Source: Halosimplex litoreum (lineage in GTDB: Archaea; Halobacteriota; Halobacteria; Halobacteriales; Haloarculaceae). Taken from it: 64,000 nt of DNA. The position numbers and the translations under genes were made by a program. Below the pieces are notes generated by a model. That model was not told the origin of the DNA. It made no database searches and worked only from the letters and a program-made list of their open reading frames with translations. The DNA lies in assembly GCF_016065055.1 (NCBI RefSeq), contig NZ_CP065856.1, positions 2,355,836 to 2,419,835 of the forward strand, written 5' to 3'. Below, one piece after another: positions 1-64,000 of this stretch (positions are counted from its first letter, which is position 1; each line of letters begins with the position of its first letter).

Positions 1-1053
1 GTCGGTGGAGAGATCTACCGCCGCACCCGAGGCGTCGATCGGCGCCCAGTACCGATCCAGTTCGTACTGGTCGCTGATGACTGTCCCGTTCGACGCGACG
101 ACCAGGCCGATTTCGGTTCCGGGCTCGACGCCGCTGAGGTTCAGCGCGGTCTCGAAGACGAACTCCGGGGGACCGTAGTCGTCGGAGTCGACCGTCCGGT
201 CGGTGACTCTAGCGGTCACGTTCCGCGGCGTCTCGATGCCCGAGGCGTCGGTCACGCTGACGGTCACCGTCGACCCGGGGGCCAGCGTCGTGGTGCCGGC
301 GACGGTCTGGTTCGACGTGGCGGCGAACCCGGGGGCGAGCACGCCGTCGGTATCGGCGCCGGAGAGCCATGCCTCGCGGCCGAGGACCTCGAAGCGCCCC
401 GTCCGGTTCGGCTCGTCGACCGGCCCGGGATTCAGCCGGTGGTTCCCCTCGACGACGAGTCGCGGGACGAACTCCCCTCGGAGGTCGTCGATCCCCAGGC
501 CGCCCGCGGCGTCGGAGACGGCCGTCAGGTCGGTCACGACGTAGTAGGTGTCGTTGGCGGGGTCAGCGACGACCGACTGGCCGCGCGACCCGTTCAGGAA
601 GAAGAGATGGCGGGTCCCGTGAATGGTCTCGGGGCGCTGGACGAGCCGGAGCGACACGTTCTCACTCGCCAGCACCGACCGGAACCGCGCGCTGTCGGTG
701 TCGCCGGTCGCGTTCGCCACCCGCTCGGCCATCCCGGGCAAGCGAAGTCGGAGCACCAGCGTGTCCCCGGCGGCGAGGACCGGCGACGGGGTTACCCATC
801 CGGCCTCGCGGCCCCGTTCGACCGCCGCGACCGATGCGAGGCGGTCGACCGACCCACGGGGCGCGACCATGACCGTCGCGTTCGTCTCGTCCGAGACGGG
901 TTGCGTCGCGACCGCGTCGCCGTCGAGTTGGTCGCTCGCTCCGTCGAGACTTCCGGTACCGAGCGCGGCGGCCGAACCGGCCGCCAGCGCCGCCGCGACC
1001 AGGGCGACTGCGGCGACGGTCGCGACCGCACCGTGGGAGGGCGAAGCTGTCAT
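1..1053 (-). CDS. Secreted surface protein with BGTF-like domain (3' end outside window)
   Basis: An open frame of 351 codons begins at ATG 1053 and runs off the window without a stop. Residues 9-30 form an Ala/Val-rich hydrophobic stretch that looks like a signal peptide. About ten N-X-S/T sequons (NAT, NVS, NGS, NDT, NRT, NQT, NVT, NLS, NGT) follow, as expected for an exported, N-glycosylated haloarchaeal protein. Around residues 230-310 the pattern 'NQTVAGTTTLAPGSTVTV ... LSGVEPGT' resembles the BGTF surface domain of haloarchaeal S-layer-like proteins (recognised from memory). The start is supported by a TATA-like box 23-29 nt upstream. Its C-terminus, where a PGF-CTERM anchor could lie, is not visible. 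Confidence 0.72.
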   Translation of the reverse strand, partial: MTASPSHGAVATVAAVALVAAALAAGSAAALGTGSLDGASDQLDGDAVATQPVSDETNATVMVAPRGSVDRLASVAAVERGREAGWVTPSPVLAAGDTLVLRLRLPGMAERVANATGDTDSARFRSVLASENVSLRLVQRPETIHGTRHLFFLNGSRGQSVVADPANDTYYVVTDLTAVSDAAGGLGIDDLRGEFVPRLVVEGNHRLNPGPVDEPNRTGRFEVLGREAWLSGADTDGVLAPGFAATSNQTVAGTTTLAPGSTVTVSVTDASGIETPRNVTARVTDRTVDSDDYGPPEFVFETALNLSGVEPGTEIGLVVASNGTVISDQYELDRYWAPIDASGAAVDLSTD

Positions 1054-1072
1054 ACTCTCCGATGATACTATC

Positions 1073-1084
1073 ACGTTAAAAATG
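1073..1084 (-). promoter_or_regulatory. TATA-like promoter of the surface-protein gene
   Basis: On the minus strand this reads CATTTTTAACG-like, with the T/A core at 1076-1082. It lies about 23-29 nt before ATG 1053, the spacing of a leaderless haloarchaeal transcript. It also separates the gene from ftsZ1, whose stop is at 1155. Confidence 0.5.
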
Positions 1085-1154
1085 TTTTGTGGTGATCAAA
1101 TACCGGACGAACGCTCACGCTCGCGAGAAGACAGAACGGAGAATCCCGAGCGGA

Positions 1155-2327
1155 TTACTCGACGTAGTCGATGTCGTCGCCGAGTTCCTTGGAGGCGCGT
1201 TCCTGCTCGGCCTCCGATTTGCCGTAGATCTGGGGACTCTCGACGCCGGTGACGACGATCATCGTCTCCATCTTGCCCTCGAACTGGTTGTTGACGCTCG
1301 CGCCCCAGATGATGCGGGCGTCCGGGTCGATGCGGTCGTAGATCTCCTCGACGACGCCCTCGGCCTCCTCGATGGACATGTCGGGACCGCCGACGACGTT
1401 GACCAGCGCGGAGTTGGCGCCGTCGAACTCCACGTCGAGCAGCGGCGACCGGAGCGCCGAGCGGATGGAGTCCTGGGCCTTGTTCTCCGAATCGGACTCG
1501 CCGAGGCCGATCATGGCGACGCCGCCGTTCTCCATGATCGTGCGAACGTCGGCGAAGTCGACGTTGACGAGGCCGGGCTTGGTGATCAGCTCGGTCATGC
1601 CCTTGACCGAGCGCATCAGGACGCGGTCGCAGATCTTGAACGCGTCCTGCAGGGGCATCGACGGCGCGTAGTCGAGCAGGCGGTCGTTCGGCACGACGAT
1701 GACGGTGTCCGAGACGGCGCGGAGCCGTTCGAGGCCGGCGTCGGCGTTGGCCCTCCGTCGCTCACCCTCGGCGGTGAAGGGAATGGTGACGATGGAGATG
1801 GTGAGCGCGCCCTGGTCCTGGGCGGCCTGGGCGACCACGGGGGCCGAGCCGGTGCCGGTGCCGCCGCCGAGGCCGGCGGTGACGAACACCATGTCCGAAC
1901 CGTCGATGGACTGCTGGATGTCCTCGATGTTCTCCTGGGCGGCCTCCTCGCCGATCTTCGGGACCGAGCCCGCACCGCGACCGCCGGTGCGCTTGCGGCC
2001 GATGAGGATCTTCGTGTCGGCCTTGACCTCGTCGGCGAGGTGCTGGGCGTCCGTGTTGGCGGCGACGAGCTTCGCCCCGTGGATCCCCTCTTCCATCATC
2101 CGGCTGACGGTGTTCCCGCCGGCGCCCCCACAGCCGACGACGGTGATCTTCGTCTCCAGATCTTTGACGACGTCGGCGAGCTCCTCGTCGGACATCTGAC
2201 CCGACGTGGACATCTCGTCTGTCCCCGTCGAACTCGCCGATTCTTGCCCCCCCTGCGGTTCCTGCTGGGCCGACTCCTCGCGCTCGGCCTCGGCCTCGTC
2301 GATCGCGTCGTCGATTATAGAGTCCAT
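1155..2327 (-). CDS. ftsZ1: Cell division protein FtsZ1
   Basis: A 390-residue tubulin-superfamily GTPase of the archaeal FtsZ1 group. FtsZ1 helps assemble the mid-cell division ring in haloarchaea, alongside FtsZ2. Visible motifs are the nucleotide-binding GCGGAGGNT at 65-73, the tubulin signature GGGTGTG at 154-160 and the T7 catalytic loop NVDFADV at 255-261. The N-terminal 45 residues are a Glu/Gln-rich, probably disordered extension starting [12 protein letters not shown], and the C-terminus ends DIDYVE; both look like FtsZ1 and not FtsZ2 (family knowledge). All core residues appear intact. It is transcribed alone, with its own TATA-like box; no FtsZ2 or SepF gene is in the window. Confidence 0.97.
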
Positions 2328-2621
2328 ATTTTAAGTTTCCGTTGCTGGGCAACATTTATTAAGCTTCTCCCGCGCGTCAGACGCCTGACTGACGCGCGGT
2401 AGCACGTCCGTACTCTCCTCGTTTCCAGCGTAAGCGCCCCTTACTCCAACGAGTGGCCGTTCCGGTCGATCTCCAGGTGAAACGGTGCCACGGTCGGATA
2501 CGCGCCGGGTACGTTTCGGATGCGTTCGAAGTCCGTATCGGATACGTACCGGATCGAAACGGGGCGCGGTCGCGAGCGGCGGCCCGCCGGCCGCCGAGAG
2601 AGGTCGTCGAGCCGCGGAGGC
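2328..2621. other. Gap between ftsZ1 and dtdA with an unexplained coding-like tail and inverted repeat
   Basis: The left end holds the ftsZ1 promoter. On the minus strand, 2441-2563 forms a plausible 40-residue peptide tail (beginning PVSIRYVSDTDFERIRN, ending NGHSLE) before a TAA, but no ATG or GTG start lies in the plausible part except an internal GTG. An imperfect inverted repeat spans 2525-2558, with inner arms CGTATC and GATACG at 2534-2546. I see no confident gene here. Confidence 0.3.
2353..2363 (-). promoter_or_regulatory. TATA-like promoter of ftsZ1
   Basis: The minus strand reads CTTAATAAATG, about 26-36 nt before ATG 2327. This places the transcript start within a few nucleotides of the start codon. 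Confidence 0.55.
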
Positions 2622-4055
2622 TCACTCCGTCGAGTCGCCGACGGGGAAGCGGTGTTCGCGCTCGACGTGGACGACCGAGGGGTCGATCTCGTCGCCGTCG
2701 ACGGTGACGGGTTCGCCCTCGGCGAGGCGGCCGAGTTTCGGGCCGTCGGGGACGCCGAGCGTGCGGGCGCGGTCGGGGTCGAACGCCGACTCGCTGGCGA
2801 CGACCACCCCGTCGGTCCGATCGACGGTCTCGTACTTCGCTTCGAGCACGGCCGCGAGGTCGTCGACGAGCGCCCGTCCATCGGGGTCGACGGCGAAGAA
2901 CGACGCCGTGTCGGGGCCGGTGGCGCCCTCGACGAGCGCACGGCCCTCGGCGCGGGTCCCGCTCTCGCTCGTCTCGAAGGCGACCGTCGCCCGCTCGACC
3001 GCCGCGCGGGCGGCCTCGCCGTCGATCCCCTGCGCTTCGGCGAGGAGGTCGCCGGGGAGAGCGACGACTGCGAGGACGTCGTCCGCGTCCCCCTCGTGCC
3101 CGGTCGCGCGGTCGCCGAAGCGGACGCCCTCGTCGACGCTCCCAAGCCGATCCTCGGCGACCGCGACCAGATCCAGGGGGATACCGGTCGTCTCGCGGAC
3201 CCACGTCTCGCTCACCGCGCGATAGCCCAGTTCGTCGACGACTCGCTCCAGGTCGGAACGGTCGCCCTCGACGACGGCGTAGTCGGCGGCGCTCGCCTCG
3301 AAGGCGCGGCTGATAACCTCGCGGTTCCGGTCGGGGTCGCCCATCGCGTCGAGCCCCCAGTCGGGTGCGACGTGGCCGACCGCCCAGTCCGTCTCGCCGA
3401 TGATCCGCTCGAAACGAGGGGCGTAGTGGCCACCGCCCAACCCGACGAGCTGTCGGCGGGTGCCGTTCTCGCCGGGCGCGTCGGGGCCGGTGTCGGCGAG
3501 TGTGAGGATGGCACGGGCGACCGCCTCGGCGGCCGCTGGGTCCTCCCACTGCGGTTCGTCGCTGCCGACCTCGACGAACATCGAGGGGACGCCCACGTCG
3601 GTCGGCCCGTGGTGGGTGGCTTCCATGCCGACCTCGTAGCCGTCTGGGGCGTGCTCGCGCAGTGCCGCGAGGACCCGTCGGTGGGCGTTCGGACAGGCGC
3701 GGGCGAACGCGCCGGGTTCCCCGCCGTACTCGGCGGGGCCGACGTTGCCGGTGTGGTGGGCGGTCAGCAGCGGGCCGGTCTCGCCGGCGTGGCGGGAAGC
3801 GAAGACGAGCAGGTCGGGTTCGGTCCGCTCGTCGCCGCCGTCGACGCGACCGAAGGCGTCGGCGACGCCGTCGAGTTCGAGGTGCAAGTCGTCGAACTCG
3901 CGCAACTCGACGGTGTCGGTGCGATAGACGGTCCCGCCCCCGCTGGCGTCGGGCCGCGAGCTATCGGTGTGCTCCGTCCACTCGGTGATACCGCGCAGGC
4001 GCGCTCCGACGTGAGCCGAGGCCGAATCGGCGCGGGAGACGACGATAGCGAGCAT
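2622..4055 (-). CDS. dtdA: D-aminoacyl-tRNA deacylase, archaeal type
   Basis: This enzyme hydrolyses D-amino acids from mischarged tRNA (archaeal GEK1/DTD2 family, zinc-dependent). Family hallmarks are AHHTGN at 99-104, EATHHGPTDVG starting at 145 with the following VEVGSDEPQWED, and GLGGGHYAPRF at 205-215, which carries conserved His residues. At 477 residues it is much longer than the roughly 275-residue core. The region after about residue 285 is an acidic C-terminal extension, which I take to be haloarchaeal. The start lies one nucleotide after the stop of the upstream antiporter gene, so both probably share a transcript. The coupling looks positional; I see no functional link. Confidence 0.93.
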   Translation of the reverse strand: MLAIVVSRADSASAHVGARLRGITEWTEHTDSSRPDASGGGTVYRTDTVELREFDDLHLELDGVADAFGRVDGGDERTEPDLLVFASRHAGETGPLLTAHHTGNVGPAEYGGEPGAFARACPNAHRRVLAALREHAPDGYEVGMEATHHGPTDVGVPSMFVEVGSDEPQWEDPAAAEAVARAILTLADTGPDAPGENGTRRQLVGLGGGHYAPRFERIIGETDWAVGHVAPDWGLDAMGDPDRNREVISRAFEASAADYAVVEGDRSDLERVVDELGYRAVSETWVRETTGIPLDLVAVAEDRLGSVDEGVRFGDRATGHEGDADDVLAVVALPGDLLAEAQGIDGEAARAAVERATVAFETSESGTRAEGRALVEGATGPDTASFFAVDPDGRALVDDLAAVLEAKYETVDRTDGVVVASESAFDPDRARTLGVPDGPKLGRLAEGEPVTVDGDEIDPSVVHVEREHRFPVGDSTE

Positions 4056-4056
4056 C

Positions 4057-5475
4057 TCAGTCGGCGAACTCCTGGTGGACTGGGTCGCGGCCGACCGCGG
4101 TGCGGCCGGCGTCGGCGGCGAGGCCGAGCATCCCCTTCAGCGCGTCGCGCCGGACCCAGAACAGCGCCGCTCCGATCACGACGTAGGCGACGGCGTAGCC
4201 GATCAGCAACTCCTCGCTGGAGACCGGGATCGGCGCCAGGTCCTGGATGATGGCGAACTCAAGCAACACCTGCGAGATGAAGAGGACGAAGATCGAAAGC
4301 GCCTCGCGGACGCTGATCTCGAAGTCGACCAGCACGGCGAGCGCGAAGAAGCTCTGGGCGGCGGTGATCCAGATCTCGGCGGACTGTTTCGAGTCGAACG
4401 GGAGGACGCCGTACCCGCCGTAGGCCAGCGAGAACACCAGCGAGAGCGTCCCGATGAGCAGCGTCCACTGGTTGAGCTTCGAGGAGATCAGCGCGTTGAA
4501 CCCGGCGGTCGAGCGGGCCTTGTTCACGAGGACGACCACGACGATGAGTTCGGGCGATTCGCTCGCCAGCGGCGCGATCCACTGGATCATGAAGAACTCG
4601 GGGATACCGAAGTCCTGGCCCAGCACCTCCAGGCCGTGGGCGAACGGTTCGACGGCCGTGAAGATCATCAGGCCGGAGTAGCCAAAGAGCGTGAGTACGG
4701 CCAGCGGGCGCCACGGCAGCGACCACGACTGGAAGTACTGGGGGACGCCGACGTGTTCCTCCTCGGCGTCCACGTCGCCGCGGATGATGACGACGATGTA
4801 GGTGAGATACAGGCCGACCAGCAGGGCTGTGTCGAGCGCGTCGATGCCGCCGCCCAGCGGGACGAAGAAGGCCCAGACGGTCGCCAGGAAGAGGAAGCCG
4901 ACCTCGGTGGCGATGCCGCGGTCGAGCGTGACGACGTCGGCCAGCCACCCCTCGCGGGCCCGAACCGCGGGGTCGTTGGTCTGGCGCGCGCGGCGGACGG
5001 TGAAGACGGCGATGCCGGCCCAGCCGAGCCCGATGAGGATGCGGTTGGCACCGGTCATGTTCGCGACCGCGAGGTTGGCGCTCTCGCAGGCTTCGACGAG
5101 TCGCTCGGTCGCTCCGGGTCCTGCCGGACAGGCCGCCGTCGTCGCGCCGCCGGCCCCGGCGTTCCAGGCGTACAGCGCGTCGACGGCGTACTCGGGCGCG
5201 ACCGCGAGGATGGCGAGGACGGCGATCGCGAACGCTCGCGGCACGTCTTTCTCGGCGGTCTCTGCGCCCCAGGCCAGCAGGAACGAGGCGCCCAGCACGG
5301 CGACCCCGGTGACGGCGACCTCGGTGAGAGTGCCGAAGTGGACCGGCGTCGCCCGGACGACGTCCCACCTGACGAGGAGATTGAACAGCCGCGTGGCCGT
5401 CCAGGGGACCGTCAGGGCGACGGCGTAGGCGACCTGGGCGAGCGGGTGACGGAGTCGGCTCACTACCGAGGGCAC
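4057..5475 (-). CDS. Sodium/calcium exchanger (CaCA) family membrane protein
   Basis: A 472-residue integral membrane protein with about ten to twelve hydrophobic segments in two halves. The two alpha repeats are recognisable. The first holds AVAPEYAVD (91-99) and NMTGANRILIG (139-149). The second, near residues 295-345, holds PLASESPELIV and ALISSKLNQWTLLIG. The acidic residues in APEY and SESPE are the likely cation ligands. CaCA proteins exchange Na+ or H+ for Ca2+ across the membrane; the actual ion cannot be read from sequence. The start is GTG at 5475. A Cys-containing loop at about 115-130 separates the first repeat elements. It is the first gene of a two-gene unit with dtdA. Confidence 0.85.
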   Translation of the reverse strand: MPSVVSRLRHPLAQVAYAVALTVPWTATRLFNLLVRWDVVRATPVHFGTLTEVAVTGVAVLGASFLLAWGAETAEKDVPRAFAIAVLAILAVAPEYAVDALYAWNAGAGGATTAACPAGPGATERLVEACESANLAVANMTGANRILIGLGWAGIAVFTVRRARQTNDPAVRAREGWLADVVTLDRGIATEVGFLFLATVWAFFVPLGGGIDALDTALLVGLYLTYIVVIIRGDVDAEEEHVGVPQYFQSWSLPWRPLAVLTLFGYSGLMIFTAVEPFAHGLEVLGQDFGIPEFFMIQWIAPLASESPELIVVVVLVNKARSTAGFNALISSKLNQWTLLIGTLSLVFSLAYGGYGVLPFDSKQSAEIWITAAQSFFALAVLVDFEISVREALSIFVLFISQVLLEFAIIQDLAPIPVSSEELLIGYAVAYVVIGAALFWVRRDALKGMLGLAADAGRTAVGRDPVHQEFAD

Positions 5476-5564
5476 ACCGTGTCCGTATGAAATAGTTGCG
5501 AATCCGGCGCGTTCGGTCGCTCGCGGAACAGATCCGTTATGTCGGCGGCCACGGTGGTGCCGAT

Positions 5565-6395
5565 ATGGACGTCTACGGACTCATCGGCAACCCGGTCGGC
5601 CACTCGCTGTCGCCCCCGATGCACGAGGCGGGCTACGAGGCGCTCGGCCTCGACGCCCGCTACGTCACGTTCGAACCGCCGGTCGAGGGCGCTGGCGCGG
5701 CGATCGAGGGCGCCGCGGATCTGGGCGTCGCCGGCCTCAACGTCACGATCCCGTTCAAACAGGACGCGCTGGCGGCCGTCGAGCCCGACCCGCTCGCTCG
5801 CCGTATCGGCGCGGTCAACACCGTCGACTTCTCCGGGGAGCGGCCGACGGGCCACAACACCGACGCCGTCGGCGCTACGCGGGCGCTCCGGGCCCACGAC
5901 GTGAACCTGTCTGGGACGGCCGTCGTCGTCGGCGCCGGCGGTGCCGGCCGCGCGGTCGCGTTCGGCCTCGCCGACGAGGGGATGACCGTCCGGATCGCCA
6001 ACCGAACCGAGGCGAAAGCGGACGCCCTCGCGGCCGACGTCCGCGGCGACGGGAGCGAGTCGGACGAGGCGGGGGGCGACGCGACGGGGCACGGGCTCGA
6101 CGATCTGCCGGCGTTGCTGGCCGACGCGGACGTACTGGTCAACGCGACGAGCGTCGGGATGGAGGAAGACGCGACGCCGGTCCCGGCCGACGCGCTCCAC
6201 GCGGGCCTGGGCGTGCTCGACGCGGTGTACCGGCCGCTGGAGACGCGACTGCTGTCCGACGCCGCCGCCGCGGGCGCGACGACCGTCGACGGCGCCTGGA
6301 TGCTCCTGTATCAGGGCGTCGCGGCGTTCGAGCGCTGGACCGGCCGCGAGGCACCGGTCGAGGCGATGAACGAGGCGCTCCGCGACCGGCTCTGA
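5565..6395 (+). CDS. aroE: Shikimate dehydrogenase
   Basis: Catalyses NADPH-dependent reduction of 3-dehydroshikimate to shikimate in the chorismate pathway. The 276-residue length is normal. Visible elements are the shikimate-binding NPVGHSLSP at 9-17, catalytic Lys65 in NVTIPFK, Asn85 and Asp100 (GHNTD), the nucleotide-binding GAGGAG at 123-128 and NRT at 146-148, typical of NADP preference. I chose ATG 5565 over the in-frame upstream start at 5496 because homology begins MDVYGLIG. It lies upstream of pabBAC, which consumes chorismate. The gene between them is unrelated, so co-regulation is only an inference. Confidence 0.95.
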
Positions 6396-6539
6396 GGCGG
6401 GTGCCGCCGCGGTCTCGACCGGACCGACGACCGGGCGACCGGCGCTCCGGGAACCGGGCCAGCGGTCGGCGCGGGACCGCTCCTGTCCGCGGGGAGCACG
6501 CAGAAAGACGTTAAGTGATGGGGTCCGCTATTGCTCCCT

Positions 6540-7091
6540 ATGGGGCTCATCGAGCGTATCAAGTCTGCACTCGGGCTGGGCGCGTCTTCCTCGACTTCTC
6601 AGCCCGCGGCGTCCTCCACCGACGGCCCGTCGCCGGGTGACGACCCGGGGGCGGCCGGCGACGGCGCGTCCGACGACGGCGTCGACGTGACCGTCGAGCA
6701 CGAACCCGCGACCGCCAGCGAAGACGCGGTCAAGGGGACCGACACCGCGACCGACAGCGGACCGCCGACCGCGACCGACTCGACCACCGACTCCGAGATC
6801 GATGCCGCGGCCGAAACGGGGGACGCGGCCAGCGACGAGGGCGACGGTACCGAAGTCGACGAATCCGAGGCCGACGAGTCTGCGTCGGGGGGCGCACCGA
6901 CCGACCCGGCCCCGGACGCCGAACTCGAGGATATCAAGGGGATCGGGCCGACCTACGCCGAGCGCCTGCGTGAAGCCGGCGTCGACGGCGTCGGCGGTCT
7001 CGCCGAGGCCGACCCCGCGGCGCTCTCCGAAGAGACGGACATCGCCGAGTCGCGCGTCGAGAACTGGGTCGAGCAAGCGAAACTCTACTGA
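6540..7091 (+). CDS. Acidic helix-hairpin-helix protein
   Basis: 183 residues. An N-terminal amphipathic start (MGLIERIKSALGLG) is followed by about 100 low-complexity residues rich in Asp, Glu, Thr, Ser and Gly, probably disordered in high salt. The C-terminal 55 residues carry a helix-hairpin-helix fold (LEDIKGIGPTYAERLREAG and EADPAALSEETDIAESRVENW), as in DUF4332-like and DNA-repair HhH domains. Non-specific DNA or RNA binding is the family expectation; no catalytic domain is seen. The start at 6540 is supported by a TTAAG box at 6510-6514. Confidence 0.85.
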   Translation: MGLIERIKSALGLGASSSTSQPAASSTDGPSPGDDPGAAGDGASDDGVDVTVEHEPATASEDAVKGTDTATDSGPPTATDSTTDSEIDAAAETGDAASDEGDGTEVDESEADESASGGAPTDPAPDAELEDIKGIGPTYAERLREAGVDGVGGLAEADPAALSEETDIAESRVENWVEQAKLY

Positions 7092-7148
7092 CCGTTCTCC
7101 TTGCGGGGACCGAAAACCGGTTACCCTCCCCGTCCCTCTCACGACGTG

Positions 7149-8681
7149 ATGACGACGCCGAGGGTCGCGACCGACCGGACTGCCTTCGAGCGCGCCGCGT
7201 CCGACGCGCCGGCCGGCGCCCGCGTCCCCGTCGAGGTCCGCGTGGCCGTCGCCGACCCCTTCGACGCCTACCGCCGCGCCCGCCACGGCCCCGGCGGCTT
7301 CCACCTCGAAACCACGGGCGGCCAGTCCGGGTGGGGCTACTTCGGCGTCGACCCGGTCGACCGCGTCACCGTCTCCGCCGAGGCAGCGGCCGGCGCCCCC
7401 GTCGGCGAGTCGCCGAGCGTCGACGCCCTGGTCGACCGACTCGCCGCCGAGTCGCTCGTCCGCGGCGACTGCGACGTGCCCTACCCCTGCGGCGCGGTCG
7501 GCTGGCTCTCCTACGACGTCGCCCGCGAACTGGAGGCGCTCCCCGAGTCCGCCGACCGCGACCGCGAGCTGCCGCGCCTCCAGCTGGGCGTCTACGACCG
7601 GATGGCCGCCTGGGAGGAACCCCGCGGAGGCGAGGAGACGACGCTGCGGATCACGGCCTGTCCCCGGGTCGACGGCGAGGGCGGCGCTGTGGCCGATGCT
7701 GGCGGCGCCGACGCCCTCGGTGACGCCTACGACCGCGGCCGCGAACGGGCGCTCGACCTCGCCCGCGCCGCCGTCGAGGGCGATCCCGAGGTCGGGGACC
7801 CACCGGTCGAGACCGACGAGGCCCGCTTCGAGAGCGACTGCGGCCGCGACGCGTTCGCCGACCGCGTGCGCCGGGTCAAGGCGTACGTCCGCGACGGCGA
7901 CACCTTCCAGGCGAACGTCTCCCAGCGGCTCACCGCGCCGGCGGCGGTCCACCCGGTCGCCGCCTTCGACGCGCTCCGGACCGTGAATCCGGCCCCGTAC
8001 TCGGCCCTGCTCGAGTTCCCCGGCGTCGACCTGGTGAGCGCGAGTCCGGAACTGCTCCTCCACAGGGAGGGCGACCACCTCCTCACCGAGCCCATCGCCG
8101 GCACGCGACCGCGCGGCGAGACGCCCGAGGAGGACGACTTTCTGGCCGAGGACCTGACGAGCGACGAGAAAGAACGGGCCGAACACGCGATGTTGGTCGA
8201 CCTCGAACGCAACGACCTGGGGAAGGTCAGCCAGTACGGCTCCGTCGAGGTCAGCGAGTACCGCCGCGTCGACCGCTACTCGGAGGTGATGCACCTCGTC
8301 TCCCTGGTCGAGGGCCGGCTCAGGTCCGAACGCGACCTGGGCGACGCCGTCGCGGCGGTGTTCCCCGGCGGGACCATCACCGGCGCGCCCAAGCCCCGGA
8401 CCATGGAGATCATCGACGAGGTCGAGGCCACCCGAAGAGGTCCCTATACGGGCTCTATCGGGATATTCGGGTTCGACGGCCGGGCGACGCTGAACATCGT
8501 CATCCGGACGCTCGTACGCTACGGCGAGGAGTACCACCTCCGCGTGGGGGCGGGGGTCGTCCACGACTCGGTGCCCGACCGGGAGTTCGAGGAGACGCTC
8601 GACAAGGGTCGCGCGCTCGTGACCGCCGTCGACGAGGCGCTGGGTGACCGCGCCGCCTTCACCGTGGGGGACCATGACTGA
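7149..8681 (+). CDS. pabB: Aminodeoxychorismate synthase component I
   Basis: A 510-residue chorismate-binding enzyme that, with PabA-supplied ammonia, makes 4-amino-4-deoxychorismate for p-aminobenzoate and folate synthesis. The C-terminal half holds the chorismate-binding signatures [26 protein letters not shown] and [10 protein letters not shown], plus GAGVVHDS near the end. The same family includes anthranilate synthase TrpE. The downstream lyase gene (pabC) argues for PabB. Start ATG 7149 was preferred to the in-frame 7101 start because that extension has no family character. Its 3' end overlaps pabA by 8 nt, so the pair is translationally coupled. Confidence 0.92.
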
Positions 8682-9411
8682 GCCGTCCGCCCCGGGCGTC
8701 GGGAGCGTCCCGTCCGTCGACCCCGACACCGGCGCCCCCGCCGACGACGACCGCCTCGCCGCCGACGCCACCGCGGCCGACCGCGTCGAGGGGATGACCG
8801 TCCTCGTCGTCGACAACTACGACTCGTTCGCCTACAACCTCGTCCAGTACGTCGGGGAAGTGGTCACGACGACCGACTGGCTCCCCGAGGTCGCCGACGG
8901 CGAGGTGGTCGTCCGCCGCAACGACGCGGTCGATATCCCGGGGATACGCGAGATCGACCCCGACGCGATCGTGGTCTCCCCGGGTCCGGGGACGCCCCAG
9001 GAGGCCGGCGTCTCGATGCCGGTCTTCCGGGAGCTGTCGTATCCGACCCTCGGCGTCTGCCTCGGTCACCAGGCGCTGTGTGCGGTCGCCGGCGCGCCCG
9101 TCGGCCACGCCGAGGCGGTCGTCCACGGCAAGCCCTCGACGATCGACCACGACGGTCGCGGGGTCTTCCGGGCGCTTCCCGACCGCTTCGAGGTCGGCCG
9201 CTACCACTCGCTGGCCGTCGAACGGGCGGACCTACCCGACGTGCTCGAAGAGTCCGCCCACACCGCCGAAGAGGACGACGTGGTGATGGGCGTGCGCCAC
9301 CGCGAGCGTCCCCACGTCGGCGTCCAGTTCCACCCCGAGAGCATCCTCACCGAACACGGCAAACGGATGGTCGAGACGTTCTGCCGGATGGCGCTGGAGG
9401 GGTCGCTGTGA
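8674..9411 (+). CDS. pabA: Aminodeoxychorismate synthase glutaminase component
   Basis: Class I glutamine amidotransferase that releases ammonia from glutamine for PabB. The catalytic triad is visible: Cys129 in LGVCLGHQ, and His220 and Glu222 in VQFHPES. From ATG 8674 the protein has 245 residues, with a roughly 40-residue acidic N-terminal extension before the usual start [12 protein letters not shown]. An internal ATG at 8794 would give the canonical length and could be the true start. However, the ATG at 8674 overlaps the pabB stop in typical operon fashion. TrpG is the alternative name; the operon supports PabA. Confidence 0.9.
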
Positions 9412-10358
9412 GCGACGACTCCTCGGACGCCGCCCTCACCTACCACGTGAACGGCGACCTCGTCCCCGCAGACGAAGCGACCGTCTCCGTCCGCGATCGG
9501 GGGTTCATGTACGGCGACGGCGCCTTCGAGACGTTGCGGATCTACGGCGGCGCCCCCTTCGAGTGGGCCGCTCACCGCGACCGCCTCCACAGGACCGCCC
9601 AGACGCTCGGGTTCGCCGACGCCGTCCCCGAAGACCTGCGCGAGCGAGTCGACGCGACGCTGGCCGCCAACGATCTCGACGAGGCCTACTGCAAGGTGTC
9701 GGTGACCCGTGGCGTCCAACCGGGGAAACTCACGCCCGACACCGACGTGGACCCGACGGTCGTCGTCTACGTCGCGCCGCTGGGACGGGGCGGCGTCGAG
9801 GGCTCGCCCGTCTGGGACGAGCCGGCGACGGTCCAGACCGTCCGAACTCGGCGGCCGCCCGCCGAGTCGCTGCCAGCCGACGCGAAGACGCACAACTACC
9901 TCCCCGGGATCCTCGCTCGCCTCGAACTTCGACGGGCGGCCACCGACGACTTTTCGGCAGACGAGGCGGTGATGCGAACGACCGACGGCCTCCTCGCCGA
10001 GGGCGCGACGAGCAACCTCTTTTTCGTCGACAGCGGGACGCTGAAGACGCCCAGCGAGGACGTGCCGATCCTCCCCGGCGTGACGCGGTCGGTCGCGATC
10101 GAACTGGCCGAGTCCGAGGGGTTCTCGGTCCGGACGGGGAAATACACGCTCGACGACCTGCGCGACGCCGACGAGGTCTTTTGCACCAACTCAACCTGGG
10201 AGATCCGACCCGTCACCAGCGTCGACGGCATCGACGTGCGCGTCGGTCCGATGACGCGGCTGCTCTCGCGGCTGTTCGACGAGCGCGTCGAGCGCGCCCA
10301 CTACGGCGGCGTCGACGGCGAAGGCGCTGAAGGCGAGAGCGGCGGCGAGGGCGCGTAG
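9408..10358 (+). CDS. pabC: Aminodeoxychorismate lyase (class IV aminotransferase fold)
   Basis: A PLP enzyme that eliminates pyruvate from aminodeoxychorismate to give p-aminobenzoate. The 316-residue protein starts at GTG 9408, which overlaps the pabA stop as GTGA. Key elements are the PLP-binding Lys160 in DAKTHNYLPG, the fold-IV motif LLAEGATSNLF with Glu198, and the early RDRGFMYGDGAFETLR. Branched-chain aminotransferases (IlvE) and D-amino acid transaminases share the fold. The tight pabBAC order makes the lyase the best call. The last 15 residues are an acidic Gly-rich tail. Confidence 0.88.
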   Translation: MSDDSSDAALTYHVNGDLVPADEATVSVRDRGFMYGDGAFETLRIYGGAPFEWAAHRDRLHRTAQTLGFADAVPEDLRERVDATLAANDLDEAYCKVSVTRGVQPGKLTPDTDVDPTVVVYVAPLGRGGVEGSPVWDEPATVQTVRTRRPPAESLPADAKTHNYLPGILARLELRRAATDDFSADEAVMRTTDGLLAEGATSNLFFVDSGTLKTPSEDVPILPGVTRSVAIELAESEGFSVRTGKYTLDDLRDADEVFCTNSTWEIRPVTSVDGIDVRVGPMTRLLSRLFDERVERAHYGGVDGEGAEGESGGEGA

Positions 10359-10362
10359 CCGG

Positions 10363-11430
10363 CTACGACCGCTCCTCGACGGGTTCGTCGGTCCGCTCGA
10401 CGCCCTCGATATCGAGGATCAGGTCCGGGCCGAACGCGCCCGCCGGCGTCTGAAAGCCGGTCGGCGCCTCGCCGGCGACGACGCGTTCGGCGATTTCCGC
10501 GGCCGTCAGTTTCGTCAGTCGGTAGGTTTCGGGCGCGACGAGCCGCGAGACCGCTCGCTCGCCGTCGTCGGTCTCGGCCTCCCCCCAAACGTGGCTCGTC
10601 CCCTCCCTCCGCACGCGCTCGTCGGGACCGTCGACGCGCGCGTCGACCAGCGACTCCAGCAGCGACCGGACCGGGCCGGCACCGGCCAGGGGCCCGAGAA
10701 TACTGCCGAGCCGGGCCGCTCGCGGGACCCACGACGGGACGGCGGTGTAGACCGCGATATCGCCGACCCCGGTCGTCCGGTAGGCCGTGGACACGTCGCC
10801 CCACGGGACCGCCATCGCGGTCCGCTCCCCGCGGCCGAAGTCGATCCGGCGCGTCTCGCCCCCGATGGAGCTCGACTCGATGCGACCGTTCCGCCGGACG
10901 GCCCCGCTCCCGCCGAGCGCGCGGACGGCCGTCTTCGCCGTCCCCGGCGAGATCCCGCCGGCCGCCTCGAACCCCAGCGCGAGCCGGTCGGCGTCGGGGA
11001 GTCGCTCGACGAGGTGCGCCGCCAGGCAGTCCGTCGGGACGACGTCGAACCCGACGCCCGGGAGGACCGTGACCCCCTCGTCGTCTGCCCGCTCGTCCTC
11101 GGCTGCGAGCCGCTCGAACACCTCGATCTCGCCGGTGATGTCGAGGTAGTCCGTGCCGGTCCGGAGACAGCCCTCGACCATCGGGTCGGCGGTCTCGACG
11201 AACGGCCCGGCGCAGTTGAGAACCGCCTCGACCGCTTCCAGCGCCAGATCCAGCAGTCGCGGCTCGTCGAGGGCGAACACGCGCTCCTCGCAGCCCCGTC
11301 GGATCGCCTGGTTCTCGACGGCGTTGCGGTCTCGGCCGGCGACGACCACGTCGAGGCCGCGGTCGGTCGCCTCCTCGACGATCAACCGCCCGGTGTAGCC
11401 GTAGGACCCGTAGACGAGCAGGTCTGCCAT
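10363..11430 (-). CDS. Saccharopine dehydrogenase-like NAD(P)-binding oxidoreductase
   Basis: 355 residues with an N-terminal Rossmann motif VYGSYGYTGRL (6-16) and the following NCAGPFVETADPMVEGCLRTGTDYLDITGE, typical of the family that includes saccharopine dehydrogenase and the trans-acting enoyl reductases. Such proteins reduce varied substrates, including lipid intermediates; the substrate here is unknown. It converges on pabC with a 4-bp gap and is divergent from the methyltransferase at 11521. Confidence 0.82.
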   Translation of the reverse strand: MADLLVYGSYGYTGRLIVEEATDRGLDVVVAGRDRNAVENQAIRRGCEERVFALDEPRLLDLALEAVEAVLNCAGPFVETADPMVEGCLRTGTDYLDITGEIEVFERLAAEDERADDEGVTVLPGVGFDVVPTDCLAAHLVERLPDADRLALGFEAAGGISPGTAKTAVRALGGSGAVRRNGRIESSSIGGETRRIDFGRGERTAMAVPWGDVSTAYRTTGVGDIAVYTAVPSWVPRAARLGSILGPLAGAGPVRSLLESLVDARVDGPDERVRREGTSHVWGEAETDDGERAVSRLVAPETYRLTKLTAAEIAERVVAGEAPTGFQTPAGAFGPDLILDIEGVERTDEPVEERS

Positions 11431-11520
11431 ACCTCCGAGTTCGCCGGAGACTCTGAAAAGGGTAGGGGTCGGCGGTACGTGACGGGACCTATATCACCGC
11501 CCGGCCGCTACAGTGAGGCG

Positions 11521-12084
11521 ATGGGTCACCACACGTTCCCGGCCGAGGAGGCCGACCGACTGGAAGACGCCGCGCGCCGGTATCGTAGCTGTTCGGCGGA
11601 GGAACTGCTCTGGGCGCTCGACCCCGCCCCCGACGACGCGGTCGTCGACCTGGGGAGCGGGACGGGCTTTTTCACCGACGACGTCGCGCCCCACGCCGGG
11701 ACGGTCTACGCCCTCGACGTGCAGGAAGCGATGCACGACCGCTATCGGGAGAAGGGCGTCCCCGAGAACGTCGAACTCGTCACGAGCGGCGCCGACGAGC
11801 TACCGTTCGACGACGACGCGCTGGACGGCGCGTTTTCGACGATGACCTACCACGAACTCCCCGCCGAGACGGTCGGCGAACTCGCACGCGTCCTACGACC
11901 GGGCGGCCGGGTCACGATCGTCGACTGGACCGCCGAGGGGGCGGGCGAACGCGGTCCGCCCGTCGACGAACGCTACGACGCCGACCACGCCGCCGCCGCG
12001 TTCGAGGCGGCCGGCTTCTCCGTCGACTTCCGGGCGACCCGTTCGGACACCTTCCTGTTCGTCGCGACGCTGGATGGAGAGTGA
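11521..12084 (+). CDS. Class I SAM-dependent methyltransferase
   Basis: 187 residues with motif I VVDLGSGTGFF (41-51), an acidic motif II (VYALDVQEAM) and a post-motif region FSTMTYHELPAETVGELARVLRPGG typical of the Methyltransf_11/UbiE family. The substrate cannot be told. The start at 11521 is the first ATG after a 90-bp divergent promoter region shared with the oxidoreductase gene. The TATA-like stretch 'gacctatatcac' lies at about 11487-11498. Confidence 0.87.
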   Translation: MGHHTFPAEEADRLEDAARRYRSCSAEELLWALDPAPDDAVVDLGSGTGFFTDDVAPHAGTVYALDVQEAMHDRYREKGVPENVELVTSGADELPFDDDALDGAFSTMTYHELPAETVGELARVLRPGGRVTIVDWTAEGAGERGPPVDERYDADHAAAAFEAAGFSVDFRATRSDTFLFVATLDGE

Positions 12085-12108
12085 CGGCGGGATTGGACTG
12101 ACGCCCCG

Positions 12109-12963
12109 TCAGCCCAGGTTCTCGCGGACCTCGGCCTTGACCTCGTCGGCGTAGGCGTCGGCGAGCCTGGTGGGTTCGGGGAGCTTGTAGCCGTCGGCGC
12201 AGGCGAGCACCACGTCGGCGGCGGTGTCGGCACTCACGCGGTGACCGGGGCTGACGATCAGGGGGTTGACGTACCGGTCGGAGTTCTCGAACTGTCGGGT
12301 CTGGACGGCGTCGCCGATGCGAGTCCCGGGCTCGGCGGTCTCTACGTCCGCGTCGGCCTCGATGGCGACGCGGGAACCCCGGGGGAGCTTCCGGTCGAGC
12401 GATTCGCGAGGCGTGCCACAGAGCAGATTCTTGGCGACGCCCACCGTCGGCAGGTCGAGGGTGACGCCGACGTGGGTCGCGATGCCGGCCTCGCGGAAGT
12501 GGATGCGCCCGCTGCCGTCGACGAGGGCGACGTCGGGCTCGCGGGAGAGGGCGTCGAACGCCGAGAGGATCGCCGTCCCCTCCCGGAAGCTCAGCAGCCC
12601 CGGGATGTACGGGATCGCGACGGGTTCGACGGCGTAGACGCGCTCGACCACCGCGCCGCCGCGCAGGCAGACGACGGCGCTGACGGCGTGGTCGTCGACG
12701 AACGCCTGGTCGACGCCGGCGACCAGCGGCGGCTCGCCGGTCGCGTCTGCGGCTCCGTCCCCGCTGTCGGTCGCGTCGGCGAGGCTGGTCTGTGCGTCGT
12801 CGGTGACGGTGTCGTCGTCCCTATCGCCGCCACAGACGGTCGCGGCGTCGAACGGAAGATCGTCTTCGAAGACGGACGTCTCGGCTATCTCTCGCTGGAG
12901 GGTCTCCATGTCCCCCCGCGAGAGCGAGGCGTCGGGGACGAACTCGGAGCGGACGATCTTCAC
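12109..12963 (-). CDS. nfi: Endonuclease V (deoxyinosine repair)
   Basis: Cleaves near deoxyinosine in DNA or inosine in RNA. Catalytic residues by family alignment are Asp85 (GVDQAF), Glu128 (YIPGLLSFREG) and Asp149 (LVDGSGRIHFREAG), followed by VGVAKNLL at 174-181. The 284-residue protein starts at GTG 12963, 13 nt after the rhomboid stop, so the two probably form an operon. Residues 45-79 are an Asp/Thr-rich insertion ahead of the first catalytic Asp, longer than in typical family members (about 220 residues). Confidence 0.93.
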   Translation of the reverse strand: MKIVRSEFVPDASLSRGDMETLQREIAETSVFEDDLPFDAATVCGGDRDDDTVTDDAQTSLADATDSGDGAADATGEPPLVAGVDQAFVDDHAVSAVVCLRGGAVVERVYAVEPVAIPYIPGLLSFREGTAILSAFDALSREPDVALVDGSGRIHFREAGIATHVGVTLDLPTVGVAKNLLCGTPRESLDRKLPRGSRVAIEADADVETAEPGTRIGDAVQTRQFENSDRYVNPLIVSPGHRVSADTAADVVLACADGYKLPEPTRLADAYADEVKAEVRENLG

Positions 12964-12976
12964 GGAAAGACCACCG

Positions 12977-13918
12977 TCAGAACGGGCCGCGGCCGCCGGG
13001 ACCGCCGGGGCCACCCGGACCGCCGGGGCCGCGGCCGCCGGCGCCGAACTGTAACTGGTCGGGGACGCGACGCCGGCCCTTGACGTGCTGGCCGTACAGC
13101 AGGCCGATCCCGAGCCCGAGGAGGTGGGCGAGCTGTGCGGTGCCGCCGGCGCCGATGCCGGTCGAAAGGATCTGGAAGACGGTGTAGCCGGTGTAGCCGA
13201 CGGTCAGCAGCCACAGCGGCACCGGGAGCAGGAAGTACAGGTACACCGTGAGGTTGGGGTTGAGAACGGTGAGCACGGCCATGATGGCCAGCCCCGCGCC
13301 GCTGGCGCCGATGACGCCGGCGACACCAGGGCCCGGCGCGGGGATCCCGCCGTACTGGTAGATCTGGAAACCCACCTGACCGAGGCCGGCGAGCGCGCCG
13401 CTGCCGAGGAAGAGGAGGGTGAAATCGCGCGACCCGACGTAGTCCTCGACGATCCGGCCGAAGAAGAATATCACGATGCTGTTGATGGCGATGTGGCCGA
13501 AGCCGCCGTGGGCGAAGATGGAGGTGAACCACGTCCAGACGTACTCGGGGTGGGCCGGTGAGAGTACGAAGATCGGTTCGACGAGTTCCGGCGCGATCAG
13601 GTCGACCACCAGTTGCAGGAAGAACGTGACCCACATGAGCCCGAGGAAGGCGTAGGTCATGTTCCCGCGGAAGTAGCCCAGCGGGCCGCCGGGACCGGTG
13701 TCGATCCCGAGGCGGTCGCTCAGGCCGCCGCCGCCGGAGTCGTCGGCGACGCTGTCGTCGAAGCCGCTATCGAAGACCCCGCCGGGGTCGTCCCAGCTGT
13801 CCAGCCCCGGACAGCCGTGGTTCTCGGGGAGGCGGTGTTCAGCACAGTAGGTGCCGCCGCAGTGGCGACACTGGTACGGCATGTTCTCCTGCTTGCCGCA
13901 CTCGTCGCACCTCGACAT
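12977..13918 (-). CDS. AN1-zinc-finger rhomboid intramembrane protease
   Basis: 313 residues. The N-terminus is an AN1-like zinc finger with ligands Cys4, Cys7, Cys17, Cys20, Cys25, His28, His34 and Cys36. An acidic linker leads to a six-helix rhomboid domain (about 85-280). The catalytic dyad is Ser206 in GASG and His265 in AQLAHLLG. The HGGFGHIAINS motif near 137-147 is also characteristic. The C-terminus ends in a Gly/Pro repeat tail. The fold cleaves membrane proteins within the bilayer. Start ATG 13918 was chosen over 13945 because the Cys pattern begins there. Confidence 0.93.
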   Translation of the reverse strand: MSRCDECGKQENMPYQCRHCGGTYCAEHRLPENHGCPGLDSWDDPGGVFDSGFDDSVADDSGGGGLSDRLGIDTGPGGPLGYFRGNMTYAFLGLMWVTFFLQLVVDLIAPELVEPIFVLSPAHPEYVWTWFTSIFAHGGFGHIAINSIVIFFFGRIVEDYVGSRDFTLLFLGSGALAGLGQVGFQIYQYGGIPAPGPGVAGVIGASGAGLAIMAVLTVLNPNLTVYLYFLLPVPLWLLTVGYTGYTVFQILSTGIGAGGTAQLAHLLGLGIGLLYGQHVKGRRRVPDQLQFGAGGRGPGGPGGPGGPGGRGPF

Positions 13919-14194
13919 TACCCGGTCTTGGAAGGGTACCGGCAAAGGGATTGTGTTTGGCCACCCCTACCGACGGCCCAACCGGGACGCCTGGCTCGGC
14001 CGGTCACCGTCGAGAGCCGCCTTGCGACCGACCCGGCCGACGCGCCCGGCCGTCGAACCGACCTGACCGCCCGCGACTCGCGGTGGCGTCCCGAACCCTT
14101 CGCTCCACGCGGACCGCCTGTAGAACGCCTGATACTCGGCGACAGTTGGTCGGCACCCACGCACTTACATAGGATCGCCGCATCAGATCACGGC

Positions 14195-14770
14195 GTGAAC
14201 GAGACGAGCACCGAGCCGCGGGTCCTCATCGTCGACGACGAAGCGGAGGTCGCCGACGTCTACGCGCTGCGCCTCCGCGACGAGTACGACACCGAGACGG
14301 CCTACGGAGGCGAGGAGGCGCTCGAAGCCGTCGACGAGGCCGTCGACGTCGTCCTGCTCGACCGCCGCATGCCGAAAGTATCGGGTGACGACGTGCTGTC
14401 GACGATCCGCGACCGCGGACTCGATACGCGAGTCGTCATGATCACCGCGGTCGACCCGGACTTCGACATCGTCGACATGCCCTTCGACGACTACCTCTGC
14501 AAACCCGTCCAGAAAGAAGACCTGGTCGCGGCTATCGAACAGCAGCTCACCGCCGGCCGTTACGACGACCGACTCACCGAGTACCTGGAAGTCACCTCCA
14601 AGATCGCCCTCCTCGAAGCCGAGAAGACCGAGGCCGAACTCGACGATAGCGAGGAGGTCGCCCGACTGCGCGACCGCGCCGCGTCGATCCAGGCCGAGAT
14701 GGACGAGGCGCTCGCCGAGTTCGACGACTTCCAGGCCGCGTTCAACGAGATCAGCCGCCACGCGGAGTGA
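14195..14770 (+). CDS. HalX-domain response regulator
   Basis: 191 residues starting at GTG 14195. The receiver domain (8-115) has acidic pocket Asp14/Asp15, phosphoacceptor Asp56 (LLDRRMP), Thr84 and Lys103 (LCKPV). The C-terminal 70 residues match HalX, a haloarchaeal helical, coiled-coil-like output domain of unknown action (LLEAEKTEAEL ... AEMDEALAEFDDFQAAF). No histidine kinase is adjacent; the nearest sensor-type gene is at 62.7 kb. A TATA-like cttacat at about 14163-14169 fits a leaderless start. Confidence 0.9.
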   Translation: MNETSTEPRVLIVDDEAEVADVYALRLRDEYDTETAYGGEEALEAVDEAVDVVLLDRRMPKVSGDDVLSTIRDRGLDTRVVMITAVDPDFDIVDMPFDDYLCKPVQKEDLVAAIEQQLTAGRYDDRLTEYLEVTSKIALLEAEKTEAELDDSEEVARLRDRAASIQAEMDEALAEFDDFQAAFNEISRHAE

Positions 14771-14873
14771 CCGACGCTTTTCCGAGCCGTTCGGACGTCC
14801 GCGACCGCCCGGTGAACGCTTCGAGCGCGAACTGGGGTCGCTCGACCGCGAACCCGAGATCGCTCGACCGCGT

Positions 14874-15692
14874 TCAGCAGACGTCGACGGTTACGAACAC
14901 GTCGTTTCGGCGGGTGATCTCCACGCCGACGCCGACCTCGTCGGCGTTCGGGTAGCTCAGTCGCGGTCGGTACGTCGAGGTGTTCCACCACGAGTCGACG
15001 ATCGCGCGAGCCACCGCGCTCTCGTCGCCGTTGAACCGACGGGTCCCGTTGTTGCGGTAGGGCTCGCCGGCGATCGTCCGCCCGACGGCTTCGAGGGCGT
15101 TGTCGTCGGCGGTCCGGAGCGTGTTGCCGTCCGGTGACGACCAGCCACAGCGGTCGTAGAGTTCGTAGTCACGGTAGCGCTCGGCGCTGGTCACGCCGTC
15201 GACTCTGTGGATCGCCTCGCCCTGGTCGGCCATCTGGACGCTGTGGCCCCGGGCCATCTCGGTGAGTCGGTCGGCCCCCTGGCCCTCGACGCGCAGCGGA
15301 TCGAGCCCCGCGCTCGCCCGGCGGTCGTTGATGTACTCGCCGACGAGGCGTTCGATCTCCCGTTCGTCGAACGCGTCGGCCGGCAGGTCGGTGAGCGCGG
15401 GCGTCGCGGTCGGCGTGGGCGTCGGTGTCGGTGTCGGCGTGAGCGTCGGGTACGGCGTCGGCGTCTCGGTCCCCGCCACCCCCGTCGTGGTTCCCACTGC
15501 CGTCCCCGCCGCAGTCGGTTCCAGCGTCGGCAAGTCGGTCGCGTCGACCGCGGTCGCCGTCGAAGGATCCCCCGTCACCGGCGCGTTCGGCTGGCTCAAG
15601 GCGGCGCCGACGAGCACCGCGACGACGACCAGCACGACCGCGCCGCCCCCCGCCACCAGCAGCGTCGGCTTGTTCACGTCTACGTCCACCAT
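14874..15692 (-). CDS. Membrane-anchored CAP-domain (SCP/PR1-like) protein
   Basis: 272 residues with one N-terminal membrane segment (10-32), a Thr/Pro repeat linker (TPTPTP-type, about 75-100) that looks like a cell-wall spacer, and a C-terminal CAP domain. CAP signatures are LVGEYINDRRASAGLDPLRV, ARGHSVQMADQGEAIHR and SWWNTSTYR. CAP proteins are extracellular, some with protease or lipid-binding roles; the function in haloarchaea is unknown. Cys residues near the domain's middle and at the end could form a disulfide. Confidence 0.88.
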   Translation of the reverse strand: MVDVDVNKPTLLVAGGGAVVLVVVAVLVGAALSQPNAPVTGDPSTATAVDATDLPTLEPTAAGTAVGTTTGVAGTETPTPYPTLTPTPTPTPTPTATPALTDLPADAFDEREIERLVGEYINDRRASAGLDPLRVEGQGADRLTEMARGHSVQMADQGEAIHRVDGVTSAERYRDYELYDRCGWSSPDGNTLRTADDNALEAVGRTIAGEPYRNNGTRRFNGDESAVARAIVDSWWNTSTYRPRLSYPNADEVGVGVEITRRNDVFVTVDVC

Positions 15693-15795
15693 AGTCGGGA
15701 ATCTGTACGCCCGCCAATAACTGTTGTGTCCACGAGCCGAACGCGAGTGGTCCCCTTCCCCTGCCTCCCGACGCGCCCGCGAGCACGACTCGGCC

Positions 15796-17190
15796 TCAGT
15801 CGTCGGCCGAGGCGGGGCCGTCGAGCGCCCGTCGCACCCCGAGCGCGACCGTCTCCGGCGTCGCCCGCGCGGCGGCGTCGACCGTCGGGGAATCGCGCTC
15901 GGGGGACCCTCCCGCGCGTGGTCGGCCCGGCGAGCCGGCGTCTCTGTCCCCGTCGCCGCCGAGTACGGTCGTCGCGCTCGCGTCGTCGGCAGCGACGCGA
16001 ACGACCGGCTCCCGGCCGCGGACGAGCGACCGGAGCGCGTCGGGCAACGGACCGACCGCGACGATCGCGTCGGCCGCCGCCAGGTGGTCGCGAGCGGCCG
16101 CCTCGGTCTCGACGTCGAGCCCGCCGAAGGGGGGTGCAGTCACCACCTCGGCGGCGAGTTGCCGGGCCGTCTCGGCGGCCACGTCACCGTCTGGAAGCGC
16201 GCCGACGGTCACAGTCGTGCCTGCGGTCACCAGCGTCGAGACGACTCGGGCGGTGGCCGCGCCGGTGCCGACGACGTGGACCCGCAGGTCCGACTCCCCC
16301 GGGTTCGGAAGCGGTGTCACGGCCGGCGTCCCCGTCACCGGGTTCGCCAGGACGGCGGCGTCGGTGTCGAAGGCGGCCCCCACGGTCTCGGCGGTCAGCA
16401 CCTCGCTGGGCGGACCGACCGCCAGCAGGTCGCCGTCGGCGAGGACGGCCAGCCGGTCACAGAAGCGGGCCGCGAGATCCAGGTCGTGGATCGCCGCCAG
16501 CGCCGCCGTCCCCTCGCCGTCGACCAGGTCGGCGACGAGTTCGAGCGTCCGGACCTGGTGGTTCACGTCGAGGCTCGCCGTCGGCTCGTCGAGCACCAGG
16601 GCGGGCGTCTCCTGGGCGAGCGCGCGGGCGAGGACGACCCGCTGGCGCTCGCCGCCGCTGAGCGAAGCGACCGACCGGTCGCGAAAGCGCGCGGTCTCGG
16701 TCCGTTCGAGCGCGCGGTCGACCGCCTCGGCCGCGTCGGGGTCGCCGCCGAACCGCCCGTGATACGGCGTCCGTCCCATCTCGACGATATCCTCGACGGA
16801 GAAGTCGAAGGCGACCGTCGTGTCCTGGGGGACCGTCGCGACCAGCCGACTCGCCGCTCGCGAGGACAGGTCCGCGACGGTCTCGCCGCCGACGCGGACC
16901 CGGCCCGACTCGGGTTCGAGGACCCCGTTGATCGCCCGCAACAGCGTAGTCTTCCCGGCGCCGTTCGGCCCGACGAGGCCGACGAACTCGCCCGGTTCGA
17001 CGAACAGCGACATCTCGGAGAGGACCGACAGGTCGCCGTAGGACAGCGACAGGTCCTCGACCGCGATCAAGGGGCCGCCGGACCCGCTCGCACGGTCGGC
17101 GTCGGTCGCGGAAGTCCCGTCGGACTCACCGCCGTCGCCGAGAAGTCCGTCGAGCGCGGACAGCGCGTCGGTCGCGACGTCGGGCGTCAC
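15796..17190 (-). CDS. btuD: Cobalamin/heme-type ABC importer ATPase with extra C-terminal domain
   Basis: 464 residues. The ATPase core (41-270) has Walker [10 protein letters not shown] (74-82), signature LSGGE (177-181), Walker B LVLDEP (198-203) and switch His235. Residues 300-464 form an added domain with Rossmann-like features ([37 protein letters not shown]). The first 40 residues are a Ser/Asp-rich leader. It overlaps btuC by 4 nt (ATGA) and powers that permease. BtuD for vitamin B12 is the best guess; heme or siderophore uptake uses the same family. Confidence 0.88.
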
Positions 17191-18290
17191 AGCGAGTGCA
17201 CCTCCCGGGTTCGGAGGAGATAGAGGAAGAAGGGTGCACCGAGCGCGGCGGTGACGATGCCGACGGGGACCTCGACGCTCCCCGAGCGGGCGACGGTGTC
17301 GGTCGCGACCAGGAAGGCGCCGCCGGCGACGGCGCTCGTCGGCAGCAAGATCCGGTGGTCGGGGCCGACGAGCAGCCGCATGATGTGAGGGACGACGAGG
17401 CCGACGAAGCCGATCGAGCCGGCGACGGCGACGGCCGCGGCGGTGGCGACGCTGGAGACCGCCAGCAGGATTCGCTTGGTGCGCTCGACCTCGATGCCGA
17501 GCGTGTGGGCGTCGGTCTCGCCGAGCAGGAGGACGTTCAGGTCGCGACCGTAGGCGAGCAGGACGGCGAAACAGCCCGCGGCGACGGGGACGGTCACCGC
17601 CACGTCCGTCCAGGCGGCGTTGCGGAGCAGCCCCCCCATCAGCCAGTACAGCGCCTGTTCGAGGCTCTCACCGGCCCGCAGGAGGAGATAGGAGACGACC
17701 GCGCCCAGCAGCGTCTGGATCGCGACGCCCGCGAGCAGGAGCGTCGCAGTGGGCGTCCGTCCGCCCTCGGTGGCGACGAGGTAGACGACGAACGCGCTGA
17801 CGACGGCGCCGACGAAGGCGGCGGTCTGGAGGGCGTAGGGCCCCGAAAAAGAGAGGGCGATGGTCGCGACGGCGCCGACGGCGGCGCCCGAGGAGACGCC
17901 GATGATGGAGGGGTCGGCCATCGGGTTGCGGAAGAAGCCCTGCATCACGGTGCCGGCGGCGGCCAGGGCGAACCCGACCGTCGCCGCCAGCGCGATCCGC
18001 GGCAGGCGGATCCGTCGGACGATCGTCTCGCTCGTCGCCTCGACCGGGAACGAGAACAGGTAGGTGTAGGAGACCTCGGGAACGGGCACCGTCGCCGAGG
18101 CGCCGAACAGCGCGACGGTCCCGCTGCCGACGCCCAGCCCCGTCGGGACGCCGACGGCGTTGAGCGCCGCTCTCGCGACCGTCGGCAGCGGGACGCTGAC
18201 CGGACCGACGGTGGCGCTGACGAGCGCGACGGCCACCAGCAGGCCGGTCAGCCCCGCCGACCACCCCGCGGTCCGCGTCCGGACTGCCAT
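17187..18290 (-). CDS. btuC: FecCD/BtuC-family ABC importer permease
   Basis: 367 residues, about ten membrane helices, matching the FecCD permease family ([48 protein letters not shown] is followed by [11 protein letters not shown] and [15 protein letters not shown]). It forms the membrane pore for cobalamin-type import with BtuD and BtuF. ATG 18290 was preferred over the longer 18356 start because the extension would cover the shared divergent promoter. It is the first gene of a btuC-btuD transcript. Confidence 0.9.
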
Positions 18291-18355
18291 GTTGGAATCA
18301 AGTCTGGTTGCAGTAGGTAAATATTTATTGCAAAGGGCCGCACGCCCGGACGCCA
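18291..18355. promoter_or_regulatory. Divergent promoter between btuC and btuF
   Basis: The 65-bp gap holds a single A/T-rich core (aaatatttattg at about 18326-18337) that reads as a TATA-like box on both strands. It lies about 20-30 nt from btuF ATG 18356 and about 36-46 nt from btuC ATG 18290. No room exists for a cobalamin riboswitch, so any B12 control is likely through a DNA-binding protein. Confidence 0.5.
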
Positions 18356-19636
18356 ATGAGAGACGCGACGGCAGTCGTCGGTGCGGCGCTGGTCGTGCTG
18401 GCGGCGGTGGGCGCGGTGCCCGCCGCGGCCGGTGCCGGCGCGCCAGCGAGTGCGTCGGATACGGGAGCGGGTGCGGCGAGCGCGGGTGCGCTCGCGGACA
18501 CCCACTGCACGTACCCGATGACCGTCACCGACGCGACGGGAACGGAGGTACGGATCGACGAGGACCCCGACCGACTCGCCGCGCTCGCACCGAGCGCCGC
18601 CCAGATCCTCTGGAGTATCGGCGCGGACGACGAGACGGTCGCGATCCCACAGGACTACTACGTCGACTATCTGAACGACACCGAGGGCAAGACCGACGTG
18701 GTCAACGACGACGGCTCGATCGTCACCGAGGCGGTCGTCGGCGCCCAGCCCGACCTGGTGCTCGCACCGAACGTCGTCCCCAACGAGACCGTCGAGACGC
18801 TGCGCTCCAGCGGCCTGACGGTCTACAAGTTCGACGCGGCGTCGGACCTCGAAGACGTGGCAGCCAAGATCGAGCTGTTCGGCCAGCTCACCGGCAACTA
18901 CGAGGCCGCGGGGCAGACGAGCGCCGAGATGCGCGGGCAGGTCCAGGCGGTCCGTGACGCCGTGAGCGGCGAGGACAACCCCCGGGTGTTCTTCTCGCTC
19001 GGCGCCGGGTACACCGCCGGCGAGGATACGTTCGTCGGCCAGATCGTCGCCGCGGCGGGCGGCGACAACGTCGCCGCCGGCGAGATCGACACCTCCAACG
19101 GCTACGGCACGCTCAGCAGCGAGGTCGTCACCCAGAACGACCCCGAGTGGATAATCCAGAACGGCCAGTTCGGCACCGTTCCGAACACCGCGGCGTTCAA
19201 CGGGACCACGGCGGTCCAGGAGGGCAACGTCGTCCGCGTGAACCGGAACTTCATGACCCAGAACGGCCCGAAGAACGTCCAGGCGCTGAAGACGATCGCG
19301 CAGGCGCTCCACCCCGAGGCCTACGAAGCCGTCGACTTCTCGGCCGTGGAGACGCCCCAGCCCGCGACGTGTTCGACACCGACGCCGACCGCGACGCCGA
19401 CCCCGGCCCCGCCGACGGACAGCACGCCCGAGAGCGAGGGCGCGATGGACACCGACGGGACCGCGACCGCGACGACGATGGACACCGACGGGACCGCGAC
19501 CCCGACCGCCGAGTCCGAGAACGGCGCGGGGTCGCCCGTCGGAACGACCACCAGCGGCGACGGCCCCGGCTTCGGCGCGGCGACGGCGCTCGTCGCCCTG
19601 CTCGCGGGCGCGCTCGTCGCTCGGCGTGATCGGTAA
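18356..19636 (+). CDS. btuF: PGF-CTERM-anchored periplasmic-binding protein of the BtuF type
   Basis: 426 residues. A signal peptide (about 1-27) precedes a BtuF/FepB-like domain (about 52-335) with the opening pattern [23 protein letters not shown] low-complexity Thr/Pro/Ser linker follows. The last 25 residues have the archaeal sorting signal: PGFGAATAL, a hydrophobic stretch, then RRDR. This is the PGF-CTERM tripartite form, normally cut by archaeosortase A and lipid-attached. It captures the corrinoid for BtuCD and is divergently transcribed from them. Confidence 0.9.
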
Positions 19637-20325
19637 GAACGTACCTGAACTCTGATTTTTTCGGCGAGAGTGCGCGAGTACTGCGACGACTCTGCGCAAC
19701 CGCGACCGCAGACAGCGCGAACTACCGGGGCGACAGCTCGCGAGCCACTGCGACCGCAGACTGCGTGAAAGCCCCGGCCGTCTTCGGTCGAGGGTAGCGA
19801 GGGACCGAAGATCCCTCGGACAGTCGGGCGACTCCGCCGCCCGACGATCTCGCTGCGCGTTTCGCTCCCTGCGGTCGCTCCAGTGCTTATTCCGAGAGAG
19901 CAAGCTCTCTCGACGTTCGCCTCACTACGTTCGGCTCACCGTCGCCCGTCTTCCCGAAGACGGCCGCCCGTTTCATTCCCGCCCGCGCAGACTGTCCGGC
20001 CAGCCGATACGGGTGGGAATGAAAGGGGCGACGCGCTCGACGAACCCCGGTGAAGTAAGCACCGCAGGGAGTGGAACGACCGAGGAGCGTGGTTCGAAAG
20101 ACGCCGCCGGCGTCTTTCGTCATCACGAGAGAGCTTCGTTCTCTCGAACGACAGCGAACCGCGGGAGTCGAGCGCGTCGGGGCTTTCACGCTGTTCGCGG
20201 TGGTGAAATCGCCATCGGCTGCGGTCGAGCACGTCGCTCCCGAAACCGCTCCGAGCGATCGACACCGCACGTCCCATCGCGGCGACCGGAAAGACCCTTA
20301 CGTAGCCCGGTTCTCAAGTGCGCGT
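19637..20325. repeat. Hairpin-rich gene-free region (dispersed-repeat-like)
   Basis: 689 bp without a convincing gene hold at least seven near-perfect inverted repeats. Paired arms: 19782-19789/19803-19810 (CTTCGGTC); 19798-19804/19812-19818 (CGAGGGA); 19823-19830/19838-19845 (GTCGGGCG); 19893-19901/19904-19912 (CGAGAGAGC); 19946-19953/19956-19963 (CCGTCTTC); 19971-19980/20015-20024 (TTTCATTCCC); 20096-20106/20108-20118 (GAAAGACGCCG). A further one is 20126-20132/20140-20146 (CGAGAGA). The first two overlap and are alternatives. Such palindromes are common in haloarchaeal intergenic DNA; an ncRNA or decayed mobile element is possible. The srp19 TATA-like box lies at its right end. Confidence 0.6.
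20297..20305 (+). promoter_or_regulatory. TATA-like promoter of srp19-gar1
   Basis: ccttacgta lies about 21-29 nt upstream of ATG 20326. This is the usual distance for a leaderless haloarchaeal mRNA. Confidence 0.45.
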
Positions 20326-20604
20326 ATGGTCGAGAACGTCATCTGGCCGGCGGCGCTCGACGCCTCCTGCACGCGCAGCGAGGGGCGTCGGGTAGCGAAG
20401 GACCTCGCCGTGTCGGAGCCGACGGTCGACGAGATCGCACAGGCCGTCCAGCAGGTGGGCTACGACGCCGTCATCGAGCGCGACATGACCTACCCCCGCG
20501 AGTACGAACCCCGCGGGCGCGTCCTCGTCAAGGACGCCGACGACGCGAGCAAGAGCGACCTGCTGGGCGCTGTCGCCGCGTATCTCGGCGTCATCCGGGA
20601 GTGA
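20326..20604 (+). CDS. srp19: Signal recognition particle protein SRP19
   Basis: A 92-residue RNA-binding protein that folds the SRP 7S RNA so that SRP54 can bind. The haloarchaeal pattern is clear: [33 protein letters not shown] near the N-terminus and [14 protein letters not shown] later. Length is normal. It is followed after 19 nt by gar1, a pairing seen across Archaea. ATG 20326 was chosen over the in-frame 20071 start, which runs through the hairpin region and has no family character. Confidence 0.95.
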
Positions 20605-20623
20605 GTTCCGTGGAGGGTCCACG

Positions 20624-20851
20624 GTGAAACGCGTCGGCGAGGTCGTCCGGATCGCCCAGCACCTCGCGGTCGTCCGCGCCCCCGACGCCGACCACGTCGA
20701 CATCGGCACGCCCGTCGTCGACGAGAACCTCGACGACCTGGGGCGGGTCGTCGACGTGTTCGGGCCGGTCGAACGACCGTACCTGGCGGTCACGACCGAC
20801 GACGACGTCCATCTCCCGGCGCTGGTCGGGTCGGCGCTGTACGCGCGCTGA
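20624..20851 (+). CDS. gar1: H/ACA ribonucleoprotein subunit Gar1
   Basis: 75 residues starting at GTG 20624. The beta-barrel core pattern is visible (VGEVVRIAQHLAVVRAPD, GTPVVDENLDDLGRVVDVFGPVERPYLAV). Gar1 joins Cbf5, Nop10 and L7Ae to make pseudouridine in rRNA under guide RNA control. It follows srp19 after a 19-nt gap, almost surely in one transcript. Confidence 0.93.
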   Translation: MKRVGEVVRIAQHLAVVRAPDADHVDIGTPVVDENLDDLGRVVDVFGPVERPYLAVTTDDDVHLPALVGSALYAR

Positions 20852-20943
20852 GCGGACCGTCCGGTGGACGAACCGTGGACCGAGACACGTCGACGGAAGG
20901 GCAGAAAACCGTTCTGGCGCGAAAAAGGCCGTTTAGAGGCTGT

Positions 20944-21354
20944 TCAGGCGCTCGGGGACCCCATCTCCGTGGGTTCCTCGCGGGTCATCATGCCGCCGAT
21001 GGCGCCGCCGAGCGTGGCCGGGATGGCGCCGAGGGCGATGAGCACGAGCGCGGCGAGCGCGAAGCCGACGGTCGCGAAGACGCCGCCGAGCGACAGCGTG
21101 ACGACGGAGGTCACGAGGCCGAGCACGGTCAGCGCCGCGAGGACGACGATGGAGCCGATGGTGCCGGCGAGGAACCCGTTCCAGGCGCCGTTGGCGACGC
21201 CGGTGTGAGCGAGGTACCCCGCCATGAACCCACCGATGACCGCGCCGAGGGCGGTCCCGAACACCGCGAGCGGTCCGACGAATGCACCGACGAGGCCCAG
21301 CACGATGATGGTGATGAAGCCGGCTCCGACGGCGCGCCAGTTAGTTGCTACCAT
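20944..21354 (-). CDS. DUF5518-like small membrane protein
   Basis: 136 residues with about four hydrophobic segments and Gly-rich helices (GAVIGGFMAGYLAHTGVANGAWNGFLAGTIGSI). This pattern fits the haloarchaeal DUF5518 family as I recall it; function unknown. The start at ATG 21354 (MVATNWRAVGAGF) was chosen because the longer frame to 21813 is unlike any protein. It converges on gar1. Confidence 0.75.
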   Translation of the reverse strand: MVATNWRAVGAGFITIIVLGLVGAFVGPLAVFGTALGAVIGGFMAGYLAHTGVANGAWNGFLAGTIGSIVVLAALTVLGLVTSVVTLSLGGVFATVGFALAALVLIALGAIPATLGGAIGGMMTREEPTEMGSPSA

Positions 21355-21568
21355 AGTGTCTAGAGAATGGCGTGGAGAGGCAATAAACGGGTATTGACCG
21401 TTGCTGTGGGATACGTGCCGATATTCGAGAGATGCTGAACAGTTCAGTACGGGCGACGGTTCCCCGAGCGTCCGGGAGGCCGAAACCGCGCTCGTTCGAG
21501 CGTCGCGCGCGGCCGCCCTGCCGCTGTCGCCACACTGCTTACACGGCTCCGGCCACAACGGGGGACGG

Positions 21569-22492
21569 ATGCGACTCGTTTCGAACGGGCGCGGCGTCGG
21601 CGTCACGGAAGCGATCCACGAGCTGGCGGCGTGGCCGGTCGTCCTCGTGTTCGGGCTGGTCACCCAGCTCGGTGACGGCTGGTTCCTGTTCGTCCTCGGC
21701 GGCGCGCTGTTGGTCGCCGGCGAGGAGTTCCCGGTTCTGGGGGTCGACCGACGGCGCGCGGTGTTCGTCTTGGCCCTCGCGCTGACGTACGTCGCCGTCG
21801 TCGGGGCGCTCAAGGGCTACTTCGGGCTCGACCGGCCGCCCGGCGCGACCGAGCCGCCGGCGCTGGTACGGTCGCCGGCGCTGTCGTGGGTCCCGGGAGC
21901 GCTGTCGGCGCTGCTGGAGCGCGCCACGACGGCCGAGGGGCCGGGGTTCCCGAGCGGTCACGCGCTCGGGACGACGATGGTCTGGGGTGGGCTGGCGCTG
22001 GTCGTCGACCGGGGGACGGCCCGTCAGCGCGCGGCCGGTGCCGTCGCGATAATCGGGCTCGTCTCGCTCTCGCGGCTCGTCCTGGGCGTCCACTACCTCG
22101 TCGACGTGGTCGCGGGCGTCGCGGTCGGCCTGGTCCTGCTCGGTGCGCTGTACCGGTTGGCCGACGGGGGAACCGAGCCCGGACGGGTCCTCGGAGTCGC
22201 GGTCGCGACGGGGATCGCGGGGCTGTTCACCGGAGTCACGTTCGACAGCGTGGCGGCGACCGGCGGCGCCGTCGGCGGCTGGGTCGTCTGGCGGGCGGTC
22301 GCCGATTCGACGCCGGCTCACCCGACGAACAGCGGGGAGATCGTCGCGGGGTTCGCCGTCCTCGCGGGTGCTGGAGCCCTGTTCGCCGCGCTCGAAGCGG
22401 TCGAGCCGTCGCTCCCGGTCGCGTTCGTCGGGGCCACGCTGGCGGTCGGCGGCGCCGTCGGCGCGCCGCTTTTGGGCGAGCGCGCGGTGTGA
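21569..22492 (+). CDS. PAP2-family membrane phosphatase
   Basis: 307 residues with about nine membrane segments. The three phosphatase motifs are present: K82...RP89-90 (LKGYFGLDRPP), PSGH at 128-131, and SR168-169...H175...D179 (SLSRLVLGVHYLVDV). Family members dephosphorylate lipid pyrophosphates or phosphatidic acid, such as undecaprenyl- or dolichyl-diphosphate. A long loop separates motifs 1 and 2. The start at 21569 (MRLVSNGRG) excludes an upstream run without membrane character. It lies 41 bp before the presenilin-type gene. Confidence 0.9.
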   Translation: MRLVSNGRGVGVTEAIHELAAWPVVLVFGLVTQLGDGWFLFVLGGALLVAGEEFPVLGVDRRRAVFVLALALTYVAVVGALKGYFGLDRPPGATEPPALVRSPALSWVPGALSALLERATTAEGPGFPSGHALGTTMVWGGLALVVDRGTARQRAAGAVAIIGLVSLSRLVLGVHYLVDVVAGVAVGLVLLGALYRLADGGTEPGRVLGVAVATGIAGLFTGVTFDSVAATGGAVGGWVVWRAVADSTPAHPTNSGEIVAGFAVLAGAGALFAALEAVEPSLPVAFVGATLAVGGAVGAPLLGERAV

Positions 22493-22533
22493 GATTGCGT
22501 AACTCTCAAACGCGTCGTGACCGAGGTGTCGGC

Positions 22534-23613
22534 ATGGATCAGCGGTCGCGCGCGTACGTCGCTTCGGGGGCCATCGTCGGCATCTTCCTGCTCGTCCAGC
22601 TCGGGGCGCTCGCGCTGGTCGGCCCGTTCCAGTCGGCCGGCTACCAGGCGACCGCCGACCCCCAGGACCCGACGAACAGCCTCGTCTACGTCGCCTTCAT
22701 CCTCGTGATGACCGGCGTGATGCTGGCGATCATCCGCTTCGGCGTCGACTGGCTGCTCCGGCTCCTCCTTGTGGGGACCGGCGCCTACGTCGGCCTGTTC
22801 GTCTTCCGGGTGCTCGTTCCACCCGTTCTGACGATACCCGTCGGCGGCGTCCCGCTCAACGCCGTCGCCTGGGCCGGTGGACTCCTCCTCGGGGTCGCGC
22901 TGTGGGTTCACCCGGAGTGGTACGTCATCGACGCCGCAGGGGTCGTGATGGGCGCCGGGGCGGCCGCCCTGTTCGGCATCAGCTTCGGCGTCCTCCCGGC
23001 GCTCGTCCTGCTGACCGTGCTCGCCGTCTACGACGCGATCAGCGTCTACGGCACCGAACACATGCTGACGCTGGCCTCCGGCGTGATGAAACTCAAGGTC
23101 CCGATCGTCCTCGTGGTCCCGCTGTCGCTGTCGTACTCCTACCTCGACGCCGGGACGCCCGCCGCGGTCAGCGAGGAGGGAGACGGCGACGAGCCAGCGA
23201 CGCCGGCTGCCAACGGCGGTGAGTCGGCCGAGCCGTCGGCGGTAGACGAGTCCACTGCGGACGCCGATGCGGCCGGAGGCGTCGACGAGGAGATCGAACT
23301 CGACCGCGAGGCGCTGTTCATCGGGCTCGGCGACGCCGTGATCCCGACGGTGCTGGTCGCGAGCGCGGCCTTCTTCGCGCCCGCGACGGTCCCGACCGTC
23401 GACCTGCTGGTGGTCTCGGCGGCGCTCCCGGCGCTGACCGCCATGGTCGGGACGACCGCCGGGCTCGTCGTCCTGCTGTGGATGGTCCTGAAAGGTCGCG
23501 CTCACGCCGGCCTCCCGCTGCTCAACGGCGGCACTATCGCCGGCTACCTCCTCGGCGCCGTCGCCAGCGGGCTCTCGCTGGCCCAGGCGACCGGCGTCAC
23601 TCCATACCTGTGA
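22534..23613 (+). CDS. Presenilin/signal-peptide-peptidase homologue (PSH-type aspartyl protease)
   Basis: A 359-residue multi-pass protease. Catalytic Asp167 lies in VYDAIS and Asp267 in GLGD (264-267), the two hallmarks of GxGD intramembrane aspartyl proteases. The presenilin PAL-like motif appears as GLPLL after the last loop. A hydrophilic acidic loop (about 205-258) separates helices 6 and 7. Substrates in haloarchaea are unknown. Start ATG 22534 excludes an overlapping upstream shadow frame. It is likely co-transcribed with the PAP2 gene. Confidence 0.92.
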   Translation: MDQRSRAYVASGAIVGIFLLVQLGALALVGPFQSAGYQATADPQDPTNSLVYVAFILVMTGVMLAIIRFGVDWLLRLLLVGTGAYVGLFVFRVLVPPVLTIPVGGVPLNAVAWAGGLLLGVALWVHPEWYVIDAAGVVMGAGAAALFGISFGVLPALVLLTVLAVYDAISVYGTEHMLTLASGVMKLKVPIVLVVPLSLSYSYLDAGTPAAVSEEGDGDEPATPAANGGESAEPSAVDESTADADAAGGVDEEIELDREALFIGLGDAVIPTVLVASAAFFAPATVPTVDLLVVSAALPALTAMVGTTAGLVVLLWMVLKGRAHAGLPLLNGGTIAGYLLGAVASGLSLAQATGVTPYL

Positions 23614-23771
23614 GGCCAAACGTCGATCCCCGAACGGTCGGTAATTTCCGTCCAAACCGATCTATAGTGTGCAAGTCTGCCGAAATGGGGGAGATATATA
23701 CAGAATATTAGGGTGTTCGGTGACGTATGTCCACAACGTTTTAGAGGGTGTGTGAGACGATATCAGATAGG
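23614..23771. other. AT-rich promoter region before the interrupted zinc-ribbon frame
   Basis: This stretch is unusually A/T-rich for the window (gagatatatacag near 23690-23702; ttttaga at 23739-23745). The latter lies about 27-33 nt before ATG 23772 and fits a promoter. I see no gene in it. Confidence 0.4.
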
Positions 23772-23942
23772 ATGAGCAAGAGCGAACCGTCGACCCCGGC
23801 GACTCCGAAGTGATCGGCCGCGCCGCGACTCAGCTTCCGCGCCGGGAGCGACCGCGGGTGTCCCCACTGCGGCGACGTGGCGCTGGCGTTCGACCCGAGC
23901 GCGGACCGCGCCCGGTGTCGGAGTTGCGGCGAGACCGCCTGA
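23772..23942 (+). pseudogene. Small two-CxxC zinc-ribbon protein with an in-frame TGA
   Basis: ATG 23772 opens a frame of 13 codons (MSKSEPSTPATPK), then TGA at 23811. The same frame continues for 42 codons with strong GC3 bias and two zinc knuckles, CPHCG and CRSCG, ending at TGA 23940. A TATA-like box precedes the ATG, so a promoter exists. Without the TGA it would be a 56-residue member of the CPxCG-type small zinc-finger proteins common in haloarchaea. No ATG or GTG follows the stop within the zinc part. Likely a pseudogene or a sequencing error; recoding is not known in this class. Confidence 0.55.
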
Positions 23943-24030
23943 CCGGCATCCGCCGCGGGCATCGGTGACCGACCGCCCGACCGCGTCGGTCGCCGACTGA
24001 CCCGTCGGACCGTCCGGCCGTCCGTGCTGT

Positions 24031-25032
24031 CTACTCCTCGAACGCACGGCTCGCGGGCAGGAACTCGACTTCCCGACCCAGCCCGGCGTCGACGGCCTTC
24101 TGGTAGAGCACGTGGGCGGCGGCGACGGTCTCGATGGCGGTGCCGCCGCTGTCGAACAGCGTCACTTCGTCCTCGTGTGTGCGGCCCGGTTCGACGCCGG
24201 CGACGACCTCGCCGAGTTCGGCGTGGACGTGGTCGTCGCCGATCGCGCCCGCCTCGCGGGCGAGCAGGAAGGCGCCGGCGTCGCGCTCGACCCGGTCGCG
24301 CAGATCCGGCACGTACGTGGCCCGGGCGACGGTCTCGCTGTCCACCTCGCGCTTCTCCGGGTCGTACTGTCCCATACAGGTGACGTGGGCGCCGTCGGGC
24401 AGGTGCTCGCCGTCGAACACGGGCTCGGAGGCGGTCGTGGCGGTGATCACCACGTCCGCGTCGACGACCGCCTCGGTGCTCGAATCGACGGCGCGGACCG
24501 TGGGGTCGAGTTCCGCGTCCATCGCCTCTGCGAACGACTCCCGGTTCTCGGGCGACGGCGAAAAGACGCGGACGGTCTCGAAGTCGCGGACGGTGACGGC
24601 CGCGCGGAGCTGGCCGCGGGCCTGCGAGCCGCTGCCGATCACGGCGAGGTCGGTCGCGTCTCCCCGGGCGAGGGCGTCGATACCGACCGCACCGGTCGCG
24701 CCCGTCTTGAACGGGTTGAGGCTGGCGCCGTCGAAGACAGCCAGCGGCGCGCCGGTGTCGGCGTCGAACAGCGGGAGGACGAAGTGGGCGTCGCCCGACC
24801 CGAAGCCGCCGGTGTACATGTAGCCGCCCATCGCCCCGGTCTCGGGCAGGATAGCGCTGTAGCCGGTGAGCATCCCCGGCGGGTCGCCGCCGGTGAGTCG
24901 GGTGCGCGGGCGGGCCGGTGCCCCCTCGCCGCGCTCGCGGTACCCCTCGCGGACCGCGTCGACGTACTCCTCGGCCGTCGCGAGCCCGCTCACGTCGTCG
25001 CTGGTCAGGAACAGCGCCGTGTCGTCCGTCAT
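24031..25032 (-). CDS. Ornithine cyclodeaminase / mu-crystallin family enzyme
   Basis: 333 residues. The N-terminal dimerisation part (GYRERGEGAPARPRTRL ... GGYMYTGGF) is followed by a Rossmann domain with GSGSQARGQL (134-143) and VITATTASEPVF. The family contains ornithine cyclodeaminase, archaeal alanine dehydrogenase (AlaDH) and other imine reductases; the sequence does not settle the substrate. NAD-binding elements are intact. Confidence 0.9.
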   Translation of the reverse strand: MTDDTALFLTSDDVSGLATAEEYVDAVREGYRERGEGAPARPRTRLTGGDPPGMLTGYSAILPETGAMGGYMYTGGFGSGDAHFVLPLFDADTGAPLAVFDGASLNPFKTGATGAVGIDALARGDATDLAVIGSGSQARGQLRAAVTVRDFETVRVFSPSPENRESFAEAMDAELDPTVRAVDSSTEAVVDADVVITATTASEPVFDGEHLPDGAHVTCMGQYDPEKREVDSETVARATYVPDLRDRVERDAGAFLLAREAGAIGDDHVHAELGEVVAGVEPGRTHEDEVTLFDSGGTAIETVAAAHVLYQKAVDAGLGREVEFLPASRAFEE

Positions 25033-25133
25033 AGCTCACGGTAGGGTTAGCGACGGCTTATGGATGTGGGAACGCGAAGGAGCGGGGAGAAACCGAGAGA
25101 CCGCGAAGCAGACGAAGAAACGGAGAGCGGACG

Positions 25134-25355
25134 TCAGTCGGCGGCCTGAAACCCGCCGTCGTCCGCCGGAGTCGAGGCCGGCGTCGAGTCGACGGGGCCG
25201 TTGACGAACATCGCGTGACCGATGAGGCCGACGGCCACGACGGACGCGACCGGGATGGCCGTCGTGAGCGCGAGACCGAAGACGCTGAGCAGCGCCGTGA
25301 TGCCACCGAGCGCGAGCGGGATGAGGCCGAGAACGAGGTCGTAGTATCCAGTCAT
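25134..25355 (-). CDS. Small two-helix membrane protein
   Basis: 73 residues (MTGYYDLVLGLIPLALGG...) with two hydrophobic segments (about 7-28 and 31-51) and an acidic polar tail. I recognise it only as a haloarchaeal small membrane protein of unknown function. A TATA-like box (CTTATGTATT on the minus strand, 25381-25390) at about 26-35 nt supports the start. Confidence 0.65.
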   Translation of the reverse strand: MTGYYDLVLGLIPLALGGITALLSVFGLALTTAIPVASVVAVGLIGHAMFVNGPVDSTPASTPADDGGFQAAD

Positions 25356-25879
25356 AATCTATCATAAACTACAGGGTAGTAATACATAAGCGTTCCCCAA
25401 AATGAGCCGATACCATTCTATATTACCCCTGTATATTTGCTCCGTCGCCACCGGATAACTAACGAAAACTATTCCTATAACTTATGAAACGAGATCGGGT
25501 GTGCGCGCCCCACGAGCGCCGCGAAATCGGCAGCAAGCGGTTTGGGCGTCGGTCTCGCGGCTTCTGACCGCGGTGGAGTGACCCCTGACCGACGTCGAGT
25601 CGACGGTCGGGCCCGGCGAACGGTCACCGTCGGATCGGGCGGTCGGTCACCGGGCCTCGCCACTACACACCGGACGCGGCCTACTATCACGATCGATAAT
25701 CACGGCGGTGAGTGGCGGACCGGTCGATCGCCCGGTGCGGGAAGTCAAACGCGATGGTCGCCCGTTAGAGCGCGTCTGCTACCTATTATCTCGTGTGATA
25801 CTCCGACACATGCACTTATGTTCGGGTGTCGGCAAGGTGTCGGTGGAGGTCGAGGCGGCACGCGCCGGCTCAGGATACA
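25356..25879. other. 524-bp gene-free region, AT-rich on its left side
   Basis: 25356-25490 is clearly A/T-richer than its surroundings, with several TATA-like runs serving the small membrane-protein gene. 25490-25870 returns to high G+C and holds short frames without protein-like sequence. I found no tRNA, repeat array or strong hairpin. The right end must carry the promoter for the gene at 25880. Confidence 0.35.
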
Positions 25880-26050
25880 ATGACGCCAGACGCAACGGAC
25901 GACCCCGACGGACGGACCGGATCGGACGAGCAACGGCGACGGTACGCCGAGCTCAGCATCGGTGACGAGGAGTTCGTCATCTACGACCGCGAGAACCACC
26001 AGGCGTGGCTCCAGTCGACAGTCGCCGTTCCGGTCGAGGAGTCCCAATGA
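25880..26050 (+). CDS. Conserved 56-residue haloarchaeal protein (DUF7331-like)
   Basis: 56 residues starting at ATG 25880. An acidic N-terminus is followed by RYAELSIGDEEFVIYDRENHQAWLQS, a conserved haloarchaeal sequence that I associate with DUF7331. No catalytic or metal motif is seen. Its stop overlaps the ATG of a 22-codon frame at 26047. Confidence 0.7.
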   Translation: MTPDATDDPDGRTGSDEQRRRYAELSIGDEEFVIYDRENHQAWLQSTVAVPVEESQ

Positions 26051-26115
26051 CGACGGATCTCGACGGGGTCGCCCCCGGCGCGGACGTCCCCCTCCGGTAT
26101 CGCGAGACGAACTGA
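26047..26115 (+). CDS. Possible 22-residue microprotein overlapping the upstream gene
   Basis: ATG 26047 overlaps the upstream TGA (ATGA) and opens a 22-codon frame (MTTDLDGVAPGADVPLRYRETN). The overlap is typical of translationally coupled genes, but the frame is too short to judge by composition. Confidence 0.25.
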   Translation: MTTDLDGVAPGADVPLRYRETN

Positions 26116-26255
26116 CCCCACATCCACCCACCGCTGCGGTCCACCCCCTGCGTTCACTCACACCCCTGTGCGGTACTGTCGGGCGCGGTCGTCGACCGCG
26201 CCGCTTTCGCGTTTCACTCCACAGCGACGCTGCACACGCTCGTGACGCGAGCGGG

Positions 26256-26687
26256 TCAGCGGTCCGACGCGAGGACGCTCACCGCGACGCGCCACGGGAC
26301 CAGCAGCGCGAGCGTGACGACGACCGAGACGACGAAGAAGGTCGCCGCGGCCCCGCCCGGGACGACCGCGGTCGCTCGGAGCGCCTGCGCGACCAGCGCC
26401 GCACCGACCCAGGCGGGCACCGTCAGCGCGACCGCTCGCTTCGCCGAGCCGTAGGTGTCGGCCGCGTAGAGCCCGCCGAGCGGGGCGGTGACGGCCCAAC
26501 CGGCGGCGAACGTGAGCACCGTGGCCGCGACGCGACCGGGGTTCGCCGTCGGGTCGATGCTCTCGTGACCGACCGTCACGCCCAACAGGACGAACGCGGC
26601 GATACAGATCAGGTCGCCGAGCGCGACCAGCGCGGTGAACGGCACGGGTTCGACGCGGAGGGCGAGCGCCGTGCGATCGGATGTCAT
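26256..26687 (-). CDS. DUF3054-like membrane protein
   Basis: 143 residues with four membrane segments. The opening (ALGDLICIAAFVLLGVTVGHES) and GWAVTAPLGGLYAADTYGSAKRAV match the DUF3054 family as I recall it. Function is unknown. It lies 27 bp downstream of the methyltransferase gene on the same strand and may be co-transcribed. Confidence 0.8.
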   Translation of the reverse strand: MTSDRTALALRVEPVPFTALVALGDLICIAAFVLLGVTVGHESIDPTANPGRVAATVLTFAAGWAVTAPLGGLYAADTYGSAKRAVALTVPAWVGAALVAQALRATAVVPGGAAATFFVVSVVVTLALLVPWRVAVSVLASDR

Positions 26688-26714
26688 TACTCGAAGGGAG
26701 GCGTCGCCGCCCCT

Positions 26715-27344
26715 TCACTGGTTCGATGGGTCGGCGACGTCGCGGCCGTCGCCGTCGGCTGGGCCGGTCGCAGGCACGGGTTTGACGCCCGCGACCGTGT
26801 AACCGAACCCGCGGTCGGGGACCGACGCCCGGAAGCCCGCCGCCGCGACCCGGTCGGCCAGGGCGTCGGCGGCGAGAAACCGGGAGTCGAAGCCGACGAG
26901 GTGTTCGGCCGCGACCAGTCCCCGACCCCGAATCGTCGTCGGGTCGAACTCCCGTATCACGAGCGCGCCACCGGGCCGAAGCGCACGATGGGCTGCCGCC
27001 ACCACGTCGTCGGCGTCGGCCATGTGGTGCAACGCGTCGACGACCAGCACCGCGTCGACCGACTCGTCTGCGACCGGGAGTCTGGCGGCGTCGCCCTGGA
27101 CGGTCTCGAGTCCGTGGCCTCGTGCCTCCCGAAGCATCCCCCGGGCCGCGTCGACGACGACCGGTCGCGGCACGTCGAGCGCGCGCGAAGCGCGCCCGGT
27201 CCCGCCGCCCACGTCCAGCAGGCGCTCGACCGGTCGCTCGGCCCGCTCCAGCCCAGCCGTCAGCGTCTCCGGGTCGGCCGCGTACATCGCCCGGTCGTAC
27301 AGCCGCGCGAACCGGTGGAAGACGCCCACGTCGCCGAGTGTCAT
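26715..27344 (-). CDS. Class I SAM-dependent methyltransferase (UbiE-like)
   Basis: 209 residues with motif I LLDVGGGTGRASRAL (43-57), VVVDAARGML and the later VDALHHMADADDVVAAAHRALRPGGALVIREF. The start at ATG 27344 (MTLGDVGVFHRFARLYDRAM) matches the UbiE-like start where an FxxxAxxYD-type motif precedes motif I. Substrate unknown; quinone or small-molecule methylation are possible. Confidence 0.87.
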   Translation of the reverse strand: MTLGDVGVFHRFARLYDRAMYAADPETLTAGLERAERPVERLLDVGGGTGRASRALDVPRPVVVDAARGMLREARGHGLETVQGDAARLPVADESVDAVLVVDALHHMADADDVVAAAHRALRPGGALVIREFDPTTIRGRGLVAAEHLVGFDSRFLAADALADRVAAAGFRASVPDRGFGYTVAGVKPVPATGPADGDGRDVADPSNQ

Positions 27345-27454
27345 ACGTCCGAATACGGGTGCCTGCGGCATAACGGTGGCCGGGAACGAGACCGGAGTCC
27401 GGTCGCATCGGTCCACCGCGTCCTACAAGAGGCCGCGCCCGGTAGCCGCGAGCG

Positions 27455-28078
27455 ATGGAGTACGTCCTGCTGGGGTGGCCCGAGTCCGGGCCGACGCTGA
27501 CGCTGGACTGGCAGCGGTTCAGCTACGCCGGCAAGTTCGTGATGTCGAACACGGGGAAGGCGCTCGTCCGGACCGACGACGGGCCGGGGCCGCCGGTGAC
27601 CGACGACGGCGACGCCGCCGCCGACGTCGTCGCCGCGGCGGCGTTCAACGAGGACCGCACCGACCCGTCGGTCTGCTGGATCCGCTACATCACCGTCCGC
27701 GAGGACCGCCGCGGCGACGGGATCGGTCCGGATCTCGCCGCGTTCGTCGCCGCCCGCGCTCGCGACCGGGGCTACGACCGCGCCCGCATCGCCGTCAACA
27801 ACCCCTTCGCCTACCAGGCGCTGTACCGCGCCGGGTTCGCGTTCACCGGCGAGGAGACCGGTGTCGCCGAACTCGTCCTCGACCGGCCGCTGGGCGAGGG
27901 CGACGACGTCGCGGGGCCAGCCGGCGACCGCACGCGCGAGACCTACCAGGCCGGGCTCGACGTCTATCGCGAGCGCGCCGGAGCCGACGACGGCCCGGAC
28001 CTCTCGGCGGACGAACGCGAGTTCTTGACCGAGACGGAGGGCGTCGACCCACCGGACCCCGTCGACCCGCCCGCCTGA
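27455..28078 (+). CDS. GNAT-family N-acetyltransferase
   Basis: 207 residues. The GNAT acetyl-CoA loop appears as VREDRRGDGIGPDLAAFV, after WIRYITV (beta-4), and the C-terminal part of the fold as NNPFAYQALYRAGFAFTGEE. The substrate cannot be told. The last 55 residues are an acidic extension. It is divergent from the methyltransferase at 27344. Confidence 0.87.
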   Translation: MEYVLLGWPESGPTLTLDWQRFSYAGKFVMSNTGKALVRTDDGPGPPVTDDGDAAADVVAAAAFNEDRTDPSVCWIRYITVREDRRGDGIGPDLAAFVAARARDRGYDRARIAVNNPFAYQALYRAGFAFTGEETGVAELVLDRPLGEGDDVAGPAGDRTRETYQAGLDVYRERAGADDGPDLSADEREFLTETEGVDPPDPVDPPA

Positions 28079-28119
28079 GGGCGCTTCCGACCGGCTCCGC
28101 CCGCGGCGACCCGCACGGG

Positions 28120-29043
28120 TCAGACGGCGACTTCCTCGTCGTCGACTGGTGACTCGAAGACGCGGGCACCGCAGTCGTCGCAGGTGACCGCGGCGACGGT
28201 GCGACTGGTACAGCACGACTCGACGGTCTCGGTGCCGAACGAGACCGGGCTCCCGCAGTCGGGACAGGTCTCGAGGAAGATCCGCAGGCCGTTGCAGACC
28301 TGTCCGCGCTCCCGGGCCGACAAGCCCGCCCAGCCGGACAGGCGGTCGGCCAACAGCGTCGCCGCCGCGAGGTCCGCGTGGAACGCCGCCCGGGACTCCC
28401 AGGCGCCGACCCGCCGGCCGTCGACGCTGACCGCGAAGGAGTTGCCCACCTCCTTCGTCGTCACCTCGCCGTCGTCCAGACCGAACCGGTCGAGCCAGGG
28501 GCCGAGGTCCTCGTCGTCGGCCCGAATGGCGTCGATCTCGTCGCGCCACGCCCCCTCGAAGTCGCCGGTCAGACAGCGATCGTCGCCGCGACACGGCTCG
28601 ATCGCCCCGGCGCGTTCGAGCAGCGCCTCCGGGTCGACCGGTTGGGCGTCGGCGGGCACCGCGGCGTCACCGTCGGCACCGCCGGCTTTCGTCCCCTCGT
28701 CGCCCGCGTCCGCGTCCGCTCCGGCCCCGGCGGCGATCCCCTCGGGCGACGACTCGGGGGTCTTCCCGAAGGCCGCCAGCACCGACGCCGGCAGGTATCG
28801 CTTCGTCAGCGTCGGCGTCCCGGGGACGAGATACCCCCGCAGCCAGATCGCCGCCAGCGAGACGGCGAGGACGCCCGTCGCGACGCCGAGGGCGACCGTC
28901 GAGTAGCCGGCGGCGACGATCCAGGCCGCGAGCAGCGTCGACCCCACCGACGCGATCCCGACGTTGAGCACTGTACACGGCAGACAGCGGTTCTCGCCCG
29001 TGTACTCCGGGCGGCGCAACCGCGTCACGAGTGACCCCAGCAT
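28120..29043 (-). CDS. Membrane protein with N-terminal CxxC and C-terminal zinc ribbon
   Basis: 307 residues. The first 30 carry RRPEYTGENRCLPCTVLN with a CxxC (Cys20, Cys23), a motif I have seen in other haloarchaeal proteins. Two hydrophobic segments follow (about 30-50 and 52-68). A long acidic, Ala/Asp-rich linker precedes the C-terminal part, which has CPDCG, an adjacent CC pair and CDDCG: a four-to-six-Cys zinc-ribbon pattern. Function unknown. ATG 29043 excludes an upstream shadow. Confidence 0.7.
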   Translation of the reverse strand: MLGSLVTRLRRPEYTGENRCLPCTVLNVGIASVGSTLLAAWIVAAGYSTVALGVATGVLAVSLAAIWLRGYLVPGTPTLTKRYLPASVLAAFGKTPESSPEGIAAGAGADADAGDEGTKAGGADGDAAVPADAQPVDPEALLERAGAIEPCRGDDRCLTGDFEGAWRDEIDAIRADDEDLGPWLDRFGLDDGEVTTKEVGNSFAVSVDGRRVGAWESRAAFHADLAAATLLADRLSGWAGLSARERGQVCNGLRIFLETCPDCGSPVSFGTETVESCCTSRTVAAVTCDDCGARVFESPVDDEEVAV

Positions 29044-29222
29044 ACCACTCCGTTCACACCCCACCGAATTGAATGTGACGGACGACTGAAACCACGTTCG
29101 TGGTACGCAACTGATCGGTTGCCGTGCGGTCACGACCCTCCGCGGGTGAGCAGGCGGTCGGGCGAGGTGGTCGGGCGAGGCGGTCGGGGGATTCAAATCG
29201 GGGCTGGACCTATCGAGCGGTG

Positions 29223-30203
29223 ATGGGAAACGCAGACCTCCGGGACCTGGCCGCCATCGACGAGGTGCCGTTCGACGACCTGTCGGGGTCGGTCGTCGCC
29301 GTCGACGCGCACAACTGGCTCTACCGGTACCTGACGACGACCGTCCGCTGGACGAGCGACTCGATCTACACGACCGCCGACGGCGAGGAGGTCGCCAACC
29401 TCGTCGGCGTCGTCCAGGGGCTCCCGAAGTTCTTCGAGCACGACATCACGCCCGTGTTCGTCTTCGACGGCGACGTCGTCTCGCTCAAGGACGACGAGGT
29501 CGAGCAGCGACGCGCCGAGCGGGAGCAACGGGAGGAACGGCTCGAAGCGGCGCGTGAGGAAGGGGACGCGGTCGCCGTCGCTCGTCTCGAATCGCAGACC
29601 CAGCGGCTCACCGAGACGATCCTCTCGACAACTCGCGAGGCCCTCGAACTGCTCGACGTGCCCGTCGTGCAGGCGCCGGCCGAGGGCGAGGCCCAGGCGG
29701 CCCACATGGCCCGGGAAGGCACGGTCGACTACGTCGGGACGGAGGACTACGACGCGCTCTTGCTCGGGGCGCCGCTGACGCTGCGCCAACTTACCAGCAA
29801 GGGCGACCCCGAACTGATGGACTTCGAGGCGACGCTGGCCGCGCTCGACGTCACCTGGGAGCAACTCGTCGACGCCGCGATCCTCATGGGCACGGACTTC
29901 AACGAGGGGGTCTCCGGCTACGGGCCGAAGACCGCGGTGAAAGCCGTCCGCGAGCACGGCGACCTCTGGGGCGTCTTCGAGGCCGACGACGTCTACGTCG
30001 ACCAGGCCGACCGCATCCGCGACCTGTTCTTAGAGCCCGCCGTCACCGACGACTACGCGTTCGACCGCGAGATCGAACCCGACGTCGAGGCAGCGCGAGC
30101 CTACGTCTGCGAAGAGTGGGAGGTCGCTCCCGACGAGGTCGAGCGCGGCTTCGAGCGCATCGAGCAGTCGGTCGTCCAGACCGGCCTCGACCGCTGGACC
30201 TGA
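29223..30203 (+). CDS. fen1: Flap endonuclease 1
   Basis: 326 residues. Fen1 removes 5' flaps during Okazaki fragment maturation and base-excision repair. The N-nuclease block has [12 protein letters not shown] and [11 protein letters not shown]; the internal block has [13 protein letters not shown] and [15 protein letters not shown], with further Asp ligands in [18 protein letters not shown]. The C-terminal QTGLDRWT resembles a PIP box for binding PCNA. Start ATG 29223 matches the family start. Confidence 0.95.
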
Positions 30204-30300
30204 GTCGGGCGGGCACGGCGACCGGACCCGGCACGGACTCGCCCGGTCGGTTCCACCGGTGGTTAGCCGGTGGACCGTCGCCGGCTTCGTTCGTCCGCGC

Positions 30301-31938
30301 TCAGACTGCGTCGGCCTCGTCGATCGTCGCCTCCTCGTCGGCCTCGAGGCGGAAGCGGTCGACGAGGTCGTGGACGTCGTCGCTCATTACGTTCAGATGT
30401 TCGGCGGAGTGGGCGACCTCGTCCATCGCGGTCGCCTGGTCGTCGAGCCCGGTGGAGATCTGTTCGACCGAGGCGGCGATCTCCTCGGCCAGCGCCGTGT
30501 TGTCCTCGACGATGGCGCTGACCCGTTCGGCGTCGTCGGCCTGGGTCTCGACGGCGTCGGTGATCTCGGTGACGCCCTGGCTAGTGGTCTCGATCCGGTC
30601 GCGGATCTCGCCGAGGCGGTCGCCGACGGTCTCGACGGCGTCGGCGCCGTCCTCGACCCGCCGATTGGCCTGGCGAATGCTCCCGACCAGTTCGTCGGTC
30701 TGCTGCTGGACCTCGTCGATGATCCGCGCGATGTCCTCGGCGGAGTCCTGTGACTGCTCGGCGAGGCTCTTGACCTCCTCGGCGACGACGGCGAACCCTT
30801 CGCCGGCCTCGCCGGCGCGGGCGGCCTCGATGTTGGCGTTGAGCGCCAGCATGTTCGTCTGGTCGGCGATCTCGGCGATCATCTCGACGATCTCGCCGAC
30901 CTCCGCCATCGACGCCTCCAGTGAGTCGATCCGCTGAGCCACGTCACCGGTCGCGTCGGTCGCCTCGCGGATCTCGCCGACGGCGTCGTCGACCTCCGTG
31001 ACGCCCTCCTCGGCCATGTCGGCGGCCTCCGCCGAGCGCTCGTCGATCACGCCGACGGTGGCCGTTATCTGCTGGAACGACGCCGACAGGTCCTCGACGG
31101 TGGCGCTGGCGCGCTCGGACCGGTCGGCCAGGTCGTCCGCGCCGTCGGCCAACTCCGCGCTCGAGGCGTCGATCTCCTCGATCGAGGCGGTGGCTTCCTC
31201 CGAGGAGGCCGCCAGTTGGTCGCTGGTCGCGGTCAGGTCGTCGGACTGGTCGGTCAACGACTCGATCACCTGCCGGATGTTGTACACCGCCCGCCCCAGG
31301 TCGTCGTTCATCGCGTCGAACTCCTCGTGCATCGCCCGGATCGCCTCGAACTCCTCGTCGGGTTCGGGCACGCTTGGGTCGACGGTGAGGTCGCCCTCGG
31401 CCAGGCGAGCCAGCTTCTCCCGGAGGTCGTCGAGCACCCGTTCCTGGTAGGCCTCCAGGGCCCGCTTGCGACGCCGCTCGCGGCGTCGCTCGGTGATCTC
31501 GTCGTAGACGGCCAGCGCGCCGACCCGGTCGCCGTCGTCGTCGGTCAGCAGCGTGACCGTCCGGCTGACCGGCGTCTCCTCGCCGCCGATCGTCAGCGTC
31601 GCCTCGTCGTCCTGCACGTCCGTGCCCTCGGTCAGCGCCGTCGTGACCGTGTCCTCCACGTCCGAGTCCCAGAGGTCGTGCGGGCGGGCGCCGACCGCCT
31701 CGGCGTCGGTCGTCTCGAACAGCGAGCGAGCCTGACTGTTGAGGTGGGTGATCGCTCCGTCCGTGTCGACCACCACGGTCGGCTCGGTCAACCCATCGAG
31801 GATACTCCCCACCAGCGCGGCGGCGTCGGCACCGGCGCCGTCGCCGACCGCCTCCGATCCGTCCGCGGGTTCGACAGATTCGGTCTGCTCGGTCGACTGA
31901 CCCCCCGTCTGCGCCCGTGACGCGAGTAGCGAGAACAT
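30301..31938 (-). CDS. Soluble PAS-domain methyl-accepting transducer (Htr type)
   Basis: 545 residues with no membrane segment. A PAS domain (about 43-150; EPTVVVDTDGAITHLNSQARSLF) senses a cytosolic signal. A HAMP-like linker leads to a long coiled-coil signalling domain whose tip is EIADQTNMLALNANIEAARAGE. Such proteins act in chemotaxis or other CheA-coupled arrays. Glu/Gln-rich heptads could be methylation sites. An alternative start at 31986 would add MPLGESLFGSRPHGGA. The upstream gene is the Bat-like regulator on the same strand. Confidence 0.88.
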   Translation of the reverse strand: MFSLLASRAQTGGQSTEQTESVEPADGSEAVGDGAGADAAALVGSILDGLTEPTVVVDTDGAITHLNSQARSLFETTDAEAVGARPHDLWDSDVEDTVTTALTEGTDVQDDEATLTIGGEETPVSRTVTLLTDDDGDRVGALAVYDEITERRRERRRKRALEAYQERVLDDLREKLARLAEGDLTVDPSVPEPDEEFEAIRAMHEEFDAMNDDLGRAVYNIRQVIESLTDQSDDLTATSDQLAASSEEATASIEEIDASSAELADGADDLADRSERASATVEDLSASFQQITATVGVIDERSAEAADMAEEGVTEVDDAVGEIREATDATGDVAQRIDSLEASMAEVGEIVEMIAEIADQTNMLALNANIEAARAGEAGEGFAVVAEEVKSLAEQSQDSAEDIARIIDEVQQQTDELVGSIRQANRRVEDGADAVETVGDRLGEIRDRIETTSQGVTEITDAVETQADDAERVSAIVEDNTALAEEIAASVEQISTGLDDQATAMDEVAHSAEHLNVMSDDVHDLVDRFRLEADEEATIDEADAV

Positions 31939-32000
31939 AGCTCCACCGTGTGGGCGACTACCAAAGAGCGATTCTCCTAACGGCATTGGGCGGATCCGTG

Positions 32001-32026
32001 GCCGCCCCAATACAGATTGGGGTGGC
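32001..32026. terminator. Strong inverted repeat between the Bat-like regulator and transducer genes
   Basis: Arms at 32001-32011 (GCCGCCCCAAT) and 32016-32026 pair at 10 of 11 positions, with a G-T pair at the other, around a 4-nt loop. It may terminate the regulator transcript or act as an operator for the transducer. It lies 15 bp upstream of the alternative transducer start at 31986. Confidence 0.4.
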
Positions 32027-32069
32027 GCGACCGGTCGAATATCGTGCCTGAAAACGGGCCGACGGCCCG

Positions 32070-34613
32070 TCACTCCTCGAGCAGCGAGCGCAGGAGGTTC
32101 GCTTGCGCGCGTCGGAGGTGTTCGGCGAACGTCGGCTGGGCGACCGACAGGTCGGCGGCGACCTTTTCGCCGGAGCTGTGGCGGGGCCACTCGAAGAAGC
32201 CGGCGTCGTAGGCGGCGAGCAGGGCGGCCCGCTGGCGTTCGGTGAGCGCGTCGAACGGGTCGGACTCGGCGACGGTCGGGTCCGTCCGCTGTGCGAGCAC
32301 CGTCGCCTCGCCGTCGCCGCCCAGCCGCCCGGTCAGTTCTCGCACGTCGGTCTCGGGCCGGACGCGAGCGACCAGTCGGGCGTGCCCGTCGGTGTGGACG
32401 AGCCGGACGATCCGCCCGCCGGCGCCGCGGACCGCGTCGGCGGCCGTGCGGTCGACGGTCCGCAGTTCGAAGCGCGTCCGGTCGGCGGACGCGGAGACGA
32501 CGCGACCGTCGGCGACCCCGGCGGCGGCCGCCAGCCCGTCGGCGACGGCGTCGGCGTCGGCCGCGGTCTCCGCGTAGAGGAGACACGTCTCGTCGGCTGC
32601 CGGGACGGCCCGAGTGACGGTCACGTCCGCGCCGAGTTCGTTCACCAGCGGTCCGATCGGTGCGAGACTGGAGTCGATGCGCACGACCAGTTCGACCTCG
32701 TCGTCGGCACTGGCAGCCAGGCGTCGCTTGGCAGCCCCGCTCGCCTTGGCGACCATGTCGGCCAGTTCGACCAGCACCGTCACCGTCTCCTCGTCGAAGG
32801 CGTCGGGCGCGCCGGCACAGACCGTGAGCACGCCGTGGGGGACCCCGTGGTGGACCAGCGGGAACGCGGCCACCGACCGGAAGTCCCGCGACAGCGCTTC
32901 CTGCCGCCAGGCCTCGCCGCGGAAGTCGCTGGCGACGCGGTCGACGACGACCGGCTCGCGCGTCCGCCTCGCCCGCCGCGTCGGATTCTCCGCCCCGCCG
33001 CCGGCGTCCGCGACGGTCGCCTCGACCACCTCGAAGTAGCCATCGCCGCGACCGGCGACCGCCTCGACCGTCGGCTCGTCGCCGCCCCGGTCGCGGGTCG
33101 AGAGCGCGACGAGCGAGAACTGCTCGACGGCCGCCAGCCGCTCGCAGACGAGGTCGGCGATCTCCGCGGGCGTCTCCGCGCCCACCAGCGCGTGACCGAT
33201 CCGCCGGACGCGCTCGTTGATCTCGTCGAGTCGTTCGAGCCGGCGGTGCTGGCGCGACAGTTCGGCGTCGCGCTCGGTCAGCGCCCGCTTTCGAGCGACG
33301 GTGTCCAGCGCCGCCTCGGCGTTGGCCGCCAGCAGGTCCGCCAGCTCGACCGTCCGGTCGTCGAAGGCCGCGACCGCCGTCGACCCGGCGAGCAAGATTC
33401 CGTGCTCGCCCATCGGCACGAACAGCTCCGACCGGACCGCTGTCTCCGGATTGTACACCGCTTCGGCGGCCCGGACGTCGTCGAAGACGGCGACTTCGCC
33501 GCGCATGAACGCCTCCCAGGCGACGCCCTCGCCCGGGCCGAAGGTCGGTACTTCCTCGACGACCTCGTCGGCGCCGGCGTTCCGTGCTGCGGGTTCGAGG
33601 ACGTTCGCCGCCTCGTCGAACAGGAACGCGCCGACCACCTCGATGTCGAGCAGGTCCGTCGTCGCCGCGACCACCCGCTCGCAGATGGCTTCCTCGCTCT
33701 CCAGCGGCAGCAGTTCTCTCGTCACGTCGTGCAGCGCCGTCAGCGTCTCCTCGTGGTCTCGGTAGTCCGAGACGTCCCGGCCGACGCCGGCGAACCCGAC
33801 CACCTCGCCGTCCGCGTCGGTGATCGGCGCGCCGTTGAACTCGTAGGGGACCGCCTCGCCGTCGCGGGTCACCAGGTCGGCTTCGACCGCCCCCGGAGCC
33901 GACTCCGCGCCGATATCGCCCAGCGCCTCGGCGACCCGCGCCCGGTCGGCCACCGCCACGAAGTCGAGCGCCCCCATCGTCGCGATCTCCCCGGAGTCGT
34001 ACCCCGTGACCCGCTCCAGACCGTCGTTCCACTGGACGATCCGGCCGTCCGCGGAGAACGCGTACAGCACGTCGGGGACCGTCTCCAGCAGCGTCTCTGT
34101 CAGCGCTCGGTCCGACCACTCGCGACCGTCGCCGCGGCCGGCGAGTTCGCCCGCGAGGAGGTCCGCGACGCCGTCGACCACCGTCCGAGCGGTCGAGCGG
34201 TCCCGCGCAGCCGCCCCCTCCCCGACGAAACAGACGGCCCCGAACGGATCGCCGTCGACTGTCACCCGTCTTCCTGCGAACCACTCGCTCGACGCGTCGT
34301 CTCCTCCCGTCTCGACCGTCGGATCCGGACTGCCGACGGTCGCCCGTATCCGACGGTCCGAGACGGCGAACCTCGACGCATCGTCCTCGGTCGCAGCGGT
34401 GTGGACGACCCACCCGTCCGTACCGACCTGCACCAGCGCGCCTGCTGTACAGCCGAGCGCTACGCGCCCGAGTTCGACGACCGTCGCTATCCCGTCGTCC
34501 TCGCGTCCGTACTGGACGCGTCCGCTCGCCGGTCGGTGTCCCGCTCGCCCGGGGCCGTCGTCGCCCGGGTCCTCGACCGGTCGATCGGCCGCCGGCTGTG
34601 TGTCCTCTCCCAT
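32070..34613 (-). CDS. Multi-sensor Bat-like transcription regulator (PAS, GAF, HTH_10)
   Basis: 847 residues. In order: an N-terminal region (about 1-160) with a possible GAF-like fold; a PAS domain (about 162-285; ALTETLLETVPDVLYAFSADGRIVQWNDG); two GAF domains (about 300-440 and 470-630); a GAF/HTH-associated domain near 640-780; and a C-terminal HTH_10 helix-turn-helix (DALTERQRAALLAAYDAGFFEWPRHSSGEKVAADLSVAQPTFAEHLRRAQANLL). This is the architecture of the bacterio-opsin activator family. It probably binds DNA in response to redox, light or ligand. The start at 34613 was chosen because the upstream frame is unprotein-like. Confidence 0.88.
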   Translation of the reverse strand: MGEDTQPAADRPVEDPGDDGPGRAGHRPASGRVQYGREDDGIATVVELGRVALGCTAGALVQVGTDGWVVHTAATEDDASRFAVSDRRIRATVGSPDPTVETGGDDASSEWFAGRRVTVDGDPFGAVCFVGEGAAARDRSTARTVVDGVADLLAGELAGRGDGREWSDRALTETLLETVPDVLYAFSADGRIVQWNDGLERVTGYDSGEIATMGALDFVAVADRARVAEALGDIGAESAPGAVEADLVTRDGEAVPYEFNGAPITDADGEVVGFAGVGRDVSDYRDHEETLTALHDVTRELLPLESEEAICERVVAATTDLLDIEVVGAFLFDEAANVLEPAARNAGADEVVEEVPTFGPGEGVAWEAFMRGEVAVFDDVRAAEAVYNPETAVRSELFVPMGEHGILLAGSTAVAAFDDRTVELADLLAANAEAALDTVARKRALTERDAELSRQHRRLERLDEINERVRRIGHALVGAETPAEIADLVCERLAAVEQFSLVALSTRDRGGDEPTVEAVAGRGDGYFEVVEATVADAGGGAENPTRRARRTREPVVVDRVASDFRGEAWRQEALSRDFRSVAAFPLVHHGVPHGVLTVCAGAPDAFDEETVTVLVELADMVAKASGAAKRRLAASADDEVELVVRIDSSLAPIGPLVNELGADVTVTRAVPAADETCLLYAETAADADAVADGLAAAAGVADGRVVSASADRTRFELRTVDRTAADAVRGAGGRIVRLVHTDGHARLVARVRPETDVRELTGRLGGDGEATVLAQRTDPTVAESDPFDALTERQRAALLAAYDAGFFEWPRHSSGEKVAADLSVAQPTFAEHLRRAQANLLRSLLEE

Positions 34614-34723
34614 CTCTGATCCGGGGTGGGTCCCGTCTGTCCGTCTCCAAGGAACAGTATCGTATAAGCGTCCGGGGGTAAGTATCAGCCGAAAGATTCC
34701 GGGATCGACGGGCAGAAACGAAC

Positions 34724-35485
34724 TCACCCGCCGGGACAGCCCGTTTCCCACGTCTCCTCGTCGAGGATCACGGGCACGTCCACCGACAGCTCGGAGTCGT
34801 AGCCGGCGAAACGCGTGTCGATAGACGCGCTCGCCGAACTCCCGCCCTGGCTCACTTCGAAGCGGACCGCCGACCGCAGCGGGCGACTCGTCTCGGCGTC
34901 GAGCCAGACCCGCACCGTCGCGTTCTCGACGCTCGGCCCGCCGAGCAGCGACCGGTCGCGTCGTTCCTGATACCTGGTGAGCGCCTCCGTCGTCGGGCGG
35001 CCGACGAGCAGGACCGCCTTCTCGCCGTCGACGGTGCGAGTGCCGTTGTGGGAGAGCGACCCCGATTCGAGCAGCGCGAGCTGGCGCGCGGCCGGCGTCG
35101 TCGTCCGCCAGTCGTCGGCAGTCACGTTCTCGACGCCCCACATGTCCATCCCCATCGGCCCGCCGCACTCCCGGTAGGCGGTCCCGTCGATCACGTACGC
35201 TTCGTGCGCCTCGCCCTCGTGGACGCTCGTCGAGTGCATCCGCCGGTCGGCGGCGTCGACGGTGCCGTTCGTCCCTACCGCGACGCGCTCGGTCTCGCCG
35301 TCGGCTGTCGCGACGACGCGCAGGTCCCCGTCGAAGCGGTAGGTGTCGGTGGCGTTGACGGCGTCACGGGCGTCGGCGAGCGCGGAGGCGGCGCGCTCGT
35401 CGCGGGAGTGGTCCGGGCCGAGCACGGAGCACCCGGCGAGGACGAGACAGACGGCTATGACGAGGTGGAGGGCCGGCCGGTCCAT
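34724..35485 (-). CDS. Haloarchaeal lipoprotein, lipobox LAGC
   Basis: 253 residues. MDRPALHLVIAVCLVLAGC has a lipobox with Cys19. The rest is exported and rich in Thr and Asp, with several N-X-S/T sequons (NAT, NGT, NVT). It may carry a LolA/LppX-like fold (YRFDGDLRVVATADG ... ENATVRVWLDAETSRPLRSAVRFEVSQGGSSASASI), as in haloarchaeal DUF-type lipoproteins. Its gene is divergent from fumC. Function unknown. Confidence 0.78.
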   Translation of the reverse strand: MDRPALHLVIAVCLVLAGCSVLGPDHSRDERAASALADARDAVNATDTYRFDGDLRVVATADGETERVAVGTNGTVDAADRRMHSTSVHEGEAHEAYVIDGTAYRECGGPMGMDMWGVENVTADDWRTTTPAARQLALLESGSLSHNGTRTVDGEKAVLLVGRPTTEALTRYQERRDRSLLGGPSVENATVRVWLDAETSRPLRSAVRFEVSQGGSSASASIDTRFAGYDSELSVDVPVILDEETWETGCPGG

Positions 35486-35523
35486 GGTCGGGCGATGGAC
35501 CGCGGGTGCCAAGTGTCTTCGGT

Positions 35524-35531
35524 GGGTTTTA
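35524..35531 (+). promoter_or_regulatory. TATA-like promoter of fumC
   Basis: ggttttac lies about 26-33 nt before ATG 35557, consistent with a leaderless transcript. The divergent lipoprotein gene starts at 35485. Confidence 0.45.
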
Positions 35532-35556
35532 CGCCTCTCCCTGCGACGCTCCGGGT

Positions 35557-36966
35557 ATGTCAGACGACGAGTTCCGAACGGAGGAGGACAGCCTCGGTGA
35601 GATGCAGGTCCCGGCGGACGCCTACTGGGGCGCCCAGACCCAGCGCGCCGTCGAGAACTTCCCGATCAGCGAGGAGACCTTCGGCCGGCGGTTCGTCCGC
35701 GCGCTCGGCGTCGTCAAGAAGTCCGCGGCGCTGGCCAACGACGACCTGGGCCTCGTCGAGTCGGAGAAAGTCGAGGCCATCGTCGAGGCGGCCGACGAGG
35801 TCATCGCCGGCGAGCACGACGACCAGTTCCCCGTCGACGTGTTCCAGACCGGCTCGGGCACCTCCTCGAACATGAACGCCAACGAGGTCATCGCCAACCG
35901 CGCAAGCGAGATCTACGGCGCCGAGATCGGTTCTCGGACGATTCACCCCAACGACCACGTCAACTACGGCCAGTCGTCCAACGACGTGATCCCGACCGCG
36001 ATGCACGTCGCGAGCCTCGAAGCCGTCGAGAAGGACGTCCTCCCGGCGCTTTCGACGCTCGCCGACGCGCTCGGCGAGAAGGAGGGGGAGTTCGACGACG
36101 TGGTCAAGACGGGTCGCACGCACCTCCAGGACGCGACGCCCATCACACTCGGTCAGGAGTTCTCCGGGTACCGCACCCAGGTCGAGAAGGGCATCGAGCG
36201 CGTCGAGAACGTCACCGACCACCTGAGCGAACTCGCCCTGGGCGGCACCGCCGTCGGCACGGGTCTCAACACCCACCCCGAGTTCCCCGCCACGGCCGCG
36301 GAGTACATCAGCGAGGAGACCGGCGTCGAGTTCCGCGAAGCGGACAATCACTTCGAGGCTCAGGCCGCCCACGACGCGATGAGCGAGGCCCACGGCGCGC
36401 TGCGGACCGTCGCCGGGAGCCTCAACAAGATCGCCAACGACCTGCGGCTGCTGGCGTCGGGTCCCCGGAACGGCCTCGGCGAGGTCGACCAGCCGGAGAA
36501 CCAGCCCGGTTCGTCGATCATGCCCGGGAAGATCAACCCGGTCGTCGCCGAGGCGGTCAACCAGGTCCACAAGCAGGTCGTCGGCAACGACGCCGCCGTC
36601 TCCGCGGGCGCCGCGGAGGGCCAGATCGACCTCAACCTCTACAAGCCGGTGCTGGCGAACGACTTCCTCCAGTCGGCACGGCTGATCTCGAACGGCAGCG
36701 AGGTCTTCGCCGAGAAGTTCGTCGCGAAGCTCGAAGCCGACCGCGAGCACTGCGAGGAGCGCGTCCAGCAGTCGATGGCGCTGGCGACGGCGCTCAACCC
36801 CGCGATCGGCTACGACAAGGCCAGCAAGGTCGCCAAGCAGGCCATGGCCGAGGGCAAGACGATCAAGGAGGTCGTCGTCGCCGAGGGCTACCTGAGCGAG
36901 GAGGAGGCCGACGAGGTGCTCGACCCGGCGAAGATGACCGAGCGTGTGATCCTCGGGGACGAGTAG
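35557..36966 (+). CDS. fumC: Fumarate hydratase class II
   Basis: 469 residues. Interconverts fumarate and malate in the citric acid cycle. Family motifs are QTGSGTSSNMNANEV, the signature GSSIMPGKINPV (near 328-339) that carries the catalytic Ser loop, and KTGRTHLQDATP. The length is normal. No other TCA gene is adjacent. A start at ATG 35557 matches the family (MSDDEFRTEEDSLGE...). Confidence 0.96.
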   Translation: MSDDEFRTEEDSLGEMQVPADAYWGAQTQRAVENFPISEETFGRRFVRALGVVKKSAALANDDLGLVESEKVEAIVEAADEVIAGEHDDQFPVDVFQTGSGTSSNMNANEVIANRASEIYGAEIGSRTIHPNDHVNYGQSSNDVIPTAMHVASLEAVEKDVLPALSTLADALGEKEGEFDDVVKTGRTHLQDATPITLGQEFSGYRTQVEKGIERVENVTDHLSELALGGTAVGTGLNTHPEFPATAAEYISEETGVEFREADNHFEAQAAHDAMSEAHGALRTVAGSLNKIANDLRLLASGPRNGLGEVDQPENQPGSSIMPGKINPVVAEAVNQVHKQVVGNDAAVSAGAAEGQIDLNLYKPVLANDFLQSARLISNGSEVFAEKFVAKLEADREHCEERVQQSMALATALNPAIGYDKASKVAKQAMAEGKTIKEVVVAEGYLSEEEADEVLDPAKMTERVILGDE

Positions 36967-36993
36967 GGAGATTCGAGCGGAGCGAGAATCTCC
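36967..36993 (+). terminator. Hairpin just after fumC
   Basis: Arms GGAGATTC (36967-36974) and GAATCTCC (36986-36993) pair over 8 bp around an 11-nt loop (GAGCGGAGCGA), starting right after the fumC stop. No U-tract follows, so terminator function is likely but not certain. The GAGCGGAGCGAG core is common in haloarchaeal intergenic hairpins. Confidence 0.45.
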
Positions 36994-37046
36994 GTAATGC
37001 GAGCGGCGAACGCGGTGAGCCGCGAGCAGCCCGGTTCGAACAGCGG

Positions 37047-37925
37047 TCATCCCGGAGTGCGGGCGGTTGCGTTGACGGACGGTGTAGCGCGGTCTTCCTC
37101 GCCGACGGCGGCGCGGGCCTCGGGCAGCCACTCGGGGGGTGAGACGGTAGCGTTCCCCACCTGCCGATAGGCGAACTCGTACTCGATACGGGTGGGCGTC
37201 CCGCGCCGTTCGGTGGTGTAGGTGACCGAGAGCCGGCGGACGAACCCGTCGGCGGTGACGACGGCGCCGACGGAGAGGTTCGCGGCGTACTCGCCGTCGA
37301 CGACGCCGCCGCCGCGGTTCTCGACCCAGTAGCGCCGCTCGCCGTCGATCCGGCCGACCGAGACGGAGACGTTCCTGAGCGACAGGTACGACTGGATCCG
37401 GTTGGCGGCGATCAGCGCGACGATCTGGCTGTCGTTGGTCGCGGGCCGGGCGCGATAGAGGGGCCCGTCCACGTCCTGTTCGCGGACGTAGCGCCGTTCG
37501 CCGTCGGCGTACCGCTCGATCGCGGGCTGGTAGCCGAGCGTGAGGCCGGTCCAGACGACCCGCCGGGAGCGGCTCCAATGGTAGGTGTCGCCGGCTTCGA
37601 GCCGCACGGTTCGCGTGCGGTTGCGCGCCTCGGTCCAGTTGCCGTCGCCGGTCGCCGTCAGCGTCCGCCGGCGCTCGGCCCAGACGTACGACTGACCCGT
37701 CACTTCTCGCACGTGCGCGGACGCGAGGGCGCTCGGACTGATCCGACCCCGTGTCGTCACGCCCGGCGGGAGCGGCGAGGGGTCGGCCGTGTCGGTCGGC
37801 GCGGTCGTCGGTACCGGCGCGGGCGTCAGCGTCTCGACGGGGCTCTCGGACTCGCCCCCGTCGGCGACGATCGAACAGCCCGCGAGCACGACGAGGCCGA
37901 CGACGACCAGCGCGCGCCCGTCCAT
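37047..37925 (-). CDS. Haloarchaeal lipoprotein (DUF7537-like), lipobox LAGC
   Basis: 292 residues starting at ATG 37925 (MDGRALVVVGLVVLAGC), with lipobox Cys17. A Thr/Pro linker follows. The mature part repeats a pattern (LASAHVREVTGQSYVWAERRRTLTATGDGNWTEARNR) I associate with DUF7537 lipoproteins: a LolA-like extracellular fold. Several sequons suggest glycosylation. It lies on the opposite strand from fumC, like the lipoprotein at 34724. Confidence 0.78.
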   Translation of the reverse strand: MDGRALVVVGLVVLAGCSIVADGGESESPVETLTPAPVPTTAPTDTADPSPLPPGVTTRGRISPSALASAHVREVTGQSYVWAERRRTLTATGDGNWTEARNRTRTVRLEAGDTYHWSRSRRVVWTGLTLGYQPAIERYADGERRYVREQDVDGPLYRARPATNDSQIVALIAANRIQSYLSLRNVSVSVGRIDGERRYWVENRGGGVVDGEYAANLSVGAVVTADGFVRRLSVTYTTERRGTPTRIEYEFAYRQVGNATVSPPEWLPEARAAVGEEDRATPSVNATARTPG

Positions 37926-37997
37926 GGGGCCACGTTCGGTCCGGACGGCCAAAACACCTCGGCGCCGGTCCGGGCGGGCGCCGTCCGATCGAGCCGT

Positions 37998-38198
37998 TCA
38001 CCGACCGAACCGACGAACGAGGCGATGGGCCACGTACGCGGTCGCCGCGCCGACGGCCGCGGCCGAGAGCAGGTAGCCCGGCGTGAACGGGGTCAGGCTG
38101 GCGACGACCGTTCCGACCACCGCACCGACCGCACCGCCGACCGCGCCGGCCGTCTCGTCGTAGCTGTCGTCCGTACCCGAGCGTGATCCGAGCGACGG
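37998..38198 (-). pseudogene. Membrane-protein-like frame lacking a start codon
   Basis: The minus strand from 38198 to the TGA at 37998 reads through 66 codons of plausible protein: an acidic DDSYDETAG segment, a Gly/Val membrane helix (GAVGGAVGAVVGTVVASL), a second helix and a basic end (AHRLVRRFGR). A TAA precedes it in frame (38199-38201) and there is no ATG; only an internal GTG (38120) could start, giving 40 residues. It may be a start-lost gene or a non-canonical start. Confidence 0.35.
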
Positions 38199-38249
38199 TT
38201 AGTCGTTGTCCCGAGCGCTCCGACCCCGTGACCGCGTCCAGCCGTCGAG

Positions 38250-38262
38250 ACGGAGTCCTTTT
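38250..38262 (+). promoter_or_regulatory. TATA-like promoter of gatE
   Basis: gagtcctttttgt lies about 27-39 nt before ATG 38289. It fits a near-leaderless transcript. Confidence 0.35.
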
Positions 38263-38288
38263 TGTCCACCCGGTCACACACACGCTCA

Positions 38289-40163
38289 ATGAGCGACGCC
38301 GACTACGACTACGAGGACCTGGGGCTGGTGGCAGGGCTGGAGATCCACCAGCAGCTGGACACGGCATCGAAGCTGTTCTGCCCGTGTCCGACGGAGCTCC
38401 GCGAACCCGAGGAGGCCGGTCGGACCTTCACCCGCTATCTCCACCCGACCAAGAGCGAGCTCGGCGAGATCGACGAGGCCGCCCTGGAGGAGAGCATGGT
38501 CGACCGGCAGTTCGAATATCTCTCCTACGACACCACCTGTCTCGTCGAGGAGGACGACGAGCCGCCCCACCGCGTCGACCGGGAGGCGATGGACGTGACC
38601 ATGGAGATCGCCCAGCTGCTCGACGCGAGCGTCGTCGACCAGGTCCACGTCATGCGGAAGATCGTCGTCGACGGCTCGAACACCACGGGCTTCCAGCGGA
38701 CGATGCGCGTCGCCGGCGAGGGCGCCATCGAGACCGACGACGGAACCGTCCGCATCGAGGACCTCATGCTCGAAGAGGAATCGGCCCAGCGCGTCGAGGA
38801 GACCGATTCGGGCGTGCAGTTCTCGCTCGACCGTCTCGGGATCCCGCTCGTGGAGATCGGGACCAAACCCGATATTCGCTCGCCCGAGCAGGCCCGCGCC
38901 GCCGCCGAGCGCATCGGCATGCTGCTGCGCTCGACGGGACAGGTCAAGCGCGGCTTAGGTACCATCCGCCAGGACGTGAACGTCTCCATCGCCGAGGGCG
39001 CCCGCGTCGAGATCAAGGGCGTCCAGAGCCTCGACGACATCGACGACATCGTCCGCAACGAGGTCCGACGGCAGGTCGAACTCCTCGATATCGCCGACGA
39101 ACTCGACGGACGGGGCGCCGCCGTCGGCGAGCCTGAAGACGTGACCGAAGTCTTCGAAGACACCGACTCCGGTGTCATCGGCGGCGCGCTCTCCAGTGGC
39201 GGTAACGTGATGGCCGTCCGTCTGGACGGCTTCGACGGGCTCGTCGGCCGGGAGATCCAGCCCGACCGCCGGCTGGGGACGGAGTTCTCGGACCACGCCA
39301 AGCGCCACGGCGCCGGCGGCATCTTCCACACCGACGAACTGCCGGCCTACGGCGTCACCGAAGCGGAGGTTTCGGACCTGCGCGAGGCCGTCGGCGCCGG
39401 GCCCGAGGACGCCGTCGCGCTGGTCGCCGACGACCCCGAGACGACCGAGCTGGCCATCGAGGCGGTCGTCGAGCGCGCCGAGGCGGCGATGGACGAAGTC
39501 CCCGAGGAGACCCGCGACGCCACCGAGGAGGGGACGACCCGCTACCTGCGACCGCTGCCGGGCGCGGCGCGGATGTACCCCGAGACGGACGTGCCGCCGG
39601 TGGAACCCGACCCGTCGGAGGTCGACCAGCCCGAACTGCTCACCGAGAAGGTCGAGCGCTACCAGGCCGAGTACGACCTCGGTTCGGGGCTGGCCGAGCA
39701 GGTCGCCTACGGCGAGTCCATGCCGCTGTTCGAGCGGGTGGTCGGGGAGGGCGTCGACCCGACGCTGGCGGCCACGACGTTCGAATCGACGCTGACCGAA
39801 CTCCGCCGGGACGACGTGGCCGTCGAGAACCTGACCGACGACCACCTCGCCGACGCGCTCGCGCTGGTCGACGAGGGCGAGGTCCCTCAGGAGGGCCTGG
39901 ACGACCTGCTGCGGGCGCTTTCGGCCGACCCCGCTCTCACGGCCGAGGAAGCCGTCGAACGGGAGGACCTGGGCGGTGTCGGCGACGAGGAGGTGCGCGA
40001 GGCGGTCGTGCGGGTCGTCGAGCGCAACGCCGAGCAGGTCGAGGCCGAGGGTATGGGTGCGTTCTCCGGGCTGATGGGCGAGTGCATGGGCGAGCTGCGC
40101 GGGAAGGCCGACGGCGACACGGTCAGCAGCGTCCTCCGCGAGGAGATCCAGGAGCGAGCGTAA
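38289..40163 (+). CDS. gatE: Glutamyl-tRNA(Gln) amidotransferase subunit E
   Basis: 624 residues. GatDE converts misacylated Glu-tRNA(Gln) to Gln-tRNA(Gln) in Archaea. The kinase/transamidase core matches the GatB/GatE family (GLVAGLEIHQQLDTASKLFCPC, IVVDGSNTTGFQRT, RQDVNVSI). The archaeal-specific AspRS-like GAD insertion (about 290-390; FDGLVGREIQPDRRLGTEFSDHAKRHGAGGIFHTDELPAYG) identifies it as GatE, not GatB. A YqeY-like tail follows (MGAFSGLMGECMGELRGKADGDTVSSVL). The partner gatD is not in the window. Start ATG 38289 fits the family. Confidence 0.96.
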   Translation: MSDADYDYEDLGLVAGLEIHQQLDTASKLFCPCPTELREPEEAGRTFTRYLHPTKSELGEIDEAALEESMVDRQFEYLSYDTTCLVEEDDEPPHRVDREAMDVTMEIAQLLDASVVDQVHVMRKIVVDGSNTTGFQRTMRVAGEGAIETDDGTVRIEDLMLEEESAQRVEETDSGVQFSLDRLGIPLVEIGTKPDIRSPEQARAAAERIGMLLRSTGQVKRGLGTIRQDVNVSIAEGARVEIKGVQSLDDIDDIVRNEVRRQVELLDIADELDGRGAAVGEPEDVTEVFEDTDSGVIGGALSSGGNVMAVRLDGFDGLVGREIQPDRRLGTEFSDHAKRHGAGGIFHTDELPAYGVTEAEVSDLREAVGAGPEDAVALVADDPETTELAIEAVVERAEAAMDEVPEETRDATEEGTTRYLRPLPGAARMYPETDVPPVEPDPSEVDQPELLTEKVERYQAEYDLGSGLAEQVAYGESMPLFERVVGEGVDPTLAATTFESTLTELRRDDVAVENLTDDHLADALALVDEGEVPQEGLDDLLRALSADPALTAEEAVEREDLGGVGDEEVREAVVRVVERNAEQVEAEGMGAFSGLMGECMGELRGKADGDTVSSVLREEIQERA

Positions 40164-40164
40164 C

Positions 40165-41160
40165 ATGGAGGCGACCCGGCGCCGCGGGCTGGCCGCGCTC
40201 GTCGCGACGGTGCTACTGGGAGCGGCGACACTGGCGCTGGCGTCGGTGCCGCCGCGGCCGCTCCGGAGCGTCGTGGCGCTCGTCGGCTCGCTGGGGCTGC
40301 GGGTCGCGGCCGACTGGCTGGCCGTCGTGGCGCTGCTCGCGCTGGCCGAGCGCGTCGCCAGCGGCGACGGCTCGGTGACGCGGAGTGGCGTCCGTCGACT
40401 GGTCGGCGCCGTCTTCGTCGGCGCGGTGGCCATCGACGCGTCGCCGCTCGCGCGGCTGATCGTCGCGCCCGACCCCGTCGCCACGGCGGCCCTCGCAGAG
40501 GGGGTCGCGGGCGCGGTCCAGAGCGGGCTGTTCGCGGCCGGACTGGTCGCCGCGACCGCGGCGGGCGGCGCGACGCTCCGTGACGCGCTCGGCGACGAAG
40601 CCCGAGCGGGTCTGCCGATGGCGCCGAGCGAACGCCGACTCCCACGGGTCGAGCCGCGGGCGGTCGTCAGTGTCGCGCGGGTGCTCGGCGTCGCCGCGGC
40701 GCTGTGGCTGAGCGTCGAACTCGCGACGCGGCTGGCGCTGGGCGTCCCGTACGTCTGGCTGGCCGTCGTCGACGGGGCCGTCGCCGCGCTTGGGGGCGCA
40801 GTCGACTACGGCGTGCTGGCGGTGGCGTTCCTCGTCCTCGCGGTCGACGGGGCCGACGCCCGGACGGTCGTCGGCGGGACGGCCGTGGTCTGGCTGGTCC
40901 TCGTCGTCGGCGGCATCGCGGTCGCGGTCCTGAGCGCCGGTCTCGGTGTGGCGCTCATCGGCGCGACCGTGACGCCGATGGGCGCCGTCGAGGCCGCCGG
41001 GATGGGGCTGTGGCCCGCGCCGGACTCGTGGACGCAACTGCTCGCGACCGGCGCGTTCCTCGCCGGCGCGGTCGGCCTCTCGGTCGTCCAGCGGACCGTC
41101 TCCGACTCCGCCTCCGAGTCCGTCGGTGCCCGGGCCGACGACTCGGGGACTCCGCGATGA
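40165..41160 (+). CDS. Multi-pass membrane protein of unknown function
   Basis: 331 residues with seven to nine hydrophobic segments, Ala/Val/Gly-rich, no recognised domain. It starts one nucleotide after the gatE stop and overlaps the next gene by 4 nt, so gatE and the two membrane-protein genes likely form one transcript. Function is not evident. Confidence 0.72.
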   Translation: MEATRRRGLAALVATVLLGAATLALASVPPRPLRSVVALVGSLGLRVAADWLAVVALLALAERVASGDGSVTRSGVRRLVGAVFVGAVAIDASPLARLIVAPDPVATAALAEGVAGAVQSGLFAAGLVAATAAGGATLRDALGDEARAGLPMAPSERRLPRVEPRAVVSVARVLGVAAALWLSVELATRLALGVPYVWLAVVDGAVAALGGAVDYGVLAVAFLVLAVDGADARTVVGGTAVVWLVLVVGGIAVAVLSAGLGVALIGATVTPMGAVEAAGMGLWPAPDSWTQLLATGAFLAGAVGLSVVQRTVSDSASESVGARADDSGTPR

Positions 41161-41630
41161 AGTCCTCGGCCCACGGGGCCATCTCGCTGGCCGTCGGGCT
41201 GGCGGCCGTCGTCGTGGCACCGCCCCCGATCCCGGCCGTGGCGGCTGTCGCGCTCGCCGTCGCGGTGGGCGTCGGCATCGACTTCGACCACTTCCTGCTC
41301 GCGCGGTACAACACCGGCCACTGGGGCGCCGCCGTGCGCTGTCTCCGCGACCCGCGGATCGTCTTCCTCGACCAGGACGCCATCTTCGAGGCCGGCGACG
41401 TGGGGTCGCTGAACCGCCTGCTCACGCACGTCCTCATCGGCGGAGTCGCGGTGCCGCTGGCGTACGTCTGGGACCCCTACGTGGGCGCGCTCGTCGCGGC
41501 GTCGCTGTACGCGCACCTCCTCGCGGACTTGGTCGCGGCCGCGCGGACGAGCGTCGTCGTCGAGCGGTCGTCGCTCGACGCCGAGCGCAGCGCCGACGGC
41601 GGCCACAGCGAGCGCGACCCGCCGCGGTAG
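41157..41630 (+). CDS. Membrane-bound metal-dependent hydrolase-like protein (DUF457-like)
   Basis: 157 residues starting at ATG 41157 (ATGA overlap). MKSSAHGAISLAVGLAAVVVAPPP, GIDFDHFLLAR and LLTHVLIGG with LYAHLLADL resemble the YdjM/DUF457 membrane hydrolase fold, with His and Asp as possible metal ligands. I assign family only with moderate confidence. Confidence 0.62.
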   Translation: MKSSAHGAISLAVGLAAVVVAPPPIPAVAAVALAVAVGVGIDFDHFLLARYNTGHWGAAVRCLRDPRIVFLDQDAIFEAGDVGSLNRLLTHVLIGGVAVPLAYVWDPYVGALVAASLYAHLLADLVAAARTSVVVERSSLDAERSADGGHSERDPPR

Positions 41631-41645
41631 ATCGAGGGGCGGCCG

Positions 41646-42743
41646 TTACAGGTCGACGCTGGCCGCACCGATCGCGTCGGTCCGCTCGCGGTGCCACTCG
41701 ACGTCGTCCCACATCCCCTCGAACTGCGGACCGCAGAAGTTGCTCGTCGAGATGGCCGTCCAGCGGCCGGTCTCGGCGGCCCGCTGGGTGCCGAACGCGC
41801 AGACCTCCTTGAGCCACGCCCAGTCGAGGCCGGGCCAGTCCTTGTAGTGGATGAGCGCCCACGACTCCGTGGTCGCGAGCGGGAGGCCCGTCTCGCGGGA
41901 CCACTCGGCCGCGGCGTCGATGGCGTCGCCGAGTGCCGCCCGCCAGCGGTCGGGATCGTCGCGGTAGCGCTCTTCGGCGTGCTCGACGACCCACTCGTAG
42001 TGCTCTGCACTGTCGATGTCACCACCGTCGCGCTCGAAGTCGTAGTAGTCGGTGGCGTTCATCAGCCAGACGTGCGGTTCGAGGAGATCCATCCCGTCGG
42101 CGGGCTCGCGGCCCCACACGTCGGGGTCGACCGTCTCCGAGAGACAGTACTCTTGGTTCGGATACGCCTCGCGCACGCCCGCGATGGAGTCGGTTATCCA
42201 CCGCCGACCCGCCGGGGAGTCCCGCGGCGTCCGGGGCTCGTCGGGGTCGTTGAAGTACGGCGCCCACTGGTGGAGCGGGAACTCGTTACAGAGGTCGACC
42301 CAACAGAGGGTGTCCAGCAGGCCCGCGTCGGCGATCCGATCGAGCGTATCGACCCAGACCGACGCCAGGTCTGCCGGGGTTCGGATCCCCATCCGGGCGC
42401 GGCTCTCGTCCTCGCGGAACCACGACGACAGCGCGACCGACACGTCGCGGTCGGCGCAGGCGCCGACGAACTCCGTCAGCGCGGGGGTCACCTCGACGCG
42501 ACAGGTCGCGGGCGCTCCCCAGTCGCAGGCGTCGAAAGCCGGCGGGAGCGTCCACTCGCGGTCGGGGTCGGTGCCGACGAAGTGGGGATAGGCGTCGATC
42601 CGGACGGCGTCGTAGCCTCGCTCGACGAGTTCGTCGAGCGCCCGGTCCCAGTCTTCGTAGCCGCCGCCGGGATACCGCCGTTCCAGCCAGGAGAAGTCCC
42701 ACATCGCTATCGCCAGCGGCGCGTCGCGGTCGACGAGTGTCAT
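41646..42743 (-). CDS. Cellulase-like / sugar-processing TIM-barrel protein
   Basis: 365 residues. It matches the cellulase-like family of TIM-barrel proteins (GH5-like): AMWDFSWLERRYPGGGYEDWDRALDELVERGYDAVRIDAYPHF and VDLCNEFPLHQWAPYFN, with Glu in NEF and a late TTESWA as possible acid/base residues. No signal peptide, so it is probably cytosolic. The substrate is unknown. It is divergent from the RecA-like/DICT protein at 42900. Confidence 0.72.
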   Translation of the reverse strand: MTLVDRDAPLAIAMWDFSWLERRYPGGGYEDWDRALDELVERGYDAVRIDAYPHFVGTDPDREWTLPPAFDACDWGAPATCRVEVTPALTEFVGACADRDVSVALSSWFREDESRARMGIRTPADLASVWVDTLDRIADAGLLDTLCWVDLCNEFPLHQWAPYFNDPDEPRTPRDSPAGRRWITDSIAGVREAYPNQEYCLSETVDPDVWGREPADGMDLLEPHVWLMNATDYYDFERDGGDIDSAEHYEWVVEHAEERYRDDPDRWRAALGDAIDAAAEWSRETGLPLATTESWALIHYKDWPGLDWAWLKEVCAFGTQRAAETGRWTAISTSNFCGPQFEGMWDDVEWHRERTDAIGAASVDL

Positions 42744-42899
42744 GGGACCCGCTCGGCGCCGGGGTACTTAATGGTAGCTCCGACGGGCACCCTCCGGGCC
42801 GCCGTCCGGTGGCGGTGGTGGCCGAACTGTCGGGTCGACACTACGACCGCGGGGCAGGATGGCGGAACACTTGTATCCGGGGGACACCTCCCGATAGCA

Positions 42900-44405
42900 A
42901 TGTACGTTCTGGGGCCGCCGCTGTGGAACGAGTCAGTCGGTGAGGGGACGACGCTGCTCGTTCGCGGGCGGACCATGACCCGGAAGACGGACATGACGAC
43001 GCAACTGCTCGCGGGCGACGACGACGGCGACACAGGTACGGTGCTGGTGACGACCGACGAACGACCGGCCTCGCTCTGGGAGCGATACCGGGGCCTCGCA
43101 CCGAACGCCGACCCGAGCAGGGTCGGGATCGTCGACGCGACCGGTGAGGCGGGCGGCGGGGACCGCCCGGTCACCGACGCGACCGAGGGCACCACGTTCT
43201 CGGCGGACGGCGTGGGGACGCCGGCGGTCGGGTCGGTCAACTCGCCGGCCGACCTGACCGGTATCGGGATGATGGTGAGCCGGTTTTTCGACGAGCTGCT
43301 GACCGAGCGCGGTGTCGGGCGGATCCGGGTCGGCATCGCGACGCTCAACACGATGGCGATGTACGCCGACACAGAGCGGATCACGCGTTTCGTCCACGTG
43401 CTTAGCGGCCGGATCAGGTCCGTCGAAGGGCTGGGGCTCGTCGTCGTCCACACCGACGGGCTGGAGGGTGATATCGGTAACAGTCTCCCCGCGCTCGTCG
43501 ACGGCCTCGTCGACATTCGCGAGGCCGACGACGGGTTCGAGGCACGGACGCGACGATTTGGCACCGACGGCGACTGGCGGCCGATCGACCTGACCGAGCC
43601 GGTCGGCGCGGCGGAGTCGAGCGATACTCGCGGGACGACGACGCCGACGAGCGCCCGACCGCCGGAGTCGCTCGGGGCGGCCGTCCGAGCGGTCGAGGCC
43701 GAGCGGCCGACGCTGACCCTCTGCAACTACGAGGAAGACGACGCGGCGCGCGAGGGCGAGGCGGACGCCCTCCGCTCGTACTTCGAGAGCCGGGACGTGA
43801 CCGTCCGGACCGCGAGGCTGGACGCGGAGACGCCCCGTGGCGTCGCGCTACTGCACCGCGAGGAGGCGCTGCTGGCGGCGACGCCGACCGCCGACCTCGC
43901 CGACGCGATCGCACTCGACGAGTCGTCACTGTTCGCCGACGGCCGACGACCGGCCGTCATCGAGGCGCTCTCGGGCGACGCCCGCGCCGCAGGCGGCGTC
44001 GACCGTGCGTTCCTCGTCGAGGCGAGCCGCGTGGTCGAGACGCGCGCCGCGCGGACGAGCGGCGGCCGGCTCGATGCGGGGTTCCAGTCGCTCTCGCGGC
44101 TGTGGGCGGTGCCACGGACCCGTCGGATCTACGAGGCGCTCGCCGAGGCCGGGGTCGACGTGCACGCGTACGGCGTGGCGGACGCGGCCACGCCCCCGGA
44201 CACGGCGATCACGGTCCACGCTTCCGACGACCCCGAGATACGCGACACCTGGTTCGTCGTCCACGACGGTGCGGGAGCCGGCGAGAGGGCGGCCGCACTG
44301 GTCGCGGAGGAGCGCGACCCGGGCGTCTACCACGGGTTCTGGACTCGCACGCCCGAGCGGGTGGCCGCGCTCTCGACGTACGTCGTCGAAACGCACTGTC
44401 ACTGA
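42900..44405 (+). CDS. RecA-like domain fused to a DICT sensory domain
   Basis: 501 residues starting at ATG 42900. The N-terminal ~220 residues resemble the haloarchaeal KaiC/RecA-like DUF7504 (VLVTTDERPASLWERY, TGIGMMVSRFFDELLTERGVGRIRVGIATLNTMAMYAD), with no clear Walker A Lys-Thr pair (GRTMTRKTD is the nearest). The C-terminal ~230 residues match the DICT sensory domain (LTLCNYEEDDAAREGEADALRSYFE; DTWFVVHDGAGAGERAALV-like ending). DICT is linked to light or stress sensing in cyanobacteria and Halobacteria. The gene is divergent from the cellulase-like gene. Confidence 0.78.
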   Translation: MYVLGPPLWNESVGEGTTLLVRGRTMTRKTDMTTQLLAGDDDGDTGTVLVTTDERPASLWERYRGLAPNADPSRVGIVDATGEAGGGDRPVTDATEGTTFSADGVGTPAVGSVNSPADLTGIGMMVSRFFDELLTERGVGRIRVGIATLNTMAMYADTERITRFVHVLSGRIRSVEGLGLVVVHTDGLEGDIGNSLPALVDGLVDIREADDGFEARTRRFGTDGDWRPIDLTEPVGAAESSDTRGTTTPTSARPPESLGAAVRAVEAERPTLTLCNYEEDDAAREGEADALRSYFESRDVTVRTARLDAETPRGVALLHREEALLAATPTADLADAIALDESSLFADGRRPAVIEALSGDARAAGGVDRAFLVEASRVVETRAARTSGGRLDAGFQSLSRLWAVPRTRRIYEALAEAGVDVHAYGVADAATPPDTAITVHASDDPEIRDTWFVVHDGAGAGERAAALVAEERDPGVYHGFWTRTPERVAALSTYVVETHCH

Positions 44406-44484
44406 CCGTCTCGAACCGCGCCACTGGGCGCCAACGGCGCGTCGGTCCCGGCGAGCGTCGCGCTCGTCTCCCGGTCGTAGCGTC

Positions 44485-45306
44485 CTACGCGTCGCGGTCG
44501 TCCCCGTCGTCGCTCTCGAGTCGGTCGACCTTCCCGTCTGCCCGGCGGAAGACTCCACGGAGCGTCTTCGCCTCGCGACCGGTGGGATGGGCGCGGCCAA
44601 CGAACCGCCGCCAGAGTCGCCGCGCTTTCGCTCGCTTCTCCTCGGGGTGGTCGATCGCGTCGAGGAAGTCGGCGAACTGCTCGTGCAGGCCCTCGACGGC
44701 GCGTTCGTCGGCGCGCTGGTGGCTCGACTCGGGGTGTTGGGTCTCCGCGACGGTCAGGTCCCGGAGTTCGTAGAGGACGACGGTCGCCGCCTGGCCGAGG
44801 TTGAGCACGGGGTACTCCCCGGAAGCGGGGATCGAACACACCTCGTCGAGGCGGGCGAGTTCCTCGTTGGTGAGTCCGACGCGCTCGCGGCCGAAGACGA
44901 CGCAGGTGTCGGCGTCGACGCCGCGGAGGCTGTCGGCGAGGTCCGCGGGCGTCCGGAAGGGGTAGCGGGTGTGGCTGCGTTCGTCTTCGTTGGTGACGGC
45001 CGTGCAACCGACGGTGTGGTAGTGCTCGACCAGCTCGTCGAAGGAGACCTCACGAGCGTTCGGCAGGACGTCTTCGCGGGCCTGGCCGGCGAATCCGGCG
45101 GCCTCGCTCTCGGGGCCGACGTCGGGCGGGTCGACGAGCAACAGGTCCGAGAGCCCGAAGTTCTTCATCGAGCGGGCGATGGTGCCGACGTTACCGGAGG
45201 TCTCGGCATCGACGACGGCGACGGAGATCGAGGGGACTCCCTCGCGGTCCGGCGCGTCGCCGCTCGGCGCGTCGTCGCCGTCGTCGACCGTGTTGTCGCC
45301 GCTCAT
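44485..45306 (-). CDS. trmJ: tRNA 2'-O-methyltransferase TrmJ (SPOUT family)
   Basis: 273 residues. TrmJ methylates the 2'-hydroxyl at tRNA position 32. SPOUT-knot motifs are VVDAETSGNVGTIARSMKNFG, VFGRERVGLTNEEL and IPASGEYPVLNLGQAATVVLYEL, which form the SAM pocket. Length is near-normal. Start ATG 45306 overlaps the upstream stop by one nucleotide, and an internal ATG lies near 45278. It is the second gene of a two-gene unit. Confidence 0.92.
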   Translation of the reverse strand: MSGDNTVDDGDDAPSGDAPDREGVPSISVAVVDAETSGNVGTIARSMKNFGLSDLLLVDPPDVGPESEAAGFAGQAREDVLPNAREVSFDELVEHYHTVGCTAVTNEDERSHTRYPFRTPADLADSLRGVDADTCVVFGRERVGLTNEELARLDEVCSIPASGEYPVLNLGQAATVVLYELRDLTVAETQHPESSHQRADERAVEGLHEQFADFLDAIDHPEEKRAKARRLWRRFVGRAHPTGREAKTLRGVFRRADGKVDRLESDDGDDRDA

Positions 45307-45833
45307 CAGTCGAAATCGATGTCCGACAGATCCATGTCGAGGGCGTCGAGCTCGTCGTCGTCCATCTCCTCGATCTCCTCTTCGAGGCCGGGCAGCTCCT
45401 CGTCGGGGTCGGGCGCCTCGGGGACGTCGTCGGGGTCTTCTTCGACGTGTTCGAGTTCGAACCCGTCGGGGGCGCGACCGCCGTCGAGGAACCACTGGTG
45501 GAAGCGGTCTTTCAGCTCGCGTTCGCCGGCGTGGTCCTTGCCGCCTTCCTCCTGGAACCAGTAGACGAAGTCGGCTTCGTGGTCGTCACAGAGGAGGACC
45601 TCGCCGAGCGCCTCGCCGTAGATGGCCTGGGCGGGGTTGCACCGCTGGATCTCTTCCTCGCCGTGGATCAGGTAACAGCAGTCGCAGGGCTCGCCCATCA
45701 TCGCCGAGAGGCGGACGATCCGCTCGCGCGTCTCGGCGTCCATGTTGTCCAGCGGCCGGATCGTCCCGTCGGCGGCGAAGACCGCCTCCTCGTCGAAGCG
45801 CCAGCCGCGGAGCCCGATCGAGACCTTTCCCAT
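45306..45833 (-). CDS. Conserved haloarchaeal protein with Cys/His cluster
   Basis: 175 residues starting at ATG 45833 ([16 protein letters not shown]). A Cys/His cluster, [20 protein letters not shown] with [13 protein letters not shown], suggests a zinc site. The C-terminal 50 residues are strongly acidic. I recognise it as a conserved haloarchaeal family of unknown function. It is co-transcribed with trmJ (1-nt overlap), which hints at a role in translation or RNA modification; that is inference. Confidence 0.72.
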
Positions 45834-45954
45834 GGCCGGTCGTAGACGACCGGTCGACAAAAAGCGCCCGTGTTGGCGCCGTCGACCCGTCGGACGCCGT
45901 CGAGTCAGTCGATTGACCCGACGATTTATGAGGGTGTGGTACCGACCGACACAC

Positions 45955-46263
45955 ATGGTCAGTTTCGTGGCCGTCGTAGTGTTCGCGGTCCTGGCGGCGA
46001 TGGCGCTGGGGCTGGTCGCGTTCGTCGGGTCGGTGGCGCTCGGCCGAGTCGCGTCGGTGTCGTCGCGGTCGGAGGCGGCGATGCCGTCGCATTACTCGAG
46101 TCTCGTCCACACGACGCCGTCGAAGTACCCGGGCTACTGTCCGGAGTGCGAGACGAACAACGACCCCGACTACACCGTCTGCCGGAACTGCTCGGCGAAG
46201 CTGCCCGAGTCACGGTACGAGCGGGACACGCGGACGACCAATACGCTGTTCGACGAGCAGTAG
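45955..46263 (+). CDS. Membrane-anchored zinc-ribbon protein
   Basis: 102 residues starting at ATG 45955 ([13 protein letters not shown]), with one N-terminal membrane helix and a C-terminal zinc ribbon ([24 protein letters not shown]). The zinc part is typical of small haloarchaeal DUF7577-like proteins (from memory). The upstream in-frame ATG (about 45928) sits within the likely TATA-like box cgatttatga and was rejected. Confidence 0.75.
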
Positions 46264-46377
46264 TGCGGGCGTCACGCCGCCGGGGCGAGCGCCGGGAGCC
46301 GCGCTCGCGCCGACGCGTCGGCGGTCGCTTGCGGGCGCACCGTACCGCTTTTGCACCAGTGGTCCTGACCCCCGCAC

Positions 46378-47571
46378 ATGCAGAACGTCGACGCCGCGGG
46401 CCTGGGGATCGGAGACGACTATCCGCCGCGCATCATGGGCGTGCTCAACGTCAGCGAGGAGTCGCCCTACGATCCGAGCGTCTTCGCCGACCCCGGCGAG
46501 GCCGCGGCGTACGTCGACGACGAACTGATCGACGAGGGAGCCGACATCGTCGACGTGGGCCTCGAATCGGCCAACAAGAAGTTCGACGTACTCTCGGCCG
46601 AGGGGGAACTCGACCGGCTCGACACCGCTATCGAGACGCTCGAATCCACGTCGGGCGACGCCGTCTGGAGCATCGAGACGCGCTACGCCGAGGTGGCCGA
46701 GGCCGCCCTCGACCGGGGGTTCGACATGGTCAACGACATCGCCGGCTTCGCCGACCCCGAGATGCCCGAGGTCTGTCGGGAGTACGACGTGGCCGTCGCG
46801 AAGATGGCGAGCCCGCCCGACATCACGAAACCGGGGGCCGTGCGGGCGACGCCGTGGACCGAGCGCAAGTCGGCGGAGTGGGCCCAAGGGGCCGACTACG
46901 TCGACCAGGTGTACGAGGCGCTCACACAGAACGGCCTGACGGACAAGACCATCGTCGACCCCGCGTTCGGCCGGTGGTCCGAGGACCAGACGATCGAGGA
47001 CGACCGTGAGACCTTCCGGCGGCTGCGGGAGTTCCGCGGGCTCGGCGCCCCGACGCTCGTCTCGATCAACCGCAAGACGTTCCTCCGGTCGCTGGCGGAC
47101 CGCTCGACAGAGGGCGCCTTGCCGGTCAGCCTCGCGGCCACGTCGATGGCGGTCGAGCGCGGCGCCCACGTGATCCGCACTCACGACGTGAGCGAGACCC
47201 GCGACGCCGCGCTCGTCGGCGACGCCTTCGCGCGCGAGCGGGGGCGAGCCGGCGTGGACGCGGCACTCGCGGCCGAGGAGCTGGACGTGACGACGGCGGG
47301 GGAGTTCGCCCGCCACGCCGAGCGGGTCGGGGTCGACGGCGTCGACCCCGCGGACGCCGTCGCGGGCGTGTACGAGGTGGCCGGCCCGGACGACGAGCTG
47401 GGGCGTCTCCGCGCGGCCGCCGCGGCCGCCGGCTGCCGGTTCGCGGTCGGACCGGACGGGCGCGGGCTCCTGTGGGGGTCGGCCGCGGCGCTGACCGGAC
47501 TGGCCGCCGACGAACGGGTCCCGTCGACGCTCGCGAGCGCCCTCGCCGACGCCGCCGAGGACGCCGGGTGA
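46378..47571 (+). CDS. folP: Dihydropteroate-synthase-like enzyme with divergent loops
   Basis: 397 residues. DHPS joins pterin and p-aminobenzoate. The TIM-barrel signals are present but altered: IMGVLNVSEESPYDPSVF (19-36) replaces the usual NVTPDSFSDGG loop, VDVGLESANKKF (58-69) replaces ESTRPG, and DPAFGRW, SINRKTF and VIRTHDV hold equivalents of the later motifs. A C-terminal domain (about 290-397) of unknown role follows. It may be a paralogous DHPS for archaeal pterins, or a related enzyme. It overlaps or abuts mptE-like 47577. Confidence 0.7.
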   Translation: MQNVDAAGLGIGDDYPPRIMGVLNVSEESPYDPSVFADPGEAAAYVDDELIDEGADIVDVGLESANKKFDVLSAEGELDRLDTAIETLESTSGDAVWSIETRYAEVAEAALDRGFDMVNDIAGFADPEMPEVCREYDVAVAKMASPPDITKPGAVRATPWTERKSAEWAQGADYVDQVYEALTQNGLTDKTIVDPAFGRWSEDQTIEDDRETFRRLREFRGLGAPTLVSINRKTFLRSLADRSTEGALPVSLAATSMAVERGAHVIRTHDVSETRDAALVGDAFARERGRAGVDAALAAEELDVTTAGEFARHAERVGVDGVDPADAVAGVYEVAGPDDELGRLRAAAAAAGCRFAVGPDGRGLLWGSAAALTGLAADERVPSTLASALADAAEDAG

Positions 47572-47576
47572 CGCCG

Positions 47577-48281
47577 ATGGAGTTCGACGAGTGGGAGCCG
47601 GTCTACGAGGCGGTCCTGGCCGACATGGGGTTCGACCGCGCGGGCGACGAGCGGGCGCGGGACCTGCTCGCCGACCTCGTGGTCGACAGCGGCGGGTCCG
47701 GCTCGCTCGCGCCTGCCGACCTTGACTTCGCCGGCGAGACGGTCGCCGTCGTCGGCGCGGGACCGTCGCTCGGTGACGAACTGGGCGTCGTCCGGGCGGC
47801 CGACAGCGTCGTCGCGGCCTCCGACGCGGCGGCCGCCGTGCGCGAGGCGGGACTGGTCGTCGACTGCATGGTCACCGATCTGGACGAGGAGAGCGACGTG
47901 GCCCGCGAGCTGACCGCCGCGGGGACGCCCGTGGCGGTCCACGCCCACGGCGACAATCGCCCGGCGCTGCGCGAGCGGGTGCCCGAACTGGTCGTCGAGT
48001 CGGTGCTGCCGACGACCCAGGCCGCGCCCGCCGGTCCGGTGGTCGACACGGGCGGGTTCACCGACGGCGACCGCGCGGCCTTCCTCGCCGACCACTGCGG
48101 CGCCGAGACGCTGGTCTTCGCCGGCTGGGACTTCGACGACCCCGACGTGGACCCGCTGAAGGCGCGGAAACTCGGCTGGGCCGAGCGACTGCTCCGGTGG
48201 CTGGAACTGCGGCGCGGCGAGCGCTTCGGCGTGCTGGACGGCCGCCGAGGCGACATCGACGAGTCGGCGCTGCCGGTGTGA
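47577..48281 (+). CDS. mptE: 6-hydroxymethylpterin diphosphokinase MptE-like protein
   Basis: 234 residues from ATG 47577; an in-frame GTG at 47568 overlaps the folP-like stop (GTGA) and could be the real start. DUF115/MptE-like motifs: TVAVVGAGPSLGDEL, VVDCMVTDLDEE and AHGDNRPALRE, and GWDFDDPDVDPLKARKLGWAE. MptE makes the pterin diphosphate that DHPS uses, which fits the adjacent folP-like gene. Confidence 0.85.
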   Translation: MEFDEWEPVYEAVLADMGFDRAGDERARDLLADLVVDSGGSGSLAPADLDFAGETVAVVGAGPSLGDELGVVRAADSVVAASDAAAAVREAGLVVDCMVTDLDEESDVARELTAAGTPVAVHAHGDNRPALRERVPELVVESVLPTTQAAPAGPVVDTGGFTDGDRAAFLADHCGAETLVFAGWDFDDPDVDPLKARKLGWAERLLRWLELRRGERFGVLDGRRGDIDESALPV

Positions 48282-48287
48282 GGCCAG

Positions 48288-48440
48288 TTACCACCTGATC
48301 TCGCGGTACCGGATCGCGGCGACGAGGAAGAAGCCGAAGAATATCGCGACGGCGGCCCCCGTCAGCGGTGAGTAGACGACACTGAGAACCCCGAAGGCGA
48401 CCACGACCGCGGCGACGACCGCCACATCGCGCGTGTCCAT
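48288..48440 (-). CDS. Small 50-residue membrane protein
   Basis: ATG 48440 to TAA 48288 encodes MDTRDVAVVAAVVVAFGVLS..., ending AAIRYREIRW. Two hydrophobic helices are seen with a short turn between. A TATA-like cattacg (48463-48469) lies 23-29 nt upstream on the minus strand. It converges on mptE with a 6-bp gap. Function unknown. Confidence 0.6.
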   Translation of the reverse strand: MDTRDVAVVAAVVVAFGVLSVVYSPLTGAAVAIFFGFFLVAAIRYREIRW

Positions 48441-48606
48441 AGCGATCAATTACCATCCCACAATCATTACGCTTCCCTTCGACCGAGCCGCTCGGCGGTG
48501 GCGTGTCACGGTCGGTCCGTCGGTACTCGACTGGGCTCGACCGACTGGGTTCGGTCACGCTCCAACCGACCGCAAGCCTTCTGACGGTCCCGGAGCGAGT
48601 GACCCC

Positions 48607-49704
48607 ATGACTCACGCCCCCGTCTCGCCGACCGACCGCGAGGTGTCCGACGAGGCGGTCCGGGGGATGGTCGCCGCGCTCCGTCCCGACTGGACCGTCG
48701 AGTCGGTCGAGCGGAGTCCGCACGGGACGGACTTCGTGGCGACGCTCGACGTGGGAACGCCCGAGGGTCCGAGAACCGTCGTCCTGAAGGCGACGACCGC
48801 TGACTTCGTCGACCCACCGATCGCCCGCGCCGAGCCGCGACTGTTCGAACTCGTCGGCCGCGAGACGGCGATCCCGGTCCCCGAAGTCTACGGCTACTGC
48901 GACGACCACGACGAGTTCCCCGCCCCGTTCTACCTCGCCGAGCACGTCGACGGCGTGAACCTGGAGGACGACCCCGAGTCGCTCTCGCCGTCGGCCCGCG
49001 AGCGAGTGGTCCGCGACGCCGGCCGGAACCTCGCCGAGCTGCACGAGCTGGGTCCGCTCCCCGCGGTCGGGAGCGTCGGCGTCGCCGACGGCGAACTGAC
49101 GGTGCTCGACACCGACGACCACCCGCGGGCCGACGACTTCCGGGACCGACTGCTGGAAGACGCCGAGCGGACGCTCGACGTGCTCACCGAGGGCGGCTAC
49201 TTCCCCGAACTCGCCGACGACCCCGGGCGGTTTGTCGACCTCGTGCCCGCCGTCCGCGAGCACCTGCGGGAGGTGGTCCCCGAACTGTCCGAACCGGACC
49301 CACCGACGTACAACCACTGGGACTACCGCTACGGCAACCTCCTGCTCGACCCCGAGACCGGCGAGACGAAGGCAGTGCTCGACTGGGCGAACCTCTCGGC
49401 GGCCGAACCCGCCTACAACCTCGCGAAGGTCGAGTTCCACCTGCTGAAGCCGGTCCGTGACGACGAGGCGCGGACGACCGAACTGCGCGATATCTTCCGG
49501 TCGGCCTACGTCGCGGGCCGCGGTGGCTGGACGTTCGAAGAGGCGACGCTGGAGCGGATGGCGATCTACAGGTTGACCGATCGACTGGACGCGATGGCGT
49601 GTCTCCCGCTGTGGTACGAGGACGCGACGCCCGCCGAGCGCGACGAGCGAGCGGCCGAACACCGGGCGTTTCTCGCCGAGCGCGTGCCGGGTGTGGACCG
49701 CTGA
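48607..49704 (+). CDS. APH-family phosphotransferase
   Basis: 365 residues, aminoglycoside-phosphotransferase/choline-kinase fold. Catalytic loop NHWDYRYGNLLLD (H-x-D ... N) and metal-binding VLDWANLSAAEP are intact. ATP-anchor Lys is likely in VVLKATTADF. Substrate not evident; many archaeal members are uncharacterised and not resistance enzymes. Confidence 0.83.
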   Translation: MTHAPVSPTDREVSDEAVRGMVAALRPDWTVESVERSPHGTDFVATLDVGTPEGPRTVVLKATTADFVDPPIARAEPRLFELVGRETAIPVPEVYGYCDDHDEFPAPFYLAEHVDGVNLEDDPESLSPSARERVVRDAGRNLAELHELGPLPAVGSVGVADGELTVLDTDDHPRADDFRDRLLEDAERTLDVLTEGGYFPELADDPGRFVDLVPAVREHLREVVPELSEPDPPTYNHWDYRYGNLLLDPETGETKAVLDWANLSAAEPAYNLAKVEFHLLKPVRDDEARTTELRDIFRSAYVAGRGGWTFEEATLERMAIYRLTDRLDAMACLPLWYEDATPAERDERAAEHRAFLAERVPGVDR

Positions 49705-49748
49705 GCCGGCCGACGGCGGGGCAGCGAGTCGTCCCGTGAGCCGGGTCC

Positions 49749-50171
49749 TCACTCGGAGCGTACCCGCCCGACCAGTCGATCGAGATCCGCGGGATCGGCG
49801 ACTCGCCGCACGACGAGCCACAGCACGACCCCGACGATGCCGAGCAGCGCGGCGTCCATCGTCGCCTGCGGGAGCGCCTGTTCCATCGGCGTCCTGAACC
49901 CGATGCCGACCGACTGCGCGCGGACGTAGTACGCCGGGAACAGCAGCGCGAAGTCGACGAGGAGGACGACCCCGACGCCGAAGCCCAGCGCCAGCAGTGC
50001 CACCGAGACCGCGACCAGGCCGACCTGCGCGGCACCGCCGACGTACCACGGCCCGGGGTTCGGGAGGGCCGCTCCGAGGAGGGCGGAACACGCGGTACCG
50101 AGCAGGACACCGACGGCTAACCGTCGTCGTTCGTAGACCGGGTCCGTTCCGAGCGTCTCCCCTGCGTCCAT
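49749..50171 (-). CDS. Four-helix membrane protein of unknown function
   Basis: 140 residues from ATG 50171 with four hydrophobic segments and a basic N-terminus (YERRRLAVG). No known family is evident. It is divergent from the FAD dehydrogenase gene at 50272. Confidence 0.58.
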   Translation of the reverse strand: MDAGETLGTDPVYERRRLAVGVLLGTACSALLGAALPNPGPWYVGGAAQVGLVAVSVALLALGFGVGVVLLVDFALLFPAYYVRAQSVGIGFRTPMEQALPQATMDAALLGIVGVVLWLVVRRVADPADLDRLVGRVRSE

Positions 50172-50271
50172 CGTCGTTGCTCCGGGCAGTCTCCGTCGGG
50201 AGGAAAGTCTTGGGCCGCGCCGTCCGCCCGACGCCGACGGAGATAAGCCCCCGCGGCCCCGCACCTCGGCC

Positions 50272-51657
<1,386 letters not shown>

Positions 51658-51675
51658 ATCGCCAGCGGCGACCGC

Positions 51676-52692
51676 TCACTCCGGCGCGAGCGCCCGCATC
51701 GTCGACGAGATCTCGTCGGGCTCGGCGCCCCGCGGGAACGACACCGAGACGGCGTCGACGCCGTCGATGTCCTCCCACTCGGCGTAGCGCTCGCGACACT
51801 CGTCGGGGGTCCCCGCGATCCCCAGGTCGTCGAGTAACTCGTCGGAGATGGCGGCCAACGCGGCGTCCTGGTTCCCGTTGGCCCACTCGCTGGCGATCTC
51901 GATCGCTTCGTCCTCGTAGCCCTGCCGTTCGAGCGCCTCGCGATAGAAGGTGCCCATGGCGCCGACGTAGAAGGCAAGGTGGTTCCGGGCGAGCCGGCGC
52001 GCCCGCTCGCGGTCGTCCAGCGCGATACAGGGTAGCGAGAGCGTCACTCGCAGGTCCTCGGGATCGCGATCCCCGAGTTCGGCGCCCCGGTTGAGGTCGT
52101 CCAGCCGGTCGCGCAGCCCCTCTCTCGTGAGCATCAGCGCGTGCCAGCCGTCGGCGAACCGGCCCGCGAGTTCGACGGATTTGGGCCCCATCCCGGCGGC
52201 GTCGATCCCCGGAACCGTATCCGGCGGATCACATCGTAAACGCAGCCCGGAGAGCTGGAAGACGTCGCCGTCGTACTCGACGGACTCGCCCGAGAGCACG
52301 AGTCGGACGATATCGATGGTCTCGCGGGTCCGCCGGAGCGGGTTCCCGTACTCGACGCCGTGCCAGCCCTCGACGACGGCCGGGCCGCTCGGGCCGAGGC
52401 CCAGGCGCAGTCGCCCCTCGGAGACCTCCTGCAGCGTCGCGGCGGTCTGGCCGATCAGTGCGGGCGACCGCGAGTAGACGTTCGCGATGGAGGTCCCGAT
52501 CCCGATCGACTCGGTGCGCTCGGCGATCGTCGTCAGCGTCGTCACGGCGTCGCGGCCCCACGTCTCGGGGGCCCAGGCGCGCTCGTAGCCCAGGTTCTCG
52601 GCTTCGCGGGCGAACCCGACGAGCGTGTCGACCGACGGCTGGGCGGCGACCGGGAGGAACACGTCGCGGGTCGGCGTCGAGTCGTCGCTCAC
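51676..52692 (-). CDS. F420-type LLM-class oxidoreductase
   Basis: 338 residues, bacterial-luciferase-like TIM barrel (FLPVAAQPSVDTLVGFAREAENLGYERAWAPETWGRDAVTTL and GTSIANVYSRSPALIGQTAATLQEVSEGRLRLGLGPSGPAV). It matches the F420-dependent haloarchaeal branch as I recall it. The start is GTG 52692, with a GGAGG-like site at about 52700-52704 upstream. Substrate unknown. Confidence 0.85.
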   Translation of the reverse strand: MSDDSTPTRDVFLPVAAQPSVDTLVGFAREAENLGYERAWAPETWGRDAVTTLTTIAERTESIGIGTSIANVYSRSPALIGQTAATLQEVSEGRLRLGLGPSGPAVVEGWHGVEYGNPLRRTRETIDIVRLVLSGESVEYDGDVFQLSGLRLRCDPPDTVPGIDAAGMGPKSVELAGRFADGWHALMLTREGLRDRLDDLNRGAELGDRDPEDLRVTLSLPCIALDDRERARRLARNHLAFYVGAMGTFYREALERQGYEDEAIEIASEWANGNQDAALAAISDELLDDLGIAGTPDECRERYAEWEDIDGVDAVSVSFPRGAEPDEISSTMRALAPE

Positions 52693-52823
52693 CGTCCACC
52701 CTCCGTGACATCTCGTGGCATACGATCGCTCAGGCGCGGAGGCGCAAAAGTGTGGGTAGCACGTCGGGAAACTCGCCCGATGTTTTCGGTTTCACGACTG
52801 CCGGAGGGCGGTCGGGCGGTTCG

Positions 52824-54275
52824 TCAGTCGTCAGCGGGTTCCTCGTGACCGTAGGGGTCGACGAACTTCGGGAGGTCGGGCACGTCCGAGCCGTCGTGCT
52901 CGCCGACTGGCGGACGATTCACCTCGGCGGCGGGCGAGTCCTCCAGGTCGGTCTCGTCGTCGATCGCTTCCAGTTGCCCCTCGCCCGCCTCGGCGGCCTC
53001 GCGGGCGTCCTGGTCGATGCGCATCGAGCAGAAGTCGACGCCGCACATCGAGCAGAAACGCGCTTCCTTGTAGTTGTCGCCGGGTAGGGTCTGGTCGTGG
53101 AACTCGCGGGCGCGCTCGGGGTCCAGCGCGAGGTCGAACTGCCGGCGCCAGTCGAACTCGTAGCGGGCTTCGGAGAGCGCGTCGTCCCAGTCGCGCGCGC
53201 CCTCGCGGCCGTTGGCCACGTCGGCGGCGTGGGCGGCGATGCGATAGGCCGCGAGGCCGTCGCGCACGTCCTCGGCGTCGGGCAGGCCGAGGTGTTCCTT
53301 GGGCGTGACGTAACAGAGCATCGCCGCGCCTGCTCGGGCGGCCTCGGTCGCGCCGATGGCGCTGGTGATGTGGTCGTAGCCCGGCGCCACGTCGGTCACG
53401 AGCGGGCCGAGCACGTAGAAGGGCGCGCCGTCGCAGACGTCCTGCTGGCGTTCGACGTTGTCGGCCACCTCGTCCATCGGCACGTGGCCCGGCCCCTCGA
53501 CCATGACCTGGACGCCGTGGTCCCAGGCGGTCCGGGTCAGCTCGCCGAGCGTGTCGAGTTCGGCGAACTGCGCCTCGTCGCTCGCGTCGGCCAGACAGCC
53601 GGGCCGGAGGCCGTCGCCCAGCGAGAAGGTCACGTCGTGTTCGGCGAAGATTTCGCAGATCTCCTCGAACTTCGTGTACAGCGGGTTTTCCATCCCGTTC
53701 TCCTCGATCCACTGGGCGAGGATCGAGCCGCCACGGGAGACGATGCCGGTCTTGCGGCCGTCGGTCAGCGGCAGGTGTTCCATTGTCACGCCGGCGTGGA
53801 CGGTCATGTAGTCGACGCCCTGCTCGGCCTGGCCCTCGATCACCTCGAGCAGGAGTTCGTGTGTGATCTCGGCCACGTCGTCCACCCGCGTCACGGCCTC
53901 GTAGATCGGTACCGTGCCGACGGGCACCGGCGAGTACTCGACGTTGGCCTCGCGGATCTCGTCGAGGTCACCACCCGTCGACAGATCCATCACGGTGTCG
54001 GCACCGTAGTGGACGGCGGTGTGGAGCTTCTCCAGTTCGTCCTCTAGGTTGCTCGTCGTCTCGCTCGCGCCGATGTTGGCGTTGACCTTCGTCCCGAACT
54101 CGCGACCGACGACCATCGGGTCCAGCGAGTCGTGGCCGTGGTTGGTCGGGATCACCGCCTGCCCCTCGGCGACCTGTTCGCGGACGAACTCGGGGTCGCA
54201 CTGTTCCCGCTCCGCGACTCGCTCCATCGCCGCCGTGACCGTTCCCTCCCTGGCGCGCTGCAGTTGCGTCGGCAT
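52824..54275 (-). CDS. thiC: Phosphomethylpyrimidine synthase
   Basis: 483 residues. A radical-SAM enzyme that turns aminoimidazole ribotide into HMP-phosphate for thiamine. The iron-sulfur motif near the C-terminus is [12 protein letters not shown]; other hallmarks are [40 protein letters not shown] and [11 protein letters not shown]. The length is normal with an acidic tail ([12 protein letters not shown]...). It stands alone; no other thi gene is in the window. Its upstream region has direct repeats (see the operator entry). Confidence 0.96.
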
Positions 54276-54306
54276 AACTACTAGGTTATACTACCAGGTA
54301 ATAAGC
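54276..54306 (-). promoter_or_regulatory. thiC promoter with direct-repeat operator candidate
   Basis: On the plus strand, CTACTAGGTTAT (54278-54289) and CTACCAGGTAAT (54291-54302) are 12-bp direct repeats with 10 matching positions, 13 nt apart start-to-start. The minus-strand TATA-like core is TTATTA at 54299-54304. An inverted ATAAC...GTTAT (54274-54289) overlaps the start codon. The repeats lie where a repressor would block initiation. Haloarchaeal thiC is known to be controlled by ThiR; whether this is its site is inference. Confidence 0.5.
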
Positions 54307-54422
54307 GTTGGTGGTCCGGTCGGTGACCGGCGGGACAGCGGTCGCTACCGGGCGGATCGGTCGCAGAAGAACGGGGTCGGGCGAGAGCGACGGCGCGAGT
54401 CGGACGCACCCGGCGACCGGGG

Positions 54423-54473
54423 GACTACTCGGGACCGGAGACTGCTCGGGACCGGAGACTGCTCGGGACGAGC
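54423..54473. repeat. 17-bp tandem repeat, about 2.8 copies
   Basis: Copies at 54423-54439, 54440-54456 and a partial one at 54457-54473, unit GACTGCTCGGGACCGGA with one mismatch in the first copy. It lies in the 226-bp gap between thiC and the 99-residue membrane-protein gene, away from any promoter I can place. Confidence 0.6.
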
Positions 54474-54501
54474 GATGCGGGCCGGTGACGATGCCGGGGC
54501 G

Positions 54502-54801
54502 CTACCAGTCCCCGACGAGTCTGTTGGGGGTGTCGGACTCCCGTTCCTCGTCGTCCGAGGGCGGAGAGGTGTCCCGGCTGGCGACGGTCCGGAGGACGAG
54601 ACAGCCGCCGAGGAAGGCGACGAGGCCGGCCGTCCCCCGTCCGACGCCGACGCCCGCCGCATCCAGTACCGGTCCGTCCGCGATCACGGCTTCGAGGGCC
54701 ACCTCGGCCGTCACGGCGGCGCCGACCAGGAGCAGCGCGAGCGCGACGACGGTGCCTGTGACGGAGACGAGCCGTCCGTTCGACGGGAGTCGCGATGACA
54801 T
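54502..54801 (-). CDS. 99-residue two-helix membrane protein (paralogue A)
   Basis: 99 residues, RLVSVTGTVVALALLLVGAAVTAEVALEAV then a second helix GTAGLVAFLGGCLVL, with an acidic C-terminal tail. It shows the same layout and length as the two proteins at 56798 and 57094 (RLVS/RLAS start, central GxxLxxPVxV-like loop, GYxLL-type second helix). Function unknown. Confidence 0.7.
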   Translation of the reverse strand: MSSRLPSNGRLVSVTGTVVALALLLVGAAVTAEVALEAVIADGPVLDAAGVGVGRGTAGLVAFLGGCLVLRTVASRDTSPPSDDEERESDTPNRLVGDW

Positions 54802-54906
54802 ATATGCAATTCTACCTATCGACTGATAATCCCTTTCACGGAACCGGGACGATGGAACGGCGAGCCCGAGCGGCCGGCGAGGGGAGGCGACCGCCGGTCG
54901 CTCGCG

Positions 54907-55341
54907 CTACTCGTCGACGCGAACGGTCATCACGGGCGCGGGGGACTCCCGGACGACGTTCTCGGCGACGCTGCCGATGAGGTAGTGGTCGAGGCCGGTG
55001 CGACCGTGCGTGCCCATCACGACCAGATCGGGGCCGTTCTCCGCGACGTAGTCGAGGATGGCCGACTTGGGGACGCCCTCCTCGACGACGCGCTCGGTGG
55101 GCACGTCCTCGGGCAGCGTGGCGACGGCCTCGTCGACCGCTTGACGGGCGCGCTCGCGCTCGGAGGCGAGCCACGCGTCGGGAGCGATCCCGGACGACGG
55201 GCTCTCGAAGCGGTTGCGCGTGTCGACGACCGAGAGGACGTGCACGGTCGCGCCGTGGGTCTCGGCCAGGTGGCCGGCGTGGTCGACGGCGGCCGTGGTC
55301 GCCTCGCTGCCGTCCGTGGGGAGCAGGATGTCGTCGTACAT
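54907..55341 (-). CDS. Universal stress protein (UspA family)
   Basis: 144 residues. The UspA fold shows ILLPTDGSEATTAAVDHA at the start and the ATP-binding motif GTHGRTGLDHYLIGSVAENVV at the end. ATP-binding-type members act as regulators of transporters or stress. It overlaps the TauE-like gene's stop by one nucleotide (TGATG), so it is co-transcribed and may regulate that transporter. Confidence 0.93.
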   Translation of the reverse strand: MYDDILLPTDGSEATTAAVDHAGHLAETHGATVHVLSVVDTRNRFESPSSGIAPDAWLASERERARQAVDEAVATLPEDVPTERVVEEGVPKSAILDYVAENGPDLVVMGTHGRTGLDHYLIGSVAENVVRESPAPVMTVRVDE

Positions 55342-56465
55342 CAGATCCCCCCGACCGCCATACCGAACAGCGCGACGGCGATGACCGCGAACAGGCCGCC
55401 GACGAACGTCTTGATCGTGTCGGTCTCCAGCGCGTTAGAGACGTAGGGGGCGATCTGTCCGCCGGTCACGGTGGCCGGAACGGTGAACACGACCATGTTC
55501 CACGGCGTCGAAGCCAGCGAGAGCCCGTGGACGCCGGGGATGTGGATTCCGGCGGCGTTGAGCGCCGTCCCACCGAAGACGTGAACGAGCGACGCGAGGA
55601 CGGCCGTCACGGCGACGATGATGTGGTTGGTCCCGATGGCGACGCGGACGGGCACCTTCGTCGAGAGCATCGAGATGATCCCGAGTTCGCCGGCGCCGAA
55701 GCCGGCGAGGCCCTGGAAGGTCCCGCCGATGCTGTAGTTGCCGAAGCGCTTGAGGTAACCGCCGCGAGTGTAACGGTAGTCGTCGCCGTCGCGGTCGACC
55801 CGCGTGACGGTGCCGTCGTCGTCGGTGCGGACGCCTGCGGGACCGAGCTTGTCGGCGTCGTCGGGCAACTCGGCGGTCCCGCCGTCGGCTGCGGCCGAGG
55901 CGTCGTCGACCGCCGTCTCGTGGCCGTCGTCGGCGTCCGATTCGGCGCCGCCGTGGTCGAGGTCCGCCTTGAACAGGAGGACGGACGCGGCGATCAGCGC
56001 CAGCCCGAGTAGGGCGTGGAACACCGGTTCCGGGATGACGAACGAGAGGATGGCCCCGGCGATCACGAACGGAACGGCGCCGCCGACGATGGTCAGCGCG
56101 AGTCGGCGGTCGACCAGCCCGTACTGGATGAACGCGACCGAGGAGCTCGACAGGCCGAACGCCTCGCTGATCAGTCCCACCTTGACGATGGTCTCGGGCT
56201 GGAGCGGTTCGGCCGCGAGCGGGAAGAGGAAGATCAGGAACGGCACGAACAGCGCCGAGCCGCTGATCCCGACCGTGTTGACGATCGTCGCGCCGGTCAG
56301 GAACACCGGGAACAGCCACCAGAACTCCAGCCAGTAGCTCGCCCCGCTGCCGGTCGTCGGCGCGAACGCCAGCACCGCGGCGACGAAGATCACGGGCGCC
56401 GCGAACACGAAGACGTGCTGGTACTTGAGGAAGGACTTCTGGACGGAACTGAACGAGGAACTCAC
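55341..56465 (-). CDS. TauE/SafE-family anion transporter
   Basis: 374 residues, about eight membrane helices in two repeats (VFLTGATIVNTVGISGSALFVPFLIFLFPLAAE and FQGLAGFGAGELGIISMLSTKVPVRVAIGTNHIIVAVTA). A roughly 75-residue acidic hydrophilic loop (about 168-245) sits between the halves. The family exports sulfite, sulfonates and related anions; the substrate is not evident. It heads an operon with UspA. Confidence 0.88.
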   Translation of the reverse strand: MSSSFSSVQKSFLKYQHVFVFAAPVIFVAAVLAFAPTTGSGASYWLEFWWLFPVFLTGATIVNTVGISGSALFVPFLIFLFPLAAEPLQPETIVKVGLISEAFGLSSSSVAFIQYGLVDRRLALTIVGGAVPFVIAGAILSFVIPEPVFHALLGLALIAASVLLFKADLDHGGAESDADDGHETAVDDASAAADGGTAELPDDADKLGPAGVRTDDDGTVTRVDRDGDDYRYTRGGYLKRFGNYSIGGTFQGLAGFGAGELGIISMLSTKVPVRVAIGTNHIIVAVTAVLASLVHVFGGTALNAAGIHIPGVHGLSLASTPWNMVVFTVPATVTGGQIAPYVSNALETDTIKTFVGGLFAVIAVALFGMAVGGI

Positions 56466-56797
56466 GCGGGATCACCCCGCGAGACCGCACGATTCGGGGC
56501 CGCTACGACCGGATCGGGGGATCTGACGATCGGGTCCCGCATTCAGGTGATGCCCCCGGTTGCCGGGTTGAAGCGGATCTGACTCGCGGGACGGTCGAAC
56601 GACGGTGAACGGGTCATGGTGCCCGGCACCTTGCGAGTACGCTCTAAAGGACCTTTTGGCTTCGAACGTGTTTGGGAACCGCCCTCGTACGCCGATTCGA
56701 GACCGTCTCGCGCCCGTTTGTGGTCGGCCGCGGGCCGGTCTCGTCGGCCGGTCTCGTCGGCCCGTCGCGCTCGGGCCCGGTCACCCCGTCCGGCGGG
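56466..56797. other. 332-bp gene-free region between tauE-like and 99-residue genes
   Basis: Contains the tauE-like promoter on its left side and no plausible gene. The right side repeats 'gccggtctcgtcg' twice (near 56737-56762). A cluster 'aaaggaccttttggcttcg' lies near 56647-56665. No RNA structure was identified. Confidence 0.4.
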
Positions 56798-57097
56798 TCA
56801 CGGATCCCGGGAGCGGGTGGTCTTCACGGTCGCGTCGCCGTCGTCCGCGGCGGCGCCGGCGTCGTCCCGGCCACCGCCAGCCGAGAGGAGTGCGTAGCCG
56901 GCGACCGCGGCGACGACCCCGACGGCCCCGTCCCGGACGTTCGGCACGGGCACCGCCAGCGATCGCCCCGAGGCCAGCAGCAGCAACTCGAGCGCGGTCT
57001 CGGTCGCCACCGCGACGCCGGCGACCGCCAGGACGAGTCCGAGGAGGATCACGGCGAGCGAGACGAGCCGGCGACGATGGGACCGCGCGCGGCTCAC
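56798..57097 (-). CDS. 99-residue two-helix membrane protein (paralogue B)
   Basis: 99 residues: RLVSLAVILLGLVLAVAGVAVATETALELL, a central loop (ASGRSLAVPVPNVRDG) and a second helix (AVGVVAAVAGYALL), then an Asp/Ala tail. It is preceded by a 4-nt overlap (ATGA) with paralogue C, so the two are co-transcribed. Same length as paralogues A and C. Confidence 0.7.
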   Translation of the reverse strand: MSRARSHRRRLVSLAVILLGLVLAVAGVAVATETALELLLLASGRSLAVPVPNVRDGAVGVVAAVAGYALLSAGGGRDDAGAAADDGDATVKTTRSRDP

Positions 57098-57393
57098 GTG
57101 TCGAACTCGTACGCGTCGGCCGCGCGGGCCTTCGAGGGCTCGACGTTCGATGGGTCGGGGTCGGCGTCGCCCTCAAGTGTCCGCCTGAGCAGGAGATAGC
57201 CCGCGGCGCCGAGCGCCAGGCCGACGCCGGCTCGCGGACCGACGCTGACGGGCGTTTCGAGCGTCACGCCCGAGGCGAACAGCAGCTGGTACGCGGTGAG
57301 GCCGACCATCGCGACGCCCAGCGCGAGCAGTCCGTAGCCGAGCAGCGTCCCGCCGACCGAGGCGAGCCGCTCGCGACCGTTCGATCGGTCCAT
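57094..57393 (-). CDS. 99-residue two-helix membrane protein (paralogue C)
   Basis: 99 residues: RLASVGGTLLGYGLLALGVAMVGLTAYQLL, loop (ASGVTLETPVSVGPRAG), second helix (VGLALGAAGYLLL) and an acidic tail. It is the first gene of the B-C pair. The conserved spacing and length across A, B and C suggest a small paralogous family. Function unknown. Confidence 0.7.
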   Translation of the reverse strand: MDRSNGRERLASVGGTLLGYGLLALGVAMVGLTAYQLLFASGVTLETPVSVGPRAGVGLALGAAGYLLLRRTLEGDADPDPSNVEPSKARAADAYEFDT

Positions 57394-57530
57394 ACTGTCG
57401 CTTCGGACGGGTCAGTGATGAAAGTTGTCACCGGGTGGACTGGTGTGGGCCACGCGGTCGGTTCGAGCCGCCGACATCGCGCTCGCTCCGAGCGCGAAAA
57501 CCCTAACCGTGCCGGCGACGACGTCCGGAT

Positions 57531-57635
57531 ATGAACCCCCTCGAACTGGACCGCCAGCAGGTCATGGCGCTCATCATGGTGTTCCTGATGATCGGCTCTG
57601 CGGTGGTCTACGTGCTCGCGTACGCCCTCGGGTAG
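57531..57635 (+). CDS. 34-residue membrane microprotein
   Basis: ATG 57531 to TAG 57633: MNPLELDRQQVMALIMVFLMIGSAV..., a single hydrophobic helix with a short polar N-terminus. TATA-like ccctaacc (57501-57508) lies 23-30 nt upstream, just after a hairpin at 57479-57495 (GCGCTCG arms). I think this family is conserved in haloarchaea, but cannot name it. Confidence 0.62.
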   Translation: MNPLELDRQQVMALIMVFLMIGSAVVYVLAYALG

Positions 57636-57660
57636 GCGCCGCGAGTCGGTCCGAACGCAC

Positions 57661-58401
57661 TCACTGATTCTGCCGTTCGGGCCCGCTCGCGCCGTCGGGC
57701 TGCTCGACGCGTCGCTCCCAGAACCCGTCGTCGAGATAGCGGTCGTCGATACCACGGCCGAGCGCCCGCGCCGCTCGACCGACCGTGGCCCACAGGACCC
57801 GCTGGAGCGGCGCGGGCGCGACCGTCGTCACCGTATCGGGATACACCTCCGCGGCGAGCGCGAGCGCGTCCAGCGGGGCCGGCTGGCCGTCCGCCTCCCC
57901 CTCGCCGAGGGCGGCCTCGGCGTCCAACCCCCACGCCGTGTACAGCGACGCGACGGTCCGCATCGACGGCAACTCCGCCCGGAACGCCACGACCCCGTCG
58001 GTGTCGTTTCGGAACGAATGTTCGACGCCGGCCTCGACGGTCACCGACTCGCCGGGACCGAGTCGGCGGCGCTCGCCGTCCACCTCGACGGTCAGCGTCC
58101 CCGAGACCACCTCGAAGGTCTCGCTCGCCGGGTGGTAGTGGGTCGGCGTCGCCGGCGCGTCGGTCTCGAGCCACTGCGCGAGGACCGGCCGCTCGGTCTC
58201 CCCCTCCCCGGGTCGTTCGAGCAGCGTCGCCCAGAGGTCGGCGCCGGGACTGGCAGCGAGCGCCCGCGGCGACTCGCGGAGCAGCGCCGCTGCCGGGCCG
58301 TCGCGGTCGAGTTCGAGCGCCGGCCCCGCGTTCGGTCGTCCGTCGTCGTCGAGTGGCCTGCCGGTCGTCAGGACGGCGGCCGACCGCGTCGCTTCGGTCA
58401 T
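57661..58401 (-). CDS. Cupin-domain protein
   Basis: 246 residues from ATG 58401. The cupin motif 1 is THYHPASETFEVVSG (near 94-108) and motif 2 is VEAGVEHSFRND with EAGVEHSFRN. Two His and one Glu may bind a metal. The C-terminal part (about 150-246) has no recognised domain. The gene is divergent from the HTH_10 regulator at 58487, which may control it. Cupins have many functions; this one cannot be assigned. Confidence 0.82.
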   Translation of the reverse strand: MTEATRSAAVLTTGRPLDDDGRPNAGPALELDRDGPAAALLRESPRALAASPGADLWATLLERPGEGETERPVLAQWLETDAPATPTHYHPASETFEVVSGTLTVEVDGERRRLGPGESVTVEAGVEHSFRNDTDGVVAFRAELPSMRTVASLYTAWGLDAEAALGEGEADGQPAPLDALALAAEVYPDTVTTVAPAPLQRVLWATVGRAARALGRGIDDRYLDDGFWERRVEQPDGASGPERQNQ

Positions 58402-58486
58402 AGTTCGACCGTCGGTCGCCGGACCCGTCGGCGTTCGGTGCAGTATGTTGCGGGAGTTTAAGTCCAGACGACGATACCGACGGACG
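58402..58486. promoter_or_regulatory. Divergent promoter between cupin and HTH_10 regulator 1
   Basis: A TATA-like gagtttaagtcc (58454-58465) lies 22-33 nt before ATG 58487 and reads CTTAAACTC on the minus strand. The same core may serve both genes, so the regulator could control itself and the cupin gene. Confidence 0.4.
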
Positions 58487-59161
58487 ATGAAACGCCTCCG
58501 AGTCACCGCGGCGGTCGACGGCGAACGCGCGCCGGCGTTCTACACGATGCTGGCCGACGCGCCGGGGATCGCAGAGACGCAACTGCTGGAGTGGAACGCG
58601 ACGCCCGATCCCGTCGAGACCGTGCTGTTCGCCGTCCGCGGCGACGCCGAGCCGTTCGCCGCGGCCGCGCCGGAGCTGGACGGGATCGAATCGGTCCGGC
58701 TCTCGCCGGCCGGGGGCCCGTGGACCTACGCGCTGGTCGAGGTGCGACCGCGTGCGACCGCAATGTTCGCGGCCGTCCGCGAGGCCCGGACGCGGTCGGG
58801 ACTGGTCGTTCGCAAACCGATCGTCTACCGCGACGGCGACATGCGCTTTCGCGTCGTCGGGGACGGCGACGCGCTCGGGGCGGCGCTGGCCGAGGCGCCC
58901 GACGCGATGGACGTGACCGTCGAGGCCGTCGGCGCGTTCCGAGGCGTGCTCGACCACCCCGCCTCGCGGCTGAGCGACCGCCAGCGCGAGGCCCTCGCTG
59001 TCGCCCAGGACCTCGGCTACTACGAGCGCCCCCGCGAGGCGACCCACGCCGACGTGGCCGCCGCCCTCGACTGCGCGCCCTCGACCGCCAGCCGCCACCT
59101 CCAGGCCGCCGAGGCCAAGCTCGTCGACGCCGCGATGGACGAGTTCGGTCCCGCGGTCTGA
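58487..59161 (+). CDS. HTH_10 transcription regulator 1
   Basis: 224 residues. A C-terminal HTH_10 (Bat-like) DNA-binding domain is clear: LSDRQREALAVAQDLGYYERPREATHADVAAALDCAPSTASRHLQAAEAKLVDAA. The N-terminal part (MKRLRVTAAVDGERAPAFYTML...) is shared with the regulator at 61352. It is divergent from the cupin gene. The stop-to-start gap to the ABC permease gene (convergent) is 43 bp. Confidence 0.87.
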   Translation: MKRLRVTAAVDGERAPAFYTMLADAPGIAETQLLEWNATPDPVETVLFAVRGDAEPFAAAAPELDGIESVRLSPAGGPWTYALVEVRPRATAMFAAVREARTRSGLVVRKPIVYRDGDMRFRVVGDGDALGAALAEAPDAMDVTVEAVGAFRGVLDHPASRLSDRQREALAVAQDLGYYERPREATHADVAAALDCAPSTASRHLQAAEAKLVDAAMDEFGPAV

Positions 59162-59204
59162 GTTCGATCGAACGCCGAGCGTCCGCGCTCCTCGGTCGGT
59201 CGCC

Positions 59205-60110
59205 TCAGGCCGCCTCGGCGCTGCTCGCTCGCGCCAGTAGTCGGACCGCGAGCGCGCCGACGACGAGGTTCAGCGCCGACAGGACGACGATTGCGGGTAC
59301 GAGCGTGTCGGCGACCCCGCCGAACCGCGAGACCGACAGCACCGTCGACGCGTCCCGCCCGAGGACCAGCGCCCGGACCGCGTCGACGCCGTACGTGATT
59401 GGGTTGAACGCCGCGACGGCCTCGATATCGTCCGAGAGCGGGACGAACGCGGGCGAGAGGAACAGGAGGGGAAACATGAACAGCATCGAGGCGGCGTTGA
59501 CCACCTCGTCGTCGCGGGCCAGCAGTCCGACGACGTTCGAGACGGCCATGAACAGCAGGGCGACGAGCAGACAGACCGCGACGACCCCCGCGACGCCGAC
59601 GGCGCCGGTCTCGACGCGCGCCCCCAGGGCGACGGCCAGGCCGACCACGACCAGCACCTGGACGACGACCCGGACGAGTTCGGCCACGGACTTCCCGAGG
59701 AGGACGGCGGTCCACGACATCGGCGTCACGACCGTCTTCTCGAACATCCCGCTCTCGAGGTCGCTCACGAGCCCCATCCCCGAGGAGAACGCCGACCCCA
59801 TCGTCGCCTGCATGAGCACCGCCGGGAGGAGGTAGGTGACGTAGTCCACCTCGGCGAACCCGGCGCGTTCGAGGGCGGCGCTCCCCACGTCGCCGAAGAC
59901 GGCCGTGAAGAGGACCAGCGAGAGCGTCGCGACGACGATCTCCAGCAGGAAGGCGGTCGGGTTGTGGACCGCCTTCCGCGTCCACCGCTTCGCGTTGACA
60001 CACACGTCCCCGAGGAACGTGTTCCCGGTCCCCGTCGCAGTCCGGGTCGACCGATCGGCCGCCGCCGTGGCGTCGGGCGCGTCGGCACCCGTCGCGTCGG
60101 GCGCGCTCAC
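59205..60110 (-). CDS. ABC-2 family permease (DrrB-like)
   Basis: 301 residues, about six membrane helices after a Ser/Thr/Asp-rich N-terminus; it matches DrrB/ABC-2 type permeases (FTAVFGDVGSAALERAGF, LESGMFEKTVVTPMSWTAVLLGKS, PLLFLSPAFVPL). It starts at GTG 60110, overlapping the ATPase stop by 4 nt (GTGA). With the upstream ATPase it forms a likely drug/lipid exporter or sensory exporter. Confidence 0.87.
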   Translation of the reverse strand: MSAPDATGADAPDATAAADRSTRTATGTGNTFLGDVCVNAKRWTRKAVHNPTAFLLEIVVATLSLVLFTAVFGDVGSAALERAGFAEVDYVTYLLPAVLMQATMGSAFSSGMGLVSDLESGMFEKTVVTPMSWTAVLLGKSVAELVRVVVQVLVVVGLAVALGARVETGAVGVAGVVAVCLLVALLFMAVSNVVGLLARDDEVVNAASMLFMFPLLFLSPAFVPLSDDIEAVAAFNPITYGVDAVRALVLGRDASTVLSVSRFGGVADTLVPAIVVLSALNLVVGALAVRLLARASSAEAA

Positions 60111-61264
60111 GCGTCCACCTCCGAGGGGACCGTCGACTCGTGGCCCTCCTCGTCGGACCGGCCCGTCTCGCGGCCGTCGTCACCGGACCGGTCGGGCGGG
60201 TCCCCGACCGAGTCGTCGGCGATGGCGAAGAACACGTCGTCCAGCGTCGGCTCCGCGACGGCGAACCCCGTCACCGCGAAGCCCGCGTCGCGGAGCGCGA
60301 CCAGCAGGTCCGGCCCCAGATCGCCGGCCTCCCGCGCCGTGACTCGGACGGCGTCGTCGGTCGTGTCGATCGCTGGCGCGTCGGCTCCGGCGCTGTCGAG
60401 CGCCGCCGACTCGCTGAGGACCGCCGCGGCCGACTCGACGGCGTCGGGACCGCCGCCGATCTCGAGCGCGACCGTTTCACCGCCGACGCGGCGCTTGAGC
60501 CGCTCGGGCGAGTCGTCGGCGACGATGCGACCGTCGCGGACGACCGCGATCCGGTCGCAGAGCCGGTCGGCCTCCTCGAGGTACTGCGTGGTGAGGAAGA
60601 CGGTCGTCCCGCGGTCGTTGATCCGTCGGAAGTACGTCCACAGGCGCTCGCGGGCCGTCGGGTCCAGCCCGGTCGTCGGCTCGTCGAGGAAGACGAGTTC
60701 CGGGTCGTGGACCAGCGCCGTCGCCGCGTCCAGCCGTTTTTTCATCCCGCCGGAGAAGCTCCCCGCAGGCGTGTCCGCCACGTCCGCCAGATCGACCAGA
60801 TCCAGCAGCGTGGCGATGCGGTCGGCCCGCCCGTCGGCCGGGACGCCGTAGGCGTCGCAGGCGAACGCGAGGTTCTCGCGGGCCGTGAGTTCCTCGTCGA
60901 CGCTCGTCTCCTGGGCCATGTAGCCGATCGACGCCCTGACTTCCGCGCGCTCGGCCGTCACGTCGCGGCCGACGACCCGGACGCGACCGGCGGTCGGTTC
61001 GAGTAGCGTCGCGAGCACTTTGATCGTCGTCGTCTTGCCGGCGCCGTTGGCCCCGAGGAAGCCGAAGCACTGACCTTCGGGGACCGCCAGCGTCACGTCC
61101 TCGACGGCCTCGGTCCCGTCGGCGTAGGTGAGCGCCAGTCCCTCGGCGTCGACGGCCAGCGGTCGGTCGCCGGTCGAGCGGGCGGTATCGTCGCCGACGG
61201 AGCGGTCGCCGTCGTCGGTGTCTCGCTTCGATCCCCGCGTCGGTCGCGCTGTCTCGTCGGACAT
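60107..61264 (-). CDS. ABC transporter ATPase (DrrA-like)
   Basis: 385 residues from ATG 61264. Walker A GANGAGKTTT, signature SFSGGMKKRL, Walker B LVFLDEPTTGLD and switch-His equivalent (TTQYLEEADRL) mark the DrrA/CcmA-type family. A C-terminal domain (about 270-385) with acidic tail fits the DrrA-type extra region (VAEPTLDDVFFAI). First gene of a two-gene exporter operon with the permease. Confidence 0.9.
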   Translation of the reverse strand: MSDETARPTRGSKRDTDDGDRSVGDDTARSTGDRPLAVDAEGLALTYADGTEAVEDVTLAVPEGQCFGFLGANGAGKTTTIKVLATLLEPTAGRVRVVGRDVTAERAEVRASIGYMAQETSVDEELTARENLAFACDAYGVPADGRADRIATLLDLVDLADVADTPAGSFSGGMKKRLDAATALVHDPELVFLDEPTTGLDPTARERLWTYFRRINDRGTTVFLTTQYLEEADRLCDRIAVVRDGRIVADDSPERLKRRVGGETVALEIGGGPDAVESAAAVLSESAALDSAGADAPAIDTTDDAVRVTAREAGDLGPDLLVALRDAGFAVTGFAVAEPTLDDVFFAIADDSVGDPPDRSGDDGRETGRSDEEGHESTVPSEVDA

Positions 61265-61318
61265 GTACTCCGGTGGTGCGGCGCGGTCGGGGAGGGCGTT
61301 CCGGGCGGCATAGAACCG

Positions 61319-61327
61319 GGATTTATT
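61319..61327 (+). promoter_or_regulatory. TATA-like promoter of HTH_10 regulator 2
   Basis: gatttatta lies 25-33 nt before GTG 61352. On the minus strand the same core would start a transcript for the ATPase gene with a roughly 30-nt leader, so the two divergent genes may share it. Confidence 0.4.
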
Positions 61328-61351
61328 ACCCCCTCGCCTGACTGTTCGGCA

Positions 61352-62050
61352 GTGAAACACGTCCGCGTCACCGCGGGCGTCGACGGCTCGCGGGCGCCGC
61401 CGCTGTTCGACCGGCTGGCGAACGCGACCGCCGTCGACCGGGCCCGCGTGATCGACTGGAACCTCGTGGCCGACGAGGCGATGGTCCTCCTCGCGGTCGA
61501 CGGCGACCCCACCCCGCTGGTCGACGTCGCGCCCGATACCCCCGGCGTCGAACGCTGCGAGGTGGTCGATCCCGACGGTCAGAGTTCAGGTGTGGGCACC
61601 GACGGGGCGTCCGCCCGCGTCTGCCTCCGCGTCGAACGGTCGGCGGTCCCGATCTTCGGGTGCCTCGCCGACGCGCTCGGGGCGGGCGGGCTGATCGTCC
61701 GGACGCCCGTGGTGTTCCGCGAGGGGGAGATCCACGCGACCGTCGTCGGCGACCCGGGGCCGCTCCAGACCGCCTTCGAGCGGCGAGGGGCGGACATCGA
61801 CGTCCGGATCGACGAGATCTCCTCGACGCCGGCCGCGAGTGAGTCCGTGGACGGGTCGCTGAGCGACCGCCAGCGCGAGGCACTGGTCGTCGCGAGGGAG
61901 CTGGGCTACTACGAACACCCTCGGGAGGCGACCCACGCCGACGTGGCCGCCGAGCTGGGCTGTTCGCCCCAGACCGCCGGGGAACACCTCCGGAGAGCGG
62001 AGGCGAAGCTCGCCGACGCAGCCCTCGACGAGGTCGGCCCCCGGGCCTGA
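61352..62050 (+). CDS. HTH_10 transcription regulator 2
   Basis: 232 residues starting at GTG 61352 (MKHVRVTAGVDGSRAPPLFDRL). The C-terminal HTH_10 reads LSDRQREALVVARELGYYEHPREATHADVAAELGCSPQTAGEHLRRAEAKLADAA. It is clearly a paralogue of the regulator at 58487 in both halves. It is divergent from the DrrA-like gene and lies just upstream of the GIY-YIG gene. It may control the exporter. Confidence 0.87.
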   Translation: MKHVRVTAGVDGSRAPPLFDRLANATAVDRARVIDWNLVADEAMVLLAVDGDPTPLVDVAPDTPGVERCEVVDPDGQSSGVGTDGASARVCLRVERSAVPIFGCLADALGAGGLIVRTPVVFREGEIHATVVGDPGPLQTAFERRGADIDVRIDEISSTPAASESVDGSLSDRQREALVVARELGYYEHPREATHADVAAELGCSPQTAGEHLRRAEAKLADAALDEVGPRA

Positions 62051-62140
62051 GTCGGCGACGCCGCCGGGAGGGGGTCCCCGGACGACGCTCGCGACCCGAA
62101 CTCGCCAGTCACTTGCCGGTGGCAACCCGAGCGGAGGGCG

Positions 62141-62584
62141 ATGAGCGAGGGGACGTACACGCTGGTCGTCGAACTGCCCGAGTCGGCGACCATCGAGGTC
62201 GGAGCGCTGGACGAGTGCGAGTTCGCGGCGGGCGCCTACGCCTACACCGGGAGCGCGCTCGGCCCGGGCGGGTTCGCCCGCGTCGAGCGCCACCGCGAGC
62301 TGGCTGCCGGCGAGCGCGACGCCCGCCACTGGCACATCGACTACCTGCTGGGCCACCCCGACGCCGTCGTCGCGGCGGTCGTCCGGACGGCCGGCGCGGA
62401 CGTGGAGTGTGTGGTCGGTCGCGACCTCGCCGAGGCGCGGTGGACCGAGCGGGTCGCGGGGTTCGGCGCCTCCGATTGCGACTGCGCTTCGCATCTCGTC
62501 TACGCCGCCGACGGCGAGCGGCTCCGGGCGGCCGTCGAGCGGGCCCACGGGACCGCCGGCGGGGCGAGCGATACCGACGGGTAA
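62141..62584 (+). CDS. GIY-YIG nuclease family protein (DUF123-like)
   Basis: 147 residues. The GIY-YIG-type start AYAYTGSALGPGGFARVERHREL, with Arg in the catalytic helix, and the later WHIDYLLGH match the DUF123/archaeal endonuclease-III-associated GIY-YIG family as I recall it. Two Cys-rich turns (ASDCDCASH) are noticeable. Whether it cuts DNA is not shown. Confidence 0.78.
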   Translation: MSEGTYTLVVELPESATIEVGALDECEFAAGAYAYTGSALGPGGFARVERHRELAAGERDARHWHIDYLLGHPDAVVAAVVRTAGADVECVVGRDLAEARWTERVAGFGASDCDCASHLVYAADGERLRAAVERAHGTAGGASDTDG

Positions 62585-62660
62585 TCGACCGACGAACGAA
62601 CTGAAAGAAACTCCCAGGCTTATGGTCGATGTCCGCGAACAACGTGTAGACCGGCCACAT

Positions 62661-64000
62661 ATGAGCGCGACACCGACGACGATCCGCGTCCTGCACGTCG
62701 ACGACGACCCGGACCTCTCGGCGCTGGTCGCGTCGGCGCTCGAACGCGAGGACGACCGCTTCGACGTGACGACGGCGACGAGCCCGGACGAGGGGCTCGA
62801 CGTGCTCGCCGACGAGCGGGTCGACTGCGTCGTCTCGGACTACGACATGCCCGGGACGAACGGGATCGAGTTCCTCGAACGCGTCCGCGCGGACCACCCC
62901 GACCTCCCGTTCGTCCTCTACACGGGCAAGGGGAGCGAGGAAGTGGCGAGCGACGCCATCTCGGCGGGCGTGACGGACTACCTCCAGAAGGGGACGGGGA
63001 CCGACCAGTACGCGCTGCTGGCCAACCGGATCGACAACGCCGTCTCGGCGGCGCGGTCCCAGCGGGCGCTGACCGAACGCAACCGCCGGCTGGAGACGCT
63101 GATCAGCAACCTCCCGGGGATCGTCTACCGCTGCGAGAACGACCCCGCCTGGCCGATGGAGTTCGCCGCCGGCGAGTGCGTCGAGATCACCGGCTACGAC
63201 GCCGCGACGCTGGAATCGGACGAGGTGAACTGGGGGACGGACGTGATCCACCCCGACGACCGCGACGCGCTGTGGGAGACGATCCAGTCGTCGCTGCGCG
63301 AGGGCGACCCCTTCGAAGTCACCTACCGGATCCGCACGGCCGACGGCGAGATCCGGTGGATGTGGGAGCGCGGGCGGGCCATCGACAGCGACCGCCGCGA
63401 TGCGGGCGCGGAGCGTGGCGGCGCGTGCATCGAGGGGTTCATCACCGACGTGACCGAGCGCAAAGAGCGCGAGCAGACCCTCGAACGCTACCGGAGCATG
63501 GTCGACGCGATGCCCAACGCCGCGTGTATCTACGACACCGACGGTCGCTTCGCCCTCGTCAACGACCACCTCGCCGACTTCCTGGGGACGGCTCCCGAGG
63601 AGCTCGAGGGGACGAAGAGCGTGCTCGTCGAGGAGATCCGGGCCGGGGCCGACGGCGACCCGTTCGGCGCGCTCGTCGACGGCGAGCGCGAGACGGTCCG
63701 CGGCGAGGTCGAGGCGCGGTTCCCCGGCTACGGCCGGGCGGTCGTCGACTACCGACTGGCGCGACTGGAGATCGACGGCGAACTGGACGGCGTCGTCGCG
63801 ATCGGCCGCGACGTGACCGAGCGCCGCGAGCGCGAGCGGGAACTCGAGGCGACCGGCGCCCGGCTGGAGGCGCTGGTCGACAACTCCCCGGACATGATCG
63901 ACGTGCTCGACCCCGAAGGGCGGATCGTCGACGTGAACCCGCGACTCTGCGAGGCGCTGAACCGCGAGGAGGACGAGTTGCTCGGACGCCCCGTCTGGGA
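62661..64000 (+). CDS. Receiver-PAS sensor protein, probably a histidine kinase (5' part only)
   Basis: 446 codons from ATG 62661 to the window end. A receiver domain (7-125; VVSDYDMPGTNGIEFL, with Asp61 as the likely phosphoacceptor and TGKGSEEVASDAISAGVTDYLQK) is followed by three PAS domains (about 145-272; 282-390; 398-). The pattern is typical of haloarchaeal hybrid histidine kinases whose HisKA/HATPase parts would lie beyond the window. TATA-like gcttatgg (62618-62625) precedes it. Confidence 0.85.
   Translation, partial: MSATPTTIRVLHVDDDPDLSALVASALEREDDRFDVTTATSPDEGLDVLADERVDCVVSDYDMPGTNGIEFLERVRADHPDLPFVLYTGKGSEEVASDAISAGVTDYLQKGTGTDQYALLANRIDNAVSAARSQRALTERNRRLETLISNLPGIVYRCENDPAWPMEFAAGECVEITGYDAATLESDEVNWGTDVIHPDDRDALWETIQSSLREGDPFEVTYRIRTADGEIRWMWERGRAIDSDRRDAGAERGGACIEGFITDVTERKEREQTLERYRSMVDAMPNAACIYDTDGRFALVNDHLADFLGTAPEELEGTKSVLVEEIRAGADGDPFGALVDGERETVRGEVEARFPGYGRAVVDYRLARLEIDGELDGVVAIGRDVTERRERERELEATGARLEALVDNSPDMIDVLDPEGRIVDVNPRLCEALNREEDELLGRPVW

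Follow-up and report, generated by a model that had tools for sequence, protein, structure and literature searches.

What is the dense cluster of palindromes that lies between a btuF-like gene and srp19-gar1 in Halosimplex litoreum? A first-pass annotation of the window (the whole stretch of 64,000 nucleotides that was analyzed) had offered three readings, namely a decayed mobile element, a dispersed haloarchaeal family of palindromic repeats, or a structured RNA, and allowed that the cluster might simply reflect base composition. We find that the first two readings describe one thing. The element in the window is probably a fold-back transposable element of haloarchaea in an old copy that has eroded at its ends, the relic of an IS6-type MITE. 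The wording "IS6-type" is used because PMC6807381 argues against placing archaeal elements in the IS6/IS26 family.

The palindrome cluster

Six perfect, non-overlapping palindromes (arm of at least 7, loop of at most 12) lie within 19747-20205:

19798-19818, 19823-19845, 19893-19912, 19946-19963, 20095-20119 and 20126-20146: perfect palindromes

At the center, 19966-19985 pairs imperfectly with 20010-20029 to form a further hairpin; with this and with longer nested pairs the count comes to at least seven, as the first-pass annotation had claimed for 19637-20325, and its two hairpins with a CGAGAGA core are correctly placed at 19893-19912 and 20126-20146. That interval does contain the cluster, but it overshoots at both ends, the core of the element being 19759-20195. 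The density is exceptional for the window, as had also been proposed: 459-bp stretches hold 1.19 palindromes on average and six are reached nowhere else, whereas dinucleotide shuffles of the element (n = 200) hold a mean of 0.86 and a maximum of three. The runner-up stretch, near 3501-3960, has five palindromes and by eye resembles GC-rich coding DNA. The ORFs that run across the element are mechanical calls from a program-made list.

Architecture of the core and its surroundings

The core is symmetric. Its parts follow one another in the order inner repeat (17 bp), hairpin arm A, hairpin B, arm C and inner repeat, with arm C an inverted homologue of arm A. The features of the locus are as follows.

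18356..19636, + strand: btuF-like periplasmic binding protein (PF01497), a neighbor outside the element
19698..19758, + strand: ACCGC-rich, partly duplicated flank, with ACCGCGACCGCAGAC copies spaced 48 bp
19759..19775, + strand: left inner inverted repeat, GACTGCGTGAAAGCCCC (family form AACA[C/G]C-nn-GAAAGCCCC)
19776..19965, + strand: arm A, stem 19776-19787 with 19954-19965 (12/12 complementary), extra hairpins at 19798-19818, 19823-19845 and 19893-19912
19966..20029, no strand: central hairpin B, the inverted-repeat pair GCCCGTTTCATTCCCGCCCG...CGGGTGGGAATGAAAGGGGC
20030..20178, - strand: arm C, stem 20030-20041 with 20167-20178 (12/12), extra hairpins at 20095-20119 and 20126-20146 (~62 bp missing from the L057 and L058 copies)
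20179..20195, - strand: right inner inverted repeat, GGGGCTTTCACGCTGTT
20326..20604, + strand: SRP19 (PF01922), a neighbor outside the element, with the GAR1 gene beyond it

In 32 Halosimplex and 21 other copies, the inner repeat marks the boundary of inverted complementarity. We refer to an inner repeat, a hairpin arm and half of B as a half-unit. A covariance model built from 48 half-units of other copies, the window copy not being among its rows, matches the window at 20010-20189 on the - strand (86.2 bits, E 1.9e-21) and at 19765-19985 on the + strand (46.6 bits, E 1.2e-10). Two weak matches elsewhere in the window, at 47844-47932 on the - strand (20.5 bits, E 0.0016) and at 35175-35280 on the + strand (14.7 bits, E 0.062), may be degenerate relics or chance.

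Flanks that resemble 19698..19758, or that are cleanly tandem, are found outside many other Halosimplex copies. ACCGC-rich tandem or degenerate arrays directly outside the inner repeats were noted in G000 copies, for example L005 (from 1717), L009 (before 1446), L048 (before 1432) and L012 (after 1661); where the units are clear they measure 15, 18 or 24 bp, and their sequence differs from copy to copy. In L013, L020 and L012, the flank to the left of the element has a second GTGAAAGCCCC-like word at a distance of exactly 63 bp from the inner repeat.

A family dispersed through Halobacteriales

BLAST with the window region yielded 131 matches in its own genome, the main places merging to 19. 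When the listed matches of the model search are added there are 20 copies, and we take the overall number to be about 20. The half-unit model has 37 matches in this genome and 16-50 in each of eight genomes of the genus, so that the family is present in all eight genus genomes searched. Within Halobacteriales, a single BLAST query matched 131 of 195 sampled genomes (47 of 67 genera), and the model matched 84 of 117 genomes (37 of 49 genera), with at most 31 candidates scored per genome in this survey and many per-genome counts therefore to be read as "at least". A sample of the phylum had 16 positive genomes among 148, all of them Halobacteriales. Matches also occur in 36 plasmid records, mostly as half-units, and the phage records searched contained none. 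The copies that the first-pass annotation proposed to look for in this genome and in relatives thus exist, and its suggestion of a dispersed haloarchaeal palindromic repeat family is borne out. Searches of the open-licence literature listed no paper that shows the family, whether by sequence or by description. In the genus-level draft genome G007, contigs end inside near-identical copies of the element (L169-L175), which suggests a recent burst.

Outer ends, target duplications and an IS6-type partner

Outer ends like GGYNGTGTTYAG, together with 8-bp target duplications, are seen in five younger copies from other places. Perfect (8/8) duplications accompany outer ends and core in L179 (GCGTTCGG), L218 (CCGGAGCC), L247 (GAAAGAAT) and L266 (GCCGGAAG, a half-unit), and the fifth copy with an 8/8 duplication is L163 (CCGACCGC). 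L179 and L218 belong to G007, L247 comes from the same family, and L163 and L266 come from other families. Copies in G007 reach past the inner repeats to ends of the form ...CTAAACTAAACAC (10 occurrences), which are absent from G000, G001, G002 and G006, where they were also sought. Of 195 genomes, 61 contain the end pattern CGGYNGTGTTYAGTT, and a reversed control gave 3 hits. Duplications matching at 7/8 or better flank 14 of 194 candidate end pairs versus 1 of 970 shifted controls, some places being counted twice. One further copy, L245, has a weak core and a 7/8 duplication.

Full intact copies are 308-350 bp long, and the longest ATG ORF in the four intact copies examined is 0-45 codons. 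The same ends, again with 8/8 duplications, are found on elements of 696-698 bp (L232, L251, L255 and L273). These elements, and L035 with variant ends, encode 211-aa IS6-type transposases that match NF033587 at 187-199 bits (cut-off 125) and also PF13610; L240 and L250 likewise have paired ends, 684 and 683 bp apart. The intact copies are short, noncoding and present in multiple copies, they are flanked by 8-bp target duplications, and their terminal repeats are common to an autonomous IS6-type element whose product is an IS6 transposase. Judged by ends, duplications and partner, the younger copies are IS6-type MITEs, in line with the proposal of a decayed mobile element. Two elements of G140 (L265 and L268; 258 and 440 bp) have IS6-type ends and perfect 8-bp duplications without the fold-back core, and are other IS6-type MITEs.

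The window copy itself has no recognizable outer ends or duplication and does not qualify as an intact MITE. We call it an eroded relic because its core is homologous to that of the younger copies. Among the 57 copies first collected, L163 is the only one in which outer ends or a duplication could be recognized. The outer-end motif shows no enrichment in old copies (7 of 114 ends, with 12 for the motif reversed). When the 57 copies were searched blindly for shared 7-mers, 36 of 57 had them against 0.55 expected, no better than the control, except that this search pointed to L163. The 17-bp inner repeats were also considered as the transposon ends and were rejected, as duplications at offsets 4-15 showed no excess in 53 copies. 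Neither the complete genome of H. litoreum nor G003 gave an IS6 match at E ≤ 1e-10; the copies in the former therefore now persist without a resident mobilizer.

We propose that an IS6-type transposase would move the core in trans, so that IS6-type elements of haloarchaea would have this family as a MITE. Once inserted, a copy would lose its outer 25-50 bp to erosion and keep the core, which could pair as a fully paired four-way junction, or cruciform. If the inner repeats and the hairpins A, B and C all form, this junction would leave no unpaired bases at its center; a long hairpin is the alternative fold predicted for many copies. Inversion and correction of the arms may then come about within the palindrome, by strand exchange or by a switch of template. 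An alternative history is that of an older core repeatedly captured by IS6 ends.

Comparison with known elements

The closest known counterparts are MITEHarch3 (ISfinder), named in PMC6807381 as an IS6-type MITE of haloarchaea, and a pair of IS6 MITEs, 227 and 336 bp long (PMC7986276). These share with our element of 308-350 bp the lack of a transposase, IS6-type ends and a haloarchaeal setting, whereas the fold-back core, in-place inversion and half-units of our element are absent from the MITE descriptions in the available parts of the two articles. The family of the window relic is perhaps MITEHarch3, to judge by description. ISH14, ISH29 and ISHarch12-14 are autonomous partners, unlike our element, which has no ORF. 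In a table of PMC6807381 they are listed with 696-698 bp, a 211-aa transposase and, where recorded, an 8-bp duplication, and L232, L251, L255 and L273 match them in size, transposase length and duplication.

The SMRs, PATEs and "SwitchRepeats" of Haloquadratum walsbyi are short, palindromic and transposase-free, as is our element. However, as described in PMC3119063, SMRs and PATEs cause no target duplication there, and PATEs are associated with IS605 and have no inverted repeats at their termini. Our element differs from both in its IS6 ends and 8-bp duplications, and its inner and outer inverted repeats as well as these duplications set it apart from PATE/IS605-type elements as characterized there.

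The REP/BIME elements of bacteria are intergenic, multi-copy hairpin units, arranged singly or as inverted pairs and moved by Y1 (RAYT) transposases. Our element resembles them in having single or inverted-pair hairpin units in many intergenic copies, and is unlike them in having IS6-type ends and duplications. Chloroplast minute inversions and AAV terminal repeats are flip-flop hairpins, in which the segment between short inverted repeats flips; the comparison with our element is one of how they work, and no kinship is implied.

Site history and inversion in place

Fourteen btuF-srp19 loci were tested, and a copy is present in two, L057 (apparently H. carlsbadense) and L058 (apparently H. pelagicum). 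The idea that the window copy contains two inserts relative to these was rejected: it is they that have lost most of arm A. Four of the six closest loci (L059-L062) have no element, which indicates gain or loss at the site, and these empty sites are too diverged to reveal a duplication. A GACCGGAAAGACCCTTACGTAG stretch before SRP19 is common to the filled sites and three of the four empty ones. Many pairs of copies have flanks that are orthologous between species, and one site is orthologous between genera (L016/L055 with L149). Other sites exhibit truncation, a remnant with B only (L206) or loss (L202).

The core has been inverted in place between its inner repeats. It aligns better when inverted in 9 of 22 comparisons. 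The comparisons are not independent: two of them carry no information, and of the nine scored as inverted two are weak (a difference of 0.04-0.05). The clearest pairs are L036/L047, with 98% identity inverted versus 65% in the same orientation, and L142/L161, with 95% versus 72%. The inversion junctions fall at the inner repeats. No rule of orientation or gene context was seen among copies that a crude caller placed between codirectional (31), divergent (8) or convergent (7) genes, in unknown context (7) or inside a called ORF (4).

Pairing in the stems

In 51 copies, the two arm stems within a copy pair at 11.49 and 11.63 of 12 positions. These values allowed a one-base shift; a control between copies, with no shift allowed, gave 5.65 of 12, and the matched comparison is the 6.1 of 12 obtained for A versus C' with the same shift. 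From the 57 copies, L022, L031 and L053 were left out because segmentation failed and L015, L021 and L046 because of short arms, and the duplicate loci L007, L011, L018, L019, L030, L050 and L137 were not used. In 48 half-units, 95.3% of 1245 cells are paired, versus 72.1% in shuffles and 36-49% when slid, and stem changes are two-sided in 280 cases and one-sided in 10. Covariation, which the first-pass annotation had set as a check, is therefore present, while the sequence of the loops is conserved across genera. Identical arms in one copy were observed 0 times versus 2.9 expected, a weak avoidance (permutation P 0.07 on the mean).

Mismatch types were counted in 1200 stem cells, skipping one stem per arm class: 1167 are Watson-Crick, 10 are G-T, 12 are A-C and 11 are other. 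G·T mismatches do not outnumber A·C mismatches, which points to pairing maintained at the level of DNA, in a comparison that covers the stems of this family.

What maintains the core

Palindrome correction and selection on structure both fit the persistence of the core. We consider it an even question whether the palindrome is simply neutral, its arms kept and its core flipped by quasi-palindrome correction through template switching at replication forks, with no function. Two-sided compensation with few G-U or A-C intermediates would follow from such a process, and the bounding of inversions by the inner repeats, whole stems that differ between orthologues, and arms that gain or lose hairpins agree with it. 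On its own, however, it fails to explain loop sequence conserved across genera. Neutral correction is compatible with descent from an IS6-type MITE and does not exclude it.

The conserved loops are accommodated by the unlikely proposal that the hairpin unit is a domesticated cis-element of DNA structure, kept by selection and only spread by IS6 ends, with loops bound by a host or plasmid protein or with a cruciform that acts at replication, supercoiling or transfer. Covarying stems beside constant loops, persistence at orthologous sites (including the one in another genus) and persistence in two genomes without an IS6 match speak for it. Yet sites are also lost, truncated or gutted, the copies obey no rule of orientation or gene context, and palindrome correction could mimic selection.

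Plasmids provide a further argument. A half-unit lies in a conserved noncoding module ending in ...CTCGCGACCGACCATTCCGGG on nine plasmids of three families:

L168, L277-L283 and L285: module plasmids of Halorientalis, DL31, DL1, Halorarius, Halobaculum roseum, Halomarina, Haloprofundus, Natrarchaeobaculum and Natribaculum

In seven of the nine, the annotation has an OB-fold or "DNA-binding protein" gene at most ~650 bp from the module, the view of the remaining two covering 500 bp per side. These nine are among 11 plasmids that were opened, hand-picked from the 36 records, which lessens their weight as evidence for selection; the other two, L167 and L284, have no module. On DL31, the hypothetical protein Halar_0093 is annotated across the module. 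A rather doubtful, more specific reading is that the half-unit is a selected DNA-structure cis-element particular to haloarchaea, with loops that are conserved and stems whose sequence is free to change so long as they stay complementary, which was spread by IS6-type ends, kept without ends or transposase, flipped in place, and fixed on large plasmids beside an OB-fold DNA-binding gene. If this is true, the half-unit may be a hairpin signal with a part in plasmid replication, in transfer or in control of the OB-fold gene.

Structured RNA and chance

The proposal of a structured RNA between btuF and srp19 is not supported, and we regard an RNA gene or leader family as very improbable despite strong covariation and deep predicted folds. 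An Rfam search of the element found no family at gathering score, the sub-threshold matches (plant and animal miRNA types and one atpB leader) all being far under the cut-off. An RNA under selection should favor G-U over A-C, and the stems exhibit no such excess. Moreover, the element is self-inverted and nearly strand-symmetric, the covariation is not that of a G-U-tolerant single strand, and copies occur in every gene orientation and flipped in place. Finally, although haloarchaeal DNA has a high GC content and is prone to palindromes, an origin of the cluster by chance, or from the composition of a GC-rich spacer, has practically no probability left, as it is already contradicted by six palindromes against at most three in shuffles, by the two model matches to the window and by the ~20 copies in the genome.

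Conclusions

This repeat, widespread between the genes of haloarchaea, now has a name and a likely mobilizer, without which it would be taken for RNA structure or for noise. It also offers a natural system for following long imperfect palindromes in archaeal chromosomes, in their persistence, self-correction and inversion, and it raises the question of why a fold-back core outlives the ends of its transposon.

Follow-up and report, generated by a model that had tools for sequence, protein, structure and literature searches.

Two independent one-component regulatory modules, REG1 with a cupin gene and REG2 with a DrrAB-type exporter, probably lie side by side in the DNA analysed here, a 64,000-nucleotide stretch of the Halosimplex litoreum genome (the window). 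Judged by gene neighbourhoods across genomes, the divergent cupin–REG1 and ATPase-permease–REG2 pairs are two separate, widely reused modules. Each has a 14-bp element in its intergenic gap that is probably the operator of the target gene, the cupin gene in one case and the exporter genes in the other.

Organization of the locus

The gene order read from the window is cupin, REG1, ABC permease and ATPase, and REG2, with the two regulators on the forward strand and the other genes on the reverse strand (Table 1). All genes and orientations given in a preliminary description of this DNA were present as stated. The permease and ATPase genes overlap (59205-60110 and 60107-61264). Both divergent gaps are 85-87 bp long, and each contains one candidate 14-bp operator beside one TATA-like box. 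The proposed TATA-like core common to each divergent pair was likewise found, as TTTAAG at 58457 and TTTATT at 61322. Operator A starts 33 bp upstream of the cupin ATG and 53 bp upstream of the REG1 ATG; for operator B the corresponding distances are 35 bp to the ATPase ATG and 53 bp to the REG2 GTG. A NarO-type palindrome resembling CGAAC-N2/4-GTTCG was absent from both gaps on reading of the sequence.

Table 1 Features of the two modules, in window positions.
Feature	Position	Strand	Basis and remarks
Cupin_2 protein, 246 aa	57661..58401	-	PF07883, E 2.7e-17; divergent neighbour and candidate target of REG1
Candidate operator A, TTCGGTGCAGTATG	58434..58447	+	Gap between cupin gene and REG1; diverged copy of the regulator-family element
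TATA-like box TTTAAG	58457..58462	+	Exactly 30 bp before REG1 start codon; possibly common to cupin gene
REG1, HVO_0513_N and HTH_10 one-component regulator, 224 aa	58487..59161	+	Pfam; placed by tree in cupin-linked clade
ABC-2 permease, DrrB-like, 301 aa, GTG start	59205..60110	-	Profile scores and permease tree
ABC exporter ATPase, DrrA subfamily, 385 aa	60107..61264	-	TIGR01188 above cut-off; candidate target of REG2
Candidate operator B, TTCCGGGCGGCATA	61299..61312	+	Gap between ATPase gene and REG2; diverged copy of the regulator-family element
TATA-like box TTTATT	61322..61327	+	Exactly 30 bp before REG2 start codon; possibly common to ATPase gene
REG2, HVO_0513_N and HTH_10 one-component regulator, 232 aa, GTG start	61352..62050	+	Pfam; exporter-linked clade

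The two regulators

REG1 and REG2 are paralogous in both halves, as had been described, with 42% identity overall, 52/154 identical positions in the N-terminal part and 39/52 in HTH_10. At 75% identity, calling the HTH_10 domains almost identical was a little strong, and the recognition helices differ (APSTASRHLQ in REG1, SPQTAGEHLR in REG2). Both proteins score above the curated cut-offs of HVO_0513_N (PF24278, 29.8 bits) and HTH_10 (PF04967, 23.1 bits), REG1 with 64.0 and 58.9 bits and REG2 with 43.6 and 66.1 bits, respectively. The two Pfam domains were matched in all 38 of the 38 regulators aligned (E<=0.001). HTH_10 is matched 34 times in the host genome. Besides REG1 and REG2 there is one other close paralogue (269676-270326), which is divergent from an NmrA-type SDR gene.

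An AlphaFold2 model of REG1 (pLDDT 86.8) contains two beta-alpha-beta-beta-alpha-beta units followed by the HTH. A fold search with this model returned no credible solved relative, the best partial match being 5m86 with a TM-score of 0.44. The predicted N-terminal tandem domain is plausible as a ligand domain, and the suggestion of the preliminary description that it may bind the exported compound is likewise plausible. Neither a PAS nor a GAF domain was found in REG1 or REG2 by Pfam search, and the BAT domain (PF15915) fell below its cut-off in REG2 (15.8 vs 25.8 bits) and was not listed for REG1. For these reasons we rejected an identity as Bat-type bacterio-opsin activators.

A 14-bp element specific to the regulator subfamily

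When the upstream sequences of 42 regulators were aligned by their TATA box alone, an ungapped element with the consensus TTCTGyGnGGTATr was found to begin 23 bp before TTTAW in most of the promoters. In most of the 42, TTTAW itself lies 30 (29-31) bp ahead of the regulator start codon. This spacing matches the geometry of a leaderless transcript, a class that makes up 72% of protein-coding transcripts in H. volcanii (PMC4983044). A strict pattern, TTCTGYGNNGTAT-N10-TTTAW, was then searched for in about 353 haloarchaeal genomes in all. It matched 13 times in 116 genomes of the host's family and 12 times in 293 genomes of the order, with 16 distinct matches, and the reversed control gave 0. Fourteen of the 16 lie 53-73 bp 5' of a regulator gene of the HVO_0513_N–HTH_10 family. 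The remaining two precede a quinone-reductase-like gene of the zinc-binding dehydrogenase family, with such a regulator no more than about 1.2 kb away.

Since the strict matches always lie at a family regulator or a target, the element is specific to the HVO_0513_N–HTH_10 subfamily. Their restriction to this regulator family and one target type also led us to reject a general haloarchaeal core promoter. A perfect palindrome was not supported, as TTCTnT...AnAGAA symmetry is seen in only a minority of copies.

The two copies in the window are eroded. A matrix of operator, spacer and TATA box, trained on genera other than Halosimplex, ranks them 1st and 2nd of about 128,000 window positions, whereas an operator-only matrix trained in the same way ranks them only 11th and 31st. 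A loosened pattern, fitted to both window sites, matches exactly nowhere else in the 4.16 Mb genome. Operators A and B have 9 of 14 bases in common, a similarity reached by about 1% of random pairs of window 14-mers.

The element follows the target gene

At six loci (L163, L164, L167a, L168, L173 and L175) the regulator start is displaced from the element, the target being an exporter at L164 and L175 and a quinone-reductase-like gene at the other four. In every case the best element precedes the target, and none is found in the promoter of the regulator. At L175 the REG2 orthologue is 2.8 kb away behind another gene, and the element is still found 33 bp before the ATPase ATG; at L164 it is 34 bp before the ATPase ATG, compared with 33 bp (cupin) and 35 bp (ATPase) at the window sites. 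This retention with the target, together with the loss from the regulator promoter, is the basis on which the element is probably the target's operator. The TTTA is retained beside the displaced elements as well, which suggests a role for the reversed TTTAW box as the target's TATA box.

The displaced loci also bear on a narrower explanation, in which the element is merely the core promoter or autoregulatory site of the regulators and the neighbouring genes are not controlled. Such a role would agree with the 14 strict matches directly upstream of regulator genes, and with locus L169, which has a site though its upstream neighbour is not divergent. It is contradicted by all six displaced loci, and we consider it very improbable.

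A more serious alternative keeps the same modules and gives them the opposite sign. The element would then serve as an upstream activator sequence, and the regulator, once bound to its ligand, would bring TBP/TFB to one divergent promoter or to both, in the manner of Bat at bop. The characterised HTH_10 proteins Bat, NarO and DmsR are mainly known as activators (PMC2253796, PMC11218638), and the element closely precedes the regulator's TTTAW box, with its near end 33-35 bp from the cupin and ATPase start codons. However, neither the cupin start nor the ATPase start has a TATA-like box at -25 to -31. The sole good TATA on the target side is the reversed TTTAW, which places the element between the TATA box and the start site, and the displaced sites retain TTTA even in cases where it serves no regulator gene. 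Activation is unlikely on this evidence, yet it is the main rival to repression.

The position of the element between the TATA box and the start site of the target instead favours repression that is relieved by a ligand, and we infer the sign of regulation, repression of the target, from this geometry alone. The quinone-reductase modules, where about 120-180 bp separate the element from the target start, are a poor fit to such occlusion.

Distribution of the two modules

In a survey of 116 genomes of the host's family, with local maps of 40 loci, the divergent cupin–REG1 pair was present in 12 of 116 genomes and the divergent ATPase-permease–REG2 pair also in 12. Both modules occur in 3 of the 116, against 1.24 expected (P=0.11, relatedness ignored), and they adjoin each other nowhere but in the window and one congener (G013, locus L145). 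Ten other genomes have a cupin–REG1-like pair without an adjoining exporter (L146-L153, L158, L159), and such pairs extend to other families (L198-L200). Conversely, nine mapped loci have an exporter–regulator pair without an adjoining cupin gene (L154-L157, L160, L161, L164, L165, L172). Genome G032 retains the exporter–REG2 module, with a different divergent ABC–regulator module in the left slot.

Since the modules are mostly apart and co-occur at chance level, the four-part bracket was rejected as a conserved unit. The non-random grouping that had been suggested therefore applies to each divergent pair, which recurs among relatives, and does not extend to the bracket as a whole, the full gene order of which was recovered only in the congener. 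The further proposal, in which each regulator controls its divergent neighbour, has good support from the pairing across genomes and from a candidate operator that lies in the gap of a conserved divergent pair and stays with the target.

The paired-regulator system of the preliminary description fared less well. In such a system REG1 and REG2 would cross-regulate the cupin gene and the exporter as one regulon for one compound, as in the LmrA/QdoR pair of B. subtilis. The 9/14 match between operators A and B, which are the only exact matches genome-wide to the joint pattern (a pattern fitted to them), is consistent with this, as is genome G093, which has both modules at separate loci (exporter at L154) with 11/14-identical sites. 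The best solved sequence relative of the cupin, YxaG/QdoI, points the same way, but the match spans a generic cupin barrel and TM1459-type cupins are equally good. Against a single regulon stand the co-occurrence at chance level, the adjacency confined to the window and one congener, and recognition helices and sites that have diverged in different directions. We regard it as unlikely. Some cross-talk between REG1 and REG2 is possible within the favoured arrangement of two independent modules, given their related sites and HTH domains.

Regulator phylogeny and the targets of sister regulators

In the regulator tree, REG1 falls in a nine-row clade in which every member is cupin-linked (94/90). 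REG2 belongs to a clade with 100/100 support, in which the regulators are linked to the exporter or, at L175, lie a few kb from it. Cupin-linked and exporter-linked regulators all lie on one side of the tree, the split itself being weak (60/60). Some exporter-linked regulators sit among the cupin-linked ones, which indicates that regulators of common stock have exchanged partners.

The genes opposite sister regulators encode further ABC exporters, a CARDB protein together with an MMPL pump, enzymes of quinone-reductase-like and NmrA/SDR type, and amidohydrolases. These neighbourhoods suggest that the targets of the subfamily are pumps or enzymes of a detoxification type, pointing to a response to noxious small molecules, and that the regulators act as ligand-responsive, TetR-like local switches.

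The cupin and the exporter

The cupin is predicted to have one barrel with an HxH...E / H metal-ligand pattern and a helical C-terminal extension (AF2 pLDDT 88), and the metal-ligand residues H88, H90, E94 and H128 are invariant in 15 homologues. Its best solved sequence match is YxaG/QdoI (E 6.6e-15), and its fold matches are generic, TM1459-type cupins fitting as well as YxaG. An assignment as a quercetin 2,3-dioxygenase (QdoI/YxaG) was not supported, as only the barrel is in common and the protein has 246 aa and one barrel rather than about 337 aa and two.

The exporter had been called DrrAB-like, which holds for the ATPase, at 319.3 bits against the TIGR01188 drrA cut-off of 312.45. The permease, a clear ABC2_membrane protein, is DrrB-like only, with 72.1 bits against the DrrB cut-off of 223.05 (TIGR01247). 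In the permease tree, those facing these regulators group in a single clade (100/100). This clade is not unique in having an HTH_10 neighbour; a sister exporter clade has tandem HTH_10 genes of another N-terminal type.

Proposed mechanism

In the mechanism that we favour, the regulator would bind the 14-bp element, and its N-terminal tandem domain would sense a small, probably toxic compound. The unliganded regulator would sit between the target's TATA box (the reversed TTTAW) and the target start site, keeping the target repressed, and would at the same time be placed just 5' of its own promoter. The ligand would relieve the repression, and the cupin may then modify, and the exporter expel, noxious compounds.

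A broader reading, to which we give even chances, takes TTCTGyGnGGTATr-N9-TTTAW as a bidirectional promoter–operator cassette of the HVO_0513_N–HTH_10 subfamily. The cassette would be reused with different detoxification targets, as an archaeal counterpart of TetR-type local switches with a regulon readable from sequence. Its targets would comprise the cupin, DrrAB and other ABC exporters, the MMPL pump, the quinone-reductase-like enzyme, the SDR and the amidohydrolase.

HTH_10 proteins are a large group of haloarchaeal regulators, and the handful that have been characterised and are mentioned here (Bat, NarO and DmsR) serve bacteriorhodopsin or anaerobic respiration. A candidate operator specific to one subfamily, with the displaced loci as a natural experiment, could make the targets of that subfamily predictable from sequence. 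The candidate operators are also ready-made candidates for ligand-inducible promoters in haloarchaea. Searches of mainly open-access literature on HTH_10 or bacterio-opsin-activator regulators, HVO_0513 and their targets returned no description of such an operator.

Comparison with known systems

Like Bat, NarO and DmsR, the regulators described here have an HTH_10 DNA-binding domain and local or neighbouring candidate targets, and the upstream element of Bat beside the bop TATA box is comparable to the element next to TTTAW. Unlike these proteins, they have HVO_0513_N at the N-terminus in place of PAS/GAF, and their predicted targets are pumps and detoxification-type enzymes rather than genes of respiration or bacteriorhodopsin. 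The candidate site TTCTGyGnGGTATr also differs from the NarO-type site of denitrification promoters, a CGAAC-N4-GTTCG-like palindrome, CGAACATGTTCG (PMC10062603). The exporter resembles the daunorubicin-resistance exporter DrrA/DrrB in being a two-gene ABC-2 exporter with an ATPase above the DrrA cut-off, and differs from it in its permease, which is far under the DrrB cut-off.

The closest functional analogy is the LmrA/QdoR repressor pair of B. subtilis, which controls lmrAB efflux and the cupin dioxygenase gene qdoI, as summarised in PMC8481877 (citing Hirooka 2007); the proteins are unrelated. As in TetR/MarR-type local repressor–target pairs of this kind, the regulator lies beside a divergent pump or dioxygenase gene with a candidate operator in the gap. 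As in LmrA/QdoR, there are two paralogues with related sites, and an efflux pump and a cupin are the putative targets. REG1 and REG2 are HTH_10 proteins with a tandem beta-alpha-beta-beta-alpha-beta domain rather than TetR proteins, they would act at archaeal TATA promoters, and the cupin is single-barrelled whereas QdoI is a bicupin. LmrA and QdoR both bind both operators and respond to a flavonoid ligand, and their likeness to REG1 and REG2 is to be read as a functional analogy only.

Arrangement and neighbours of related modules

The relative G032 carries, at locus L161, the same divergent exporter–REG2 module as the window, and the adjoining slot, held in the window by cupin–REG1, is occupied by a different ABC-2 exporter divergent from its own regulator. 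L161 is thus a second instance of two regulator modules adjoining at the exporter–REG2 locus.

Regulators of the HVO_0513_N–HTH_10 family also face Amidohydro_1 enzymes at four loci (L171, L174, L177 and L167b; the Pfam search covered L171 and L177), with the start codon at L171 and L174 lying 9-11 bp more distant from the element and TATA box. At L166, such a regulator faces genes for a CARDB-domain protein and an MMPL/RND exporter.

Coordinates of additional features
Feature	Position	Strand
Operator-like site, window	23716-23743	+
Regulator with the CARDB-domain protein and MMPL/RND exporter genes that it faces	L166:5122-10288	
Locus L220, with DrrAB-type exporter	G000:C1:1890500-1898500	

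Scoring of the window with the 14-bp operator matrix, without spacer and TATA, gave as top match TTCGGTGACGTATG, followed by TTTTA. This site lies in the gap 3' of a predicted membrane-protein gene, with just a short, cysteine-rich reading-frame remnant downstream and no HTH_10 gene in its immediate neighbourhood, and is possibly a chance match or a module in decay.

Another DrrAB-type exporter occurs at L220, in the window genome, and at L221 and L222. At the latter two, an HTH_10 gene lies immediately 5' of the ATPase gene and co-directional with it, its N-terminal type unlike that of the HVO_0513_N–HTH_10 subfamily; L220 has an HTH_10 match (L015) at the equivalent position. The association of HTH_10 proteins with exporters is thus wider than this subfamily.
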